Source of the DNA: Planctomycetales bacterium
Lineage (GTDB): Bacteria > Planctomycetota > Planctomycetia > Pirellulales > Lacipirellulaceae
Length of the DNA: 64,000 nt
Reading direction: 5' to 3'
NCBI GenBank assembly: GCA_020427155.1
Contig: JAGQOW010000001.1
Coordinates: 1 to 64,000, forward strand
The notes under the pieces were generated by a model. That model was not told the origin of the DNA, made no database searches, and saw nothing but the letters and a program-made list of their open reading frames with translations. This document shows, piece by piece, positions 1 through 64,000 of the stretch (position 1 is its first letter; the number at the start of each line of letters is the position of its first letter). Made by a program: the position numbers and the translations under genes.

Positions 1-1929
1 TGCCGGCAACGAGATCGAAAAAGTACTTCCCACGCCCGGCTCGCTCTCCACCCGGACTTCTCCGCCATGAGCCTCTACCAGGTATTTCACAATGCTCAGC
101 CCCAAGCCACAACCTGCGGCCGAACGAGCAACGCGCCGATCGACCTGATAAAACCGCTCGAACACTTTTTCTCTCGCTTGCCTGGGCAGGCCGATGCCGT
201 TGTCTTCGACCGCAATCACTACCCGGTCTCCTTGCCGCTGGCACGAGAGACGTACTCGCTTCGAGTCGCCCGTGTACTTCCAGGCATTGTCCAGCAGATT
301 CACGACCGAAGTGACCAGCAACTCGAGATCGCCGCGCACCGGCGCCGGCTCCTCTGCTTCGACGATCAGCGCATTGCCGCTCGCAGCAAATCGTTCTTGC
401 ACCGCGTCGGCCGACTGCGCGATCACCTCCCGCGCATCGATCGGCTGCAATTCCACCTGCCGCTTGCCGCGTTCCATTCGCGAGAATGTCAAGAAGTTGT
501 CAATCAGCCGGGTTAGCCGCGAGTTTTCGCGGGCGATCAACCCCAGATACTCCCGCGCCTGATCCGCCGAGACCTGATGGCTCTCGTCAAGCAGCGTATC
601 GACCAACAGCCGAATCGAACTCAGCGGCGTTCGCAATTCATGAGAGATCGTAGCCACCAGATCGTTCTTCAAGCGTGCTACGCGCTGCTGCCGCCACCAG
701 GCTTGCACGACCAGCCAGGTAAGCAGCAGCGTGGCCCCGATCACGACCAGCGCGATCCAGGCAAACAGCGCCACGCGTTCGCCCCCGTCGCCCAACTCGT
801 GATCGTCGGCCACAAGAGCAAGTTGCCAGCCGGGCAACGTCGGCGCAAGCGCAACCGTTGGCGCCGAGCGCGCTGAATCCACCATCTCGCCCGGCTGCAA
901 CGGCTGCAGTACAACTCCCGCCGGCAGTTGCTGATCTCGCAGCGAATCGCTGACCAATCGCTGCAAAGTTGCCGCCCGAAGCAACGCCGTCGCTCCGTGG
1001 GCCTGCTGGCGAACACGCCACACTCCGGCAATTTGGGTCTGCTCCAAGGCTATTCCGTCGAAAGTTTCCCCGTTTGCTGGCTCCGGCAAGGTGGCCAGGT
1101 AGTCCGCCGCCAGCATTTCAGCTTCCAACGTCGCAAACTCAAACTCCTGAGGCCAGCGTTCTACCAGCTCGCGCATCAGAAATCGCCGCTGCGAGCCAGG
1201 CATTCCTCCCGAACCGTAGTCCTTGAGCCGAGCGCGCAGTCGGCTTGCCTCGTCGTTCCACTCCGGCGAATCGTGCTCTAATAACTCCAACAGTTGCAGC
1301 CCCGCATTGGCCGTCAAGTGGCGCTCTCCCGCCTGGGCCAACTCGTCGATCGTGCTCAACTTCCGCAATACAGCAATCGCAGCGGGACGGACATCCAGCC
1401 TCAGCAAACATCGCGCCTGGGCTTGAAGAGCCTGGGCCGTCAAATGGCTTTCCGGCTGCTGCGCGGCAATCTCTCCATACGCGGCAGCCGCTCTCGCCAG
1501 GTCGCCCTGGGTTGTTTCCAACCGCGAGGCCGCAGTCCAGGCCGTGGGGTCTTCCAACGGCTCGCTTTCGGTGGCCTGGTTTGGATACCGCACCTCGCCC
1601 TCAGCGCTGCAGACCACCAAACTGTCTGCCACACCCTCGGCAACAAACTGGGCAAAACAAGCGCTGGCGGGTTCGACTGCGGAGACCTTCTCCATCTCCG
1701 CCAGCCACTGCTGCCAGTGCACGTCGACGCGCTGCCGCGCCGACTCGAGCTGCGCCTGATAGACGTCGGCCATGCGTTGCCGTACTGCCAGTTGCTCGCT
1801 TTCCATCGCTTGGCGCATCATCCAGATCACGCCTCCCGAGGGCACTATTACCGCCAACAGCAGGAGCAGCAAGGGCCACGACCCAAAGTCGCGACCCCCG
1901 CCGGTTGAGTACAGTGACCGCATCGCCAT
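1..1929 (-). CDS. Sensor histidine kinase, 3' end outside the window
   Basis: This is a membrane-bound two-component kinase. Translating the minus strand from the ATG at 1929 gives 643 codons without a stop, and the frame runs off the window edge. A first hydrophobic segment lies near residues 17-38. An extracytoplasmic region with helical repeats of TPR character follows, and a second membrane segment lies near 385-410. The cytoplasmic part has the HisKA H-box ISHELRTPL with the phosphorylated His at about residue 430, then N, G1 (DNGIGLP) and G2 (GCGLGLSIV) ATP-binding boxes. The start lies 2 bp after the stop of the upstream secreted TPR protein, so translation is probably coupled and that protein may be a sensory partner. 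No response regulator is visible; it may lie beyond the window edge. Confidence 0.93.
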   Translation of the reverse strand, partial: MAMRSLYSTGGGRDFGSWPLLLLLLAVIVPSGGVIWMMRQAMESEQLAVRQRMADVYQAQLESARQRVDVHWQQWLAEMEKVSAVEPASACFAQFVAEGVADSLVVCSAEGEVRYPNQATESEPLEDPTAWTAASRLETTQGDLARAAAAYGEIAAQQPESHLTAQALQAQARCLLRLDVRPAAIAVLRKLSTIDELAQAGERHLTANAGLQLLELLEHDSPEWNDEASRLRARLKDYGSGGMPGSQRRFLMRELVERWPQEFEFATLEAEMLAADYLATLPEPANGETFDGIALEQTQIAGVWRVRQQAHGATALLRAATLQRLVSDSLRDQQLPAGVVLQPLQPGEMVDSARSAPTVALAPTLPGWQLALVADDHELGDGGERVALFAWIALVVIGATLLLTWLVVQAWWRQQRVARLKNDLVATISHELRTPLSSIRLLVDTLLDESHQVSADQAREYLGLIARENSRLTRLIDNFLTFSRMERGKRQVELQPIDAREVIAQSADAVQERFAASGNALIVEAEEPAPVRGDLELLVTSVVNLLDNAWKYTGDSKRVRLSCQRQGDRVVIAVEDNGIGLPRQAREKVFERFYQVDRRVARSAAGCGLGLSIVKYLVEAHGGEVRVESEPGVGSTFSISLPA

Positions 1930-1931
1930 TC

Positions 1932-3383
1932 CTATTTCAATTGCAACGACCGCATCACCTGATCCAATTCAGCGCGCGACTCCTCGAACTGATCCGCCGG
2001 TGCGGTAAGTCGAAAACGTACGGCCGTCGGGCCAGCATACATGGCTACGCCATAGCCGGTCATCTCCTTCTTACTCTGCTTGAAGTCATAGACCACCGCA
2101 GCAGCCTCGACCCCGTCGCCCAGCTCCACATCGACAATCCCTTCTTCCCGCACCTGGAAGCCTTCCAAGACTTGGCCCGTTTCTTCGAGTCCCGATTCGA
2201 GCCACGCCTTGGGCGACGTCTGCTCGCCCTCATCGAGCGATTCCCGAGCCTCGAGCAACATCGTCGACGTCGCCACCGCTCGCCGATCGAGCAAATGCAC
2301 CACCCGTTTGTCGTCAGCATCGTTTTTGGGTTCGTACACAAACCAACCAGCCGGCAACGTAAGCGCATACTGCTCGTCGTCGACCCCTAGGCTCTCGTCC
2401 TGTTTGCGCTGCTCGACCCGAACCAGGTCGGCCACGACTCCGCCTGCTGCAAACCGAACCAAATAGCGATCGGCATCGTCCGAAATCCAAAACGTCTGGC
2501 CGACGTTCAGCTCCATCCGGAAACAATCGAATTCGCCCGCAGCCGTTTTGATCGTTTCTTTCTTGGGTACTTCCAACCCAAGTTTGAGCACATTGCTTCC
2601 CAGCGTAGTGACAATCGTTAGCGTCGTGTTCATGCCGACTTCGAGCGGCAGCCGCCGAAAAACTTGCACACCTTGCTCGTTGTCGAAAGCAGGCTCTGCG
2701 TGATCGAGCGAGACGGGAGCATCGCGCCCCGTCAGGCGAATCGTCGCCTTCCCCAAGGTATAGGTCGCATTGGCTTCGCCGATCATCGAATGCTTCCAGT
2801 AGCTCGTGAGCGGAGCAAAACTCTCTGCGTCGCACAGCACTTCGCTAAAGCTGTTCGCACTGCTGATCGTCACCAAGCCGCGACTCGAGCAACGCCACAC
2901 CGGTCGCCCTTCGTGCTCGGCAGCTTCAATCGAGTAGATCTGATTGCCAATTTCCATGCCGGTTGGCAACGTCATCGCCATGTGCAATTGTTGGCCGTCC
3001 TTCCAGGGGATCGGCAACAACTCGAGCGCCCCGGGCAGCTTCTTCTTCGCCAGCGCGACGAAGTTGGTTTCTCGCGGGTAATCATCGACTACCGCCAGAA
3101 AGGCCTGGCGAGCCTTCTGCATCTCGCCCTGCTTCTCGAAACACAGCCCCAGGCGATACTGTGCCTCGGCCGCAATGCCGCTGGCCGCTTTGGCCTCGGC
3201 AATTACTTTGCCGTAGAGCTCGATCGCCTCATCCAGATTGCCGGCGGTTTCGTCGGCATACACCGCCTTTTCCAACAGCTCGCTTGGTTGCACTGCTACC
3301 GCAAGCGTCGGCGCCGCAGCAACTACCATCACCACCAGCAACTGCCAAGTACCCAGTCGTCGAAACCAACTGAAAACAAACAT
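1932..3383 (-). CDS. Secreted TPR-containing hypothetical protein
   Basis: 483 residues. An N-terminal signal peptide (about residues 1-30, hydrophobic core then an Ala-rich cleavage region) is followed by TPR-like helices at about 33-110 (alternating EAIELYGKV and AQYRLGLCFEKQG type segments). The rest is mostly beta-rich. Residues around 255-330 resemble DUF3108-type lipid/polymer-export proteins (AGEFDCFRMEL), which is only a family-level impression. The gene is read into the histidine kinase with a 2 bp gap. I infer a periplasmic or surface protein working with that kinase; the exact function is unknown. Confidence 0.8.
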   Translation of the reverse strand: MFVFSWFRRLGTWQLLVVMVVAAAPTLAVAVQPSELLEKAVYADETAGNLDEAIELYGKVIAEAKAASGIAAEAQYRLGLCFEKQGEMQKARQAFLAVVDDYPRETNFVALAKKKLPGALELLPIPWKDGQQLHMAMTLPTGMEIGNQIYSIEAAEHEGRPVWRCSSRGLVTISSANSFSEVLCDAESFAPLTSYWKHSMIGEANATYTLGKATIRLTGRDAPVSLDHAEPAFDNEQGVQVFRRLPLEVGMNTTLTIVTTLGSNVLKLGLEVPKKETIKTAAGEFDCFRMELNVGQTFWISDDADRYLVRFAAGGVVADLVRVEQRKQDESLGVDDEQYALTLPAGWFVYEPKNDADDKRVVHLLDRRAVATSTMLLEARESLDEGEQTSPKAWLESGLEETGQVLEGFQVREEGIVDVELGDGVEAAAVVYDFKQSKKEMTGYGVAMYAGPTAVRFRLTAPADQFEESRAELDQVMRSLQLK

Positions 3384-3605
3384 GAGATTCTCTCCTTTGC
3401 GTTAGTGTAGTCGAAAGCAACTCCATCGACTCGGTGGCCACAAAAGAAAGCATACTCACCCTCTGTTACCGCTGTGTGACGTCCTCGTTTCCAGTTTATC
3501 CTTTTTCGCCAAAGATGCCCGCGCTCTGCCGACCCCGACTCGCACAGGAGCCTCAATGACGTAGCACGCGACTTGAGGGCAAGTTTGAAGCTCGGAGGAG
3601 TCGGC

Positions 3606-4034
3606 TCAACTCTTCAATTCCGCCAAGAAATTGCGATACGCACTAGGAGACATCGGGCCTTTCAAGAAGTTGCCGCCGCAGCTATAGCTGTTCTGCTCGG
3701 TCCGCACACACCGGCGCACCTCCAAGACCACCTTGTCAGACTCCTCGAAGTAGAGTGTCACTTGTTCTTTCGGAAACAATTGAATCGGAGAAAAAAAGCC
3801 AATGCCAAACGGTGACACGTCGTCGGTAAAGACGCCATACCGCTCTGTTCCTCGAACCGCGATAGCTCGGCCCCGGGCCCGAATGCGCCGGTAGCGTCGT
3901 CGCGAGTCTTCAGCCTGCGCACCCGCACCCGACTCGGCAAAGAATTCTTCGTCCGACTGCGCTAGGGTCGCCCGCGCAGTCGACGTATTCCACGCATGGT
4001 CGCTTACTGACATTGAGAGTTGGTAATCAAGCAT
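3606..4034 (-). CDS. PilZ domain protein, probable c-di-GMP receptor
   Basis: 142 residues. After a poorly conserved N-terminal 45 residues the protein has the PilZ signature: the arginine-rich RRYRR (46-50) and DVSPFG (72-77, matching D/NxSxxG), the two motifs that hold cyclic di-GMP in known PilZ proteins. The rest fits a short beta barrel. The start at 4034 overlaps the end of the HD-GYP gene by 31 bp; an internal ATG at 4016 would still overlap by 13 bp. The overlap implies coupled expression of a c-di-GMP receptor with an HD-GYP protein. Confidence 0.85.
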   Translation of the reverse strand: MLDYQLSMSVSDHAWNTSTARATLAQSDEEFFAESGAGAQAEDSRRRYRRIRARGRAIAVRGTERYGVFTDDVSPFGIGFFSPIQLFPKEQVTLYFEESDKVVLEVRRCVRTEQNSYSCGGNFLKGPMSPSAYRNFLAELKS

Positions 4035-4990
4035 AAGACCATCTCGGGTTCAAGGTGCTTGTTCGCTACGTAAGTTAAATGAAGCAGTGCTTCCCGCAGA
4101 CTATGTGCCGAACGGTACGCTCTGGAACTCGTGACCGCGTCCAACACATCCGCGACTGCCAGGAGCTTTGCCCAAGGATGGATGTCCTTCTGCAAGGTCC
4201 TTACCGGATAGCCTGTCCCGTCGACTCGCTCATGCTGTTGATAGGCCATCATCAGCTGGCCGAAGCTGAGTTCTTTGAAATCGATAAGCGCCTCATACGC
4301 CAATTGCGGAGCTCTTTCGATTTCTTGAGTGTCCCGAGCCGACAGTCGGCCTTTCTGGGCCATCAAACCGCCGGGTAACCACAGTCTCCCCACTTCGTGC
4401 AACATGCAGCCCACGGCGATCTCGTCGAGTTCCCTGGGGGTCGCCATCTCCAAGGCCTGCGCCAGGGTCACCGCATAAGCGGCCACGTTGGTCACATGGG
4501 AATATGTTTCCGAGTTGTGGTGAACTTGCTTGAAGAGCTTCGCAATCGACATCTCACGCTCTTGACCCAGAGTCGATATCTTCCTGCCAATCTCCTGGGC
4601 CAAGGCCACATACTGTTCGAGACGCGGCTTGCAGAATAATCGTTCAATCTCTCTTGCATACGCAATTTGTAGCAGAGCAAAACACGTTTCCGAGGGACTC
4701 GAGCTATCGGCCAGCAGTGAGTCAACCGACTCGAGCAGTACTTGCGAAACGTGCGGAAAATCCTGCTTCTGTACCAGCAACGATTCGAAGCCACGTTTCT
4801 CCAGATCAGCATAGGTTGCTTCCCCTGCAGCCTCCCGCATGTTGCACAGCAGCACTGGTTGCGAGTCCGATTCCCGACAGCAATAAAGGCGCATGTCCTG
4901 CGATGCCAGAAACGGAATCGCGGCCAGTGGAACACTCCGAAACAGCTCGAGCTCTCGTGCCAGTCCAGGTTTTTCTGTCTTAGTAATCAA
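4004..4990 (-). CDS. HD-GYP domain protein with degenerate active site
   Basis: 328 residues, cytoplasmic, no membrane segment. Residues 1-140 are an unassigned N-terminal region. Residues about 150-325 are an HD-GYP fold, the family of c-di-GMP phosphodiesterases: QHERVDGTGYP (252-262) and VADVLDAVTSSRAYR (279-293) are clear. Several metal ligands differ from the family pattern: HD is HE (198-199), the His of the following KxHP element is Ala (227), and the first His of HHE is Gln (252). The protein may therefore be a c-di-GMP sensor or regulatory subunit instead of an active enzyme. It overlaps the PilZ gene. Confidence 0.87.
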   Translation of the reverse strand: MITKTEKPGLARELELFRSVPLAAIPFLASQDMRLYCCRESDSQPVLLCNMREAAGEATYADLEKRGFESLLVQKQDFPHVSQVLLESVDSLLADSSSPSETCFALLQIAYAREIERLFCKPRLEQYVALAQEIGRKISTLGQEREMSIAKLFKQVHHNSETYSHVTNVAAYAVTLAQALEMATPRELDEIAVGCMLHEVGRLWLPGGLMAQKGRLSARDTQEIERAPQLAYEALIDFKELSFGQLMMAYQQHERVDGTGYPVRTLQKDIHPWAKLLAVADVLDAVTSSRAYRSAHSLREALLHLTYVANKHLEPEMVLCLITNSQCQ

Positions 4991-5632
4991 AACAGCGCCT
5001 CAATCTAGGGCTTGTTCGCTTCAAAAAGCTTTCCTATGGCAGGGTCGGTCAAAATGGAGGAGAAAAGCATCAAACCTAAGATGCCTTCGGAATGGTAGCT
5101 TGCGCTTATATATGGCTTGGGAAAATTACGCAACTCTGTGAGGGAAATAGTGTAATATGCCTAGCAATACCGATCCCAGCGACTCAATTCATACAACCGG
5201 ACTTCCTGGCAACTGGCTATCCCGAATGACATCACCTGCGGCAGCCTCTCTGCGAAGCGTCAGTCACACGAGACTTCCCGGCTGGGCCTTGATGCGAGTC
5301 CCCATGATGGTTCACGGACCGCACTTCCCTTATGCATTGCCTAGGCTCAGTTCCAAATGAGCAGACTCGTTTCTTGCACTTTCACGTGATTTGCAGGCCC
5401 TGGCTTCCAGCAGTCTCGCAACCTGGCGCTCCCCTGAAATCCAGTGGCCCAAAAAAGTCGCTCGCTATCCGCACTGCGGTTCTGGATAATGGTCCCGCGC
5501 GCCGCTGCGCAGTTTTGCCATCAACGCGAACCAGGATGCCGCCCAGCATGTCCCCCCAGGTGAGCTGGAATTGCAAGTACCGATGATCCTCACTTGCTAA
5601 TTGCTAATCATCGCTGGCCAGGTAAGGGGTAT
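4991..5632. other. Intergenic region without recognised gene
   Basis: The region lies between the divergent HD-GYP gene and the aminopeptidase gene. Short open frames occur (for example 5157-5360 and 5332-5586 on plus), but they have no ribosome binding site, no recognisable domain and no coherent composition, so I do not call them. No tRNA-like or other structured RNA stood out. The promoters of both flanking genes should lie in or next to this stretch. Confidence 0.5.
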
Positions 5633-5800
5633 TGTCCCAAGCCGAAACTCGCCGCGGACAGAAATGTCGCGATTGTGATACACTTATGTCCCACCAGCTA
5701 TCCACCAGAGCCTGCGTCGCCCGGCAAATTTCAAATCTCCATGGGACTTTATTCTGGAGTTTTGTCCCAAAAGTTGGGACTCCAGGAAGCAGGACAAAAG
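5633..5800. repeat. TGTCCC/GGGAC dispersed repeat, copy 1
   Basis: TGTCCC starts at 5633, 5687 and 5763, with complementary GGGAC at 5743 and GGACA at 5792. The stretch contains a perfect 7-bp hairpin, GTCCCAA (5764-5770) and TTGGGAC (5774-5780), inside a longer pair TTTTGTCC (5760-5767) and GGACAAAA (5792-5799). A second copy at 35874-36034 keeps the same internal distances. It ends about 80 bp before the aminopeptidase start, so it lies in that gene's leader or promoter region. It may be a small mobile element remnant or a structured regulatory element. Confidence 0.75.
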
Positions 5801-5878
5801 CAGGATGCAGGCTATCGAACCCTGCTTCATCCCAACCGCCAATTCCAAACCCCACCCCACCATCTCCCGAGAATCAAC

Positions 5879-8539
5879 ATGAAACCAGCCCCCGCAGTAG
5901 TTCTCTCATGTTTGCTTCTTCTCTCAGCAGTTCCAGCCGCGGCCGTCGAGGAGTTTCACGTCTGCCGTTATTGCGCCGGTCGCGATTGCGAACGAGCAGG
6001 GCTTGCGGCTGACACGGGCGCTGGCCCTCAGCGCAACTACGCACCGCCGCGCTACGTCGACATGCTACACCTGAAACTCGACGTGACGCCCAACTTCCAA
6101 CAGCGTACCGTCGCGGGCACCGCAACCCTCGAGTTCGCCCCCGTGGGCAAACCGCTCAGCGAGTTGCGGCTCGACGCGGTCCATCTCGACATTCGCGACC
6201 TGCGCAGCACGGCGCCGGTCGCCGATTACACTGCGACCGCTGACGAATTGATTATCACTTTCGCCGCACCGATCGCTGTCGGCCAGCGCACGGCCATCGA
6301 CATCGACTATCAGGCCGAGCCCCGGCAGGGCCTTTACTTCCGTACGCCCGAACTCGGCTACCCCGCCGAGGACACCCACCTTTACACCCAGGGCGAACCC
6401 CAGCAGGCCAGCCACTGGTTTCCTTGCCACGATTACCCCAACGAACGGTTTTCCAGCGAAGTCATCTGCCACGTGCCGCCAGACATGACCGTGCTTTCCA
6501 ACGGTGTGCTCGTCTCCGACGAGGTCGATGCTCGCGCAGGGACCAAAACCGTGCATTGGCGCCAGGCCAAGCCCCACGTTGCTTACCTGATTACTCTCGC
6601 AGCAGGCTACTTCGACAAGCTCGAAGATACGAGCCTCGACGTCCCATTGGCGTTTTACTCCCAACCGACAATTCGTCAGCACGCAGCCAACTCCTTTCGC
6701 GACACGGCTGAGATCATGAGGTTTTACAACCAGGAAATCGGCGTGCCTTATCCTTGGGATAAGTACTACCAGGTTACGGTTCGTGATTTTCGTGCCGGAG
6801 GCATGGAAAACACTTCGATGACTACGCTAGCCCATCGGACCGTCTTCTCTGCAGATTCTGAAAACATCCGCTCGGGTTGGGTTCGCACGCTCGACTCCCA
6901 CGAGATGGCCCATCAGTGGTTTGGCGACTACGTCACTTGCAAAGACTGGAGCCACCTGTGGCTCAACGAGGGATTTGCTACCTATTATTCACGGCTGTAC
7001 GAGGAGCACCGCTTTGGCCGCGACGCCTTGCTCTACCAGATGTACCAGGATGCCACCGACCGGGTGCTGCCGCGACACCAGGATCGTCGGCCCATTGTCT
7101 TCAACAAGTACCAGGATCCGTACGATCAGTTTGATTTTCGTGCATACCCCAAGGGCAGTTGGGTATTGCACATGTTGCGCAGCCAGCTGGGTGAGCAACT
7201 CTACCGCGACTGTATTCGCACCTACCTCGAGCAGCATGCCCTGAAGAGCGTCACCACTGCCGATCTGGCGAAGGTGATCGAAGACGTCAGCGGCCGGTCG
7301 TTCGATCGCTTCTTCGACCAGTGGGTCTATCACGCCCGCCATCCGAGCCTCAAAGTCACCTACGAGTGGCTCGCCGAGAGCAAATTGGCGCATGTAACCG
7401 TTGAACAAACGCAGAAGATCGATGACGAAGTCTTGCTGTTTGAGTTCCCCACAAGCTTGCAATATGTCGTAGCAGGTCAGTTAGTCCATCAACCCATCGC
7501 GATTGACAGCGCGAAGCACGATTTCTATGTTGCGCTCGCCTCCGAACCGACGCAAGTGCGTTTCGATCCCCAGTACACCGTGCTGGCCGATGTCGAGTTC
7601 AAGAAATCAGACAAATTGTTGCTGGCACAGTTGGAAAACAAGCAGGATCTCATCGGCCGTCTCCTGGCGATTCAACAGTTAGGCAAACGAAAGACCATCG
7701 CTGCCGTCGAGGCAATTGGCAGCGCGCTGAACAACGATCCGTTCTTCGGCGCTCGCATCGAAGCAGCTAAGGCCCTGGCAGAAACCGGTCGTAGCGAAGC
7801 CTTGGAGCAACTTGCCCAAGCACTGGCGGTCGACGATGCGCGGGTACGCCAGCATGTAGTCGAGTCCATCGGCAGCTTCCAACGACCCCGTGCCAAAGAA
7901 CTTCTTTTGCAGGTGACCCGTCAAGAACGCAATCCGGCTGTGGTCGGCTCGGCAATTCGTTCGCTAGGCAAACACCGGGAAGCCGATGCCGAGCAAGCCG
8001 TCGCGACGATGCTCGAGTCGAATTCCTTCCGCAACGAGCTGGTAGATGCCGCCATTGATGCGCTGGGTAAGAACGAAGATCCTTCCCAACGCGCGGCCAT
8101 CATGAATACGCTACGAGCACGGGGCGACGAACTGACTTCAGGGGGCATGGCGAACGGCCTGCGCGTCTTGGCCAAGACCAGCCAGGGTCTGGAAGCCGAC
8201 GCAGCTGGTCGGGTCGAAGTTGAGCAGTTCCTTCGCGAGTACGTCGAGCACCCGAAGACTCCCATTCGCCTGGCCGCGATCGAATCGCTGGGCACGCTCG
8301 CCGATAGCCGATCGGTCGAGCTACTGGAATCCTTGGCCAGAGATACTAGCGGCGATCGCACCGCCGAGGCGGCCAGCGAGGCGCTCAAGAAACTTAGAGA
8401 GAAGAAGTCTACCGTGCCCAAAGAACTTACCGAATTGCACAAACAAGTCGAGTCGTTACGAGAAGCGAGCGAGAAGCTCAGGCAGGAATTCGACGAATTC
8501 AAGGCGGAAAAGAAACAAGCAAAGAACGAGGAGAAGTAG
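5879..8539 (+). CDS. M1 family aminopeptidase with C-terminal HEAT-like repeats
   Basis: 886 residues, a zinc metallopeptidase that trims N-terminal residues from peptides. I chose the ATG at 5879 because it starts a clean signal peptide (about residues 1-22); the frame is open further upstream but that part runs through the repeat. Residues 45-580 are the M1 fold: exopeptidase motif GGMEN (307-311), zinc motif HEMAH (341-345) and third ligand Glu364 in WLNEGFATYY. Residues about 585-840 are helical HEAT-type repeats, followed by a charged coiled-coil tail (about 845-886). The secreted form suggests peptide degradation outside the cytoplasm. The HEAT-like C-terminus resembles other M1 enzymes of the cold-active or ERAP-like class. 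Confidence 0.93.
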   Translation: MKPAPAVVLSCLLLLSAVPAAAVEEFHVCRYCAGRDCERAGLAADTGAGPQRNYAPPRYVDMLHLKLDVTPNFQQRTVAGTATLEFAPVGKPLSELRLDAVHLDIRDLRSTAPVADYTATADELIITFAAPIAVGQRTAIDIDYQAEPRQGLYFRTPELGYPAEDTHLYTQGEPQQASHWFPCHDYPNERFSSEVICHVPPDMTVLSNGVLVSDEVDARAGTKTVHWRQAKPHVAYLITLAAGYFDKLEDTSLDVPLAFYSQPTIRQHAANSFRDTAEIMRFYNQEIGVPYPWDKYYQVTVRDFRAGGMENTSMTTLAHRTVFSADSENIRSGWVRTLDSHEMAHQWFGDYVTCKDWSHLWLNEGFATYYSRLYEEHRFGRDALLYQMYQDATDRVLPRHQDRRPIVFNKYQDPYDQFDFRAYPKGSWVLHMLRSQLGEQLYRDCIRTYLEQHALKSVTTADLAKVIEDVSGRSFDRFFDQWVYHARHPSLKVTYEWLAESKLAHVTVEQTQKIDDEVLLFEFPTSLQYVVAGQLVHQPIAIDSAKHDFYVALASEPTQVRFDPQYTVLADVEFKKSDKLLLAQLENKQDLIGRLLAIQQLGKRKTIAAVEAIGSALNNDPFFGARIEAAKALAETGRSEALEQLAQALAVDDARVRQHVVESIGSFQRPRAKELLLQVTRQERNPAVVGSAIRSLGKHREADAEQAVATMLESNSFRNELVDAAIDALGKNEDPSQRAAIMNTLRARGDELTSGGMANGLRVLAKTSQGLEADAAGRVEVEQFLREYVEHPKTPIRLAAIESLGTLADSRSVELLESLARDTSGDRTAEAASEALKKLREKKSTVPKELTELHKQVESLREASEKLRQEFDEFKAEKKQAKNEEK

Positions 8540-8569
8540 CCAGGATTGCTAAGACCAGGCAAAAGGACA

Positions 8570-8598
8570 TTGACATCCGATTTTGGGCCGTCGATAAT
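8570..8598 (+). promoter_or_regulatory. Near-consensus sigma-70 promoter
   Basis: TTGACA at 8570-8575 and GATAAT at 8593-8598 are separated by exactly 17 bp. The -10 box ends only 9 bp before the ATG at 8608, so transcription would begin around 8604-8606 and give an almost leaderless mRNA. Confidence 0.7.
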
Positions 8599-8607
8599 AC
8601 TGGGGCT

Positions 8608-9927
8608 ATGAATACTTACTTTCCATCGGTCCGCAAGTCGCTTTTGGCGGGGGTTGCACTGCTGGCGTCCGCGCCTGGGATTGCGTCTTCGCCTTGCCAC
8701 GCCCAGCAAGATATCGATCGCCCGCCGATCAACTACCACACGGCCGAAGTCGCCGACCCCGTTGCGCTGCTGCAGGCAGCCCTCGATGCCGGTAACGCCA
8801 AGCTGGAGTGGGACGACCAGCATGGTTGGCTCCCTTCGCTCATGAAGCAACTCGACGTTCCCGAGTCGTCGCAGACGCTGGTTTTTTCGAAGACGAGCCT
8901 ACAGTTTGCCAAGATCACTCCCCAACGGCCACGTGCGCTTTACTATAACGACGAAGTCTATCTTGGCGTCGTGCAGTATGGGGATGTGGTCGAGATCTCC
9001 GCCGTCGATCCGCACCAAGGCGCCATCTTTTACTCCCTGGAGCAGAAAAACTCCGACGCGCCAAAGATCAAACGAGACCGCGGCCAGTGCACCGCCTGCC
9101 ATCAAGGCCACCGGACGCAGGATGTGCCCGGCTACCTCTTGCGTTCCGTCTATCCGGCCAGCGACGGCAATCCGATCTTCAGCCTTGGTTCGACGACCAG
9201 CGATCAGACGACCGACTTTCGCCAGCGATACGGCGGTTGGTATGTGACGGGCAAGCATGGCGCGCTGCGCCATCGGGGCAATGCGATCGCAGAAAACGAG
9301 TCTGCGCAGTCGCTCGATCTCGAAGAAGGCGCCAATCTCAGCGACCTTTCTTCGCTCATCAGCACACAGCCCTATCTCACCCCGCATAGCGATCTGGTGG
9401 CTCTGATGGTGCTCGACCACCAGTCGCAAATGCACAACTTCATCACCAAAGCCAACTACGAAGCGCGCCAGGCGAATCACTATGACGAAACCTGGAACAA
9501 GATTCTCGAACGACCGGCCGATTACCAGGCCGACGTTTCCAAACGCAGAATCATCAAGGCAGGGGACGCGCTGTTGCAGTACATGCTCTTTTCAGAAGAG
9601 TATCAACTCAGTTCCCCTGTCGAGGGCAGCTCGAGTTTTGTGGAAGAGTTCCAGGCGCTCGGCCCACGAGATAGCCAGGGGCGCTCGCTACGAGACTTCG
9701 ACCTGCAAACGCGAATCTTCAAGTATCCGTGCAGCTATCTTATCTACTCCGAGTCGTTCGATGCGCTGCCAAGTCAGTTGCGCGACTACGTCGTCACACG
9801 GCTGGGCGAGGTCTTGCAGGGCGAAGATACGTCTCCCGAGTTCGCACACCTTAGCGCAGCCGATCGCACGGCGATACGCGAAATCTTGATGGAAACCAAA
9901 CCGAGTTTGGCCGAGGCGTGGAAATAG
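8608..9927 (+). CDS. Secreted CxxCH-motif protein of unknown function
   Basis: 439 residues with an N-terminal signal peptide (about 1-35, ending near CHAQ). A single c-type heme attachment motif CTACH lies at residues 161-165, followed by HQGH, suggesting a covalently bound heme in the periplasm. Outside this motif I do not recognise a catalytic family; the pattern is of the large planctomycete set of heme-containing exported proteins. It follows the aminopeptidase gene by 68 bp but has its own strong promoter, so it is probably a separate transcription unit. Confidence 0.8.
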   Translation: MNTYFPSVRKSLLAGVALLASAPGIASSPCHAQQDIDRPPINYHTAEVADPVALLQAALDAGNAKLEWDDQHGWLPSLMKQLDVPESSQTLVFSKTSLQFAKITPQRPRALYYNDEVYLGVVQYGDVVEISAVDPHQGAIFYSLEQKNSDAPKIKRDRGQCTACHQGHRTQDVPGYLLRSVYPASDGNPIFSLGSTTSDQTTDFRQRYGGWYVTGKHGALRHRGNAIAENESAQSLDLEEGANLSDLSSLISTQPYLTPHSDLVALMVLDHQSQMHNFITKANYEARQANHYDETWNKILERPADYQADVSKRRIIKAGDALLQYMLFSEEYQLSSPVEGSSSFVEEFQALGPRDSQGRSLRDFDLQTRIFKYPCSYLIYSESFDALPSQLRDYVVTRLGEVLQGEDTSPEFAHLSAADRTAIREILMETKPSLAEAWK

Positions 9928-9942
9928 CCGCGCCTTGCGGCC

Positions 9943-11229
9943 CTAGGGAACCATGCGGTAGGCCTCGATAGCTCGCTGAATATCGGATCGACTTGGCTTG
10001 GTGCGGATGGAAATGTAGCCGACGATTTGCTTGTTTTCGAAGCAGGGGAAAACATTGGCCTTCACCCAGTAGGTGCGGCCATGCTTCGATCGATTGGCGA
10101 CATAGCCTTGCCACAGCTTCCCGGCCTTGATCACCGCCCAGAGGTCGGCAAACGCGGTCTTCGGCATGTCGGGATGGCGAATCACATTGTGCGGCGCCCC
10201 GACCAATTCGCCCGGCTCGTATTCTGCGACTTCGTAGAAGCAGTTGTTTGCAAAAGTGATTTTTCCAAGAGTGTCGGTCGCTGAAATGAGTATGTCCTCT
10301 TCCTGAAGCACATACTCCGGAGCACAACTGGTGAATCGTTTGGGAGCACGGAAGCTGCTTGATTGGACGACCGGCAGCAGTCTTTCCAAGGGGTCGATTC
10401 CTTCGAAAGAATTGCCCTGCATCGCCATCATCTCGAGCAAGTAGGAGAACGTCTTGCCGATGGTGCTGACTTCCTGAGTCTCGTTTTCGACTTCGATCGA
10501 AGCACTATCGAGCTTGCGGAAGTTGGAGCACGATGCCCGCAGCTGATCGCTGAAGCGGTTTGTCTCTTCGCCGATCATTGCGGCAGATTCGCGTGTGATC
10601 GAAACAGCCGAGATCGACTCTTGCATCTTTTCGACCGATTGGCCGACGCTATGCGACAGGTCGCTGATCGCCTCGCCGATCTTGTCGAGCGTGTCGCGGA
10701 TCTCCTTGTTTGCGGTCTTGGTGATGCCGGAAAGTTCTTTCACCTCATTGGCGACAACGGCAAAACCTTTGCCGGCCTCACCAGCCCGTGCCGCTTCGAT
10801 CGTGGCGTTGAGGGCAAGCAGATTGGTCTGATCGGCGATGTCGTTGACCGTACGCACCAACCCGCTAATGGCTGCAAAGTGCTCTTCCAAAGCGCCCATT
10901 TTTTCGTTAACGCGCTCCAGTTCCTCCGAACTGTTCTCTGCTTCTTGAACCACCCTGTCGACGTTGGCGCTGATTTGCTCGATGTTAGTTTGCACAGGCC
11001 CCATGCGGTCGAGGATGCTCTCGAAGTCGGCGCCGGTTTGCCGGATGGCCTGAATCTGGTTGTCGATTGACCGCGACGACGAGTTCGCGACGAAAGTCAG
11101 TTTCGCTCCGGCTGCTTGAATCAGCGTGTTCCGCAGCGCGGTTTCGTCGAAGTCGACCAGGGCGCCGTCGGCCCGCTGCTTGGCTTGTCGAAGTTCGGTG
11201 GCTAGCGTAGGTGTTTCGATGGCGGTCAT
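9943..11229 (-). CDS. Soluble methyl-accepting chemotaxis protein with C-terminal Aer-type PAS domain
   Basis: 428 residues and no membrane segment. Residues about 50-270 form a chemoreceptor signalling coiled coil; the conserved hairpin tip that contacts CheA/CheW lies at 144-166 ([19 protein letters not shown]). Residues 311-428 are a PAS domain of the Aer/FAD or heme type, with [17 protein letters not shown] as the hallmark, so redox or oxygen sensing is likely. Aer itself has the PAS domain at the N-terminus; here the order is reversed. No chemotaxis operon is adjacent, and the gene is convergent with the CxxCH protein, 15 bp apart. Confidence 0.9.
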
Positions 11230-11552
11230 CGGTGAGTGCCCTCGCAGACTCGAGTGGTAGGTGCGTGTGATCGGCCGCGCATAAGCAGTGCGGCATGACT
11301 GGTAGGCGAATAGGGAAGTATAGGTGCAAGAATTGATTGTGGAGATGAAGCGGGGGTTATCTAATCACAAGGAACTACAGTCGCCCGACCGACGTGTGCG
11401 AAACCGCGCGCCAGGGGGGTAGCTTTGTGCGGACCGTAACGGTCAAACGAATGGCGCAGCCACTTGAGATGCTGAGTACGACTATTCAGCAGGTTTTTGG
11501 TGGCAGGCCCGGGGGAAACTTTTGCTAGGTAGAAACACCTAGTGTCTCAATG
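11230..11552. other. Intergenic region, 323 bp
   Basis: It lies between the chemoreceptor start and the kelch protein stop, both minus strand, so it should hold the chemoreceptor promoter and the terminator of the kelch operon. Small palindromes are visible: GACCGT/ACGGTC at 11432-11444 and CTAGGT/ACCTAG near 11524-11541. No open frame with coding features is present. Confidence 0.5.
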
Positions 11553-13235
11553 TCAATTCGGGTCGGGGATCGGCAGCTTGATCGTTTCGATGTCGGCCAA
11601 ATGGCCGGTTTGGAACGAAGCCCCTGCAACTGCCAAGAGTCCTTCGGAAGCGCCAGGAAGCAGTCGATGGAAGAAGCGGGCAGCTTGGAGACTGCCAGCG
11701 GGTTGCCAGGCAGTACCGTCGCTTGCCAGGCGGTAGACGATGCCATCGAGCCCGCTTTGGTACAGATGGCCGTCCAGATTCCAGGCAGAGACGCCGAAGC
11801 CGCTCGTTCCTTCGCCGGGGAGATCGGGGCCCCGAGACCATTGGCCGCTAGCCGGATCGTAGTAGTCCAGACGGCGAGATACTTCACCGTCGGCATCGAT
11901 CCCACCGAGTACGGCGAGTTTGCCTTGCCAGTGAGAAACGGCTAGCGCGCGGCGCTGAAACGGCTGGGAGGGAAGTTCTTGCCAGGCAGCCTGGGGATTG
12001 CCGAGGTCAAAGACCAGGGATCTGTCGTGCCAAGTTCCCACGCTACCCCCTTCGAGCATCCAACCACCGGCGACGTAGAGTCTGTCGCCAATGACCACCG
12101 CATCGTGCGAAGACGAAGGTGCGGGGAGCGAAGGCAATGCGGTCCATTGACCGGTTGCGGGGTCGAAGCGAGCGAATTCGGCAACACTAAACAGGTCGTC
12201 GTCCTCATCAGGTTTGTTGCGGGCGTTCATGCCGCCTACTCGGTAAAGTGCCTTGCCGTGGGCCACAAGCGGAAAGCCTTGCAGAGGCGTCTCCATTGGC
12301 AACTCTTCCCAAGGCTGGCCGCCTGCAAGGTGGAGTCGGCGAAAGTGATTGGAGAGGTTTTTGCGCGAGTGTTCGTGAGCGCCGCCCGTGTGACCGCCGT
12401 AGACATAGAGCCAGCCATCGAGCACGGCAGCGCCAAAGCTGGCGACGGGTTCGGGCAGACGAGGAAGTTGACCAGCGGCGAGTTCCTGTGTGGCTGGAAT
12501 TGTGATCGAGGAAGACGTCGAAGGATTGGTCGGCGATTTAAAAGTAAGCGTCGCATAGTTGGAGATGTTCTTATACTTGCCTCCCTCGTGCTCGCCGGCA
12601 GCATCCTCTTCGACAAAGCTGCCCAGCACATGAATCAAACCTTTGGCCGGGAAGTCGAACGCGACGTGTCCTTGTTCGTCCGACGTGCCAGTTTGTTCGT
12701 GATTGGCCGAGTCGTTGAGTTTCAAAGAAACCTTGGGAAGCGGCTTGCCGTTCCAGAAGACCAGGATCTGCAACCCCTCGTCAGTAGCTTGGGGAACCAG
12801 ATCGAGTTTCAGTTCTTTCGAAGGCCCAAAGCGGCCGAGCTGTTGCAGCGTCGGACAGTCAATGTGCTTAACGTAGTATCTCAGCAGGGTGGTGTGATAA
12901 ATCCCATAGGTGCAGGCGGCTTCGACGACTCTCGGGTCGCCGCTGGGGAGTGGCGCTTCGAGCACAACACGGTCGTCCGTTTCGACACGTTCGGCAAACA
13001 ATTCGTGAGTCTTATCGCCGCTGCCGCGCCACCATAGTTCGGCAGATTCGACGGCTTCGGGGAGCTTGTAGTTTTCTTCCTCGGCAGATTCGCCGAACGA
13101 GAGCACGGCACGCGTCTCGGTCTCGCTACGTGCAGTCTTCAGCCAGAGAAAATGGGCATGGGCCGAGTAGCCGCTCGCAAACGTCGTGGTCAGCGCGATA
13201 AAAGCAGCGAGAGAACGAAGAATCTGATTGGTCAT
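11553..13235 (-). CDS. Secreted DUF4198-kelch fusion protein
   Basis: 560 residues with a signal peptide (about 1-26) cut just before HAHFLWLK, which is the typical mature start of DUF4198 proteins; that domain covers about 27-240 and is often met in metal-uptake contexts. Residues about 265-560 are kelch repeats that should fold as a beta propeller (repeating GWLYVYGG, DRLYVAGG and KLAVLGG type strands). I infer an exported binding protein; the ligand is unknown. It lies 71 bp downstream of the DUF1559 gene and is likely cotranscribed with it and the two PEP-CTERM genes. Confidence 0.85.
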   Translation of the reverse strand: MTNQILRSLAAFIALTTTFASGYSAHAHFLWLKTARSETETRAVLSFGESAEEENYKLPEAVESAELWWRGSGDKTHELFAERVETDDRVVLEAPLPSGDPRVVEAACTYGIYHTTLLRYYVKHIDCPTLQQLGRFGPSKELKLDLVPQATDEGLQILVFWNGKPLPKVSLKLNDSANHEQTGTSDEQGHVAFDFPAKGLIHVLGSFVEEDAAGEHEGGKYKNISNYATLTFKSPTNPSTSSSITIPATQELAAGQLPRLPEPVASFGAAVLDGWLYVYGGHTGGAHEHSRKNLSNHFRRLHLAGGQPWEELPMETPLQGFPLVAHGKALYRVGGMNARNKPDEDDDLFSVAEFARFDPATGQWTALPSLPAPSSSHDAVVIGDRLYVAGGWMLEGGSVGTWHDRSLVFDLGNPQAAWQELPSQPFQRRALAVSHWQGKLAVLGGIDADGEVSRRLDYYDPASGQWSRGPDLPGEGTSGFGVSAWNLDGHLYQSGLDGIVYRLASDGTAWQPAGSLQAARFFHRLLPGASEGLLAVAGASFQTGHLADIETIKLPIPDPN

Positions 13236-13306
13236 AGTGGTTCTTTGAGGATAGGGTTGTTAGACAATCTACTGTTCGAGTCAGTCGCGCTTCGGGGCAA
13301 ATCGAA

Positions 13307-14215
13307 TTAGAACGAATGATCAACTTCTTCGCCGGCACGGGTAGCAAGCGCATCGAGAACGATTTCGTCGATCCCGTCGTGAATGAACTGCACAGAGCCG
13401 TCGACCATGACAAAGTGCACTCCTCCCGGATGATCGCTGCGGAACGCGGTAGCATACTGCCCTTTCAGCGCAGGATCTTGCGGAGGATCCTCCGGATTGA
13501 AAGGACCCCATGTGGCGGCTTGGGAATTCGTGATATAACCGCCGGCCCATTGGGGGCCGTCGGGTTCTTGGCCCCCAAAGTAGTCCATTTCTCCAAAGGC
13601 AAACGTGTGCGATAGCCCGTCGGTGACATTCTTGAAGCTGACGACGCCAGGCCGCGAGACGATTGCCCCGTTGTGCAAGCCATAACTCGGGGCCAGTTCG
13701 GAAAGGTCGAACCCGGGCGGCAAGGCAACGCCTCTCAATTGCGCCATGTCGATAATATCCCAGGGCCTACCCGTTCCGGTGGAAGATCCATAGCTGCCCG
13801 GGGCCGGCTTGCCGGCTTTCAGCTCAAAAGTCATCGAAGGGCAAAGATAGGTAGGGATGATCGTCTCCACGACGCCGGCGTTATCCGAGTGGCTGGTTCC
13901 TAGCAGAGGGTTGTATTGAACGAACTTGTTGCCTTCTTCGAGGTAGGGCAACAGATGGAGCAGGGCACCTTCGTGGATGTTAATGGATGCCACGTCGATC
14001 TTCACCCTGGCTGGCGGCAACTGCTGATTTACGTCGTGATACGATTGGGTTGCGAGTCCGACTTGCTTGAGATTGTTCTGGCACGACATTTTCCGCGCCG
14101 ACTCACGGGCGGCCTGCACAGCGGGCAAGAGCAGTGCTACGAGCGAGCCAACAATGGCGATTACGACCAGCAATTCAACTAGGGTAAAACCAGTCGTCTG
14201 TCTCTTGTTAAGCAC
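13307..14215 (-). CDS. DUF1559 protein with prepilin-type N-terminus
   Basis: 302 residues. I chose the GTG at 14215 because it gives the type IV prepilin/pseudopilin motif [16 protein letters not shown] at residues 7-22 directly, with AGGAAG about 9 bp upstream; the frame is open further upstream only without coding character. The following helix and the DUF1559 domain (NLKQVGLA, then a C-terminal [14 protein letters not shown] of the H-x9-DG type near residues 265-280) mark the large planctomycete family of major-pilin-like surface proteins. It starts 1 bp after the stop of the PEP-CTERM gene upstream, so the two are translationally linked. Confidence 0.93.
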
Positions 14216-14216
14216 G

Positions 14217-15158
14217 TCAGGACTTCCTTTGCGACTGGTACGGCCAGCAACGGCACGAGCGACGCAAAACGCCAAAACCGAGACTTGCCGATAGCAGCAA
14301 GATCGTCGCAGTAGGCTCGGGCACGCCGACGGCAGCCAAGTTTCCACCGGGTGGCGTGCCGAAGGCTTGTTCCCAAGCTTCGAGTCCCGCTGCGCCGCCG
14401 TACGTTTCAGGGTCGCGTTGCCAGGTGAGAAAGTCGAAACCGTCAATACTGCCCATGGCGTCGAAGTTGGGGTCGATGCCAGTCGCTTCGACGATAGAGG
14501 AATCGACTCGCAGGTGGAGGAGGCTGGTGTGGGAGATCGACTCGAACTGCACTCGAAAATCGTCGGTGTATCCGGGCAGCCAGAACTCGAACAGTAACTC
14601 TTGCAAAGGAACGAGTCCGAAAGAGGTAATCACCTCTCCAAGGAAGAGTTGAGTGACTTGCAAGGCGCTGCCATTGTCGCCGCCGGTCAGCGGCGAACCA
14701 TCGTGCATGACGATTTCGAGCCGATCCGGAAAAACGCTCGCCGGGCCGCCATCGTTGACATCCACATTCATCGTGGCCGAAGTTTGCACGTAGATACGTG
14801 TGCCATGGTTCCCGGAATACGGTCCGCCAATGCCCGCGGATCCTCCATGGTTGAAGACGTCGGCGCTGACTTGATAGTCTTCGAAAGAGTAATAGCCGCC
14901 AGAGCCAGCAACGAAGGCTGGGGGAGTTGCTCCCAAAGCGGGGGGCGAGGAAATGGCCGGGTTGACGTTGGAGCTTGATGGCGGCGTGGCCGAAAGCGAG
15001 TATGCACTCACCGCAGTATCCCACTCTTGAAAAGTGCTGTCGGCGTCGCCAACGCTCCAGCCAACGGGATCCTGGAAGTTGATGGCAGCAGCAACGGCCT
15101 GGCAGGCAACAATCAGGAGCAAGCACACTGAGGTTGCGAGCATCTGCCGAGCCGTCAT
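14217..15158 (-). CDS. PEP-CTERM sorting domain protein with dockerin-like segment
   Basis: 313 residues from the ATG at 15158, which opens a good signal peptide (about 1-25); an upstream in-frame start at 15263 would add 35 residues with no signal-like features. The C-terminus has VPEP, a hydrophobic helix and a basic tail, the PEP-CTERM signal recognised by an exosortase. Just before it, residues near 250-285 ([11 protein letters not shown]) resemble the dockerin-like linker seen in planctomycete exported proteins. The middle (about 60-200) is clearly homologous to the PEP-CTERM protein at 15337-16101. Confidence 0.88.
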
Positions 15159-15336
15159 GGCGGCCGTTGGTGTCGAGTGGCCGACTGTGCGGCAGATTGA
15201 TAGTTCTTGAGATGCCACGATTTGATCTTTAGCTGGTTTTTTTCGCTTAACTATTGCCGTCAATGTCTGCCGGGCGATGGCGCGAGCCGTGCCCGACAGA
15301 CACAGAACACCTCTTCGTATTGCTGGCGTAGTTGAA

Positions 15337-16101
15337 TTAGCCGTTTCTGCGGCGTTTCGTCACGAATCCCGTCACCGCTAGTAGCGCGAGCGCAAGGCCG
15401 CTCGGTTCGGGGATAGATTGGAAAACAAATGAAGTTGGAGACAACGCACTGGCTGCGATGAACGAGTCGACGCGCAACTGATCAAGGCTCGAATCGTCTC
15501 TTTCGGTCCATTGCACGCGAAAATCGCCGGTGTAACCGGGCAGAAAGAACTCCCAGAGGAGAACCTGGAGATTGACCGTCCCAAAAGTCGAAATCACCGG
15601 CCCAGCCGCCACGACGGCTGCGTCGACCAATGCGCTGCTGTTGGCGCCGCCAGGGAGTGCTGCTCCACCTAGATCGACTATTTCCAAGGCACCGCTGATC
15701 ACACTGACCGAATTGTTCGTCGTTGCCGTGGTTTGCACGATGACGTGCGTGCCGTCTGTGCCGCCGGAATTGTGGTTGAAGACATCGGAGCTGACGCCGT
15801 AGTCGCCACTGAATGAGTAGAAGTTTCCCGAGCCGGTCTTGAAGCCGGGGGCAAAGACGCTCAGCGTCGAGGGAGTTGCAATCAGGGGGTTTGAGTTCGA
15901 ACCAGCGTCAGGCGTATTTCCTGTTGCCGCAGCGAAATTGTCCCACACTTGATAGGTGGATCCTGGGTCGCCGACATTCCAGCTGCCAGGCTCTACAAAA
16001 TATTCCCCCGTGCCAATGTAGGGAGAAGCAAACACGGGGGCCGAGATCAACACAACGATTCCGAGCGAAAATGTAAGAAGCTTCATCAATGGTCTGTGCA
16101 T
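15337..16101 (-). CDS. PEP-CTERM sorting domain protein
   Basis: 254 residues with a signal peptide (about 1-25) and a C-terminal IPEP, hydrophobic helix and KRRRNG tail, the exosortase sorting signal. The body shares the pattern YSF..DY.VS.DVFNH..GT...VQT.AT.N with the neighbouring gene, so the two are tandem paralogues; this one lacks the dockerin-like segment. An alternative start at 16086 (residue 6) is possible. It is the first gene of the minus-strand run 16101 to 11553. Confidence 0.88.
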   Translation of the reverse strand: MHRPLMKLLTFSLGIVVLISAPVFASPYIGTGEYFVEPGSWNVGDPGSTYQVWDNFAAATGNTPDAGSNSNPLIATPSTLSVFAPGFKTGSGNFYSFSGDYGVSSDVFNHNSGGTDGTHVIVQTTATTNNSVSVISGALEIVDLGGAALPGGANSSALVDAAVVAAGPVISTFGTVNLQVLLWEFFLPGYTGDFRVQWTERDDSSLDQLRVDSFIAASALSPTSFVFQSIPEPSGLALALLAVTGFVTKRRRNG

Positions 16102-16695
16102 CAGTCGAATCGCTTTCCTTTCCGCGGCGGTGATGCGCGGAAAACAGGGTGGTTATTACGATCCATCAGGGGGAACTCCTGCCCGACTTCCGACGTGTAG
16201 GGCGGGGGCTGGCGTGCTCTGGTAAGCATGCCAACAGGTTGGGTAGGACTTGCGAGGCCAGGACAACCGCAACGAGCGAGGCAGTCGAGGCGTCGCCTCA
16301 GCCATCAGCCTACTAAAACCGGGGCGGTTGGCCAATATGATATTGAGACTCAATTGCGATTAGATTACTTTTTTCATTCGCCATCGTCTACCCCTATATG
16401 CCCTCTTTCTTGAAAGCAGCCATTCCCGGGGGGTGGGGAGGCCGCGTGGTGCTTCTGTGGCTCCTTGCGAGGCTAAGTTGCGGGCGTCGGCGCGAGTCGG
16501 GCATGGCTTGGCGGTGTATGGAGCGGGTGTGCAAGTTTGTGCCGTGTGGGTCCGGTAGACCCAAGCCAGAGACGCGATGCGCCAAAGTTCCCCGAATTGT
16601 TGAGGAGCGCCTTGATCCGATTTACTTGCGCGACGCTTACCGAGTGACCTCGCAGCGTGCTCTAGAAAATGTTGGGTAAACGCGACTTAGGCCCA

Positions 16696-16724
16696 TTGAC
16701 GCATATTGCGAAGCTACTTAGAAT
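16696..16724 (+). promoter_or_regulatory. Sigma-70 promoter of the S10 operon
   Basis: TTGACG (16696-16701), a 17-bp spacer and TAGAAT (16719-16724) match the housekeeping promoter at 10 of 12 positions. The predicted start near 16731 leaves a leader of about 105 nt before rpsJ. Confidence 0.7.
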
Positions 16725-16733
16725 TTGCGATTC

Positions 16734-16753
16734 GCCGCCGCTGGTTTGGCGGC
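16734..16753 (+). promoter_or_regulatory. Hairpin in the S10 operon leader
   Basis: GCCGCC (16734-16739) pairs with GGCGGC (16748-16753) over an 8-nt loop, at or just after the predicted transcription start. It has no T tract, so it is more likely a leader structure than a terminator. A regulatory role, such as binding by a ribosomal protein, is only inferred. Confidence 0.35.
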
Positions 16754-16836
16754 AGAGTGTTAGGTCTTTGAAACTTTGGTCCGCAGTTGCCCCGAGCTTT
16801 TACACGTTGGGTTGCTGCCAAGAGTAGGGAGTAGAA

Positions 16837-17160
16837 GTGTCCGCTTCGAAGGAAGTAATTCGGATTCGAATGGAAGCCTACGACCACTCGGTGTTAGACC
16901 AGAGTGCCGCCGAGATTGTGGACACCGCCAAGCGGACGAACTCGCTTGTGCATGGTCCGATTCCACTGCCGACTCGTATTGAGCGGTACACGGTTTTATC
17001 GGGTCCTCATGTTGACAAGAAATCACGTCAACAATTTGAGATCCGTACACATAAACGCCTGATTGACATTGTTCAGGCAACAGGAAAAACGATCGAAGCG
17101 CTGAACAAACTGAACTTGCCTGCGGGTGTGGACATCAAGATCAAAGCGACTGCAGGCTAG
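16837..17160 (+). CDS. rpsJ: 30S ribosomal protein S10
   Basis: 107 residues, full length for S10, a protein of the 30S head that also takes part in transcription antitermination with Nus[17 protein letters not shown] and the loop region [15 protein letters not shown] followed by RTHKRLIDI are family hallmarks. Translation starts at GTG 16837 with AGGGAG at 16826-16831. It is the first gene of the superoperon. Confidence 0.98.
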
Positions 17161-17302
17161 TTGGCACCGAAGTTTCTGACACAAACAACGAGTTATTTGT
17201 ACATATATGCACTGGAAGTTCCGTGGGTAAGGCTCGCCGCGGCGAGTATCTCCCACGTTGCTCAAACAGCCTTCAATATTGGACCCTGCTGGGATTGGAA
17301 AA

Positions 17303-18004
17303 ATGGCCACTAGTGGTAGCGTCGTCGGAATTTTGGGCCGCAAGGTCGGGATGACGCAGGTCTTTGACGAGTCTGGTCGGGTCGTGCCGGTGACGGTGGT
17401 CGAGGCGGGGCCGTGTGATGTGCTTCAAATACGTACGCCCGAACGGGATGGCTACGAGGCCGTTCAGTTGGGCTATCTTGATAAGCCGCGCCGCTTGGCC
17501 AGCCGTAGTCAGCGGGGGCATGTGGCCAAGCTCGACAGCAAGCGGAGTAAACGCCGTTCGGCGGCTGGTATTGATCCGGTGGCCAAGTCGGGTTGTGAGC
17601 CAAAACGTTTCATTCGCGAGTTGCGCGGTGCGGCAGGCGAGCTCGAGGTCGGATCCCAGGTGAAGGTCGACGCCCTGGAAGGGGTTGATTCGGTTGACGT
17701 GGTGGCGACGACCAAGGGTCGTGGTTTCTCGGGGGCCATGAAGCGGCATAATTTCGCCGGGCAGCGTGCCTCGCACGGCGTGAAGAAATGCCATCGTCAC
17801 ATGGGGGGCACCGGGTGTAGTGCTTCGCCCAGTCGTTTGTTCAAGGGTATTCGGATGCCCGGGCAATACGGTTCGGCCCGCTGTACCGTGCGCAATCAGA
17901 AGGTCGTTCGCGTAGATGCTGAGAAGAATTTGCTGCTCATTCGGGGTGCTGTTCCCGGGCCGAATGGCGGGTACGTCGTTGTGAAAAAAACTAACAAACT
18001 ATAG
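17303..18004 (+). CDS. rplC: 50S ribosomal protein L3
   Basis: 233 residues. It binds near the 3' end of 23S rRNA and starts 50S assembly. GILGRKVGMTQVF near the N-terminus and the loop GRGFSGAMKRHNFAGQ, followed by GQYGSARCTVRNQKV, are diagnostic. I chose the ATG at 17303 (MATSGSVVGILG); the longer open frame from 17258 adds 15 unconserved residues. It follows rpsJ by 142 bp. Confidence 0.97.
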   Translation: MATSGSVVGILGRKVGMTQVFDESGRVVPVTVVEAGPCDVLQIRTPERDGYEAVQLGYLDKPRRLASRSQRGHVAKLDSKRSKRRSAAGIDPVAKSGCEPKRFIRELRGAAGELEVGSQVKVDALEGVDSVDVVATTKGRGFSGAMKRHNFAGQRASHGVKKCHRHMGGTGCSASPSRLFKGIRMPGQYGSARCTVRNQKVVRVDAEKNLLLIRGAVPGPNGGYVVVKKTNKL

Positions 18005-18128
18005 GGCTGTTGATGGTCTTGGGAAGGCCGGTTGGGGCTGTGAGCGGTTGGCTCGTTTCCCCGGCAAATCCTTGCTTTCCCGGCGAACAGCTAGACCTAG
18101 AACTAACCGTAGTCTGATATTCAGAGCC

Positions 18129-18782
18129 ATGCCAAAACTCACAGTTCACGATGCGAAGGGCAAGAAGGTCGGTACCTATACGGTTGAGCCGACGGATTTC
18201 GCTCCGCGCATCAACAAGCAATTGCTGCACGATGCGGTGGTGATGTATCAGGCCAATCAGCGTCAGGGTTCGCACCAGTCCAAGAGCCGTAGTGCCGTCT
18301 CGGGAACGACCAAGAAGATGTATCGCCAGAAGGGTACGGGCAATGCTCGTGCGGGTTCGAGACGAAGCGGCGTGCGTCGGGGCGGGGGACACATTCACGC
18401 GATTCACAAGCGAGACTATTCGTACTCTTTGCCACGCAAGGCCCTGCAGCTGGCCACTCGGATGGCGCTGGCATCGAAGATTATCGACGACGAGATGCTC
18501 GTGATCGACAAGCTCGAGTTCACCGAGCCCAAGACGCGTGATATGGCGAGCGTATTGCAGCATATTGGCTGCACCGGGGATTCGCTGTTGATTGCCACTG
18601 CCGGCTATGCTCCCAATGTTTACAAGAGCGCCCGAAACATAAAGCGAGTGTCGGTTTCGCCGGCCAGTGAGCTCAATGCATTGAGTTTATTGTCCGCGCG
18701 TCGTCTGTTGATCACGACCGAAGCGCTCGATCAGCTGAAAGAACGAGCCGCGGCATCCAATGGAGCCAAGACCGCTGGTTAA
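18129..18782 (+). CDS. rplD: 50S ribosomal protein L4
   Basis: 217 residues. L4 lines the exit tunnel with its long loop and, in some bacteria, represses the S10 operon by binding the leader. The loop region KKMYRQKGTGNARAGSRRSG is present and complete. The ATG at 18129 is chosen because homology begins at MPKLTVHD; the 27 upstream codons are not L4-like. A 124-bp spacer separates it from rplC. Confidence 0.97.
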   Translation: MPKLTVHDAKGKKVGTYTVEPTDFAPRINKQLLHDAVVMYQANQRQGSHQSKSRSAVSGTTKKMYRQKGTGNARAGSRRSGVRRGGGHIHAIHKRDYSYSLPRKALQLATRMALASKIIDDEMLVIDKLEFTEPKTRDMASVLQHIGCTGDSLLIATAGYAPNVYKSARNIKRVSVSPASELNALSLLSARRLLITTEALDQLKERAAASNGAKTAG

Positions 18783-18804
18783 TCGCCTGAGGTCAAAGAG
18801 AGAC

Positions 18805-19119
18805 ATGCCTAGACATATACCACAAACAACGAGCATCAAGCTGGAGCCCCACCAGGTGATCCTCAAGCCGTTGGTCACCGAAAAGGGAATGCATCGCTCG
18901 ACCCGCTGTAACGCCTATGCATTTGAGGTCAATCGCCTGGCCACGAAGCAGGACGTGAAGCACGCGGTCGAGGAGCTCTTTGAAGTGAAGGTGCTGAAAG
19001 TGCATACGCAGAATCGTAAGGGGAAGCCGCGGCGCACCAGGATGCGTTTCGGTTACACCAAAGATTGGAAAAAGGCCATCGTGACGCTCGATGCCGAGCA
19101 TCGCATTGAATTATTCTAA
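18805..19119 (+). CDS. rplW: 50S ribosomal protein L23
   Basis: 104 residues. L23 sits at the tunnel exit and is the docking site for trigger factor and SRP. HQVILKPLVTEKGMH and the C-terminal GKPRRTRMRFGYTKDWKKA segment match the family. The ATG at 18805 lies 22 bp after the rplD stop and is preferred over the upstream start at 18760, which would overlap rplD. Confidence 0.97.
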   Translation: MPRHIPQTTSIKLEPHQVILKPLVTEKGMHRSTRCNAYAFEVNRLATKQDVKHAVEELFEVKVLKVHTQNRKGKPRRTRMRFGYTKDWKKAIVTLDAEHRIELF

Positions 19120-19173
19120 CGGAGCTGTGAGTTGCACGGCTCATGGCACAAAACGCGCAACTCATAACTAAAC

Positions 19174-20037
19174 ATGGGTATTCGAAAATACAATCCGGTT
19201 ACAGCAGGTCGTCGTGGTGCGACGGTGAGCGACTTTGCAGAGCTGACTCCCGGCGCCAAGCCTGAGAAGAGCCTGCTGCGCCCTATTCCGAAAACAGGTG
19301 GTCGGAATAACCAGGGTAAGATTACCGCCAGGCATCGGGGCGGCGGCCACAAGCGGCGATATCGGTTGATCGATTTTCGTCGCAATAAAGACGGCGTCGT
19401 GGCCCGAGTGGATTCGATTCAGTATGACCCGAATCGCTCGGCGCGCATCGCCCTGCTGCACTACGTGGACGGTGAGAAACGCTACATCCTGGCCCCCAAT
19501 GGGCTGCAGCGCGGCGACCAGGTGCTGAGCGGTGCAGAGGCGCCCGCCAAGCTGGGCAATTGCTTGCCGCTGGCGAATATGCCTTTGGGAACAACGATCC
19601 ACAACATCGAGCTGCGAGAGGGTCGCGGCGGAGTGCTGTGCCGCAGTGCCGGGACGAGCGCTACGTTGATGGCCCGCGAGGGAGATTGGGCACAGATTTC
19701 GTTGCCCAGCGGCGAGATTCGGCGTATTCCTTCGGCTTGCCGGGCGACGGTTGGCTCGACTAGCAATACCGACCACATGGGCATCGTGCTTGGCAAGGCA
19801 GGGCGCAAGCGATGGTTGGGCCGTCGGCCACACGTTCGCGGCACGGCCATGAACCCGATCGACCATCCGCACGGTGGCGGCGAAGGCCGCACCAAGGGTG
19901 GCCGCCATCCGGTGAGCCCCCAGGGCAAGTCGGCCAAGGGCGGCTCCACTCGACAGCCTCGCAAGGCCACGAACAAGGCCATTGTGCGGCGACGCAAGTC
20001 GAAGCGTTACGGGCAACTAAAACTGAACAAGAAATAA
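19174..20037 (+). CDS. rplB: 50S ribosomal protein L2
   Basis: 287 residues, normal length. L2 is a primary 23S rRNA binder needed for subunit joining and peptidyl-transferase activity. [19 protein letters not shown] near residue 45 and the C-terminal [19 protein letters not shown] with the functionally important histidine are intact. Followed by rpsS after 74 bp. Confidence 0.98.
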
Positions 20038-20111
20038 ATGGCTGTCGGCCTCTGGCTTTCTGGCGGTTGTCGACCGACTGGGGCTCAGGGCTGGGAATCG
20101 AAAGTAGAAAC

Positions 20112-20381
20112 ATGGGACGATCACTCAAAAAAGGGCCTTTTATCGATCCAAAGCTATACGCGAAGGTCGAAAGGCAAAACGAGTCGGGGCGGAAAGAGCC
20201 CATCAACACCTGGGCTCGTGCGTGTACCATCGTCCCCGAATTTGTGGGTCACACCTTTATGGTGCATAACGGCAAATCGCATTTGAAGGTTTTCGTCACC
20301 GAAGACATGGTCGGTCATAGACTGGGCGAGTTTTCCCCGACACGAAATTTCCGCGGTCACGGTGGCAAAGGCAAAAAATAA
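20112..20381 (+). CDS. rpsS: 30S ribosomal protein S19
   Basis: 89 residues, standard length. S19 pairs with S13 in the 30S head. [10 protein letters not shown] at the start and GHKLGEF-like [16 protein letters not shown] near the end identify it. The ATG at 20112 is set by homology; the open frame extends upstream into rplB in another reading frame and is not used. Confidence 0.97.
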
Positions 20382-20450
20382 GTAGGGGCTTCGGGCATCG
20401 GGCTTTAGTCTTGGGAGACTTGGGCCGTTGCCTGGAGAGCGAGGAAACAC

Positions 20451-20777
20451 ATGGCATATACGGCAACCCATCGACACGCTCGCATCAGTGCCACGAAGGT
20501 ACGCCCAATCGCTGATTTGATACGTGGTAAGAGAGTCGACGAGGCGTTGGCTCTGCTTCGCTATCAGCCGCAGCGGGGCGCTCGGATGCTCGAGAAAGTG
20601 CTCAAAAGCGCACTGGGAAACGCGGAGGATCTCCGAGCTCCCAACCTCGGCGGATTGCGGGTGGTCGATGCCCGAGTAGATGGTGGTCCGATGTTTAAGC
20701 GAGTTCGGCCGCGAGCTCGCGGCATGGCTCACGTGATTAAGAAGCGATTCGCACATATCAAGATATCAATTGAATGA
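20451..20777 (+). CDS. rplV: 50S ribosomal protein L22
   Basis: 108 residues. L22 contacts all 23S domains and its beta hairpin reaches the exit tunnel. RISATKVRPIADLIRGK near the N-terminus and VDGGPMFKRVRPRARG in the hairpin are diagnostic. Spacing to rpsS is 69 bp and to rpsC 87 bp. Confidence 0.97.
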   Translation: MAYTATHRHARISATKVRPIADLIRGKRVDEALALLRYQPQRGARMLEKVLKSALGNAEDLRAPNLGGLRVVDARVDGGPMFKRVRPRARGMAHVIKKRFAHIKISIE

Positions 20778-20791
20778 GGAGAGCTATTCGC

Positions 20792-20858
20792 GATTAGCAC
20801 CAGCTAGTTGGCTGAAGTATTAGCCAACTGCGAGCAGCTAACAGCCAACAGCTACCAG
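20792..20858 (+). repeat. TTAGC/GCTAA-rich leader repeat before rpsC
   Basis: The rplV-rpsC spacer holds AGTTGGCT (20806-20813) and its complement AGCCAACT (20822-20829), a perfect 8-bp hairpin, followed by closely spaced GCTAACAGCC and CAGCTACCAGC units. Related sequence recurs before rplF and rpoA. Confidence 0.5.
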
Positions 20859-20864
20859 CAAATT

Positions 20865-21560
20865 ATGGGTCAAAAAGTCAATCCTGTCGGTTATCGCACG
20901 GGCGTTATGCTCGGCTGGAAAAGCCGGTGGTACGCTTCGAAAAAAGAGTTTTCCGATCTCTTGATCGAAGACCAGAAGATTCGGAAGTATGTGCACCAGA
21001 AGTACAAGTTTGCAGGAATTCCGAAAGTTGAAATTGAGCGCACACGAGATGAGGTCAAGGTAGTTTTGTACGCAGCTCGGCCTGGCGTCATCATCGGGCG
21101 CAAGGGGCAGGAGGTCGAGCAGCTGCAGGACGAATTGCAGGCACTGGTCGGTCGTCGGATCAATATCAAGATCGAAGAGATCTCGCGGCCCGAGTTGCAA
21201 GCCCAGCTTGTGGCAGAAGACATTGCCGAACAGCTGGTGAAGCGGGCCGGATTCCGCCGAACAATGAAGCGCTCGATGGAGCAGACCATGGAGGCTGGCG
21301 CCAAGGGAATCAAGATTCAACTGGCAGGCCGGTTGGGCGGCGCCGAAATGGCCCGCCGAGAGAAACAGATATCCGGGTCGATTCCGCTGAGCACGTTGCG
21401 CGCAAAAATCGACTACGGTTTTGTGGAAGCCAAGACAGCCCAAGGGCACATTGGCATCCAGGTGTGGATTAATCAAGGTATGTACGAGGACGATGACGAT
21501 GGCGCTGATGCCCAAGAGGGTCAAGCATCGAAAAAGCCAAAGAGGTCGTATAAGAGGTAA
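20865..21560 (+). CDS. rpsC: 30S ribosomal protein S3
   Basis: 231 residues. S3 guards the mRNA entry channel. [13 protein letters not shown] at the start, the KH-domain motif [14 protein letters not shown] and [14 protein letters not shown] are clear. The C-terminus carries an acidic run EDDDDG then a basic KKPKRSYKR tail. The ATG at 20865 is set by homology. Its last 62 bp overlap rplP in a different frame. Confidence 0.97.
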
Positions 21561-21909
21561 TGCGACTCGAGGCAACCGGGTCGTCTTTGGCGAGTTCGGC
21601 TTGCAGGCTACCGAGGGCGGCTGGATTAGTGCTGCCACGATCGAAGCCGGACGTATTGCTGCGCAGCAATACATTCGCGGGGAAGGAAAGCTTTATATCC
21701 GCATCTTTCCCGATAAGTCGATCACCTCGATTCCTTTGGAAACACGTATGGGGAAAGGCAAGGGAGAGCCCAGTTATTGGGCTGCCACGGTACGGCCGGG
21801 CACGATCTTGTTTGAACTGGCGGGGGTGACCGACGAACAGGCGAAGATTTGTTTTGCTCGCTTGGCTCACAAAATGCCGATCCGCGTGCGGATGACGAAA
21901 CGTAACTAA
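21499..21909 (+). CDS. rplP: 50S ribosomal protein L16
   Basis: 136 residues. L16 helps position the A-site t[20 protein letters not shown] is the usual start, and [13 protein letters not shown] and [14 protein letters not shown] follow. The start at 21499 (or 21508 at MPKR) lies inside rpsC, so the two genes overlap by 53-62 bp, which is more than is usual for this junction and suggests coupling. Confidence 0.96.
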
Positions 21910-21918
21910 GACAACTAG

Positions 21919-22164
21919 ATGGCGAGTCATTTCGCCGTGGGAATCAATGCGATGGCCGAGGCCGCTGAATTACGCGAAATGAGCGACGAGCAGTTGGAGC
22001 TTACGCTCAAAGAAGCCAAGGAAAACCTCTTTCGGTTCCACATTCAGGCCCAGACCGATCGGCTGGATGCACCGAGCGAATTGCGTCGTTATCGTCGCCT
22101 GGTTGCCAGGGTGAAAACAATTCAGACACAACGGGAAAAGGCTGCCGCAGCAGCGCAGTCTTAA
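21919..22164 (+). CDS. rpmC: 50S ribosomal protein L29
   Basis: 81 residues from 21919, or 70 from the in-frame ATG at 21952, which fits the usual 60-75 residue size better. ELREMSDEQLELTLKEAKENLFRF and the second helix RRYRRLVARVKTIQTQRE are typical of L29, which surrounds the tunnel exit next to L23. Neither start has a strong ribosome binding site. Confidence 0.93.
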   Translation: MASHFAVGINAMAEAAELREMSDEQLELTLKEAKENLFRFHIQAQTDRLDAPSELRRYRRLVARVKTIQTQREKAAAAAQS

Positions 22165-22176
22165 GCTGAGACTAAC

Positions 22177-22488
22177 ATGCCGAAAAAACAACTCATAGGC
22201 GTCGTGACGAGCGACAAGATGAACAAGTGCCGTCGGGTGGAGATCGACCGGTTGGTCAAACATGCGAAATACGGCAAGTTTGTCCGAGCGCGTACGGTTT
22301 GCCATGTCCACGACGAAGCAAACGAGTCGAGCGTGGGCGATACGGTCGAGATTATCGAGTGTCCGCCCAAGTCGAAGTTGAAGCGCTGGGATTTGGTGCG
22401 CGTCGTCGCCAAGAGTCAGCTCGTGGATATCGCCGCGATGCGTGCCGCAGCGAAGGAAAATCAGGCAGAAAACAATTCTGAGGGTTAG
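22177..22488 (+). CDS. rpsQ: 30S ribosomal protein S17
   Basis: 103 residues. S17 is a primary 16S rRNA binding protein with an OB fold. [37 protein letters not shown] and [18 protein letters not shown] are all typical. The C-terminus extends about 15 residues beyond the usual end with an Ala/Glu-rich tail. Confidence 0.96.
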
Positions 22489-22586
22489 TGCAACCAGGTG
22501 GCAGGCAAAGGTTGGCCTTCCACCCGGCTGGCAGCGATCCTTGGCAGACGGTCCCAGACAGACAGCTTATTGTTCGAGGCAGTACG

Positions 22587-22955
22587 ATGATTCAGATGCA
22601 AACCCGCCTTGCCGTGGCCGACAACACCGGCGCCAAGGAAGTGATGTGCATCAAAGTGTTGGGTGGCAGCCGGCGTCGGTTTGCCCAGGTGGGCGATGTG
22701 ATCGTCTGCAGCGTGAAAAGCGTGATCCCTGGCAGTGAAGTGAAGAAAAAGGCTGTCGTTCGCGGCGTCATCGTGCGAGTCAAAGCACCGACGCGGCGCA
22801 GCGATGGGAGCTACGTTCGCTTTGATACCAATGCGGTCGTGCTCATCGATAAAGATAACAATCCGCGAGGCACGCGTATCTTTGGCGCCGTAGCCAGGGA
22901 ATTGCGAGAACGAAAGTTTATGAAGATCGTCAGCCTGGCGAACGAGGTGGTGTAG
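22587..22955 (+). CDS. rplN: 50S ribosomal protein L14
   Basis: 122 residues, exact family length. [19 protein letters not shown] and the C-terminal [19 protein letters not shown] are invariant L14 segments. L14 forms an intersubunit bridge and binds the silencing factor RsfS. The ATG at 22587 is set by homology; 99 bp separate it from rpsQ. Confidence 0.98.
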
Positions 22956-22957
22956 CT

Positions 22958-23305
22958 ATGTTGATTCGCAGTGGAGATACGGTCGAGGTCATCGCTGGTG
23001 CCGATCGCGGCACACGCAGCCGTGTGATTCAAGTAGACCGAGCAAAACGCAAGGCATTGGTAGAAAACGTGGCCCGCGTCTACCGCCATGTCAAGCGAAG
23101 CCAAAAGCATCCGCAAGGGGGCCGGCTGAGCAAGGAAATGCCAGTTCAGCTTTCAAACCTGATGTACGTTTGCCAATCGTGCGGTCGGCCAAGCCGTCTC
23201 GGAGCACGTTTTACTGACGAGGGGGCGAAGGAGCGGTATTGTAAGAAGTGCGGAGCAAACGCGGGAGAAATCTCCCCCGCCCATGCATCGCATGCCAAGA
23301 AATAG
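22958..23305 (+). CDS. rplX: 50S ribosomal protein L24, zinc-ribbon form
   Basis: 115 residues, starting 2 bp after rplN. L24 is an early assembly protein. The KOW motif lies at GDTVEVIAGADRGTRSRVIQV, and two Cys pairs, CQSC and CKKC, form a C-terminal zinc ribbon that many bacterial L24 proteins also carry. A short Ala/His-rich tail follows. Confidence 0.97.
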   Translation: MLIRSGDTVEVIAGADRGTRSRVIQVDRAKRKALVENVARVYRHVKRSQKHPQGGRLSKEMPVQLSNLMYVCQSCGRPSRLGARFTDEGAKERYCKKCGANAGEISPAHASHAKK

Positions 23306-23368
23306 CAATAGCAGATATCGTAGGAGCTTCGGACGCGAGTCCTTCAACCTCAAGCCCATCATCAAGCA

Positions 23369-23932
23369 ATGCCTCCCAGACTTAAAGAACGATACCACAA
23401 AGAGGTCCTGCCAAAGCTGGCAGAAAGTCTCGGTCGTACCAACCGATTCTCGCTGCCGCGATTGGAGAAAATCGTCGTCAGTATGGGCGTAGGCAGTGCG
23501 ATCACCGACAAGAAGCATTTGGAAGACGCCGTTTCGGCCCTGGCAGAGATTACCGGTCAGAAGCCGATGGTCTGCAAGGCGCGCAAATCGGTTGCTGCGT
23601 TCAAGCTGCGGCAGGGCAATGCCGTCGGCTGCAAGGTAACCTTACGCGGCGATCGGATGTTTGAGTTTCTGGACCGCTTGATTTCGTTGGCTTTGCCGCG
23701 AGTTCGAGACTTTCGCGGGCTCAAATCCAATGCTTTTGATAAACATGGCAACTATAGCCTGGGGCTAAATGAACAGCTGGTGTTTCCAGAGTTGAATCCC
23801 GACAAGTATTCCCGCGTGCAAGGCATGAACATTGCCCTGTGTTGCTCCACCGATTCGGATGACGAAGCACGGGAGCTACTGCGAGGTTTCGGCATGCCGT
23901 TTCGAACTGAAGAGTCTTCGGCAAACCCGTAG
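23369..23932 (+). CDS. rplE: 50S ribosomal protein L5
   Basis: 187 residues, standard length. L5 binds 5S rRNA and contacts the P-site tRNA. VVSMGVGSA, TGQKPMVCKARKSVAAFKLR and RVRDFRGL followed by GNYSLGLNEQLVFPEL identify it. It starts with MPPRLKERYHKEV at the ATG at 23369. Confidence 0.98.
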   Translation: MPPRLKERYHKEVLPKLAESLGRTNRFSLPRLEKIVVSMGVGSAITDKKHLEDAVSALAEITGQKPMVCKARKSVAAFKLRQGNAVGCKVTLRGDRMFEFLDRLISLALPRVRDFRGLKSNAFDKHGNYSLGLNEQLVFPELNPDKYSRVQGMNIALCCSTDSDDEARELLRGFGMPFRTEESSANP

Positions 23933-24019
23933 AGCGAAGAACAATTAGGTGGCCCAGAAGGCTCAGGATAAACTTGAACTGACTTGGGCCCGATAGGCCA
24001 GGAAAGGAAAAGAACCGAC

Positions 24020-24205
24020 GTGGCGAGTAAATCGAAAATTGCTAAGGCGCTCCGAACGCCCAAATACTCGACTCGCTTAGAGTCGCGCTGCCGAATCTGT
24101 GGCAGACCTCGGGCGGTGTACCGCAAGTTTGGTATCTGTCGGATCTGTTTCCGAAATCTGGCCGACAAAGGCTTGATTCCCGGTGTGAAGAAAGCCAGTT
24201 GGTAA
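24020..24205 (+). CDS. rpsN: 30S ribosomal protein S14, zinc-binding type
   Basis: 61 residues from GTG 24020, with the purine-rich AGGAAAGGAAAAG just upstream. This is the short, zinc form (also called type Z): CRIC and CRIC pairs at about residues 24-27 and 40-43 bind the metal. An upstream frame from 23984 adds 12 unconserved residues. It ends [11 protein letters not shown] as in the family. Confidence 0.97.
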
Positions 24206-24264
24206 TTTGCGAGCACAAATTCAGTTGAGAAACTTTTTCTCTGTAGGCAGAGGACAATAACGAG

Positions 24265-24666
24265 ATGATGACCGACCCCATCGCCGACATGCTAACGCGC
24301 ATCCGCAATGCCGTGCGTATCGAGCGGGCTCTCGTCGAGATGCCACATTCCAAGGTAAAGCGTGGCGTGGCAGAGGTGCTGAAACGAGAAGGATATATCT
24401 GGGATTGGCGCGAGGAAGAAGCGAGCGATGCGCCAGGCAAGCGGCTGTGCATTGATTTGAAGTATGGCCCCAACGGCGAGCGGGTGATTCGACATATCAA
24501 ACGAATCAGCAAGCCCGGAAGACGCGTTTACAGCCGAGCCAATGCCCTGAAGCCTATCCTGAATGGACTTGGCATTACGATCATTAGCACCAGCCGTGGC
24601 GTATATAGCGATCGCGAAGCTCGGCAGAAGAATCTGGGCGGCGAAGTATTGTGTGAGTTGTGGTAA
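24265..24666 (+). CDS. rpsH: 30S ribosomal protein S8
   Basis: 133 residues. S8 binds the central domain of 16S rRNA and in E. coli represses the spc operon. DPIADMLTRIRNA at the start and the C-terminal STSRGVYSDREARQKNLGGEVLCELW match the family. The second ATG at 24268 is an equal start candidate. Confidence 0.97.
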   Translation: MMTDPIADMLTRIRNAVRIERALVEMPHSKVKRGVAEVLKREGYIWDWREEEASDAPGKRLCIDLKYGPNGERVIRHIKRISKPGRRVYSRANALKPILNGLGITIISTSRGVYSDREARQKNLGGEVLCELW

Positions 24667-24667
24667 A

Positions 24668-24720
24668 GCAGCAGTTTGCGGTTAGCATTCGGCTAGCCGC
24701 TAAAGGCTAACAGCCAAAGG
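24668..24720 (+). repeat. GCTAAC/GTTAGC leader repeat before rplF
   Basis: The rpsH-rplF spacer contains GTTAGC and GCTAAC in inverted order, the self-complementary CGGCTAGCCG and a GGCTAACAGCC unit, like the spacer before rpsC. It ends a few bases before the rplF ATG. Confidence 0.45.
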
Positions 24721-24726
24721 CAAAAA

Positions 24727-25269
24727 ATGTCCCGTATCGGCAATAAACCTGTAGTGATTCCTTCGGGCGTGAAGGTGAGTGTCGCTAACCGCGAGATTAG
24801 CGTCGAAGGCAAGCTGGGAAAGCTTGTTTGGAGCCATCGCCAGGAAGTTACCGTAGCGGTTGACGAGGATGCCAAGGAGGTAGTTGTTACTAGACATAGT
24901 GAAGATCGTGAAAGCCGCGCACTGCACGGCTTGACCCGTGCCTTGATCCAGAACATGGTTGTGGGCGTTTCCGAAGGCTACGAAAAGCGTTTGGAGATTC
25001 ACGGCGTCGGCTACCTGGGGGCAATCCAAGGAGATGTCCTCCAATTGCGAGTTGGCTTCGCCAATGAAATACAGAAGAAGATTCCGGCAGGGCTGGAAGT
25101 GACTTGCCCCGATCAGACCCATGTCGTGGTCAAAGGAATCGACAAGCAGAAAGTAGGTCAGTTTGCGGCCGAAGTGCGTGCCGTTCGAAAACCCGAACCC
25201 TACAAGGGGAAAGGGGTTCGTTACGAAGGTGAGCAGATTCGTCGCAAGGCAGGTAAGACAGCGAAGTAA
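24727..25269 (+). CDS. rplF: 50S ribosomal protein L6
   Basis: 180 residues, two tandem domains. SRIGNKPVVIPSGV opens the protein and PEPYKGKGVRYEGEQIRRKAGKTAK closes it as in the family. L6 sits near the factor-binding centre beside the sarcin-ricin loop. Confidence 0.98.
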   Translation: MSRIGNKPVVIPSGVKVSVANREISVEGKLGKLVWSHRQEVTVAVDEDAKEVVVTRHSEDRESRALHGLTRALIQNMVVGVSEGYEKRLEIHGVGYLGAIQGDVLQLRVGFANEIQKKIPAGLEVTCPDQTHVVVKGIDKQKVGQFAAEVRAVRKPEPYKGKGVRYEGEQIRRKAGKTAK

Positions 25270-25352
25270 CCTTCCAGCGTATGCAGTTCAGTAAGGTGAA
25301 TCGCTGAAACGTGAATTACAAACAGGCAGTGTCCTCGTCGCGGTAGTGAGTC

Positions 25353-25721
25353 ATGGATCATCATAAGGCAACCGGCAAGCAACGGCAGCGGCGCCGTTTT
25401 CGAGTGCGCAAACGGCTGAAAGGCACGTCCGAGCGTCCGCGGCTTTGTGTCAGCAGGAGTCATCGGAACATCACTGCGCAGGTGATCGACGACTCGAGTG
25501 GCAAGACAATTGTGAGTGCTTCTACCGCAAGCAAGTCGCTTGCCGGCGGTATCAAATACGGCGGCAACTCGAGTGCGGCTGAAGCCATCGGCAAGGCGAT
25601 AGCTGAGCGAGCTATCGAGGCCGGTGTGAGCCAGGTTTGTTTTGACCGCGGCGACTGCAAGTACCACGGCCGAGTGGCGGCGTTGGCCGATGCAGCGCGA
25701 GCGGCTGGGCTGAAGTTTTAG
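25353..25721 (+). CDS. rplR: 50S ribosomal protein L18
   Basis: 122 residues. L18 binds 5S rRNA with L5. [11 protein letters not shown]-like basic N-terminus, [19 protein letters not shown] and the C-terminal [22 protein letters not shown] are typical. It follows rplF by 83 bp. Confidence 0.97.
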
Positions 25722-25820
25722 TAAATCATTTTCATACTTATTTTTAGACGGTCCTTAATCGATAGTTGGAAACCCCCGGCCCACCCCTTCACAGGCCTTT
25801 TTTGTAGGAGCGTACCAAGC

Positions 25821-26342
25821 GTGTCATCCGGTTCTCGAAGTAAACGACAGAGCGATGCGAAGGAAGGATCTCGCAGCGGCGAGTTCGTGGAAAAAGTCGT
25901 CAAGATCAAGCGATGTGCTGCTGTGGTCAAGGGCGGGCGACGCTTTAGCTTTGCGGCCATGGTCGTACTTGGAGATGGTAAAGGCAAAGTTGGTTGGGGC
26001 TACGGCAAGGCCAACGAGGTGCCTCCGAGTGTCGAGAAGGCCGTTAAGGAAGGTATGCGAAATATGGTGGCGGTGCCGCTGGACGAGGCGACCATCCCAC
26101 ATCAGGTGATAGGCCGTTACGGCGCTGCCCAAGTAGTGCTCGTACCCGCTACGCCCGGTACCGGTGTGATTGCCGGTGCGGCGGTGCGGGCCGTCTGCGA
26201 AGCGGCCGGTATTTCCGACATCCTGACCAAGAGTTTTGGTTCCAATAACCCAGTTACGCTGGTCAAAGCAACGATAGCAGCACTTCAGGAGCTGCGACCC
26301 AGAATAGACGTCGAAAGGCTGCGCGGAGTTACGCTATCATGA
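25821..26342 (+). CDS. rpsE: 30S ribosomal protein S5
   Basis: 173 residues from GTG 25821. S5 affects decoding accuracy and the mRNA entry helicase. [23 protein letters not shown] and [15 protein letters not shown] match the dsRNA-binding domain. The stop overlaps the rplO start (ATGA), so there is no room for rpmD (L30) in its usual place. Confidence 0.98.
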
Positions 26343-26827
26343 TTCTCAACGATATCCATCGCGGCGTTCGCCGCCACAAGAAGCGCAAACGGTTGGGCCG
26401 TGGTCCCGGGTCGGGGCATGGCAAGACGGCCGGTCGTGGTCACAAAGGTCAGGGCTCTCGGTCGGGCGTTTCGCAGCTTCCGACGTTTCAGGGCGGATCG
26501 ATGCCCCTGGTACGCCGCGTGCCGAAGCGAGGTTTCAATAACCGTTGGGGCCTCAATGTTGCTGTTGTGAATGTTGGCCAAATCGACCAAGCTTTCGAGT
26601 CGGGCGAGGAGGTGACCCTGGAGGCGATGGCCGCAAAGAACCTGGCCAAGGGGCGATTCGACGTCCTGAAAGTGCTGGGCGATGGCGAACTGACCAAGAA
26701 ACTAAAGATATCAGCCCATCGTTTCAGTAAGTCGGCAATCGAAAAAATTGGAAAAGCGGGGGGCGAAGCAGAAGTTTTGCCCGGGAAGACAACCGTCGCT
26801 CAGAAGAAACGCGAACTCAAAAAGTAG
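26339..26827 (+). CDS. rplO: 50S ribosomal protein L15
   Basis: 162 residues, starting within the rpsE stop (4-bp overlap). [27 protein letters not shown] is the glycine/arginine-rich N-terminal extension of L15; [20 protein letters not shown] follows. A late-assembly 50S protein. Confidence 0.98.
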
Positions 26828-26959
26828 TCGATAGCGCCCCAGAATGGCTTGCTTGACCATGCTGTCTTCGCGCTTTCCTCGGGTTTTATAGCAGCGCTCG
26901 GGAGCTTTGGCGCCTCGTATCCTTTTTAGCAAATCACAGAGCACTAGGTTCAAGCCATC

Positions 26960-28321
26960 ATGTGGGAAAAGATTCGCGTCGTTTGGCAGATTCCCGAGTT
27001 GCGGCAGAAAATCCTGCTGACCCTGGGCTTGCTTGCGGTCTATCGCCTGGGCTTTCAGATCCCTTTGCCAATCGCTGATCAGGATAAAATCCTGGCTGCC
27101 AGCCAGGCGGGGGGGATGGCCGATGTCTTGCAGGCGGTGGCCGTATTCAGCGCCAGCCAATTGACCCAAGTCACGATCTTTGGCTTGGGCATCATGCCGT
27201 ATATTTCGGCCTCTATTATCTTTCAGTTGCTTGGTAGCGTTTATCCGCCGCTGGAAGCGCTGCAGAAAGAAGGCGAAGCGGGTCGCAAAAAGATCAACGA
27301 GTATACGCGGTATGCCACGGTTGCAATTTGTGTGATCCAGAGTTGGATCTACGTGAACGCGTACATCGTGAATATGGGACTGGTCGACGCGGCCTACCTG
27401 GATCCCGAAACCGGGGCTCTTGGGCTGGGATGGAAACTTGTCTCTGTGCTGACGATGACCGCAGGAACCGTGTTTCTGATGTGGATTGGTGAACAGATCG
27501 ACGAATTCGGTATCGGCAATGGCATTAGTCTGTTGATCATGGCGGGCATCCTGGCGGCGATGCCAGGTGCTGGTTTCGACTTGCTGAAGCAGGCCTCGTT
27601 GGAACTCGGCGGCGGTCCCGGAGGCAAGCTGGGAATCGAGCAGTTGTTGTTGTTGGCACTGATGTTTGTGGCGGTTGTCGTGGGCGTGGTCTACATCACG
27701 TTGGGACAGCGGCGCATCCCCATGCAAAGTGCCAAGCACGTTCGTGGACGGAAAGTCTATGGCGGTGCTCGGCAGTATCTTCCGCTGAAAGTAAATCAAG
27801 CGGGCGTGATGCCGATTATCTTTGCCAGCAGTCTGTTGATGCTCCCGACTCTGATTTTCACTCAGCTCGGAAATATCAATTGGGCCCCAGGAGGCTTCTG
27901 GGAAACATTTTTCCGCTGGACCTCGGCTGCGTTTGAACGTAATTCGTTCTTCTACATCCTCTTCTATGTGGGGCTGATCTACTTCTTCTGTTTCTTCTGG
28001 ACGGCAATTACTTTCAATCCGAAAGACGTCTCGGATAACTTGAAGAGCTATGGTTCTTTTATCCCCGGATATCGTCCGGGGAAACGCACCGCTGATTATC
28101 TTGAAAAAGTGATGTTCCGCATCACTTATGTGGGAGCGGGCTTCCTGGCCTTGGTCGCGATTATCCCCACGATGATTTCCACGTCGTTGGGCGTCTCCTT
28201 TATGGTGGCGAGCTTCTACGGTGGTACTGGCTTGTTGATTGCTGTGAGTGTGGCGTTTGATCTGGTACAGAAGATCGATAGTCATCTGGTGATGCGTAAC
28301 TACTCGGGATTATTGGAGTAG
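26960..28321 (+). CDS. secY: Preprotein translocase channel subunit SecY
   Basis: 453 residues with the ten membrane helices of the Sec channel. FGLGIMPYISASIIFQLL in the second helix region, and the cytoplasmic loops with GRKVYGGARQYLPLKVNQAGVMPIIFA and NLKSYGSFIPGYRPGKRT, are diagnostic. It is in its classical place after rplO, 132 bp downstream. A long minus-strand open frame covers the same DNA but is a shadow. Confidence 0.98.
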   Translation: MWEKIRVVWQIPELRQKILLTLGLLAVYRLGFQIPLPIADQDKILAASQAGGMADVLQAVAVFSASQLTQVTIFGLGIMPYISASIIFQLLGSVYPPLEALQKEGEAGRKKINEYTRYATVAICVIQSWIYVNAYIVNMGLVDAAYLDPETGALGLGWKLVSVLTMTAGTVFLMWIGEQIDEFGIGNGISLLIMAGILAAMPGAGFDLLKQASLELGGGPGGKLGIEQLLLLALMFVAVVVGVVYITLGQRRIPMQSAKHVRGRKVYGGARQYLPLKVNQAGVMPIIFASSLLMLPTLIFTQLGNINWAPGGFWETFFRWTSAAFERNSFFYILFYVGLIYFFCFFWTAITFNPKDVSDNLKSYGSFIPGYRPGKRTADYLEKVMFRITYVGAGFLALVAIIPTMISTSLGVSFMVASFYGGTGLLIAVSVAFDLVQKIDSHLVMRNYSGLLE

Positions 28322-28400
28322 CCTTCTTTGTACGGGGGCAGAGCCGCTTGCCGCAGCGATCGGATTGGCCTCGTTGTCGCATTGGGGACATCAGAGAGCC

Positions 28401-28964
28401 ATGCATATCGTCTTCATCGGCCCTCCCGGCGCAGGCAAAGGGACCCAGTCGGTTCGACTGGCCAAGTATCTTGGTGTTCCCCATCTCTCAACCGGGGAGA
28501 TGCTTCGTAAAGTAAGTCAAGACAAATCCGAAATCGGCCTGCGCTCTGCCGAAGCGATGTTGTCCGGACAGCTTGTTCCCGATGAGCTCGTCGTAGAAAT
28601 CGTGTTTCAGCGGCTCGAGCAGGACGATTGCCGGTCGGGCTGTATTCTCGACGGCTTTCCGCGCACGGTGCATCAGGCCGAGGTCCTCGACCAATGGCTC
28701 GTCGGACACAAACGGCCACCGGCCGTCGTGCTGGTGCTGCAAGTGGATCAGGAAGTTATCCTTGAGCGGCTTGCCAGCCGAGGCCGGCAGGATGACGATC
28801 GAGAAACCATACGCGAGCGGCTTCGGCAATACGACCGCTTGACCCGCCCCTTGCTGGACTACTATGGCAAGCAGTGTATTGGCGGGCAAAGTGCTCTGCA
28901 CATCGTTGAGGGCGAAGGGACTCAAGACGAAGTTTTCGATCGGATCCGAAACGAAGTTGATTAG
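28401..28964 (+). CDS. adk: Adenylate kinase
   Basis: 187 residues from the ATG at 28401 (MHIVFIGPPGAGKGT). It interconverts ATP plus AMP with two ADP. The P-loop lies at about residues 8-15, the AMP-binding STGEMLR at about 31-37 and LDGFPRT at about 82-88. The LID is the short form without the four-cysteine zinc site. An upstream start at 28365 adds 12 unconserved residues. The secY-adk-map order is the normal one. Confidence 0.96.
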   Translation: MHIVFIGPPGAGKGTQSVRLAKYLGVPHLSTGEMLRKVSQDKSEIGLRSAEAMLSGQLVPDELVVEIVFQRLEQDDCRSGCILDGFPRTVHQAEVLDQWLVGHKRPPAVVLVLQVDQEVILERLASRGRQDDDRETIRERLRQYDRLTRPLLDYYGKQCIGGQSALHIVEGEGTQDEVFDRIRNEVD

Positions 28965-29051
28965 CCGAGGGCGAACTTTCAGAGTGAGAAGCGAAATTCG
29001 CTGGTTTTTTGGATAAGTGAGGCGCCCTCGGATACCAGGATTGGTCGGATC

Positions 29052-29864
29052 ATGTTGCAGCTAAAATCGAAACGAGAAATCGGCCTGATGCGACAGGCTG
29101 GCCTCGCTGTTTGGCAGGCACATCAGATCGCTGCCAAGATGATCCGTCCTGGGGTGACCACAGCGCAAATCGACCAGGCGATCGAAAAACACTTTGCCAA
29201 CTTGGGTGCGATTCCCTTGTTCATGGATTACCCCAATTCGGTCCGCAACAAGCCGGCCTTTCCCGCGGTCACTTGTATGTCGGTCAACGAGGCGGTAGTG
29301 CACGGGATTCCTGACGATCGTCCGCTGAAGGAAGGCGACATTCTCAGTATCGACACCGGATGCTTGTTGAATGGCTGGTGCGGCGATGCCGCTGTTACCC
29401 ATCCGGTAGGCAAGATTTCGAGCGAGGCTCAGAAGCTGCTCGATGTGACCCAGGGTGTACTCAACCTAGCAATCGAGCTCTTGGGCCAAAAGAGTCGCTG
29501 GAGCCAAATTGCTGAGCAAATGGCTCAGTATGTGGCCGACCATGGTTTTTCGACGGTCGAGTGCTTCGTCGGCCATGGGATAGGCCGCGAAATGCATGAG
29601 GACCCCCAGGTCCCCAATTTCCCGAGTCGGTCTTTGCGGGGCAGCGGCGATTTTCGGATCGAGCCAGGGCTGGTCATTGCCGTCGAGCCCATGGTGAACA
29701 TGGGTACAAAACGAGTCAAGATGCTTGCCGACCATTGGACGCAAGTGACCGCAGATGGTCAGCTCAGTGCCCACTTTGAGCACACGCTGGCAATCACCGA
29801 GGACGGGCCCGTGGCCTTGACGAGGGAGCCAACGCCGGCAGAAGCGGCAGAGCTGGCCGTCTAG
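29052..29864 (+). CDS. map: Methionine aminopeptidase type I
   Basis: 270 residues. It removes the initiator methionine from new proteins. The five metal ligands are visible as SIDTGC (Asp), WCGDAAVTH (Asp), GHGIGREMHEDP (His), AVEPMVNMG (Glu) and the final FEHTLAIT (Glu). No N-terminal SH3-type extension. It lies 87 bp after adk. Confidence 0.97.
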   Translation: MLQLKSKREIGLMRQAGLAVWQAHQIAAKMIRPGVTTAQIDQAIEKHFANLGAIPLFMDYPNSVRNKPAFPAVTCMSVNEAVVHGIPDDRPLKEGDILSIDTGCLLNGWCGDAAVTHPVGKISSEAQKLLDVTQGVLNLAIELLGQKSRWSQIAEQMAQYVADHGFSTVECFVGHGIGREMHEDPQVPNFPSRSLRGSGDFRIEPGLVIAVEPMVNMGTKRVKMLADHWTQVTADGQLSAHFEHTLAITEDGPVALTREPTPAEAAELAV

Positions 29865-29973
29865 CCTGAACAGCGGCACGGGTTTTGCCCAGGAGCCCTT
29901 GAACGGCAGACGCTTGTCGGTCTATATTCATATGTTTCGCAAATAGCCGTTGTTTCCTAGGGGAGCAGAGAAA

Positions 29974-30087
29974 ATGAAGGTCAGAGCCAGCGTGAAACGG
30001 ATTTGCGATAAGTGCAAAGTTGTCCGCCGCCGTGGGGTCGTGCGTGTTGTTTGCAGCAACCCCCGACACAAGCAGCGACAAGGATAA
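29974..30087 (+). CDS. rpmJ: 50S ribosomal protein L36
   Basis: 37 residues, ATG 29974 to TAA 30087. [20 protein letters not shown] and [11 protein letters not shown] give the C-C-C-H zinc site of the usual L36 form. It sits directly between map and rpsM; the infA gene often found here is absent. AGCAGAG precedes the start. Confidence 0.95.
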
Positions 30088-30192
30088 TACAAGGGTTGCG
30101 GGTCCAGGTGACGCGAGGTTGTTTTTCGACTTGCGACCGGCCGACTTGCGACACGTAACTACTTCCAACAGTAGGCCTGGAGAAACCATAAG

Positions 30193-30576
30193 ATGCCCCG
30201 TTTGCTTGGTGTCGACATCCCCACCGATCGCCCGATCGTGATTTCGCTGACCTACCTGTACGGCGTGGGCCCGAAGATCGCTCGGGAGCTTTGCCATAAA
30301 GCGGGCGTCGATCCCCAGGTTCGTGCTCGCGAATTGGGCGAGGACGAGGTGGCGCGCATCGCAGCGTTGCTCGACAAAGATTATGTCGTCGAAGGTCAGC
30401 TGCGTCGGCAAACCAGCCAGAACATTTCTCGGCTTCGCGACATTGCTTGCTATCGCGGTTTGCGGCATCGCCGCGGCTTGCCGGTTCGTGGGCAACGCAC
30501 GAAGACCAACGCCCGGACCCGCAAGGGGCCCAAGAAAACCGTGGCTGGCAAGAAGGGCGTCAAAGACCTGCGCTAA
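30193..30576 (+). CDS. rpsM: 30S ribosomal protein S13
   Basis: 127 residues. S13 forms bridges to the 50S subunit and contacts P-site tRNA. RLLGVDIPTDRPIVISLTYLYGVG and RHRRGLPVRGQRTKTNARTRKGP are diagnostic. It opens the alpha-operon part of the cluster. Confidence 0.98.
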   Translation: MPRLLGVDIPTDRPIVISLTYLYGVGPKIARELCHKAGVDPQVRARELGEDEVARIAALLDKDYVVEGQLRRQTSQNISRLRDIACYRGLRHRRGLPVRGQRTKTNARTRKGPKKTVAGKKGVKDLR

Positions 30577-30648
30577 ACAAATTCGAAGTTCCTTGCCGGT
30601 GTGTCTCCTATTAACGACCACAGCCTTTTTTTGAGAGTGTGTTAACAA

Positions 30649-31056
30649 GTGGCGAAAACGACAAAGTCTGGAAAAACGACCAAGGTCAAGAAGAAGACGG
30701 TGCGCCGGAATGTAACCGTGGGCATCGCGCACATCGTGGCAACATTCAACAATACGACTGTCACCATCACCGATACCAAAGGAGACACGCTCTGTTGGGC
30801 GAGCGCTGGCACCTCGGGCTTCAAGGGGAGCCGCAAGAGCACTCCTTTTGCCGGCCAATGCGCGGCCCAGCAGGCTGCCGAGAAGGCTCGTAAGTTCGGC
30901 GTAAAAGACGTCGAAGTCAAAGTCAAAGGGCCTGGAAGTGGTCGCGAAAGCGCGATCACGGCACTCGAGGCTGCTGGGCTCAAGGTGAAGTCCATCGAGG
31001 ACGTGACGCCTTTGCCCCACAATGGCTGCCGACCCCGCAAAAAGCGCCGCGTCTAA
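30649..31056 (+). CDS. rpsK: 30S ribosomal protein S11
   Basis: 135 residues from GTG 30649. [18 protein letters not shown] and the C-terminal [18 protein letters not shown] are invariant. The N-terminus is a basic tail rich in Lys and Thr. S11 shapes the platform near the mRNA exit. Confidence 0.98.
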
Positions 31057-31172
31057 GCCCCGGCGGCCTTTGACCGAACTTGATTGATGGACCTGCCGCC
31101 GAGCATTAACCGAATACAAGACGATCCGAACACGAGATCCGATTACATACCGACGATCGAAGAGCAATAACT

Positions 31173-31799
31173 ATGGCAAGATACACTGGACCGGTTTGCC
31201 GCTTGTGCCGTCGCGATGGCATGAAGCTGTTTCTCAAGGGCACGCGCTGCGATTCCTCGAAGTGTGGCATCGAACGCCGTGAATCGCCTCCAGGACAGCA
31301 GCAGAACCGGCGCGGCAAGCTGACCGACTACGGAGTCCACCTGCGCGAGAAGCAGAAGGTAAAGCACTACTACGGAGTGCTCGAGCGACAGTTCCGTCGG
31401 TATTTCCATAAGGCCGAGGCCACCCGGGGCAATACGGGCGACGTCTTGATGTCCTTGCTCGAAAGACGATTGGACAACGTGGTTCATCGCATGGGCTTCG
31501 GTCAAAGTCGCAGCGCGTCTCGCCAGTTGGTCAATCACGGGCATGTGACCGTCAACGGTCGGCGTTGCGACGTGGCCAGCTACCAGGTACAGGTGGGCGA
31601 TATTATCCGGGTCAAAAACCGGGCCAAGAGTCTCGACCGCGTCAGGGCCTCCTTGGCCGAAAGCGGACGCGACGTGCCCGATTTCCTCTCGGTCACCGAG
31701 TCGGACATTCCCGAAGGGATCGTGAGCCGGCTGCCTCAGGCTGAAGACATTTCCATTCCCATCCAGGCACAGTTGATCATCGAGTTGTGCTCGCGCTAA
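31173..31799 (+). CDS. rpsD: 30S ribosomal protein S4
   Basis: 208 residues. S4 nucleates 30S assembly and in many bacteria represses the alpha operon. MARYTGPVCRLCRRDGMKLFLKG, with cysteines near the N-terminus, and the S4-type RNA-binding domain RLDNVVHRMGFGQSRSASRQLVNHGHV are clear. Confidence 0.98.
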   Translation: MARYTGPVCRLCRRDGMKLFLKGTRCDSSKCGIERRESPPGQQQNRRGKLTDYGVHLREKQKVKHYYGVLERQFRRYFHKAEATRGNTGDVLMSLLERRLDNVVHRMGFGQSRSASRQLVNHGHVTVNGRRCDVASYQVQVGDIIRVKNRAKSLDRVRASLAESGRDVPDFLSVTESDIPEGIVSRLPQAEDISIPIQAQLIIELCSR

Positions 31800-31871
31800 A
31801 CCACAGGGCACAAAAGAGCGAAGCGTTACCGGCTGGAAAAATTCAATTTTACACATCCCCCTAATTTCCTC

Positions 31872-31907
31872 TTGCTGACAGCTATTTGCTGAAGGCTGAC
31901 AGCTTTC
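31872..31907 (+). repeat. Direct repeat in the rpoA leader
   Basis: GCTGACAGCT occurs twice (near 31874 and 31894) in the rpsD-rpoA spacer, with a GCTATTTGCTGAAG unit between. It resembles the spacer repeats before rpsC and rplF. It is followed by the strong ribosome binding site ACGGAGG for rpoA. Confidence 0.5.
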
Positions 31908-31923
31908 TTAACGGAGGTTTCCG

Positions 31924-32925
31924 ATGCATATTCGATGGCGTGGACTTGAGCTTCCCAGTCAAGTGACTTGCGAAACAGAGACGCTGACCGGCACTTACGG
32001 TAAGTTCATTGCAGAGCCGTTCGAGCGGGGTTTTGGCGCCACCATCGGCAACGGGTTGCGCCGTATCTTGCTTTCGAGTCTTGAAGGCAGCGCGGTCACG
32101 CAAATCAAGGTCCACAACGCCCAGCATGAGTTCACGACCATCGCGGGCGTGATGGAAGACGTGACCGACATCGTGCTGAACATCAAGTCGCTGATCGTCA
32201 AGAATTACAGCGATTCGACCAAGGTGCTGCGAGTCGAGCGCAATACTGCCGGCCAGGTCACCGCCGCCGACATCGAAACCGACGAAGCGGTTGAAGTGAT
32301 CAACAAAGATCTGGTGATCGCCACCCTCACCGACGATGTGCCGTTTGTGATCGAAATGGTGGTCGAGAACGGGCGCGGCTATGTTCCCTCTGGCGAGCAT
32401 GAAGCCAGCATGCAGGACCACGAGGTGGGCATCATTCCTGTCGACGCCGTCTTCAGCCCGGTCACCCGCGTTCGCTATACGATCGAAGAAACTCGCGTTG
32501 GCCAGAAGACCAACTACGACAGACTGATCCTCGAAGTGCAGACAGACGGCTCGATCGGACCAGAAATGGCGATCGTCGAGGCAGCCAAGATCATGCGTAA
32601 GCATCTCACGCCGTTTGTCCAATACACCGAACTTGGCCCGCAAGTGCATGCGGCCTCGCGCGGTGGTTCGTCTGGAGGGGCCGACAATGCTCTCGAGGCC
32701 AAGTTGAACATGAGCATTGCCGAACTGAACCTGTCGGTTCGAGCTAGCAATTGCCTGGAAACTGAAAACATTCTGCAAGTTCGCGATCTGGTAACTCGTA
32801 CCGAAGACCAGCTCCTGGAAGTGCGAAACTTCGGAGAGACCACTCTGGCAGAGGTGCAGCTGAAGCTGCGTGAATTAGGTTTGCATTTGGGTATGAGAGT
32901 GCCCGGCCACGCGGCTGGCGTCTGA
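31924..32925 (+). CDS. rpoA: DNA-directed RNA polymerase subunit alpha
   Basis: 333 residues. The N-terminal domain (about 1-235) drives dimerisation and enzyme assembly ([11 protein letters not shown]-like [22 protein letters not shown]). The C-terminal domain (about 255-325, with [16 protein letters not shown] and [17 protein letters not shown]) binds upstream promoter DNA and activators. AACGGAGG lies 8 bp upstream of the ATG. Confidence 0.98.
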
Positions 32926-32999
32926 GCTTTGAGCAGGGAACGGCCCTGGGGTGTTTCCCAGGCAAGCCCTCGAGAAATCATCACGACAAAGAAATTACC

Positions 33000-33665
33000 A
33001 TGAGACACAGAAGAAAAGGTCGAGTGCTTGGACGCAACCCGAAACATCAGAGAGCGCTGTTGCGAAATCTGGCCAGCTCGCTGCTGTTGACCGAGCGCGA
33101 TGCCGAGTTCGACGACAATCAGCCGAAGGTCAAGGGACGCATTATCACCACGATTAGCAAAGCGAAAGAAGTGCGCCCGCTGATCGAGAAGTGCGTGACG
33201 ATCGCCCGCCGCTCGTTGGCTGCCGAAGCAGCCGCCGCTGAGCTTGGTACCCAGGCCGAGCGCGGCTCCGAGCAGTGGAAGTCGTGGCGGGCCAGCGACA
33301 ACTGGCGGGCTTGGAACGAGGCCATCGCTCCTGTGGTCGCAGCACGACGACGCTGCATTCGCCTGTTGGGCAGCAAGGAAGCCGTCAGCATTCTGTTCGA
33401 CGACATTGCTCCCCGCTTCGCCGATCGGCCCGGCGGCTATACCCGCATCGTTCGCCTCGCAGAGCCGCGCCTCGGAGATGCCGGAGTGCGGGCCATTCTG
33501 GAGTTCGTCGGCGTCCGCGATCGCGTGGTCCAGCGCAGCGAGAAACCTGCCTTTGACGATGTTGCAGCAGACAATGCCGCGGGCGACGACGAAGGTGTGG
33601 AAACCGCCGAGTCGGCCGAAAGCCAGGCGGATGACGCGGCCGAGGCCGAAAAGGCCGAGGAATAG
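33000..33665 (+). CDS. rplQ: 50S ribosomal protein L17 with insertion and acidic tail
   Basis: 221 residues, against about 115-130 in most bacteria. MRHRRKGRVLGRNPKHQRALLRN and the later PRFADRPGGYTRIVRL are standard L17. Between them lies an insertion of about 35 residues (near 78-115, Trp- and Ala-rich), and after residue 180 there is an Asp/Glu/Ala-rich tail of about 40 residues. The last gene of the superoperon. Confidence 0.96.
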   Translation: MRHRRKGRVLGRNPKHQRALLRNLASSLLLTERDAEFDDNQPKVKGRIITTISKAKEVRPLIEKCVTIARRSLAAEAAAAELGTQAERGSEQWKSWRASDNWRAWNEAIAPVVAARRRCIRLLGSKEAVSILFDDIAPRFADRPGGYTRIVRLAEPRLGDAGVRAILEFVGVRDRVVQRSEKPAFDDVAADNAAGDDEGVETAESAESQADDAAEAEKAEE

Positions 33666-33734
33666 TCCAGCCCAAATGCGGCGCGAGCTGGCTTCGCGCT
33701 TTGAGGGCAATCTCGAAGTTTGTGGCCGGGTGCG

Positions 33735-34316
33735 ATGGAGAGCCAAAGCCGCGGATTTGATTTCACCCATGCCATGCGCCGGCTCTGCGCCGACGTGGTT
33801 GCCCGCCTGCCCGAGTTGGCCCATGTCGATCTGCGCCGCGTTGCAATCAGCATGTGCCGTACCCGCCAATCTGGCGAGCATGGCACCTATGCTTCGCTCA
33901 CGCCCCTGCGGTTCGAGGCGGGCGCCAGGCAAAAGAAACTCCGCGGTCGGCGCTATGGCGTCGAGCGAGTGTGCGATGCCGCCGGCGAAGAGTATCTTTA
34001 CATTCTGAGCTTCTATGTACCGCGATTTCTCAATACCTCGCTCGAAGAAAAGCTCTCAACCGTGCTCCACGAGCTGTGGCACATCAGCGAAGAGTTCGAC
34101 GGCGACCTGCGCCGCTTCGAGGGCCGCTACTATGCCCATGGAGGCTCGCAGCGCCACTACGATGCCAAGATGAACAAGCTAGCTCAGCGCTGGCTCTCGC
34201 TCGATCCGCCGGAGCACTTATACGACTTTCTGGCCTATAGTTTCGAAGAGCTGGCTGCCGAGTTTGGCCCTCTCACAGGCGCGCATTGGCCCGCGCCGCG
34301 ACTCGTGCCGCTGTAA
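33735..34316 (+). CDS. Putative HELWH metallopeptidase
   Basis: 193 residues from the ATG at 33735; a TTG at 33720 would add five residues. HELWH in TVLHELWHISEEFDGDLRRF is a HExxH zinc motif, and YYAHGGSQRHYDAKM follows it as a possible further ligand region. This fits the small putative metallopeptidase group seen in bacteria and phages. No signal peptide, so cytoplasmic. It lies 69 bp after rplQ on the same strand and may be co-transcribed; the substrate is unknown. Confidence 0.75.
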   Translation: MESQSRGFDFTHAMRRLCADVVARLPELAHVDLRRVAISMCRTRQSGEHGTYASLTPLRFEAGARQKKLRGRRYGVERVCDAAGEEYLYILSFYVPRFLNTSLEEKLSTVLHELWHISEEFDGDLRRFEGRYYAHGGSQRHYDAKMNKLAQRWLSLDPPEHLYDFLAYSFEELAAEFGPLTGAHWPAPRLVPL

Positions 34317-34446
34317 CGCTGCCTTGCTAGCAGTGCTAGGTCGCATTGACACCCGTAGCGGCCCGACGTACTGTTGTCGGCCTTCTCCCGCAGCCAGCTT
34401 TTCACCTCAGTCGATGGCCCTCGAGCCTGCCTTGCACGTTTCCGAC

Positions 34447-35346
34447 ATGCCTCTACTCCGACCATTACGACAATCGTGTTCTGTCTGCTGGATCGGCCTG
34501 ACGGCTTGCTGGTTGTTGCCCTGGCTTAGCGGCTGCAGCCAGATGTTCACGCCGCCGCTGACCCCTGCGGCCAAGTCGATTCTGCAGCCCGCCCAGACTG
34601 CGCCCGACAGCGTCACGCTCGAAATCTTCCAGCTACGCGTGCCGGCAACCGATACCGAACTGACCGACCAATTGTGGCAAGCAGCCGATGAACAGCACTT
34701 GAGCGTCGAATCGCGTCGCGGCCTGATCGGCAACGGCTTCCGAGTGGGAGTCCTCGGAGGGGCGCTGCCCGATGTGCTGGCCAGACGCTTGAACTTGCAG
34801 AGCGAAATGCCGGCGGCGACCGATGAGCGAGTCATCACTGATCAAAGCGCCGACCCGCGCGCCGTCCGCCGCGTAGTGCAGCTCAACCGTCACGAGTCGG
34901 CAACCATCCAGGTTACCGACCTGCAAGATCAACGGCACGTCCTAATCAGCGGCCAAGGCGGTCTCAAGGGCCGCAGCTTCCAGCAGGTGCAGGCCGTCTA
35001 CTCGATGCGGGCCGAGCCGATGCCCGGGCAACGCGTAGCGCTCAGCCTGATACCCGAGCTGCACCACGGCGAAATGCGCAATCGCTATACCGGCAGCGAA
35101 CAGGGAATCTTCCTGATCACTCCGTCGCGCGAGCAAGAAACGTACGAACAGTTCGAGCTAGCCGCCGAGCTGTCCGCCGGCGAACTGCTGGTCGTAAGCT
35201 GCCTGCCAGACTCGCCCGGCAGCCTGGGCCACGCCTTTCATGCAATCGACCGCGCCGGCGCCACCGAACACAAGCTGCTGCTCGTACGCTTGCTACAAGT
35301 CCCCGGAAGCGAAATCCTGGCCGACGCAGCGTTCGCCAGCCGCTAA
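34447..35346 (+). CDS. Lipoprotein of unknown function
   Basis: 299 residues from the ATG at 34447. A hydrophobic N-terminus ends in the lipobox LSGC (Cys30), so the mature protein is a membrane-anchored lipoprotein. The rest (about 45-299) is a conserved-looking beta-rich body with no family I can name; its style matches lipoproteins known from other Pirellulales. A longer open frame from 34264 overlaps the metallopeptidase gene and is not used. Confidence 0.8.
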   Translation: MPLLRPLRQSCSVCWIGLTACWLLPWLSGCSQMFTPPLTPAAKSILQPAQTAPDSVTLEIFQLRVPATDTELTDQLWQAADEQHLSVESRRGLIGNGFRVGVLGGALPDVLARRLNLQSEMPAATDERVITDQSADPRAVRRVVQLNRHESATIQVTDLQDQRHVLISGQGGLKGRSFQQVQAVYSMRAEPMPGQRVALSLIPELHHGEMRNRYTGSEQGIFLITPSREQETYEQFELAAELSAGELLVVSCLPDSPGSLGHAFHAIDRAGATEHKLLLVRLLQVPGSEILADAAFASR

Positions 35347-35466
35347 TTGAACATCGCCGCACTCTTAACTAAGTGGATATGTAGCACATCTGTGCGTGGC
35401 CTCTGCAAAATGTTGCGTTCGATTCTTGGATGCAACGGTGTCCCTGTAAAGACGCCCTACTTGCGT

Positions 35467-35524
35467 GGAACGCACCAAACCGCCTGCAGCAAATACAGGC
35501 GAGGCGACTCGATTGGTGCGTTCC
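35467..35524. repeat. Nested inverted repeat
   Basis: GGAACGCACC (35467-35476) is perfectly complementary to GGTGCGTTCC (35515-35524). Inside it CGCCTG (35481-35486) pairs with CAGGCG (35496-35501). The result is a two-tier hairpin in an otherwise empty region; no T tract follows, so it is not a typical terminator. Confidence 0.7.
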
Positions 35525-35873
35525 GCTATCGCTTCACACACCCTACGAAACTTCCTCCGCGCTCTTGGCGACCTTGGCGGTTCCATCCTGTCAATGTAGC
35601 TGAACTCGTAAGAGTTCAGATAGTTTGGAGCCGCCGTCGGCACTTCCGCTGAATTCTTGCGAATATAGCTACGACGCCAGCACCGATTTTGGATTTCTCC
35701 ATCACCACCACGCCTCTCGGCGATCTTGAAGATCTGGGTGTTGCAACCCAACGCCCAGGTGGCCAAAAAACATGGTAGCTCCGCCACTTCGCAACTGCGA
35801 TAATCACCCCAGCACGCTGATGTACTTGCTCATTGACAAATCGACTTTTTCACCACGATTGCACCCGCTGTAG

Positions 35874-36034
35874 TTTTGTCCCGCGCTCGCCGCGCGCAAA
35901 GCCCAAAACTCACCACCTTTTGTCCCAGGTAAGTTTCGCCGTAGCCTTCACTGCCAAGCCCAACGGCAAAGTCTGCGGGACAGAATAGGCGAATAGTGTC
36001 CCAAGAGTTGGGGCCCCTGGAGATGGGACAAAAC
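35874..36034. repeat. TGTCCC/GGGAC dispersed repeat, copy 2
   Basis: TGTCCC starts at 35877, 35921 and 35997 and GGGACA at 35977 and 36025. The distances 56, 20 and 28 bp between the last four elements are identical to copy 1 at 5633-5800. The ends TTTTGTCCC and GGGACAAAAC are inverted. Copy 2 ends about 280 bp before fba. Confidence 0.75.
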
Positions 36035-36177
36035 CAGAGCGGAAAGTGGAAAGCGGAAAGCCGAAGCGGGGAAGCGGTGGCAGGGGGAGGCCATGCCTGT
36101 CGCCGCTCGGGGCCTCGGGGGCTGGCGCAGCTGCAGCAAGAACCGCTCGGCGGGGCCCTCCGCAGGGCTCCGAAAAT

Positions 36178-36186
36178 TGCTACAAT
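36178..36186 (+). promoter_or_regulatory. Possible extended -10 promoter of fba
   Basis: TGCTACAAT fits an extended -10 element. No good -35 hexamer is present at the expected distance. Transcription from it would give a leader of about 120 nt before fba. Confidence 0.35.
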
Positions 36187-36314
36187 ACGGGCCGTTGAAG
36201 AGTCGCTGCTCTTCGACGCCAGTGCTTGTAACTATCTCGCGGGTCGTCAGTTTGGGCGGACTCGTCGATTCAATCTAGTTGAAAAGTGAAACATCACACG
36301 AAGGAGTTGAGACC

Positions 36315-37358
36315 ATGCCATTGGTACCGATGCGATTGTTGCTTGATCATGCTGCCGAAAACGACTACGGGCTCGCAGCTTTCAATGTGAATAACATGGA
36401 GCAGATCCAGGCCATCATGGAGGCGGCCAAAGAGACCGACTCGCCGGTGATCGTGCAGGCCAGCCGGGGGGCGCGGGCTTACTCGCAGGACAACTACCTG
36501 AGGCATCTGATGCTCGCCGCGGCCGAGTTGTATCCCGAGATTCCGCTTTGCATGCATCAAGACCATGGCAACAGCGCAGCGACGTGCAAAAGCGCGATCG
36601 AGAACGGCTTTACGAGCGTGATGATGGACGGTTCGTTGCAGGAAGACGGCAAGACGCCGGCCGACTATGCGTACAACGCCCAGGTGACCAAAGAGGTTGT
36701 CGAAGCAGCACATGCCATCGGCGTCTCGGTCGAAGGCGAACTTGGCTGTCTCGGATCGCTTGAATCGGGCGAGGGCGAACAAGAGGACGGCCACGGTGCG
36801 GTAGGTCGGCTCTCGAAAGATCAGTTGCTGACCGATCCAGAAGAAGCCGAACGGTTTGTTGCCGAGACTGGCGTCGATGCCTTGGCAGTTGCCATCGGCA
36901 CAAGCCATGGAGCCTACAAGTTTACGAGCAAGCCGACCGGCGAGGTGTTGGCGATGGATCGGATTGATGAGATTCACCGCCGCCTGCCGAATTGCCACTT
37001 GGTGATGCACGGCAGTAGCAGCGTGCCGCAAGAACTGCAGGACATCATCAACAAGTACGGCGGCAATCTGAAACAGACCTGGGGTGTGCCGGTCGAGGAG
37101 ATCCAACGCGGCATCAAGAGCGGCGTGCGAAAAGTGAACGTCGACACCGACAACCGACTGGCAATTACCGGCGCGATTCGCAAGGTGCTGAGCGAGACGC
37201 CCGAGAAATTCGACCTGCGTGACTATCTGAAACCAGCTCGCGAGGCGATGAAGCAAGTCTGTATCGCGCGGATGGAAGCCTTTGGCCAGGCCGGCAACGC
37301 CGGCAAGATCAAGCCGGTCTCGATCGACAAGTTCGCCAGTTTCTACGCGGCGGTCTGA
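36315..37358 (+). CDS. fba: Fructose-bisphosphate aldolase, class II
   Basis: 347 residues from the ATG at 36315, with AAGGAG 8 bp upstream. It splits fructose 1,6-bisphosphate into two triose phosphates using zinc. MHQDHGNS (zinc and catalytic residues), [22 protein letters not shown] and the phosphate-binding [13 protein letters not shown] are all present. The sequence resembles the class IIB type of long aldolases. It is preceded by the repeat-rich gap and followed by a hairpin. Confidence 0.96.
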
Positions 37359-37678
37359 ACGGTCGGCGCAATCGAAAACTCTCTTGGACATCGCTGGGTG
37401 TAGGATTACTCCCAGCGATGTTCCTCGCTGCATGGTTTGCCTCGTGGCTAGAAGATACCGCGATCGGGCAAGCGACCGAGTTGAAGCAATCACTAGAGAG
37501 TCTAGGAGTGGTTGGAGTCGTTTGCCAGCACGAGAAGGCCATTTCAGATTGCTAGCGTTTTCCCGAAAAACACAGCGATTTCAGCCACCGCGAAACCTTT
37601 CTTGGAAGCTGGGGTTGAAGAGTGTGGAGGGAAGCAAGTTAGTACCTCGGGTCACAACCACCCTAGCGAGGAATTGCC
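37359..37678. other. Intergenic region, 320 bp
   Basis: After fba this region holds the hairpin at 37388-37421 and nothing else I can assign. The final bases CGAGGAATTGCC act as ribosome binding site for the EF-hand gene. Confidence 0.5.
37388..37421 (+). terminator. Hairpin downstream of fba
   Basis: ACATCGCTGGG (37388-37398) and CCCAGCGATGT (37411-37421) form a perfect 11-bp stem with a 12-nt loop 30 bp after the fba stop. The T tract is weak, so it may protect the mRNA end more than terminate by itself. Confidence 0.55.
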
Positions 37679-38617
37679 ATGCGTTTCTTACAGAGTTTTC
37701 TAGTAGTGATGTTGCTCGCCGTACTCGTAGGTCCTGTGCGAGCGGAGGACGATGCAGACAAGCCCGCTGGCGATCGGCCAGATCGCGGTGCATTTCGACA
37801 AAAGATGATTGAGGAGTTCGATGCTGATGGCGACGGCAAGTTGAGCGACGAGGAGCGGGAAACCGCGCGTGAAGCAATGCGCGAGCGTCGCGGCCAAGAC
37901 GGATTTCAAGGGAAGAGAAAAGGAGGCAAGGATCGGCCTAAGAAGGGGCCAGGTAATGGTTTCCGCGGAGGCAAAGACAGACCAGGTCCGCCTGATCCCA
38001 ACAAATTGTTTGAGCTATTCGATGCTGATGGCGACGATCAACTAAGTCGCGACGAGTTCATGAAACTGTCCGAGTTCATGCGCGAGCAACGCGAGAAGTG
38101 GGGACCCGGCGCCGGTGGGCCAGGCGAACGACGTGGTGAACGACGTGGACGTCCTGGCGGACCGCCCGACGGGCCTGGAGATCGACCTGGTCCTCCGCCG
38201 GGCGAGCGTCGCGATTTCCGTCCTCCGGGGCCGCTGCAAAACCCAGGTGACGGCCCAGGTCCAGACTTCCGAGAGAGCGCCAACCGCCGAGGAGGCCCAG
38301 ACGGCCAGGGACCGCGAAATTTCGAAGGGCGACGTCCTCCGAATCCAGACATGTTGTTCGATCGCTTTGACAAGAACGACGATGATCAGCTCAGTCGCGA
38401 AGAGTTTATGGAACTGACCGAAGCGATGAGGAATCTACGGGAGCGTTTTGGGCAAGGTAGAGAGCGTGCTTTTGGAGGGGGCCGAGACCGTGGCGATCGC
38501 CCCGGTCCTCCTGGCCCTCCCGATCGAGGAGGACCTGATGGTCCCCGGCCGCCGCGTCCCGACTCCGACGAAGGAGCGGATTCCGATGGACCTCTGCTCG
38601 AGGACGACACCGTCTGA
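37679..38617 (+). CDS. Secreted EF-hand protein rich in Pro, Gly and Arg
   Basis: 312 residues with a signal peptide (about 1-22). Three EF-hand calcium loops are visible: DADGDGKLSDEE (48-59), DADGDDQLSRDE (near 116) and DKNDDDQLSREE (near 225). The first is canonical; the other two have Asp at the usually conserved Gly position. The regions between are Pro/Gly/Arg-rich and probably disordered. I infer a calcium-responsive extracellular protein, a common kind in Planctomycetes; the role is unknown. Confidence 0.85.
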   Translation: MRFLQSFLVVMLLAVLVGPVRAEDDADKPAGDRPDRGAFRQKMIEEFDADGDGKLSDEERETAREAMRERRGQDGFQGKRKGGKDRPKKGPGNGFRGGKDRPGPPDPNKLFELFDADGDDQLSRDEFMKLSEFMREQREKWGPGAGGPGERRGERRGRPGGPPDGPGDRPGPPPGERRDFRPPGPLQNPGDGPGPDFRESANRRGGPDGQGPRNFEGRRPPNPDMLFDRFDKNDDDQLSREEFMELTEAMRNLRERFGQGRERAFGGGRDRGDRPGPPGPPDRGGPDGPRPPRPDSDEGADSDGPLLEDDTV

Positions 38618-38891
38618 GCGAGCCACTGAGTCGACTTGGGCTATCACCTCGGCCCCGTGTACTGAATGCCCCCAGCTGGTACGCGGGGCCGGTGTGTGTT
38701 GAGTCGAACTCGAGAGTTCACGTCCTGGGAATCGACAATTCGGTGCGCTTGTGCCGAACTTTCGGGTTATTGGGCCAAAAGGGGTCCGAGCTTGCCAGTA
38801 AAATTTGCCGGCTGCGCCTGCCCTATTTATACTGCGGAGAAGGACTTACGGTTATTCAGGCCCTCCGCTTACTGCCCTCCCGAGAATCGCC

Positions 38892-39866
38892 ATGTGTGTC
38901 GCGTTGTCTTCTTATAGCAGATACCTGTTTACGGTGTTTGTGTTTTGCATCGTAAGTGTCGGTATTGCTGCGGCACAAGGCGCGGGTGAATCAAGCGGTC
39001 CGCAATTTGCGCCTGGCGTGTTGACGACCATTCCGCCCGAGGTCGATCTGGAAGACCTAGTCAGCGTACACGATCTGATCGAGATTCGCGCCAATGCTCA
39101 ACTAGAGCGCGAGCCGAATACGAGCACTCAGACCCGTACTCTGTTCGACATGGCGAAGGATGTCGGATTTCGCCGCGACGTATGGTGCTTAGAGCTCTCG
39201 TTCAAGCCGTTGCGAATGATGTATGTCGACATTCCTCAGCCTTCGGGAAAGGTGCAGCGAAAGCTCGTCTGGTACTTGGTGTACCGAGTCCGAAACACGG
39301 GCGTGGGACTCGCTTCGCAACAGGAAGCCGATAGCACGTTCGCTGCCGTCGAGAAGCCTTTCGATACGCTGCAGTTCACCCCGCAGTTTGTCTTGACGAG
39401 CCAGGACCTGGATCGCGCCGGGCAGCCTGTACACAAGGCTTATCTAGACCGGATCATTCCCTCGGCGGTACAGGCGATTCAACGTCGGGAACTCCCCGAG
39501 GGCGAACTATTGAACAGCGCGCAAATGGCGGAACGCCAACTTGCGAAAGAGGACGGACGACAGATCGGAGGATTGTGGGGCGTTGCGATTTGGGAGGATG
39601 TCGATCCTCAGATCGATTTCTTTTCGGTTTACGTCGGGGGGCTAACCAACGCCTACGACTGGCAAGACGCGCCTGAGCAGTTTCGGCTGGGCGATCCCCC
39701 CGGGACTGGGCGCAAGTTTCAGCACAAGCAGCTCCAGCTGAATTTCTGGCGGCCGGGAGACGATTTGGCCGAAAACGAGGAGGAAATCCGCTTTGGCTCT
39801 GCCCCGGGGCAGGCCGAATACTATGGCACCCCTGAAGGCGTTGCCTACCGTTGGATTTACCGATAG
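38892..39866 (+). CDS. Conserved secreted protein of unknown function
   Basis: 324 residues from the ATG at 38892, which opens a signal peptide (about 1-27, ending GIAAAQG); the longer frame from 38805 adds 29 residues that hide this signal. The body (about 45-320) has no domain I recognise but is compositionally ordinary coding sequence with aromatic and charged patterns of a folded protein, for example KPLRMMYVDIPQPSG and KLVWYLVYRVRNTG. It lies 82 bp before rpmA. Confidence 0.8.
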   Translation: MCVALSSYSRYLFTVFVFCIVSVGIAAAQGAGESSGPQFAPGVLTTIPPEVDLEDLVSVHDLIEIRANAQLEREPNTSTQTRTLFDMAKDVGFRRDVWCLELSFKPLRMMYVDIPQPSGKVQRKLVWYLVYRVRNTGVGLASQQEADSTFAAVEKPFDTLQFTPQFVLTSQDLDRAGQPVHKAYLDRIIPSAVQAIQRRELPEGELLNSAQMAERQLAKEDGRQIGGLWGVAIWEDVDPQIDFFSVYVGGLTNAYDWQDAPEQFRLGDPPGTGRKFQHKQLQLNFWRPGDDLAENEEEIRFGSAPGQAEYYGTPEGVAYRWIYR

Positions 39867-39948
39867 AATGGTCGGGCTCTGGGCAGCGGAGGACCGAAAG
39901 CTGTTTTCCCGCCCTCTCCCCCTCGACCTCTGACCCCCGTTCAAAGCA

Positions 39949-40197
39949 ATGGCTCACAAAAAAGGACAAGGCTCCAGCCGCAATGGCCGCGACTCGAACG
40001 CCCAACGGCGCGGAGTGAAGAAATATGGTGGCGAAAAGGTTGTCGCTGGCAACATTATTGTTCGCCAAGTTGGCAACAGATTCCACCCAGGCAAAGGCGT
40101 TGGCCAAGGGAAGGACTACACCCTGTTCGCGCTGGTGGATGGCGAGGTGATGTTTGACCGCAAAGGGCGGCGCGTCAACGTGATGTCGGTAGCTTGA
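39949..40197 (+). CDS. rpmA: 50S ribosomal protein L27
   Basis: 82 residues. [28 protein letters not shown] and [23 protein letters not shown] are diagnostic; the N-terminus reaches the peptidyl-transferase centre. It lacks the cleavable extension found in Firmicutes. rplU (L21), often its neighbour, is not next to it. A terminator follows. Confidence 0.98.
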
Positions 40198-40228
40198 CGT
40201 CCTGCCGAAACAATAGACTGAATCAAGC

Positions 40229-40264
40229 AGAGGATGCCCCGCGAGGAGCATCCTCTTTTTGTTT
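40229..40264 (+). terminator. Rho-independent terminator after rpmA
   Basis: AGAGGATGC (40229-40237) pairs with GCATCCTCT (40248-40256), a 9-bp stem with a 10-nt loop, running into a T-rich tract at 40254-40264. It separates rpmA from obg. Confidence 0.85.
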
Positions 40265-40316
40265 GAGATAAGATAAGCAAGCTCCTCATATATCTGTTCC
40301 CAGATTGATTCCACCC

Positions 40317-41318
40317 ATGTTTGTAGATCGCGTTACCGTCGAAGTCGAAGCGGGCAAGGGAGGCGATGGCTGCATGAGTTTTCGTCGGGAGAAGTTTGTG
40401 CCTCGCGGGGGGCCCGACGGCGGCGATGGAGGCAATGGGGGGAGTATTGTGGTGATGGCAGAGCCAGGGCTGGATAGCTTGGCGCCGTTGCTGCACCGCA
40501 AACATTGGCGCGCCAGGTCGGGTACGCCGGGTGGAAGTAGCAACCGCCATGGCGCCAACGCCAAAGACCTGACGATACGAGTGCCGCCCGGTACGGTGCT
40601 GATCGATGCGGCGGGCGGTTTTGTCTTGAAGGATTTGGCGGCGCCAGGCGACAGCGTGATTGCAGCCCACGGTGGTCGCGGGGGGAAGGGGAACACGCGG
40701 TTCAAATCGGCCACGAATCAAGCGCCGCGCGAGTCGACGCCAGGTGGAGAGGGAGAGCGGCGCCGGCTGACGTTTGAATTGAAAGTCATTGCCGACGTCG
40801 GGTTGCTGGGCAAACCCAATGCTGGCAAGAGCACGCTCTTGAGCCGGGTGTCGCGCGCACGTCCTGAGATTGCAGACTACCCGTTCACGACCAAGATTCC
40901 TAACTTGGGGATTGTGCAGATCGACTTTGATCGCTCGATGGTGTTGGCGGATATTCCAGGTTTGATTGAAGGAGCCCATTCGGGCGCCGGGTTAGGCCAC
41001 GAATTCTTACGGCACGTGGAAAGGACGCGTGTGCTGATTCATCTGGTGGAGCCGCTGCCCATGGACGCGACCGATCCGTTGGAGAGCTATCGCGCGATTC
41101 GCGACGAGTTGAAGCAGTACGACGAAACATTGGCCGCCCGGCCTGAGTTGGTTGCTGTGAGCAAAGCGGAATTGCCAGGCGCCTCGGAGTTGCGAGAGCG
41201 GCTTAGCGAAACGACGGGCAAGGAGGTGTTGTTGTTTTCCTCGGTCACGGGAGAGGGTCTCAAGGAGTTAATCCAGCGCACCTACGCGTTACTGTCCGAG
41301 GAACGGCAAACGAAATGA
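40317..41318 (+). CDS. obg: Obg family GTPase with altered G4 motif
   Basis: 333 residues. Obg proteins help late 50S assembly and stress signalling. The glycine-rich Obg fold covers about 1-155 and the GTPase domain about 156-330, with G1 LLGKPNAGKST, G2 YPFTT and G3 DIPGLIEGAH. The G4 position, normally NKxD for guanine recognition, reads SKAE (282-285). There is no C-terminal OCT domain. The ATG at 40317 is set by homology. The stop overlaps coaX (ATGA). Confidence 0.94.
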   Translation: MFVDRVTVEVEAGKGGDGCMSFRREKFVPRGGPDGGDGGNGGSIVVMAEPGLDSLAPLLHRKHWRARSGTPGGSSNRHGANAKDLTIRVPPGTVLIDAAGGFVLKDLAAPGDSVIAAHGGRGGKGNTRFKSATNQAPRESTPGGEGERRRLTFELKVIADVGLLGKPNAGKSTLLSRVSRARPEIADYPFTTKIPNLGIVQIDFDRSMVLADIPGLIEGAHSGAGLGHEFLRHVERTRVLIHLVEPLPMDATDPLESYRAIRDELKQYDETLAARPELVAVSKAELPGASELRERLSETTGKEVLLFSSVTGEGLKELIQRTYALLSEERQTK

Positions 41319-42169
41319 TCTCGCTCGACCAGGCAGGCCTTTTGGCCATTGATGTGGGCAACAGCCAGGTGAAGTTTGGCTGGTATCCTTCGGAGGCGGC
41401 TTGTACCCGAAAACCGCAGCAGAGCGATTGGCCGGTCGCGGCCCCTCGCTTGGTCCAGCCTGAAGAGACGTTGGCCTGTGCCCATTTTGACGTGCCTTGC
41501 GAAGAGTTCATGAGTCGCGTTGGTGACTGGTTAGATCAATTGCCTACGGAAGGGTTGAGATGCTGTTTGGCGTCGGTTCATGCCGAGGCCCAGCAGTGGG
41601 TACTCGACTTGCTCGATCGCTACGCGGCTGGAAGCTTGCATGTGCTCAGCGTTGCTGATTTGCCAATCGAAGTGCGAGTCGATGAGCCCGAGAAAGTGGG
41701 CATTGATCGGCTGTTGAGTGCCATGGCAGCGAATCGCTTGCGAAAGGGCGGGCGATCGGCGGTTGTAGTGAGCCTGGGTACGGCTTGTACGGTCAACTTG
41801 ATTTCCGGCGACGGGGCTTTTGAAGGAGGCGCGATTCTACCGGGGATCACCATGTCGGCAGCGGCATTGTATTCAGGAACCTCGGCCCTGCCGCTGCTTA
41901 GTTCCCCTGGCAACGAAGTGCCAGACGACGGGGTAGGGAAATCGACCCAAGCTGCGATTGCAGCGGGGCTGTTCTGGGGACTGGTAGGGGCAGTGCGAGA
42001 GCTGAGCAGTCGCATGACGCGCTCCTGCCAAGAGTCTCCTCAGCTCTTTCTAACCGGCGGCGATGCGCCGCGCTTGGCAGAGAAGATGGCAAGTGCCGAC
42101 ATACCGGTACAGTATGTTCCCAATATGGTACTAGCAGGTATCCACTTAGCCGCCAAAGAAATGGGTTGA
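41315..42169 (+). CDS. coaX: Type III pantothenate kinase
   Basis: 284 residues. It phosphorylates pantothenate, the first step of coenzyme A synthesis. AIDVGNSQVKFGWY (N-terminal phosphate-binding region), VGIDRLLSAMAA, VVSLGTACTVNLIS and GGAILPGITMS are typical of the CoaX/Baf family. It overlaps obg by 4 bp and lies 8 bp before the MnmE-like gene, so the three form one operon. Confidence 0.93.
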   Translation: MISLDQAGLLAIDVGNSQVKFGWYPSEAACTRKPQQSDWPVAAPRLVQPEETLACAHFDVPCEEFMSRVGDWLDQLPTEGLRCCLASVHAEAQQWVLDLLDRYAAGSLHVLSVADLPIEVRVDEPEKVGIDRLLSAMAANRLRKGGRSAVVVSLGTACTVNLISGDGAFEGGAILPGITMSAAALYSGTSALPLLSSPGNEVPDDGVGKSTQAAIAAGLFWGLVGAVRELSSRMTRSCQESPQLFLTGGDAPRLAEKMASADIPVQYVPNMVLAGIHLAAKEMG

Positions 42170-42177
42170 GCGCAAGC

Positions 42178-43356
42178 ATGTCCCAGGCTACTCGAGTCGC
42201 AGTTCTTACTGCCCCTGGACGCAGCGCCGTGGCGGTGATCGCCGTCGAAGGGCCGGACGCGGCTGCCAAGGTCGAGCAGTTCTTTCGAAGGGCCCGTGGG
42301 CCGTCGCTCCGCGAACAGCCTTTGCGGCGAATCCTGTATGGCTGGTGGGGAGACGAGAGCGGCGAAGATCTTGTCGTGTGCCGTCGCGAAGAGAATGCAG
42401 TCGAGATTCAGTGTCACGGAGGGGGCTCTTCGGTATCGCGCATCCGAGACCAGTTAATCAGCGCAGGCTGCGAAGCAATCGGCTGGCAGCAGTGGGTGTC
42501 GGATCGAGTTGTTTGTCCTTTGGAGGCCGAAGCACAAGTCGAGTTGTCCAAGGCGTGTACGCTGCGTACTGCGAAGATCCTACTCGACCAGGTTCATGGA
42601 GCCTTGCGACGGGCGATCGACGAGATTCTCGAAAAGTTGCGTAGCGGTTCGGGAGATGCTGCGGCAGGGCTCATTGCACAGCTGCTTGCCCATGCCGAGC
42701 TGGGTCGACATCTGACAAAGCCCTGGCAAGTGGTGCTGTCCGGGTTGCCGAATGTCGGGAAGAGCAGCCTCATCAACGCACTGGTAGGGTATCAACGGGC
42801 AATTGTGTTTGATCGGCCTGGCACGACGCGAGACGTTGTAACCGCTCAGACCGCTGCCGAGGGCTGGCCATTGCGGCTGAGCGATACGGCAGGGCTGCAC
42901 GAAACGACCGACGAATTGGAGATTGCGGGTATCGTCAGAACCCGGCGGCAACTCGAGGAGGCCGATCTCGTGTTGTGGGTGCTCGATTGTTCACAATTAG
43001 ACGGTGGCCAACGGCGGGCGCTTCTGGAGGCGGCTCGCAGGCAGGTCTCGCAGCATGGGGTCGGCTTCGACATGTCGCGCATGATCGTAGTGGCCAACAA
43101 AATCGATCTGGTTCCCGATATAGAGTCGTTTGATCGCGATGTGGTTGCGACTTGTGCGGTGGCGAATACAGGAATCGATGCTTTGCTTACGCAAGTGGCC
43201 AGTCGACTAGTTCCTTGTCCGCCCGCTAGAGGAGCAGAGGTTCCTTTCTTGGAAAGACATGCTACGCAGCTGCGGAAAGCACTTAGCTGTTGTGAGGACG
43301 GCTTGCTAGCTGAATCTAAGGCGATCCTTGAAGGCTTGCTGATTGCAAAGGGGTAA
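42178..43356 (+). CDS. MnmE-like GTPase lacking the C-terminal cysteine motif
   Basis: 392 residues from the ATG at 42178; E. coli MnmE has 454. The N-terminal domain (about 1-120) keeps the MnmE pattern with AVLTAPGRSAVAVIAVEGP and VEIQCHGG. The GTPase domain has G1 GLPNVGKS (189-196), TTRD (216-219), DTAGL (236-240) and NKID (307-310). The protein ends LEGLLIAKG, without the FC(I/V)GK motif whose Cys is needed for tRNA wobble-uridine modification. It may be a paralogue with another role. Members in other planctomycetes are annotated as plain GTPases. Confidence 0.88.
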   Translation: MSQATRVAVLTAPGRSAVAVIAVEGPDAAAKVEQFFRRARGPSLREQPLRRILYGWWGDESGEDLVVCRREENAVEIQCHGGGSSVSRIRDQLISAGCEAIGWQQWVSDRVVCPLEAEAQVELSKACTLRTAKILLDQVHGALRRAIDEILEKLRSGSGDAAAGLIAQLLAHAELGRHLTKPWQVVLSGLPNVGKSSLINALVGYQRAIVFDRPGTTRDVVTAQTAAEGWPLRLSDTAGLHETTDELEIAGIVRTRRQLEEADLVLWVLDCSQLDGGQRRALLEAARRQVSQHGVGFDMSRMIVVANKIDLVPDIESFDRDVVATCAVANTGIDALLTQVASRLVPCPPARGAEVPFLERHATQLRKALSCCEDGLLAESKAILEGLLIAKG

Positions 43357-43572
43357 TGCTTTCTACCAGCGTTGCCAGCACTGGCTTTGAGGCGGGCGTT
43401 TTTTCTGTGTGGTTGGCATATTTGTTGCGATCTACATAACCCGCGCGGTCGATAACGGACGATGACAAGGTCTAAGACCGAGAGGGTCTCGTCTGCAAAT
43501 CCACATACGGCGAATTTGTTTCTACGAATAGTTGGAAACAAGTTTGCGTCAGAAGTTGAGGAGGAGATATCC

Positions 43573-45708
43573 ATGCGAGGGGGGAACAACGGGGGAATTC
43601 GCAAGCGCTATGTGCGCCGTGTGGCGTTTGCTGCGCTAGCAGGAATTCTCGGAGCGCTGGGCAGCGGTACGACCATCCCTAGGGCTTGGGCCACTGAAAG
43701 CGCCACAGATGATAATTGCGCCAGGCAGTCGAGAAATGAGAAGTCCATTCTCGTGGCTTCAAGCAAAACCGCCATGTCGGCAATCGCCGACAGCGAGAAG
43801 CAAGCAGCCGACTCGCTCGAGCCGATTGCCAATGTTTCTGAACATGTCCCGGATCTCGCCGACCCCCGGGCGATCGGATTAACACCCGACTTGGCGGAAT
43901 CTCGCGAAATCGATCCAGAGTCGGGCCCCGTCTTGACGGTTCATCCCGACCATGGGGCCCCTGGGCCTGTCGCTTCTGAATCTAGCGCCTCGGAATCTGG
44001 CTCGGCGGTTTCTCAAGAGGCAGTGGCGCTGAGTTTCCATGGCATCGTGCCGGGAGTTTCCAACCGCATTGATGTCTTACGCGAATGGGGCGATCCTCGC
44101 ACCGAGGACACAATGGGCGAAACACTGCGGTATCGGTTTGACAAACTGCGATCGGTGCGAGTGAAGTTTGCCGGAGAGATTGTCGACGCCGTGGTCGTGG
44201 AACTTGATGCACCGCTATCGACTGAAGCGCTTGTCAGCAAGCTTGAGTTGACGCCGGTTCAACCAGCCCTGCTGGCAGACGATGCAGGAGATCCGCTTGC
44301 CCTGGCGTTTCCCGAACGAGGGATAGTCATGCGTTACGCTGGCGAGGGGCAAGTAGGTGAGATTGTCATTCAACCGGTTAAGGCAGCGGGTTTCCTGTTG
44401 CGGGCCGAAAGCCTGGCGAAAAGCAATCTGTCGTCTTGCCGACGAGATTTGGAGCGGGCTTTGGACCTCGACCGGACCTCAGCCCATACAAGAGATCTGC
44501 TTTCCAAATACCATTTGAAAGTTGGCGAAGCAGTAACTGCCGAAAGATATGCAGCCGAGGCGCTCGAGATTGAGCCGAAGAACGACGCTTATCGCCTGCA
44601 GCATGCAAGGTGCCTTCGTCAGCTGGCGCGAAACGATCTGGCAGTGGACGAGACACGCAAAGTATTGGAATCGTCGGGCAATGGCACGCTGACACGTGCC
44701 CAGGCCCTCTATGAGATGAGCCAATTGGCCAGTCTCGGATCGAACGCCGTGGCCCAACGAGCGGTCTTGCTGCTGACAAAAAGCATCGACATCGCAGATC
44801 GCTTGGCGGTGGGCAGCGATTATCGGGTAAAGCAGCAGGCGAAGGAGTTGCTGGTCGAAACACATCTGGCAATGGCAGTCGAGATTGCCCGCGGCGAGTG
44901 GGCACGGGAGGATCAGACCATTCCGCAGTGGATCGAACGAGCTTCTGCATTGTCGGAAGAGATGATTGCGACCGATGTGTCCAATTTGCCTTATCGACTG
45001 GACGTGGCAGTCAGCGCCTTGGCTGCGGCAGCCAGTTTGGAAACTCCGATCGACCCGTTGCTCTGGATCGAGGAAGCAGAAGAAACCGCAGAGTTGCTGA
45101 GCAATTCGACCGAGGATCTCGAAACACGCGCCCAGTACGACTGGCAGTTGGGGTTGGCTTATTTTCATGCAGCGCAAGTTCAGCACCGACGTAGCGAACC
45201 CGAGAGTGCCGAACGTCTAGGCAAGTTGGCCATGACGAAGCTTGGAGAACTATCCAAGCGCCGCGGCGAGCTTCCGGATACGGCCTACTTGATGGGGCGT
45301 CTCTATTTTCAGATCGGAGCGATCCATGCGGTACACCACAACGATCACGCGATTGCCTGCCAATGGTACGATCGAAGTCTCGAGTATCTGCTGTATCCAA
45401 TGCCGGTGACAACCATGGCGGCGCCACAGCAACATGGCGACGCCTTGGTGAGTATGGGCGTATCGTTTTGGCACGTAAAACGTCGGGAAGATGCGATCGA
45501 CGCAACGCAGGCAGGCGTCGAACTGATCGAGCATGCGGTGCAGGAAGGCTTGCTGTCAGCCGATTCTTTGGTCGTGCCGTATGGAAACCTGGCGGCGATG
45601 TATGAAGCGCAGGGCGAAGCAGAACAAGCGACCAAGTACGCAAGGCTGGCGAAGAACGTGACCGATTCGAAGGTGACGAGCAAACCGACGCCGAATCAGC
45701 GCGGCTGA
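43573..45708 (+). CDS. Exported TPR repeat protein
   Basis: 711 residues from the ATG at 43573, with GAGGAGAT 5 bp upstream; the frame from 43462 is open but unlikely coding. The N-terminus has a Tat- or Sec-type signal (RKRYVRR then a hydrophobic stretch, about residues 8-36). Residues about 165-300 contain a repeated beta module; about 310-705 are TPR helices, for example AERYAAEALEIEPKNDAYRLQHARCL. I infer an extracytoplasmic scaffold protein; partners unknown. Confidence 0.8.
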   Translation: MRGGNNGGIRKRYVRRVAFAALAGILGALGSGTTIPRAWATESATDDNCARQSRNEKSILVASSKTAMSAIADSEKQAADSLEPIANVSEHVPDLADPRAIGLTPDLAESREIDPESGPVLTVHPDHGAPGPVASESSASESGSAVSQEAVALSFHGIVPGVSNRIDVLREWGDPRTEDTMGETLRYRFDKLRSVRVKFAGEIVDAVVVELDAPLSTEALVSKLELTPVQPALLADDAGDPLALAFPERGIVMRYAGEGQVGEIVIQPVKAAGFLLRAESLAKSNLSSCRRDLERALDLDRTSAHTRDLLSKYHLKVGEAVTAERYAAEALEIEPKNDAYRLQHARCLRQLARNDLAVDETRKVLESSGNGTLTRAQALYEMSQLASLGSNAVAQRAVLLLTKSIDIADRLAVGSDYRVKQQAKELLVETHLAMAVEIARGEWAREDQTIPQWIERASALSEEMIATDVSNLPYRLDVAVSALAAAASLETPIDPLLWIEEAEETAELLSNSTEDLETRAQYDWQLGLAYFHAAQVQHRRSEPESAERLGKLAMTKLGELSKRRGELPDTAYLMGRLYFQIGAIHAVHHNDHAIACQWYDRSLEYLLYPMPVTTMAAPQQHGDALVSMGVSFWHVKRREDAIDATQAGVELIEHAVQEGLLSADSLVVPYGNLAAMYEAQGEAEQATKYARLAKNVTDSKVTSKPTPNQRG

Positions 45709-45810
45709 TTCGCTTGCCGACGAATCGAGCTCTCCGAGTCCCAGGGGTTGCGATCCCTGGGTTCAGAGGGGACGATAGGGCATGCCGACTCGTTTGTGGA
45801 GGGCCATGCC

Positions 45811-46365
45811 TTGCTAGTTTTTGAGGAAACGGGATACGGACCGGCCTTCGCGGGTTTGTTGCAGTACGATCGGCTGCGTCCGCTAGGCGCAGGTACGCCG
45901 GACGAAGGACATCGCGCCACTCTAGGGCGGCTCTCGCTCGACGAGGCGTTTGCCCATACTCCGATCGTCGATAGCGACATGGCCCGCTGTTGTTTGTCGG
46001 CAGTATGGTTGTTGCACGACTTTCTTGACGAGTCGCACACCATCAGCCAAGGCATTGAGACCCGGTCGGGAAGTTTCTGGCACGGCATCATGCATCGTCG
46101 CGAGGGCGATTTCTCTAATGCCAAGTACTGGTTCCGCCGGGTGGACCATCATCCGGTTTATGAACGATTGGCGGCAGCAACGAACGCCCTCGGCGAGGAA
46201 GATTTTTTGGTGGCGGGCGATTGGGATCCATTCCGGTTTGTCGATCTCTGCCAGGCGGCAGTAAAGGGCAACGGGTCGGTGGTCGCAAGCTGCCAGAAGA
46301 TTCAGCAACTCGAGTGGGAATTGCTGTTCGACCACTGTTACGCCGCTGCTATTTGTCGGCGCTAG
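45811..46365 (+). CDS. Conserved hypothetical protein
   Basis: 184 residues. The start is uncertain: TTG 45811 with GGAGG 8 bp upstream is my choice; an in-frame TTG at 45748 and a GTG at 45796 are alternatives. The segment SGSFWHGIMHRREGDFSNAKYWFRRVDHHPVY (about residues 85-115) is highly patterned and probably a conserved core, with His and Trp residues that could bind a ligand. I do not recognise the family beyond its likely presence in other planctomycetes. Confidence 0.7.
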   Translation: MLVFEETGYGPAFAGLLQYDRLRPLGAGTPDEGHRATLGRLSLDEAFAHTPIVDSDMARCCLSAVWLLHDFLDESHTISQGIETRSGSFWHGIMHRREGDFSNAKYWFRRVDHHPVYERLAAATNALGEEDFLVAGDWDPFRFVDLCQAAVKGNGSVVASCQKIQQLEWELLFDHCYAAAICRR

Positions 46366-46673
46366 GCGCATCTTTACGGCTGCGTGGACCGGGGTAGTAG
46401 GCCAGCTCATACTTGAGTGGCGATTGCCACTACGTTGAAGGACCAATGCCCGAATAACCAATTCTCTCGCATAGTAAGAGCAATTCATGGGTTATTCGGG
46501 CATTGGTGATTCCTTTCTGCTCGGCGGTAATTCCTAAGGTGATCCGCGTCTTGGCCTGGCGCGGCCCTTGCAAGGGTACTGCAAAAGCCGATACTGAAGG
46601 TTTAGCAACCTCACCGCTCGCGGCTTTCTTCCTAGCGAGAAAAGTGCCTTCCGAGTGATTTAGAAAGGGTCAA
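46366..46673. other. Intergenic region upstream of tpx
   Basis: This 308-bp gap holds the long inverted repeat at 46442-46507. No open frame with coding features is present. The tpx promoter should lie after the inverted repeat, but no clear -35/-10 pair stood out. AGAAAGGG at about 46662-46669 is the tpx ribosome binding site. Confidence 0.5.
46442..46507. repeat. 18-bp perfect inverted repeat
   Basis: The arms at 46442-46459 and 46490-46507 are perfectly complementary (ACCAATGCCCGAATAACC and its reverse complement). The 30-nt interior can pair further (AATTCTCT with AGAGCAATT, one bulge). No T tract, so it is not a standard terminator; it may be a structured leader element or the footprint of a mobile element. 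Confidence 0.8.
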
Positions 46674-47195
46674 ATGATGTCGCGTTCAGGAGCCATTACG
46701 TTTAAGGGCAATCCGATGACACTTGCCGGCGAGGCAGTAGTCGTCGGCCAGGCAGCGCCAGAGTTCAAGCTGCACTATTTTCAGGATGGCATGCAACAGC
46801 TCACCCTGGCCGATTTGAAGGGCAAGCCGTCGATTCTCAGCGTCGTGCCTTCGCTCGATACTGGGGTGTGTGCGATGCAGACCAAGAAATTCAACGAGGC
46901 GCTGGGAAAGTTGGGCGACTCGGTGAATGCCCTGACGGTCAGTCTGGACTTGCCGTTTGCCATGAATCGGTTCTGTGGGGCCGAAGAGATTACCAATCTG
47001 CAGTCGGCAAGCGATTATCAGGACCGGTCTTTTGGAAACAATTGGGGTACTTTGATCGAAGAGTTGAAGATTCTGACACGGGCGATTTTCGTTCTCGACG
47101 CTGGTGGAAAAGTTACCTATGTAGAGTATGTTCCAGAAGTGACGAGCGAACCGGATTACGATGCCGCGATGGCGGCGCTCAATGCGCAATTGTGA
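46674..47195 (+). CDS. tpx: Thiol peroxidase
   Basis: 173 residues, cytoplasmic. It reduces hydrogen and alkyl peroxides. The peroxidatic Cys66 lies in SLDTGVC and the resolving Cys101 in RFCGAEE, the fixed Tpx arrangement. FKGNPMTLAGEAVVVGQAAPEF is the typical N-terminus. It is followed by a 2-Cys peroxiredoxin and a MauG-like protein. Confidence 0.96.
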   Translation: MMSRSGAITFKGNPMTLAGEAVVVGQAAPEFKLHYFQDGMQQLTLADLKGKPSILSVVPSLDTGVCAMQTKKFNEALGKLGDSVNALTVSLDLPFAMNRFCGAEEITNLQSASDYQDRSFGNNWGTLIEELKILTRAIFVLDAGGKVTYVEYVPEVTSEPDYDAAMAALNAQL

Positions 47196-47290
47196 GTGGC
47201 GAAAGGAATCGGTCAGCAACGGACCCAACTTGTGTGAGAAGATCAATTAAACTTTTTGTTTATCAGCAATAAGGTGAGAGGATAGATCGT

Positions 47291-47881
47291 ATGGGATGCT
47301 TAGTACAACAACCGGCGCCGTCATTCAAATCGCAGGCGGTGATGCCAGATGGATCGTTTAAGGAAGTTTCGCTGGAAGATTATCGCGGACAGTATGTCCT
47401 GCTGTTCTTTTATCCGCTGGATTTTACCTTTGTTTGCCCGACTGAGATCATCGCTTTTTCCGACGCGGCCGCGGCATTCCAGGAGCGGAATGTCCAGTTG
47501 CTGAGCTGTTCGGTCGACAGCCACTTCACGCATTTGGCCTGGCGAAACACTCCTCGCAATGAGGGCGGGTTGGGCGATATTCAGTTTCCGATGCTGGCTG
47601 ATTTGAACAAGAAGATATCCGAAGACTACGGGGTGTTGCTGGCTGGCGGTATCTCGTTGCGGGGGTTGTTTCTGATCGACAAAGAAGGGGTCGTTCGTCA
47701 TCAATTGGTAAACGATTTGCCCTTGGGGCGGAGCGTGGATGAGGCGTTGCGGTTGGTCGACGCGCTGCAGTTTTTCGAACAGAACGGCGAAGTTTGCCCG
47801 GCGAATTGGAAGAAGGGCGATCTGACGATCAAGCCGAGCCCTGCGGACAGCCGCGAGTATTTTCAGAAAGCCAACTCCTGA
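47291..47881 (+). CDS. Typical 2-Cys peroxiredoxin
   Basis: 196 residues of the AhpC/Prx1 group. The peroxidatic Cys49 lies in [10 protein letters not shown] and the resolving Cys169 in GEVCPANW. Sequence details such as [19 protein letters not shown] fit the Prx1 subgroup. Probably in one operon with tpx (95 bp apart) and the di-heme peroxidase-like gene (40 bp apart). Confidence 0.95.
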
Positions 47882-47921
47882 CTCGAATTCCGGAAGTGAC
47901 TACTAGAGGGGAGGAAATACC

Positions 47922-49442
47922 ATGGGCCGATTCATTGCAGTAGTAATAGTGTTGGTGGTTGTTGCGCTGCTGATCAACAGTTTTGTTCTGGGTAAGAAAG
48001 AGCCGCCGCCCGTGGTTCACGATGAGGCGCCACCTTTTGTTGCCCAACCGGCTGAGCCTGAGGGCGAACCAGCAAAGGAAGAAGAGGCCGAGGCAGAAGC
48101 GCCAATGCCTGAAGTATTAGCGCCAGAAGCATCGGCAGAAGAGCCGGTCGAGGAACCTGAGGTTACTGAGCAGCCCGAGGCTGACGAAGAAGAATCAGAG
48201 GCTGACGAAACGGAGGAGCCTGCCGCAGAGAGCCCAGCCGAGTCGGCAGGCGAGGAGGAAGTCGAAGCCCCGAGTTCGGCGGTCTTGTTGGGCAGCCCCG
48301 AGCTGACGGCAGGCATTCCGGGCGAGGGCGAACTAACGCAAGATCAGCTCGACGTATGGCTCGCGGAGCCGAGCAACCACGAAACGTTGACACCCGAGTT
48401 GCCCTTGGGGCTGGCCGCAGGCGCGGGCGGTATCCAGGGGATTGATGCCAATCCGCTTACCCGGGCAAAGATCGAACTGGGTCGACAACTGTATTTCGAT
48501 ACCCGTCTTTCGGCCGACAATACCGTGAGCTGTGCCAGTTGCCATGCACCCGAGTTCGGTTATGCCAAGGACACGCAGTTCGGCGTGGGTATCGAAGGGC
48601 AGGAGGGAGGGCGCAACTCGCCGGTCGCATACAACCGTATCTTGAGTGGTGCGCAGTTCTGGGATGGCCGAGCCGAGTCGCTCGAGGCGCAGGCCGTCGG
48701 CCCGATTGCCAACCCCATCGAGATGGGCAACACCCATGAAGCCTGTGTCGAAACGCTCAACGGAATTGAGGGTTACCGGGCGCAGTTCGCTGCGATTTTT
48801 GAAGATGGTATCACGATCGACAACGTGGGGCGGGCGATCGCTAGTTTCGAACGCGCCATTGTGTCCGGGCCTGCGCCCTGGGACTATTACGAGCAGCTAA
48901 GCAACTTTGAGAAGAGCTTTGCCGACGACATTGCCGACCTGGAAGTTCTCAGGGAAGAGGATGAAGAGTTGTACGAACAGTACATGGCTCTCAAGTCGGC
49001 GAGCGAAGCGAATCCGATCAGCGAGAGCGCGGCTCGCGGTGGTGAGTTGTTCTTCAGCGACAAGGCAGGCTGCACCGCATGTCATGTAGGTGCGAACTTT
49101 ACCGATGAGAAATACCACAATCTCGGCGTAGGAATGGATGCCGAAGAACCTGATCTAGGTCGATTTGCGGAAACAAACGAAGAGAAGGATCGCGGCGCGT
49201 TCAAGACACCGACGATTCGCAATGTCGCGCTCACGGGCCCTTACATGCACGATGGCACCCAGAAGACCTTGATGGAAGTCGTAGAGTGGTATGCCAAGGG
49301 AGGCCACCCCAACGATCACCTGAGCGAAAACATCAAGAAGCTCGAACTGAGCGACCAAGACAAGCAAGACCTGGTGGCCTTCATGGCTGAGGGATTGCTT
49401 GGCGAGTTTCCCGAGGTAGAGACAGGGCGCTTGCCGCAGTAA
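47922..49442 (+). CDS. Di-heme cytochrome c peroxidase / MauG family protein
   Basis: 506 residues. An N-terminal membrane helix (about 4-22) anchors it, followed by an unusually long acidic Glu/Pro/Ala linker (about 30-125), then a di-heme domain. Heme motifs are CASCH (204-208) and CTACH (384-388); VGPIANPIEMG between them and the C-terminal FKTPTIRNVALTGPYMHDG are family hallmarks. The enzyme reduces hydrogen peroxide with periplasmic electrons or carries out MauG-like oxidation. The linker could reach across the periplasm. Confidence 0.93.
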   Translation: MGRFIAVVIVLVVVALLINSFVLGKKEPPPVVHDEAPPFVAQPAEPEGEPAKEEEAEAEAPMPEVLAPEASAEEPVEEPEVTEQPEADEEESEADETEEPAAESPAESAGEEEVEAPSSAVLLGSPELTAGIPGEGELTQDQLDVWLAEPSNHETLTPELPLGLAAGAGGIQGIDANPLTRAKIELGRQLYFDTRLSADNTVSCASCHAPEFGYAKDTQFGVGIEGQEGGRNSPVAYNRILSGAQFWDGRAESLEAQAVGPIANPIEMGNTHEACVETLNGIEGYRAQFAAIFEDGITIDNVGRAIASFERAIVSGPAPWDYYEQLSNFEKSFADDIADLEVLREEDEELYEQYMALKSASEANPISESAARGGELFFSDKAGCTACHVGANFTDEKYHNLGVGMDAEEPDLGRFAETNEEKDRGAFKTPTIRNVALTGPYMHDGTQKTLMEVVEWYAKGGHPNDHLSENIKKLELSDQDKQDLVAFMAEGLLGEFPEVETGRLPQ

Positions 49443-49506
49443 CGCAATGACTCAGCAGCGCAGCCAAGGCGAGACGCCGGCGGTTGGGTTAGCTGGCGCG
49501 GTTGGA

Positions 49507-49986
49507 TTAGCTGGCAGGGCCTTCGGGCTCGTCGTCGATGACGTTGGCGTCGATGACCCGGGCGTCGATCACCGTGTCGCCCGTGGGAGGGTGCGCGGGA
49601 CCTTGCCACACAGTGGTGGTCCGCACCTGAAGGTGTTTGGCCAGCCATAGCTGGATGCCCTTGCGGACGAGGGCCCGAAAGGGCGGCACCAGCAGCGCGA
49701 GCCCCAGCACGTCGGTCAGTACTCCCGGAGTAATCAGCAGGATGCCTGCCACGAGGATCAGTGCGCCGTCGCCCAGCGCCTGGGCCGGGAGCATTCCCTG
49801 CCGCATCTCGGTTTGGACGCGATACAGGGCCCGCCAGCCTTGCCACCGGGCAAGTGCGGCGCCTAAAGCGCCGGTGGCGAGAACGACGAAGATGGTCGTC
49901 CAGAAACCGAACACGGCGCTAAGCTGAACCAAAAGCCATAGCTCGACTAGCGGAACGATGGTAAACAGCAAGAACAGCAGCAGCAT
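49507..49986 (-). CDS. FxsA family membrane protein
   Basis: 159 residues from the ATG at 49986; upstream in-frame codons are not coding-like. Two to three membrane helices (about 2-40 and 72-105) and the pattern LFLLFTIVPLVELWLL with ITPGVLTDVLGLALLVPPFR are typical of FxsA, named for phage exclusion suppression when overproduced in E. coli. The C-terminus has a hydrophilic tail. Divergent from a small membrane protein gene 85 bp away. Confidence 0.9.
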   Translation of the reverse strand: MLLLFLLFTIVPLVELWLLVQLSAVFGFWTTIFVVLATGALGAALARWQGWRALYRVQTEMRQGMLPAQALGDGALILVAGILLITPGVLTDVLGLALLVPPFRALVRKGIQLWLAKHLQVRTTTVWQGPAHPPTGDTVIDARVIDANVIDDEPEGPAS

Positions 49987-50071
49987 GACTCGGCTCGCGG
50001 GCGGTGGAGGGGCGAGAGTATTACTGTAATGGTAGTCCTCGGGCCTCATCAAACAATGGCTGGAGTCAGCG

Positions 50072-50281
50072 ATGAATGACAAGCCACCGCGAATTGGATT
50101 TCCCGCTTGGGCAGGGCCGGGGCTGGGGGCACTGCTGGGGGCTTTCATCGGCTTCTGTACGCTGTTGCAGAACGAGCCGGTAAGCCCTTGGCCGCCGATG
50201 TATACGATCGGGCTGGGCGTGTTGATCGGCACAATCGCCGGTGGATTGCTGGCATTGCGCGAGCGCAAGCGGCGGGAGTAG
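50072..50281 (+). CDS. Small two-helix membrane protein
   Basis: 69 residues with two predicted membrane helices (about 11-31 and 44-61) and a basic RERKRRE tail. The frame is clean and has normal composition. I do not recognise a family. It is divergent from fxsA and convergent with the ABC transporter operon. Confidence 0.6.
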   Translation: MNDKPPRIGFPAWAGPGLGALLGAFIGFCTLLQNEPVSPWPPMYTIGLGVLIGTIAGGLLALRERKRRE

Positions 50282-50428
50282 TTAAAGCAAACGGTACTGG
50301 CAGCGCGAAGTGGCCAGTATCGAGGAATTAATTGGTCCACGTAAACCTGAGAGAGTGACTCTACTCGCGGCCATAGGTAGGCGAAAGAGCTCGCACAGCT
50401 GATTCTCGGTCGTCTTGGGCGGCCTGCA

Positions 50429-52288
50429 TCAAGTGCGATCGACGCGCTGCTTTTCGCGCTGAGCAACCAACTCCCGGATGTGGTCCAAGTCGTCGTTGGG
50501 GGTTGCGCTGATGAGCCGGCGGGTGTAGGCTTCTTGGGGGTCGGCGTAGATCGCTTCGGAGGGGCCAAACTCGACGATCTTGCCCTTGTTCATCACGGCC
50601 ATCATGTCGGCCATGAATTTGACGACGCTTAAGTCGTGACTGATAAAAATGTAAGTGAGGCCGTGCTTATCTTGCAGGTCGTTGAGCAAGTTTAATACCT
50701 GGGCTTGGACCGAGACGTCGAGCGCCGAGACCGACTCGTCGCAAATAATGAATTCGGGTTTGACGGCGATTGCCCGCGCGATGCAGATGCGTTGTCGCTG
50801 ACCTCCAGAAAACTCGTGAGGGTAACGCCGCAGGTGGTCGGGCTCGAGGTCGACTTCTTCGAGCAGAGCGGCGGCCCGATCGCGCCGGTCGCGGCGGCTC
50901 GTGCCAATGCCTTGAATGACCATCGGCTCGGTAATGGCCGATTCGATGGTCATCCGGGGATTGAGCGAGCCGTAGGGGTCTTGAAAAATGATTTGCATGC
51001 GGCTGCGAATCTTGCGTAGCTGCTTGGCGCCCAAATCGGCCAGCTTGACGCCGTCGAAGCGCACCTCGCCGCCGGTAGGTTCGATAAGCCGCAGAATAGC
51101 TCGTCCGGCGGTCGTTTTGCCGCAGCCCGACTCGCCGACGAGTCCGAGTGTTTGGCCCTGGTAGACTTTGAAGCTGATGCCGTCGACGGCGCGTACGTAG
51201 TCGACCACTCGTGAAAAGACCCCGCGGCGCACGGGGAAATGAACCTGTAGATCTCTTACGTCCAGCAGTGGGGCTGCCGCCTCGCTAACGGTCGAAGTGT
51301 CGGCCTCTCGCGGGGTTTGCTCCCAGGGATGGCCCATGGCTGCCAACTCGGATTGTGGGTGCAGCAAGCGGCCGCGGCCTTGCTCGGTAAGCTCTTGCAG
51401 CCGCTCGTCAGTCATTTTCTTTTCGATGATTCTGATCTGCCCGTCGACAACTTCGGTCTCCATAAAGTCGTCGACCGTTGGCAGTCGGCGGTAGACGCTG
51501 TCTAACCGCGGCCGGCAGGCAAGCAGCCCTTTGGTGTAAGGATGTTGGGGGTTGGAAAAGATATCGAGCACCGGTCCGTGCTCGACCATCTCGCCTTGGT
51601 ACATGACGAGCACTTCGTCGGCGATTTCGGCGATGACCCCCAAGTCGTGCGTGATGAAGAGGATTGCCATGCCGCGGCTGTCGCGGAGCTTGCGCAGCAT
51701 GTCGAGAATCTGGGCTTGAATCGTGACATCGAGCGCCGTGGTGGGCTCGTCGGCAATCAGTAGCTTGGGATTGCAGGACAAGGCCATGGCGATCATGACC
51801 CGCTGCTTCTGACCCCCCGACATCTGGTGGGGATAAGAATCGACCCGTTGTTCTGGTTCGGGAATCCCGACCTCGCGGAAGAGGTCGATCGTCCGCTGCC
51901 GCGCCTGCTCTTTGGTTGCCTGCTGGTGCAAGATGATCGCCTCGGCGACCTGGCTGCCGACGGTGAATACCGGGTTGAGCGAGGTCATCGGCTCTTGAAA
52001 GATCATGCTCACATCTTTGCCGCGGATGCTGCGCATCTCTGGTTCGGGGAGGCCGACGAGATCTTTGCCAAGCAGAGAAATCTTGCCCGACTCGATTTTT
52101 GCCGAAGATGCCAGCAATTGCATGACTGAGAGCGACGTGACCGACTTGCCCGAACCGCTCTCGCCGACGATGCCCAGTGTGTGCCCCACCTCGACACGAA
52201 AGGTTACGCCGTCGACGGCGCGCACGACGCCCTCGTCGGTATGGAAGTAGGTGCGAAGATCGTTGATATCGAGGACAGGTGTGTTCAT
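50429..52288 (-). CDS. Peptide ABC transporter, two ATPase domains in one protein
   Basis: 619 residues, a fusion of DppD/OppD-like and DppF/OppF-like ATPases as in GsiA. Domain 1 (about 1-265) has Walker A GESGSGKS, signature MSGGQKQR and Walker [13 protein letters not shown]; domain 2 (about 345-600) has [17 protein letters not shown] and [11 protein letters not shown]. Each is followed by the oligopeptide-type C-terminal extension. It energises import through the two permeases upstream; 621 bp with the GxxExxY remnant separate it from them. Confidence 0.95.
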
Positions 52289-52340
52289 AGAGGGATAGCC
52301 GCGAAAAACACAAAAAGACGCAAAAAGTGAAATGTTAGGT

Positions 52341-52738
52341 TTAGTTCTGGGTCATTAGGTATTTCTTGACATAAAGTCTGGACGCGCCGAAGTTATTGAG
52401 CAGTCCAGTTTCTGTGCGTGTGGAGGCCAAGTATCCAAGTAGCCGGGCAACGTGCTCGTAGCAATTGCTTTGCAAGCCTTCAGTTCGACGATGAGGCAGC
52501 CTTCAACATACAAATCGGCGAAATACTCACCAAGGGTCGTACCATCTTCGTCATGTACTTTGAGCGGGAATTGCTGTTCAACTTCTAAACCTTGCTTCCG
52601 TAGTCGATGGACCAGAGCGTTTTCGCAAACCTTTTCCAAATGTCCGCAGCAAAGAAACTTGTGAATGGCGAAACTAGTTTCGCGAACCAGGTCGCACAGG
52701 TTATTGATGTTCTCCCATTGCTTTGCTGACACTGCCAT
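52341..52738 (-). pseudogene. GxxExxY protein gene with single-base frameshift
   Basis: From the ATG at 52738 the frame gives a GxxExxY (PDDEXK-like) protein: GHLEKVCENAL, GEYFADLYVE and VELKACKAIA. After residue 93 the frame is wrong; moving to the next frame restores the family C-terminus EHVARLLGYLAS, TGLLNNFG and YVKKYL, ending at 52341. One missing base near 52459-52460 (GCTACG where GCTAACGAG is expected) explains it. The Tyr of the motif is Cys here. Flanking DNA has CACAAAGA-type repeats often seen around this gene family. Confidence 0.85.
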
Positions 52739-52909
52739 ACCTTTGTATTGTTGATAGCCACAAAGAACACGAAAAGGGAAGACAAGAGCTAGAAGGCACC
52801 TCAATTGATCAACGGTGTTTTTAACTCATGAGTAATCCGATTGTCTCAGTTCTCATTTTTTTGTGGCTCTTTGTGATTCTTGTGGCAATTCTTTTTCTTC
52901 GTTGTGATG

Positions 52910-54007
52910 TTAGTGGCTGTCTTGGCGGAGGCGGGGGTCGGTGGCTTCTTGGAGGCCTTCGCCGATGAGATTGTACGCCAAAACGGTGAGAAAAATGGCG
53001 GTTCCTGGAAAGACGATCAACCACCAGGTTTGCTGGATCGCGTTGCGGCCTGATTTGAGCAGTGTTCCCCAGCTGGGATTGGGAGGCGAAGCTCCGAACC
53101 CCAAGTAGCTGAGGCCGCTTTCGATGAGAATAGCTGCGGCGATGCCGAAGGTGATCGGCACCAAGACCGGGGCCAGAGCGTTGCGCAGCACGTGCAAAAA
53201 CATGATTCTCCAGCGGCTTGCCCCCAACGCCCGGGCGGCGGCGATGAACTCCATTTGCTTGAGCTTTATAAACTCGGCCCGGGCCAGGCGGGCGATGCCG
53301 GTCCAGCTGGTAACGCCGACGATTGCCATGAGGTGATAATTGCTCACTTCATCGAGCATCGCCACTAGTGCCAAGATCAGCACAAGCGAAGGGATACACA
53401 TCACTACTTCGATCAACCGGCTCAGCAAGACGTCGACCCAGCCTCCCAGATAGCCCGCTAGTGCGCCGATCGTAATGCCAATCGCCCCGGCGATGCTCAT
53501 CGAAATAAAGCCAACGCTCAGCGCGATTTGGGTCCCGTGAACCATTTGGGCGAAGACGTCGAAGCCCACTTGATCGGTACCGAAAAAGTTGAGACGGCTG
53601 GGGCTGCCCTTGGTGCCCGAGGGGTTTCCCGGGCGGCCGGGCCATTCGTCGTTGCGCACCCGGCGGTAGGGGTCTTGATAGACGAGCGGCCAGATGGCCC
53701 AGCTGTCGGGATCTTTTTCCTTCAGGTTTTTGGGATAAGTGTTGCGAAAGCGGTCTTTGCGGAAGATTGGATTCTCCCAGGAGCGGACGTAATAGCCCAT
53801 GGCGGGGAAGTAGAGGGTGCCCTTGTACTTGCAGACAATGGGCTTCGTGCCGACGATCATCGGCGCAAAGATCGCCACGAGGCAGAGGAACACGACGAAC
53901 AACAGCGCAAGCATGCCAAGTTTGCGATGGCGGAAGCGCCGCCAGGCTTCACGCCAGAAGCCGTGAGAGGATGTATGTTCTGCCAGGTTGTTGGCATCGG
54001 TGGTCAT
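52910..54007 (-). CDS. Peptide ABC transporter permease, DppC/OppC type
   Basis: 365 residues. An N-terminal helix at about 30-52, a large periplasmic insert (about 55-165) and five further helices. The cytoplasmic EAA loop reads AARALGASRWRIMFLHVLRNAL, the contact site for the ATPases. GTDQVGFDVFAQMVHG is the typical DppC segment. It follows the DppB-type gene by 74 bp. Confidence 0.94.
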   Translation of the reverse strand: MTTDANNLAEHTSSHGFWREAWRRFRHRKLGMLALLFVVFLCLVAIFAPMIVGTKPIVCKYKGTLYFPAMGYYVRSWENPIFRKDRFRNTYPKNLKEKDPDSWAIWPLVYQDPYRRVRNDEWPGRPGNPSGTKGSPSRLNFFGTDQVGFDVFAQMVHGTQIALSVGFISMSIAGAIGITIGALAGYLGGWVDVLLSRLIEVVMCIPSLVLILALVAMLDEVSNYHLMAIVGVTSWTGIARLARAEFIKLKQMEFIAAARALGASRWRIMFLHVLRNALAPVLVPITFGIAAAILIESGLSYLGFGASPPNPSWGTLLKSGRNAIQQTWWLIVFPGTAIFLTVLAYNLIGEGLQEATDPRLRQDSH

Positions 54008-54081
54008 GGAAGAGGGGGACTCCGGCGATTTGTCAGATTGCGGCTATTTTGTCGCTTGGCTCTTGGCTTGCTGTTGTTCTG

Positions 54082-55065
54082 CTAGTGGTAGGTGACTCGG
54101 GGATCGACAACGGCGTACAACACGTCGGCCAGTAATTGGCCCAGCAGCGTGAGCACTGAGAAGATGAGCGTCAGGCCCATGATTGTGTCGTAGTCGCGGC
54201 GGCCGATGGCCTCGAAATAGAGCCGGCCCATGCCGGGCCAGGTGAAGATCTGTTCGAGAATGACTGCCCCGCTGAGGAGGCTCGGCAGTGTGAGTCCGAT
54301 CAGTGTGACCAGGGGAATGAGCGTGTTGCGGAAAGCGTGATGGATGACAATGTTCGCGGGCGAAACTCCCTTGGCCCGAGCTGTGCGAATGTAGTCCTGG
54401 CGGACGACTTCCTGCATGTTTGCGCGAATGAAGCGCGAATAGTAGGCCAGGCTGCCATAGGTGAAGCAGGCGATCGGCATCGCGGCGTGCAGGAAGATGT
54501 CCCACGTCTTTCCGGCAAGCGAGAGCGATTGGAAATTATCACTGGTCATGCCAAACAACGGCAGCCAATCGAGCTTGACGGCAAACAGGATCTGTAGAAA
54601 CAGCGCCGCCACGAACGACGGCAGAGAATAGAGCATGTAAAGCAGCGAACTGACGGTCCGCTCGGTCTTGCTTCCAGAATGGACCGTCGACCACAGACCG
54701 ATGGGAATCGAAAGCAGGTAGGTGAGCACGAGCGAAGTGACCGAAAGGAGCATGGTCGCAGGAATTCGATCGGCAATGAGCTTGCTCACCGGTGCGTTGT
54801 TCTGGCTCAGCGATTTTCCCAGGTCGAGTCGCACGACGTTTCCCAGCCAGACAAAGTAGGCCTGGTGCCAGGGTTTGTCGAAGCCGTAGAGCTTTTCCAG
54901 CCGTTTGATTTCTTCGGGGCTGATTTGCTTGCTGGGATCCATCATCGTCGGATCCGCGGTGAGCGGCGTGCCCGGCATGTGGCGGACCAATCCGTACACG
55001 AGAAAGGTGATCAGCAACAGCGTCAGCAGGCCAATCCCTGTGCGGCGGATCAAGTAATGGAGCAT
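54082..55065 (-). CDS. Peptide ABC transporter permease, DppB/OppB type
   Basis: 327 residues with six membrane helices. The N-terminus LIRRTGIGLLTLLLITFLVYGLVRHMPGTP is typical, and the EAA loop reads RTARAKGVSPANIVIHHAFRNTLIPL. The C-terminal EQIFTWPGMGRLYFEAI is also characteristic. Located 52 bp after the binding-protein gene. Confidence 0.95.
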   Translation of the reverse strand: MLHYLIRRTGIGLLTLLLITFLVYGLVRHMPGTPLTADPTMMDPSKQISPEEIKRLEKLYGFDKPWHQAYFVWLGNVVRLDLGKSLSQNNAPVSKLIADRIPATMLLSVTSLVLTYLLSIPIGLWSTVHSGSKTERTVSSLLYMLYSLPSFVAALFLQILFAVKLDWLPLFGMTSDNFQSLSLAGKTWDIFLHAAMPIACFTYGSLAYYSRFIRANMQEVVRQDYIRTARAKGVSPANIVIHHAFRNTLIPLVTLIGLTLPSLLSGAVILEQIFTWPGMGRLYFEAIGRRDYDTIMGLTLIFSVLTLLGQLLADVLYAVVDPRVTYH

Positions 55066-55117
55066 GGTGGACGACAGACAAAAAGAGAAAGAAGCGCCGA
55101 GTCAATGGGTGCCTGCA

Positions 55118-57127
55118 TCAGGGCATGGCTGCTTTGTAGATGCCGCTCATGCCGGGGCTGAAACCATAGGGCCCGCGGGGACTGAAGGTGTAGCCGCGCA
55201 GCCGTTTGTTGAAGCCGTAAAACGAGTTGCGGTAGACGAGCCAGGTGTAAGGCTGGTCTTCCCACATCAGCTTGGTGATTTCGCCATAAAGCTCGCCGCG
55301 TTTCTCTCGATCAAACTCCTTTCTCGCTTGTTCAAAAAGCTTGTCAACTTCAGGGTTTGAGTAATTGCCGCTATTGCGCCCCGCGCCAGTGCCAAAGATG
55401 TTTGTCTGTGTATCGGGGTCGGCTCCGGTGCCCCACACACCCATACTTGCTTGAAAAGCTTTTGTGCGATTCATTTCCACCCAGACAGTAAACTCGGTCG
55501 GTTTGATGAAGCATTCGATACCTATCTGGCTTAAACACTCCTTTAATAACGTGCCGACTTTGATGGCATCGGGTCGTTGATGCACAAGAAGGGTGAATTG
55601 AAATGGCACTCGGTTGCCATCGACCATCTTGTCGCGAATGCCATCGCCATCGCTGTCTTCCCAGCCTGCGGCATCGAGTAAATCTTCTGCTTTGTCGAGG
55701 TCTTGCTGATAAGGCTCCGGAGGATTCTCTTTGGGAAACATCCAGGAGGTTGGATGAAAGGTACCGCGACTTGGTTGATACAACCCATGAAATATCGTGT
55801 TTAACATTTCCTTGTAATCGAGGGCAAATGACATCGCCTGGCGAACTTGCTTGTCTTCGAAAAACGGAGTCTTGAAATTCCAGCAGATGTAATAGGAGTC
55901 CCACCCCAAAGCCGTGAGTTTGGTATTGTACTTGTAGAAATCGTCGTCATCGGTTTGGCTAATCCACTGTTCTGTGTCGATGCGGTGATCGTCGATTGTC
56001 CCTGCCTTGAGAGCTAGCAATGCAGTGTTGGGGTCTTCGATAACCTTGAATCGGATTTGTTTGAAATAGGGCTTCATTCGCACTTGCTTGCCCTGGTGCA
56101 TGTAAAACTCTTCTCGGCGCTCGACAACGAACTCCTGGCCTCTCACTCGTTTGACCAACTTGTATGCACCCCCAACAACCGGGTTGTCTTCCAATTTGGA
56201 ATGGTATGCGCTTCGTGACATCGTCGGGTCTTCCGCAAGTGAATCTTCGTAAATGTGTTTAGGAATAATGGGAAACAGCATGTTCCAGATGTTGGTCGCC
56301 AATGCTTCCTTATGGAAGATTACCAGAGTGCGGTCGTCATAAGCTTTAACGTAGCGCAACTCGATTGTCCCTGAACGAACTGCCGGAATCGGAACCGCAT
56401 CGGATAGTATCACTTTGAAGGAAAACTCGACATCATGGGCCGTAATGGGCCTTCCATCAGACCAAGTCAGGTCGTCTCGTAGAACCAACTTGTCCATGAG
56501 CCGATCTTTGCTTGTCTGCCAGGAGACGACGGAATCTTTGCTGGCAAATGGTGTAAAATGTCGATCGAAGCCGAACATTCCGATACCTGCCAAATCTGAA
56601 AACTCTCCATCCATCGCGGTGCTAAACAGCAGTGGATTTGTAGACTTCAAGTCACCTTGTGCTTCGCGTACGAAGGTCTCATCGAAATCGACGCCGGCAT
56701 GATCGGGTGGCGCCAGGCGGCCCAGCGTGTGAATCAGTTTTTCGTTGTCTGCTGGTGAGTTATTGCGTAGCGCCAAGGCCTCTTCGACCGAGAGTTGAGG
56801 TTCTCCCTGTTTGGCTTGCTCTTCGCGCATGAGTTCCATGCCGTCGAGCACCGGTTGCTCGATCCACTCGGCAGTCGCGTCGATTTCTTCGAGAGTGGGC
56901 GGCTCGAACGGTTCGAGCATGTCGCCGAGCACAAACGGTTTGACAGGCGCTGCCACTTCTGCTTCCTCGCCGGCCTCGTCGGCGCTGGTATCTGCGGTGG
57001 CCGCGCTGCCTTGCTTGGCGTCTTGTTCGGCTGGTGACGCCGATTCCTGTTTCGACGAGCAGCCGATCCAGGTGGGGCTCAAGCTCAGCATGGCCAGGAA
57101 TAGGGTTAGCACTATTGTGTTACGCAT
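55118..57127 (-). CDS. Peptide ABC transporter substrate-binding lipoprotein
   Basis: 669 residues. The lipobox WIGC (Cys23) marks a membrane-tethered lipoprotein. An acidic linker covers about 28-60; the binding domain (SBP_bac_5, DppA/OppA type) covers about 100-640, with LVLRDDLTWSDGRPITAHDVEFSFK and VRQAMSFALDYKEML as hallmarks. The protein is long for the family. First gene of the transporter operon, behind the promoter at 57241-57270. Confidence 0.94.
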   Translation of the reverse strand: MRNTIVLTLFLAMLSLSPTWIGCSSKQESASPAEQDAKQGSAATADTSADEAGEEAEVAAPVKPFVLGDMLEPFEPPTLEEIDATAEWIEQPVLDGMELMREEQAKQGEPQLSVEEALALRNNSPADNEKLIHTLGRLAPPDHAGVDFDETFVREAQGDLKSTNPLLFSTAMDGEFSDLAGIGMFGFDRHFTPFASKDSVVSWQTSKDRLMDKLVLRDDLTWSDGRPITAHDVEFSFKVILSDAVPIPAVRSGTIELRYVKAYDDRTLVIFHKEALATNIWNMLFPIIPKHIYEDSLAEDPTMSRSAYHSKLEDNPVVGGAYKLVKRVRGQEFVVERREEFYMHQGKQVRMKPYFKQIRFKVIEDPNTALLALKAGTIDDHRIDTEQWISQTDDDDFYKYNTKLTALGWDSYYICWNFKTPFFEDKQVRQAMSFALDYKEMLNTIFHGLYQPSRGTFHPTSWMFPKENPPEPYQQDLDKAEDLLDAAGWEDSDGDGIRDKMVDGNRVPFQFTLLVHQRPDAIKVGTLLKECLSQIGIECFIKPTEFTVWVEMNRTKAFQASMGVWGTGADPDTQTNIFGTGAGRNSGNYSNPEVDKLFEQARKEFDREKRGELYGEITKLMWEDQPYTWLVYRNSFYGFNKRLRGYTFSPRGPYGFSPGMSGIYKAAMP

Positions 57128-57240
57128 CGCTGGGTGAACCTCGCAAAACTCCCCGTCTGCTGTTGCTTTGTGGTGCGAGCCTGCGGGGAATGGGTAGGAT
57201 TTTGGCTAAGAATCAGTTTGGGCAAGCTGCCAGAGCGCGC

Positions 57241-57270
57241 ATCGTATCCCAATTCTCGCGCAAGGGTCAA
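57241..57270 (-). promoter_or_regulatory. Promoter of the peptide transporter operon
   Basis: On the minus strand TTGACC (57270-57265), an 18-bp spacer and TACGAT (57246-57241) lie about 114 bp before the binding-protein start. Confidence 0.55.
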
Positions 57271-57393
57271 TGACAGATGAGCGATGATAGCGACTCGTTA
57301 GCACTACTTGGGCGAGCTAGCAGCGTTGCGATTAGCTATCACCCGCCGCTGATCGATGGCAGACTGGTAAAGAATGTCTTCTGAAACCGAGCG

Positions 57394-57888
57394 TCAGTTG
57401 AGCGTGAATGTGTACTCAGTGAGCAGAACTTCAGAGACTAAGGGGACCTTCAAAACCCGATTGACTCGCAGCAAGATATTGCGACGAAACCGGGTGAGTC
57501 CAGGTTCCAGGTAGTCTGTCGTTTCCGACAGTCGGGCGGCAACGATCACCTGGTCGCGCAGGCGGTGTTTCCAATGTTCGAGCTGTTCCAGTGTGAGTTT
57601 GTCGACCGATCGATCCATTGCCAGGAAAATAGTAAAAGAGACCTTTGCCGTCTCGTTGCGAGTCGGACGGTGGTCTTTCACCTGAAATGTTCCTAGCTCG
57701 ATGGTGGGATGTGCTGCTTCTGCTTCCGCGGCTTGCTCTGCGGCCTCGTCGCCTTCAGCCGCTTGTTGGGCCATTGCCGGAGAACACAGCGCCGCGCCGA
57801 CAAGTGCGATCGCCAAGACCAGCAGACGCGGAATGGTCAGCCGCGCTGGCCACCTAGGCAGACTCACTTGCGAAGCGTATCGCACCAT
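57394..57888 (-). CDS. FliL-like exported protein
   Basis: 164 residues from the ATG at 57888, which overlaps the upstream stop (TGATG); an upstream ATG at 57903 adds five residues. A signal peptide (about 1-40) is followed by an Ala/Glu-rich linker and a domain (about 65-164) that resembles FliL: IELGTFQV, then RLRDQVIVAAR and a closing VPLVSEVLLTEYTFTLN. FliL binds the flagellar stator in other bacteria, but no flagellar genes lie near. The resemblance is by eye. Confidence 0.7.
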   Translation of the reverse strand: MVRYASQVSLPRWPARLTIPRLLVLAIALVGAALCSPAMAQQAAEGDEAAEQAAEAEAAHPTIELGTFQVKDHRPTRNETAKVSFTIFLAMDRSVDKLTLEQLEHWKHRLRDQVIVAARLSETTDYLEPGLTRFRRNILLRVNRVLKVPLVSEVLLTEYTFTLN

Positions 57889-58364
57889 CAAATGGGCTCC
57901 CATTGGAAGTCGTCAAAGAATATTTGGCGAACGCGGTTTTCACCCAACAGCGGTCGGATTGTATCGATCACCTTCGATCGCAAAGCTGCCCAACGGTTGT
58001 CTGAGAGCTCGTCGATCGAAGCTTTGCGAAAGACCGTGATAATTGCATCGTCCAGCATTCCTCGGTGTCTTTCGCAGGCAGCAAGAATTGCCGATTCATC
58101 GTCGTGAGCAGCCCCGGCGTAAAGCCTGAAACGGACCTGTACCCAAACGGGCTCTGTCTCGCGACCTGAGGAGTTTTGGTGGCGGGCAGCGCAAGAGAAG
58201 CGGTAGCTGCCAATCTCGACCTCGGTGACTGATTCCTTGGGCGCATCCAACTCCAGTTCTTCCAAGTAGTCGTCGAGTTGGACTTGCTCTTCGCCGCCAC
58301 ATCCAGAGAGCGCAAGGACAGCCAAGAGAACGATCGTGCAGCAGGTTTTATAGGGGTCGATCAT
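57888..58364 (-). CDS. FliL-like lipoprotein
   Basis: 158 residues. The lipobox LSGC (Cys22) gives a lipoprotein. Residues about 45-158 have the same layout as the two neighbours: an early strand EIGSYRF, a helix RHRGMLDDAIITVFRKAS, then LRSKVIDTIRPLLGENRVRQIFFDDF. This matches FliL-type domains in layout. It is coupled to the next gene by a TGATG overlap. Confidence 0.7.
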   Translation of the reverse strand: MIDPYKTCCTIVLLAVLALSGCGGEEQVQLDDYLEELELDAPKESVTEVEIGSYRFSCAARHQNSSGRETEPVWVQVRFRLYAGAAHDDESAILAACERHRGMLDDAIITVFRKASIDELSDNRWAALRSKVIDTIRPLLGENRVRQIFFDDFQWEPI

Positions 58365-58590
58365 GGTCTCGGCTCAGCTTGCCGCATTGGCCGCAGTCGA
58401 TCAATTCTTGCGGTTTCTGTCAGCTCGTTGTTTCTCCAGAAAAAGCATAGGCTAAGCATTCCGCGGCGTAGCGACCTATATTCCTAGAGAGCTTGTTTGC
58501 CGACAGGACTAGTACGCCTGAATGTACCGTTTATGACGGCTTAAACGAATCGCCTGGCTCGGATCACACCGCCTCGGTCCCAGAAGTAAC

Positions 58591-59055
58591 ATGAACCTAG
58601 CCGCTAGTAGAAACCGTGCCGGCCTATGTGCGTGGCAGCCAGTATGTCTGGTGCTCGCCATATTGCTTTGCGAAGGCTGCTTCAATGCCGAAGCGCTGAT
58701 CGAATCACGGCGTGCATTCGCAATTCGCGCCCGGCTGGAAGAAGTCGATTTGGGCAAGTTCGTGATTACTCTGCCTCAACCGGCCGACACCGTAGAAGCT
58801 GCAGAAATCTATTTCCATGTTTTTGGACAGGTTGCCAACCGCGATGTACACAAGGTGGAGGAATTGCTGATATCCCTGGGGCCCGAGTTGCGCCACCGCC
58901 TGCTGCTCGCCACGCGGCAGCTAACCGTGGAAGATATCCAGGACCCGCCGCTCACGGCGTTGCGAACTCGCATTGCAGAGGTGGTTAATGAAACTTTGCC
59001 GGACGAGCCGCTCCAGTCGGTCGGGTTCTATCAATTTCGGTACTCGAACCTGTAG
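58591..59055 (+). CDS. FliL-like lipoprotein, divergent copy
   Basis: 154 residues. The lipobox LCEGC (Cys30) is followed by a domain (about 50-154) with EVDLGKFVITLP, a helix ELRHRLLLATRQLTVEDI and the closing LRTRIAEVVNETLPDEPLQSVGFYQFRY, again the FliL-type order of strand, helix, helix and final strand. It is divergent from the other two copies, 226 bp away, and lies 66 bp before the next gene. Confidence 0.7.
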   Translation: MNLAASRNRAGLCAWQPVCLVLAILLCEGCFNAEALIESRRAFAIRARLEEVDLGKFVITLPQPADTVEAAEIYFHVFGQVANRDVHKVEELLISLGPELRHRLLLATRQLTVEDIQDPPLTALRTRIAEVVNETLPDEPLQSVGFYQFRYSNL

Positions 59056-59121
59056 AGCCAGTGCGCTTGAAGCTGTAGACTGAGGGAATCGAAGTCCACA
59101 GGAGAAAGCTGCGGCGAAACC

Positions 59122-60264
59122 ATGTTCGACGAAATTGCTTCTTTGTCCCACGAACCCGACCGCATGTTTAGCCAGGCGGCTAAGCGGCTTGCCGAGGAGG
59201 GACGATACCACCAGTTGTTCGAGTTGCGGTTGGTGCAACGACGGTTCGAGTTGGGAATATCGTTGGGCCAGGACTTGCCGTTGGACGAGTTGGAAGATTC
59301 GTTGCGTGTGCGGCTTGAGGATGCGTACCTCGAGGCGTGCCGTGAAGTCGGCCAGTTGATGCTCGAGGCAGGCAAAATACGAGACGCCTGGACTTATTTG
59401 CGCCCAGCAGGCGACAAGGCGACGATGCGTCGCCGGCTCGAGTGCGTCGTGCCAACTGAGGATTCGGCAGACGAACTGATCGCCCTGGCTTTGCACGAGG
59501 GCATCGATCCCGAGCGGGGATTCGCCTGGCTTCTGGCTCAGCGCGGCACATGCAATGCAATTACCGAACTGGAAGGCATTTGCGGCAGCCTGCCGATTAC
59601 TGATCAAATCGCGTGTGCCACCGTCTTGGTGAGACACATGCACGACGAGCTGTTGGGCAACCTGAAAGGGCATCTTCAGCGGTTGAAACAGCCGCCGCCA
59701 GAGACCCATTCGATTGTCGAATTGCTTGCCGCTCATCCCGAACTGCTGGACGAAGGCGCCTACCATGTCGACACCTCGCATCTCGCCACCTCGGTGCGCT
59801 TCGCCCGCCTGCTGACCGAGCCAAAGTTTCTTCGGCTGGCCATCGAATTGGCAGAGTATGGCCGCCGATTGGCCCGCGATCTGCAGTATCCCGACCACCC
59901 CCCCTTCGAGGACACGTATCCTACGCACTTGTTACTCTTTAGGGCGACGCTTGGCGAAGAGGTTGAATCAGCGCTGGAGTTTTTTTCTGAACAAGCCCAA
60001 TCGGCAGAGGTTGAGCTAGAGGGAACCGGAGCGCTGGAAACCTATCTCATCCTGCTGGAGCGAACCGGTCGCTCGGGGGAGGCGCTCGATGAGTATGCGA
60101 AACTAGTGCCTGCCGATTGTGCGCTTTCGCACCATGCCCCCACACTTGTCCACCTGGCCCAGCTCAGCAATCGGTGGGATCGATACCTGGAGATTTGCCA
60201 GCAGCGCAATGATGTGGTTGGCTTTGCTGCGGGCCAGATCTCAAAAAATCGAAAGAGCCCCTAG
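59122..60264 (+). CDS. Conserved hypothetical protein, mostly helical
   Basis: 380 residues, no signal peptide, so cytoplasmic. The protein is rich in Leu, Glu and Arg and looks like an all-helical repeat fold; ALETYLILLERTGRSGEALDEYAKL near residues 310-335 and LSNRWDRYLEICQQRNDVVGFAAGQI at the end resemble TPR units. I prefer this strand over the minus frame 58921-59928 because of its start context and composition. It is convergent with the anti-sigma gene, 26 bp apart. Confidence 0.75.
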   Translation: MFDEIASLSHEPDRMFSQAAKRLAEEGRYHQLFELRLVQRRFELGISLGQDLPLDELEDSLRVRLEDAYLEACREVGQLMLEAGKIRDAWTYLRPAGDKATMRRRLECVVPTEDSADELIALALHEGIDPERGFAWLLAQRGTCNAITELEGICGSLPITDQIACATVLVRHMHDELLGNLKGHLQRLKQPPPETHSIVELLAAHPELLDEGAYHVDTSHLATSVRFARLLTEPKFLRLAIELAEYGRRLARDLQYPDHPPFEDTYPTHLLLFRATLGEEVESALEFFSEQAQSAEVELEGTGALETYLILLERTGRSGEALDEYAKLVPADCALSHHAPTLVHLAQLSNRWDRYLEICQQRNDVVGFAAGQISKNRKSP

Positions 60265-60290
60265 CTGCTAGGTTGACTCAGAAGACCAGA

Positions 60291-61835
60291 TCAAGGGCGC
60301 TCGACTGGCGGGGGGCGATCTTCCTCGGGCCCTGGAAAGCCGAGTGGCAATTCGCGAGGACGTCGGTCGGGTGGCCCGGGACGACCGTCGCGGAATTCTC
60401 GCGGCCGTTGCCAGGCTCCTCGTCGCCCCCCCTCGCCGGGTCGCGGAGGAGGGCCCGGCCCCAGCGGCGGGCGGAAGTCTCGAACAATGAACTCTTCCAA
60501 GTCTTCGCGGGGCACGCCGCCCAAGTACCTGCGCTTGAGTTCTTGCTGCATCTTATCGCGCGGAAGTGCCAAAAGTCTTTCGATCGTCGCGGCGTCGAGT
60601 TCTTCGGTAAAATAATCTTCCAGTTCCTTTTCAGAAACCTCTTGGGAAGAACGTCGCCCCGATCGCATCCGGCCAGAATTTTCCTGCTCGGCGGCTTGCC
60701 AAATCCAGATGCCAAACCGCTGCCGTTTCTCTTCGGGAGGCAAGTTGAGAAATGCTTGCAGTTTGTCTTCGGGGATCGCATCTTGCAAAAGCAGGCGCAG
60801 CTGCTCGGCGTCTCCACGCGATTCGAGCAGCAAGCGAAACATCAAGTATCTTGCTCTTCTGCCACCGGAAGTTGCGTCGTACATTTCGCGGTCATGGCTC
60901 GACATACGAGCCAAGATCTCTTGCTTCTTCTCATCCAGGCGAGGCTTCACCGCCAGGAAGAACGTCTGGAGTTCTTGAGGCGTCAGGTCGAGCGACTTGT
61001 TGACGGCCTGCCGACGAAGCAGCTCGTCGACTCGCTTGGCCCGTTCGCCGGCGGGCAATTCGCGCAGCTCGTATTGTTCGCTGGCCGGTAGCGTGTTCAA
61101 CCAGCGTTGATACTGCAACATGGTCTTTCGCAATTGTTCTGCATCTTCAGCCGTACTGATCTTCAGATGCAATTGGCGTAGCTGCTGCTGGCGTGTCTCG
61201 GGCAGCGAACGAAAACGATTATACTTGGCACGCAAGGCGACCCGTTCTTCCGCGGCGATACCTTCCAGCCAGCTGCTGCGATTCTCAAGCGAGGAGATCA
61301 ATGTCAGCTGGTGCACTGCAGCAGCGAGTTCATCGGTTTCGGCAGACCAGAAATCGTCGAGCTGTTTAGGATTCAACTGCCTGAGAAACTCGATTTCCTG
61401 AAACTGGGAATACGCTTCGATATTCTGAATGACCGGAAGATCGGCCAATAGCGCTCGATTAGGATTCTGCCATCCAAACCGAAACACCAGGCCGCTGAGC
61501 AATGCCGCCGAGGCGATCAGAACCGCAATCCTGACGCTGCGTCTGCGCTGCTGAACGGGAATCGCCTGGGTCTGCTCATCGACTTCGCGACGGGCCGTAT
61601 CGATCACCATTTCTAACGTCGTCTTGGCGAACCGGTCCTCTACCGTCGTGAGTGGAAGCTGATCCAGTGCTGACCAAGCCCGGTCGATGCTTTGCAACTC
61701 TTGTCGAAACTCGTTGTCCGCGGCGAGCCGTTCTTCAACCTGGAGGCTTTCTTCGGCCGACAGTTCGCCATCGAGATACGAGACGATTTGTTCCAATCGC
61801 TCCGGCGCTTTCGAAGTTGGCTGATAAGGTCTCAT
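60291..61835 (-). CDS. Anti-sigma-factor-like membrane protein with large C-terminal domain
   Basis: 514 residues from the ATG at 61835, 13 bp after the sigma factor gene; the frame from 61925 would overlap that gene and is rejected. Residues about 10-50 (ERLEQIVSYLDGELSAEE) match the cytoplasmic part of anti-sigma factors, without the usual zinc HCC motif. A membrane helix lies at about 106-125. The outer part (about 130-440) is helical and contains repeated LR/LQ patterns; the tail (about 455-514) is rich in Pro, Gly and Arg. Confidence 0.82.
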   Translation of the reverse strand: MRPYQPTSKAPERLEQIVSYLDGELSAEESLQVEERLAADNEFRQELQSIDRAWSALDQLPLTTVEDRFAKTTLEMVIDTARREVDEQTQAIPVQQRRRSVRIAVLIASAALLSGLVFRFGWQNPNRALLADLPVIQNIEAYSQFQEIEFLRQLNPKQLDDFWSAETDELAAAVHQLTLISSLENRSSWLEGIAAEERVALRAKYNRFRSLPETRQQQLRQLHLKISTAEDAEQLRKTMLQYQRWLNTLPASEQYELRELPAGERAKRVDELLRRQAVNKSLDLTPQELQTFFLAVKPRLDEKKQEILARMSSHDREMYDATSGGRRARYLMFRLLLESRGDAEQLRLLLQDAIPEDKLQAFLNLPPEEKRQRFGIWIWQAAEQENSGRMRSGRRSSQEVSEKELEDYFTEELDAATIERLLALPRDKMQQELKRRYLGGVPREDLEEFIVRDFRPPLGPGPPPRPGEGGRRGAWQRPREFRDGRPGPPDRRPRELPLGFPGPEEDRPPPVERP

Positions 61836-61848
61836 AGCAATTGCCCAG

Positions 61849-62502
61849 TCAAGGGGTCTCCTCGAGAACCTCAACTTTGGTCCCTTGCTGGAGGTAAGGG
61901 TCGAGGACGTCGCGCAAATTTGCACGGGCTCGAGACAGGAGCGATTTGACGGCAGACGGGCTCAAGTCCATGACGTCGGCAATCTCTTCGTAACTCAAGT
62001 GTTCGAATTTGTTGAGAAGCACAGCCATGCGCTGCCGCTCGTTGAGGGCGGCGACCGCAATCTTTACCACCTCGCGCAGCTCTGCCTTGTCGAGCTGGCG
62101 AGTCGGCATCAAGCCGCTAGCTTCCAGAGCGGTGATGTCAATGGGATTGCCTGACATTTCGCCGCTCTCACGACGCACAAGATTGACTTCCCGGCGACGC
62201 GCCAAGCCACGCAATGCATTAGACGCGACATTGTGCGCAATTGTGTACAACCACGTAGAAAACTTGGAACCGGGCACATATCGGCCGCGTGATCGGTACA
62301 CACGCAGGAAAGTTTCCTGTGCCAGGTCTTCTGCCATATCGCGCCGTCCTGCCAGGTGAGTCATGAGCCGCACAAGGCGATCTTGGTAGCGGCGCATCAG
62401 TTCCTCAAACGCACCGGCGTCGTCGTCGCGCACCTTCAGCATCAGGCGCACGTCGGGATCTTGCGCCGTATACCGCTGAGCGGTGGAGTCGCTAATGGCC
62501 AA
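61849..62502 (-). CDS. ECF-type RNA polymerase sigma factor
   Basis: 217 residues from TTG 62502, with GGAG about 7 bp upstream. Region 2 (about 25-95) holds ELMRRYQDRLVRLMTHLAG and AEDLAQETFLRVYRSRGRY, and region 4 (about 145-200) holds LNERQRMAVLLNKFEHLSYEEIADVMDLSPSAVKSLLSRARANL, which reads the -35 element. Its partner anti-sigma-like gene follows 13 bp downstream, the usual pairing. The promoter and targets are not visible. Confidence 0.95.
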   Translation of the reverse strand: MAISDSTAQRYTAQDPDVRLMLKVRDDDAGAFEELMRRYQDRLVRLMTHLAGRRDMAEDLAQETFLRVYRSRGRYVPGSKFSTWLYTIAHNVASNALRGLARRREVNLVRRESGEMSGNPIDITALEASGLMPTRQLDKAELREVVKIAVAALNERQRMAVLLNKFEHLSYEEIADVMDLSPSAVKSLLSRARANLRDVLDPYLQQGTKVEVLEETP

Positions 62503-62676
62503 CCGTCTTCTCCGCAGAACCTATTGGTGCGTCGGGGCAAACCGAGCCTTTAGTCTACGCCCGCTGCTCCTCTCGTGCCAGGGAAACCCTCTCCTGGGTC
62601 GACCTGGTTCGAGGCCTACGGTGTACAACCCCGGGGCTCGCATGAAGTTCCGCGCATTGCGTGGCGCGACAGTCGC

Positions 62677-63438
62677 TCAAAGCAGGCTTTCCAGCAGGAG
62701 TCGCATCTTTCGCAATTCGGATCGATGATCAACGTCCTCGACGGGCATGATGTGGGCGCAGAGCGCTCGCTTGTAGTTTTCTGCGGCCAGCTGCGAGATC
62801 AGCTTACCGTAGTCGACTTCGCCTTGTCCAACTTGCACGTGCAATTCGCTCTTGTTGGCGTCGCGCAGATGCAAGTGGTAGACATAGGGAATCACCTTGG
62901 AAAAATCCCGTCCTTGCCGGGGGCCGGCGATGTAGTGGCTCGGGTCAAGCGCAAGACCCAAACCTTTGACATGATCGCACAAGACGACTGCCGTATCTGG
63001 ATCCTCGGTCATGCAACCGATTTGGGTTTTGAGTGCAACGAGGCACCCTTCGAGAGCAGCAATCCGTACCAGTTCCTGAAGCCGTTCGATTTCTGCGTTG
63101 AAAGGAGTTCCGAGTTCGGCGGCTGGAACAACCAGGGGCACCACTTTGAGCGATTTGGCCAATCTACAACAGGCGGCGAATTGTTCGAAGTATAGATCTC
63201 CGTCAGCCTTCTGGTCGACACTGAGCGCTACGATGTTCAGACGACAAGTGTCGCGACAGACGTTCAGTGCTTGCTCGGGTTCGGCAAGAACAGTTGAGGG
63301 TTGCACCCAGGTGGGTCCCTCTTCGTGGATTGCCAACTCGATCGAGGAGAATTCGAGATCCACCAGGAGGGAGGCGATTTCTTCTCGGGGTACTTCTGGG
63401 AAACACTCAGTCGACGAACAGACTATCAACGCCCTCAC
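62677..63438 (-). CDS. TIM-barrel sugar phosphate isomerase/epimerase-like protein
   Basis: 253 residues from GTG 63438. AAAGGAG abuts this codon too closely, so TTG 63429 (giving 250 residues) may be the true start. The pattern is that of the xylose isomerase-like TIM barrel superfamily, with metal-site segments VALKTQIGC (near 130), LALDPSHY (near 163) and HLHLRDANKSELHVQVGQGEVDY (near 193-216). The substrate cannot be told from sequence. No pathway neighbours. Confidence 0.85.
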   Translation of the reverse strand: MRALIVCSSTECFPEVPREEIASLLVDLEFSSIELAIHEEGPTWVQPSTVLAEPEQALNVCRDTCRLNIVALSVDQKADGDLYFEQFAACCRLAKSLKVVPLVVPAAELGTPFNAEIERLQELVRIAALEGCLVALKTQIGCMTEDPDTAVVLCDHVKGLGLALDPSHYIAGPRQGRDFSKVIPYVYHLHLRDANKSELHVQVGQGEVDYGKLISQLAAENYKRALCAHIMPVEDVDHRSELRKMRLLLESLL

Positions 63439-63706
63439 TCCTTTAGAAATGAGCTCTTTTGCGAGCTCCCGCTGCGGGTAATCAGGTCTACTTTAGCGGC
63501 AATCGTGGTTCAGAAGCAACACCATGGCCTGGCAAGGGACCGTCGTTGTCCTCCGCCGTTTGGCCAGTAGAATGGCAGGTACAACGCAGCATCGCGGTTT
63601 CCTGCGGCCCTTTGTTCAGGCCGCTCGTGCCAGATGTTGCTCATGCTTGCAATTCCTCTGGCCGCCAGACTTGTTGCCTCACGCAGATCTCCCCGGAGTA
63701 CCTCCG

Positions 63707-64000
63707 ATGTCCTCACCGATTCCCCCCGCCGACAATCCGGCCGGCGCCGTACGCCAGCCTGTTTCAAGTATGACCCCCCCGCCACAGGTAATCGTGCAAC
63801 AACAGGTGAGCGCGTTGGGCCGCTACGGCAAGCTACTGTTGATTCTGCTGGTATTTGCGGTGATGGCACTCGTTGGACTTACCTCTAGCTATCAAAGCTA
63901 TTTCAGCCCCCCCGGCGGACCTCAAGAGCGGTATCACTCGCTCAGCAAAGAGGCGAACGAGAAGATTGCCATCGTGAGCGTCGTCGGCACGATCATCGAG
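63707..64000 (+). CDS. SppA-type signal peptide peptidase, 5' part
   Basis: 98 codons from the ATG at 63707 to the window end. A proline-rich cytoplasmic N-terminus (about 1-35) is followed by a membrane helix at about 42-60 and the start of a peptidase domain (KIAIVSVVGTIIE), which is the typical opening of S49/SppA proteases that degrade cleaved signal peptides. The catalytic Ser and Lys lie beyond the window. The call rests on this short stretch. Confidence 0.7.
   Translation, partial: MSSPIPPADNPAGAVRQPVSSMTPPPQVIVQQQVSALGRYGKLLLILLVFAVMALVGLTSSYQSYFSPPGGPQERYHSLSKEANEKIAIVSVVGTIIE

Follow-up and report, generated by a model that had tools for sequence, protein, structure and literature searches.

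A cluster of three small genes from a planctomycete, named A, B, and C in the following, probably encodes a so far undescribed accessory component of the flagellar motor. The three predicted proteins are one domain family, of the FliL type, as judged from sequence profiles for all three and from predicted structures for A and C, and it is plausible that they form an undescribed envelope complex. The cluster lies in a window of 64,000 nt, i.e., the whole stretch of DNA that was analyzed, and comprises the following features:

57394..57903, minus strand: gene A, open reading frame for an exported protein with a Sec signal peptide, 169 aa, or 164 aa from the ATG at 57888
about 57397-57714, minus strand: FliL-type domain of gene A (profile match to flagellar FliL, clade A, model)
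57888..58364, minus strand: gene B, predicted lipoprotein of 158 aa (Pfam FliL, profile match, clade B)
about 57891-58232, minus strand: FliL-type domain of gene B (Pfam FliL)
58591..59055, plus strand: gene C, predicted lipoprotein of 154 aa (Pfam FliL, profile match, clade C, model)
about 58732-59052, plus strand: FliL-type domain of gene C (Pfam FliL)

All three open reading frames are present as originally predicted, A and B on the minus strand and C on the plus strand. The overlap between B and A is also as had been described: the stop codon TGA of B overlaps an in-frame ATG of A in the sequence TGATG (junction TTTGATGG). The longer reading frame of A starts 15 nt upstream of this ATG, which results in a B/A overlap of 16 nt, and the same is true for close orthologs. 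C is divergent from B, with a gap of 226 bp (58365-58590). Inspection of the N-termini agreed with the proposed two lipoproteins and one plain signal peptide. B contains the lipobox LSGC, C contains the weaker lipobox CEGC, for which the orthologs are nearer to the consensus (LVGC, LTGC), and A has a Sec-type signal peptide with a cleavage site between SPAMA and QQ. In a second family with the cluster, f15, A looks like a lipoprotein as well. Judged by these motifs, B and C, and also A in f15, would be lipid-anchored, and A of the window genome would be secreted. The gene at 59122-60264 (plus strand) encodes a conserved protein of 380 aa, for which Pfam yielded no confident match, and it lies beside the cluster in several genomes of the window's family.

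The original prediction was based on a pattern of strands and helices that is shared by the three proteins and resembles FliL. This resemblance turned out to be beyond chance with Pfam (B and C), in profile-profile comparisons (A, B, and C), and with structural models (A and C). B and C pass the curated cut-off of the Pfam family FliL (PF03748; 24.6 bits) with 29 bits (1.6e-6) and 25.3 bits (2.3e-5), respectively. The Pfam search with A itself yielded no match; 10 of 19 A orthologs matched FliL at E values of up to 1, the best value being 7.7e-8. When the ortholog profiles were compared with the flagellar FliL of relatives, the whole domain was aligned in all three cases, with probabilities of 99.5% for A, 99.2% for B, and 99.5% for C, and the comparison of A with B yielded 98.7%. 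The structures of the single proteins A and C were predicted from shallow alignments of only six sequences (the window and L053), with pLDDT values of 79 and 80, respectively. The best matches were solved FliL structures, 6ahq for A (Z 13.8) and 7sgn for C (Z 13.4), with rmsd values of 2.0 and 1.9, respectively, over 99-100 residues. Based on the profile match and the predicted fold, A is counted as a FliL-type protein though it fails the Pfam search. Profile searches of solved structures recovered FliL weakly, and a phmmer search with B against solved structures yielded no match. The next fold matches of the A and C models after FliL were SPFH/stomatin domains, with Z scores of up to 9.9; in Pfam, no SPFH/Band 7 match was found for A, B, or C at E values of up to 1. 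The SPFH/stomatin-prohibitin proteins have a related fold and include ring-forming families, but A, B, and C are clearly closer to FliL.

The window indeed contains no flagellar genes, as had been claimed, but they are present elsewhere in the genome, a MAG of 5.5 Mb with 665 contigs and a completeness of 87%. Flagellar clusters are present on two contigs. Contig C232 contains flgB, flgC, fliE, fliF, fliG, fliH, fliI, fliJ, fliK, flgD, and flgE, together with flhA and flhF; FlgE and FlhA were named by Pfam and several others by gene order and sequence reading. Contig C6 contains motA, motB, fliL, fliN, fliO, fliP, fliR, and flhB, with MotB, FliN, and FliO assigned by Pfam. A FliL system without flagella was rejected, as the flg/fli/flhA and mot genes are present in the same genome. 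FliM was not found in the MAG, which is read as an assembly gap because of the incompleteness and because 55 of 60 relatives have it. A gene for a 231-aa protein without a Pfam match is located between fliJ and fliK (L033:5460-6155, minus strand) and is conserved in the flagellar clusters of the order that were read.

The fliL gene on contig C6 is part of a canonical motA-motB-fliL operon, and its product is a normal FliL with a transmembrane anchor. Therefore, A, B, and C are extra paralogs. Like flagellar FliL (PF03748; 6ahq/6ahp, 7sgn), they are exported and occur in flagellated genomes, and they have the full-length FliL domain, as judged by profile and, for A and C, by predicted fold. However, canonical FliL has a short cytoplasmic N-terminus and one transmembrane helix, and A, B, and C have neither. 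In the flagellar FliL of the same genome, the hydrophobic stretch is a transmembrane helix, whereas it ends in a lipobox cysteine in B and C and in a signal-peptidase site in A. In addition, canonical fliL belongs to a flagellar operon, whereas the locus of A, B, and C is not flagellar and each of the three forms a clade of its own.

The distribution was analyzed with a mixed A/B/C/FliL profile search, which yielded four or more matches in 33 of the 37 genomes of the window's family (f1). Three of the other four genomes (G005, G023, and G025) have partial counts and fragmented or incomplete assemblies, and the fourth is G013, which is described below. In all of the more than 20 f1 clusters that were read or placed by coordinates, C is divergent from B-A. 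In f15 the cluster was found in 14 of 241 genomes, from the genera g29, g43, and g392, and a separate flagellar FliL is present in all 14 carriers. In the sample of 392 genomes from the phylum, no lineage besides f1 and f15 had more than two matches, and the divergent gene order recurred in f1 and the three f15 genera and nowhere else. Two genomes with four FliL-type matches each (G147 and G067) were rejected as carriers, as their copies are scattered or split and do not form a cluster.

In a phylogenetic tree, A (99/87), B (99/97), and C (100/95) formed separate clades, each of which spans f1 and f15. Thus, either the duplications preceded the split of the two families and were followed by losses elsewhere, or the cluster has been transferred. 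The branching order among A, B, C, and flagellar FliL was not resolved, because the domain comprises only about 107 columns. The three proteins have diverged to 20-40% identity between genera, and the reading frames are open in every carrier that was read. FlhA was detected in 190 of the 197 genomes of the order, and therefore, the co-occurrence of the cluster with flagella says little. The cluster is absent from most of the order's flagellated genomes and is thus dispensable for flagella in general. Among the carriers examined, none was shown to lack a flagellar motor.

The clear exception in f1 is G013, a 97% complete MAG from the same genus. Its only FliL-type match is a remnant that contains a stop codon. 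A joint query recovered MotA, MotB, and FlgE from the congeners G001 and G008, whereas no match to any of them was obtained in G013. At its flagellar locus (L098:11876-13878), a truncated gene beside fliJ runs directly into a frameshifted fliL, and fliK, flgD, flgE, motA, and motB are missing; in relatives, the flagellar fliL is located just past flgE. The genes fliF-fliJ, fliN, fliP, flhA, and fliM have been kept, and the loss of the flagellar motor is apparently in progress. The cluster site of G013 is otherwise syntenic, but nothing is left of A, B, or C. The sigma factor gene, an anti-sigma-like gene, and the 380-aa gene are retained, and the next genes, about 650 bp away, encode a transporter, which differs from the usual one. 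Hence, the one clear absence of the cluster in f1 coincides with the loss of motA, motB, flgE, and an intact fliL, a single event that was observed in one MAG.

The region between C and B contains two opposed TAT boxes, which have a near-constant spacing across orthologs:

58443..58452, minus strand: promoter-like TAT box facing gene B, GCCTATGCTT, putative function; position kept across orthologs, opposed to the C box
58471..58484, plus strand: promoter-like TAT box facing gene C, GCGACCTATATTCC, putative function; kept across orthologs, with a related box upstream of motA

When a matrix was derived from the C sites only, it gave hits upstream of motA and fliL in the window genome. All six relatives tested have a looser pattern, [CG]TATNNTT, in front of motA, and it was also found at motA in three of three further, previously unexamined genomes versus 1 of 69 other upstream regions. 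Over 323 upstream regions, the loose pattern was in total not above chance (22 found versus about 25 expected). For a strict pattern, 12 of 15 matches were at the cluster or at motA, a value that is descriptive only, as the pattern had been written after motA had been seen. The genera differed: in g1 and g6, all nine genomes have a TAT box at both the cluster and motA, five of five genomes of g7, g5, and g2 have none at motA, and in f15 the box is not present at both sites. The box was not seen at the flhA, fliA, fliR, and fliO operons, and thus there is no support for a general flagellar promoter. No consistent match to the sigma-54 or sigma-28 consensus patterns was found between C and B. 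As the box may be just of the -10 type and the genomes with the box are related, the motif comparisons give weak to moderate support to a common regulation of the cluster and motA.

We hypothesize that A, B, and C are three ancient FliL paralogs without the N-terminal cytoplasmic tail and the transmembrane helix, and that this part was exchanged for a lipid anchor (B and C, and A in f15) or for a free N-terminus (the secreted A of the window genome). As they are retained or lost together, the three proteins probably assemble with each other, and they would form a periplasmic ring or arc of the FliL type. Such a ring or arc would be located at the stators and would support or tune MotA/MotB of the planctomycete motor. 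Since the three genes are always found together, a mixed ring or arc at the stators explains the data most economically, and we moderately favor a lipid-anchored hetero-oligomer of FliL-type domains that works with the flagellar stators. This is in line with canonical FliL domains, which form rings or arcs around MotB (PMC10127578, PMC12222027). A doubtful extension is that the hetero-oligomeric, lipid-anchored ring faces the stators from the opposite membrane. These motors would then have two FliL layers, one transmembrane-anchored and one of lipoproteins, and the latter would correspond in function to the unrelated periplasmic disks that are found in other high-torque motors. In the proximal disk of Campylobacter, PflA, PflB, and FliL arcs form a periplasmic scaffold, and the FliL domains hold the stators (PMC12222027). 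That disk combines one FliL with unrelated Pfl proteins, in contrast to the three FliL-type paralogs described here. No structure of a planctomycete flagellar motor was found in the open-licence literature.

Extra FliL copies as such are already known. In Vibrio fischeri, fliL2 is unlinked to the flagellar cluster, belongs to the flagellar regulon, and affects motility (PMC3948606), and fliL paralogs also occur in Bdellovibrio (PMC11323537). Like A, B, and C, these are additional copies away from the flagellar cluster. The novelty lies in the three-gene set, with three copies in one divergent cluster that are predicted to be lipid-anchored or secreted, and no account of a planctomycete FliL cluster was found in the open-licence literature. 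The role of FliL is still disputed. Its influence on the output of the motor was assigned to the N-terminal and transmembrane part (PMC10127578). A lineage in which one membrane FliL is accompanied by three exported FliL domains, inherited together and absent where the motor has been lost, would help to separate a periplasmic-ring function from a membrane-anchor function. The cluster is also a candidate component of planctomycete flagellar motors.

The main rival is an envelope complex in which the FliL/SPFH fold of A, B, and C serves a non-flagellar client, e.g., as a scaffold for another ion-driven or transport complex such as the neighboring oligopeptide transporter. We regard this as unlikely. 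The absence of flagellar genes from the locus speaks for this rival and against a role in the motor. In many f1 genomes, the cluster is flanked by an oligopeptide transporter operon on one side and an ECF sigma/anti-sigma pair on the other, SPFH proteins, which are relatives by fold, serve many membrane complexes, and the order contains other FliL-type paralogs without flagellar neighbors. However, the f1 neighbors do not adjoin the cluster in f15, in which the conserved neighbor is ScpB, and no conserved non-flagellar partner was found across the neighborhoods of both families. Furthermore, the cluster of G013 is gone together with the motor genes, whereas the adjoining sigma, anti-sigma-like, and 380-aa genes were kept, and the TAT box is common to motA, but not to the transporter or sigma genes.

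The same neighborhood bears on a swarmer-stage surface-sensing module, in which the FliL-type domains would read motor load or envelope strain and signal to the sessile programme, perhaps via the ECF sigma factor. The literature contains links between FliL and surface sensing (cited in PMC10947273 and PMC10127578), and ECF sigma and anti-sigma-like genes adjoin the cluster in f1. Yet the pair is not beside the cluster in f15 and is retained without the cluster in G013, and Pfam revealed no signaling domain in A, B, or C, so that this reading appears improbable. Least probable is that the three genes are redundant or decaying copies of fliL that have no role of their own. The fast divergence between genera and the frequency of FliL-like paralogs in the order would fit this reading, but the conserved open frames already disfavor it, and three intact clades with the same gene order and divergent promoters have been kept across two families.

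Further FliL-type proteins were observed outside the two families. A single paralog with a transmembrane-like N-terminus is present in other families of the order (L101:6542-7138; L102:6578-7219; L103:6550-7173; L107:7014-7673; L109:7454-8059; L111:6884-7615; L115:7222-7971) and is adjoined by a DAHP synthase-family gene, a diacylglycerol-kinase-like gene, and a TPR gene. In the family f11 (genome G062), a tandem pair of FliL-type exported proteins is encoded at L104:1963-3041 on the minus strand, with genes that overlap like B and A. This pair is possibly a reduced form of the cluster.
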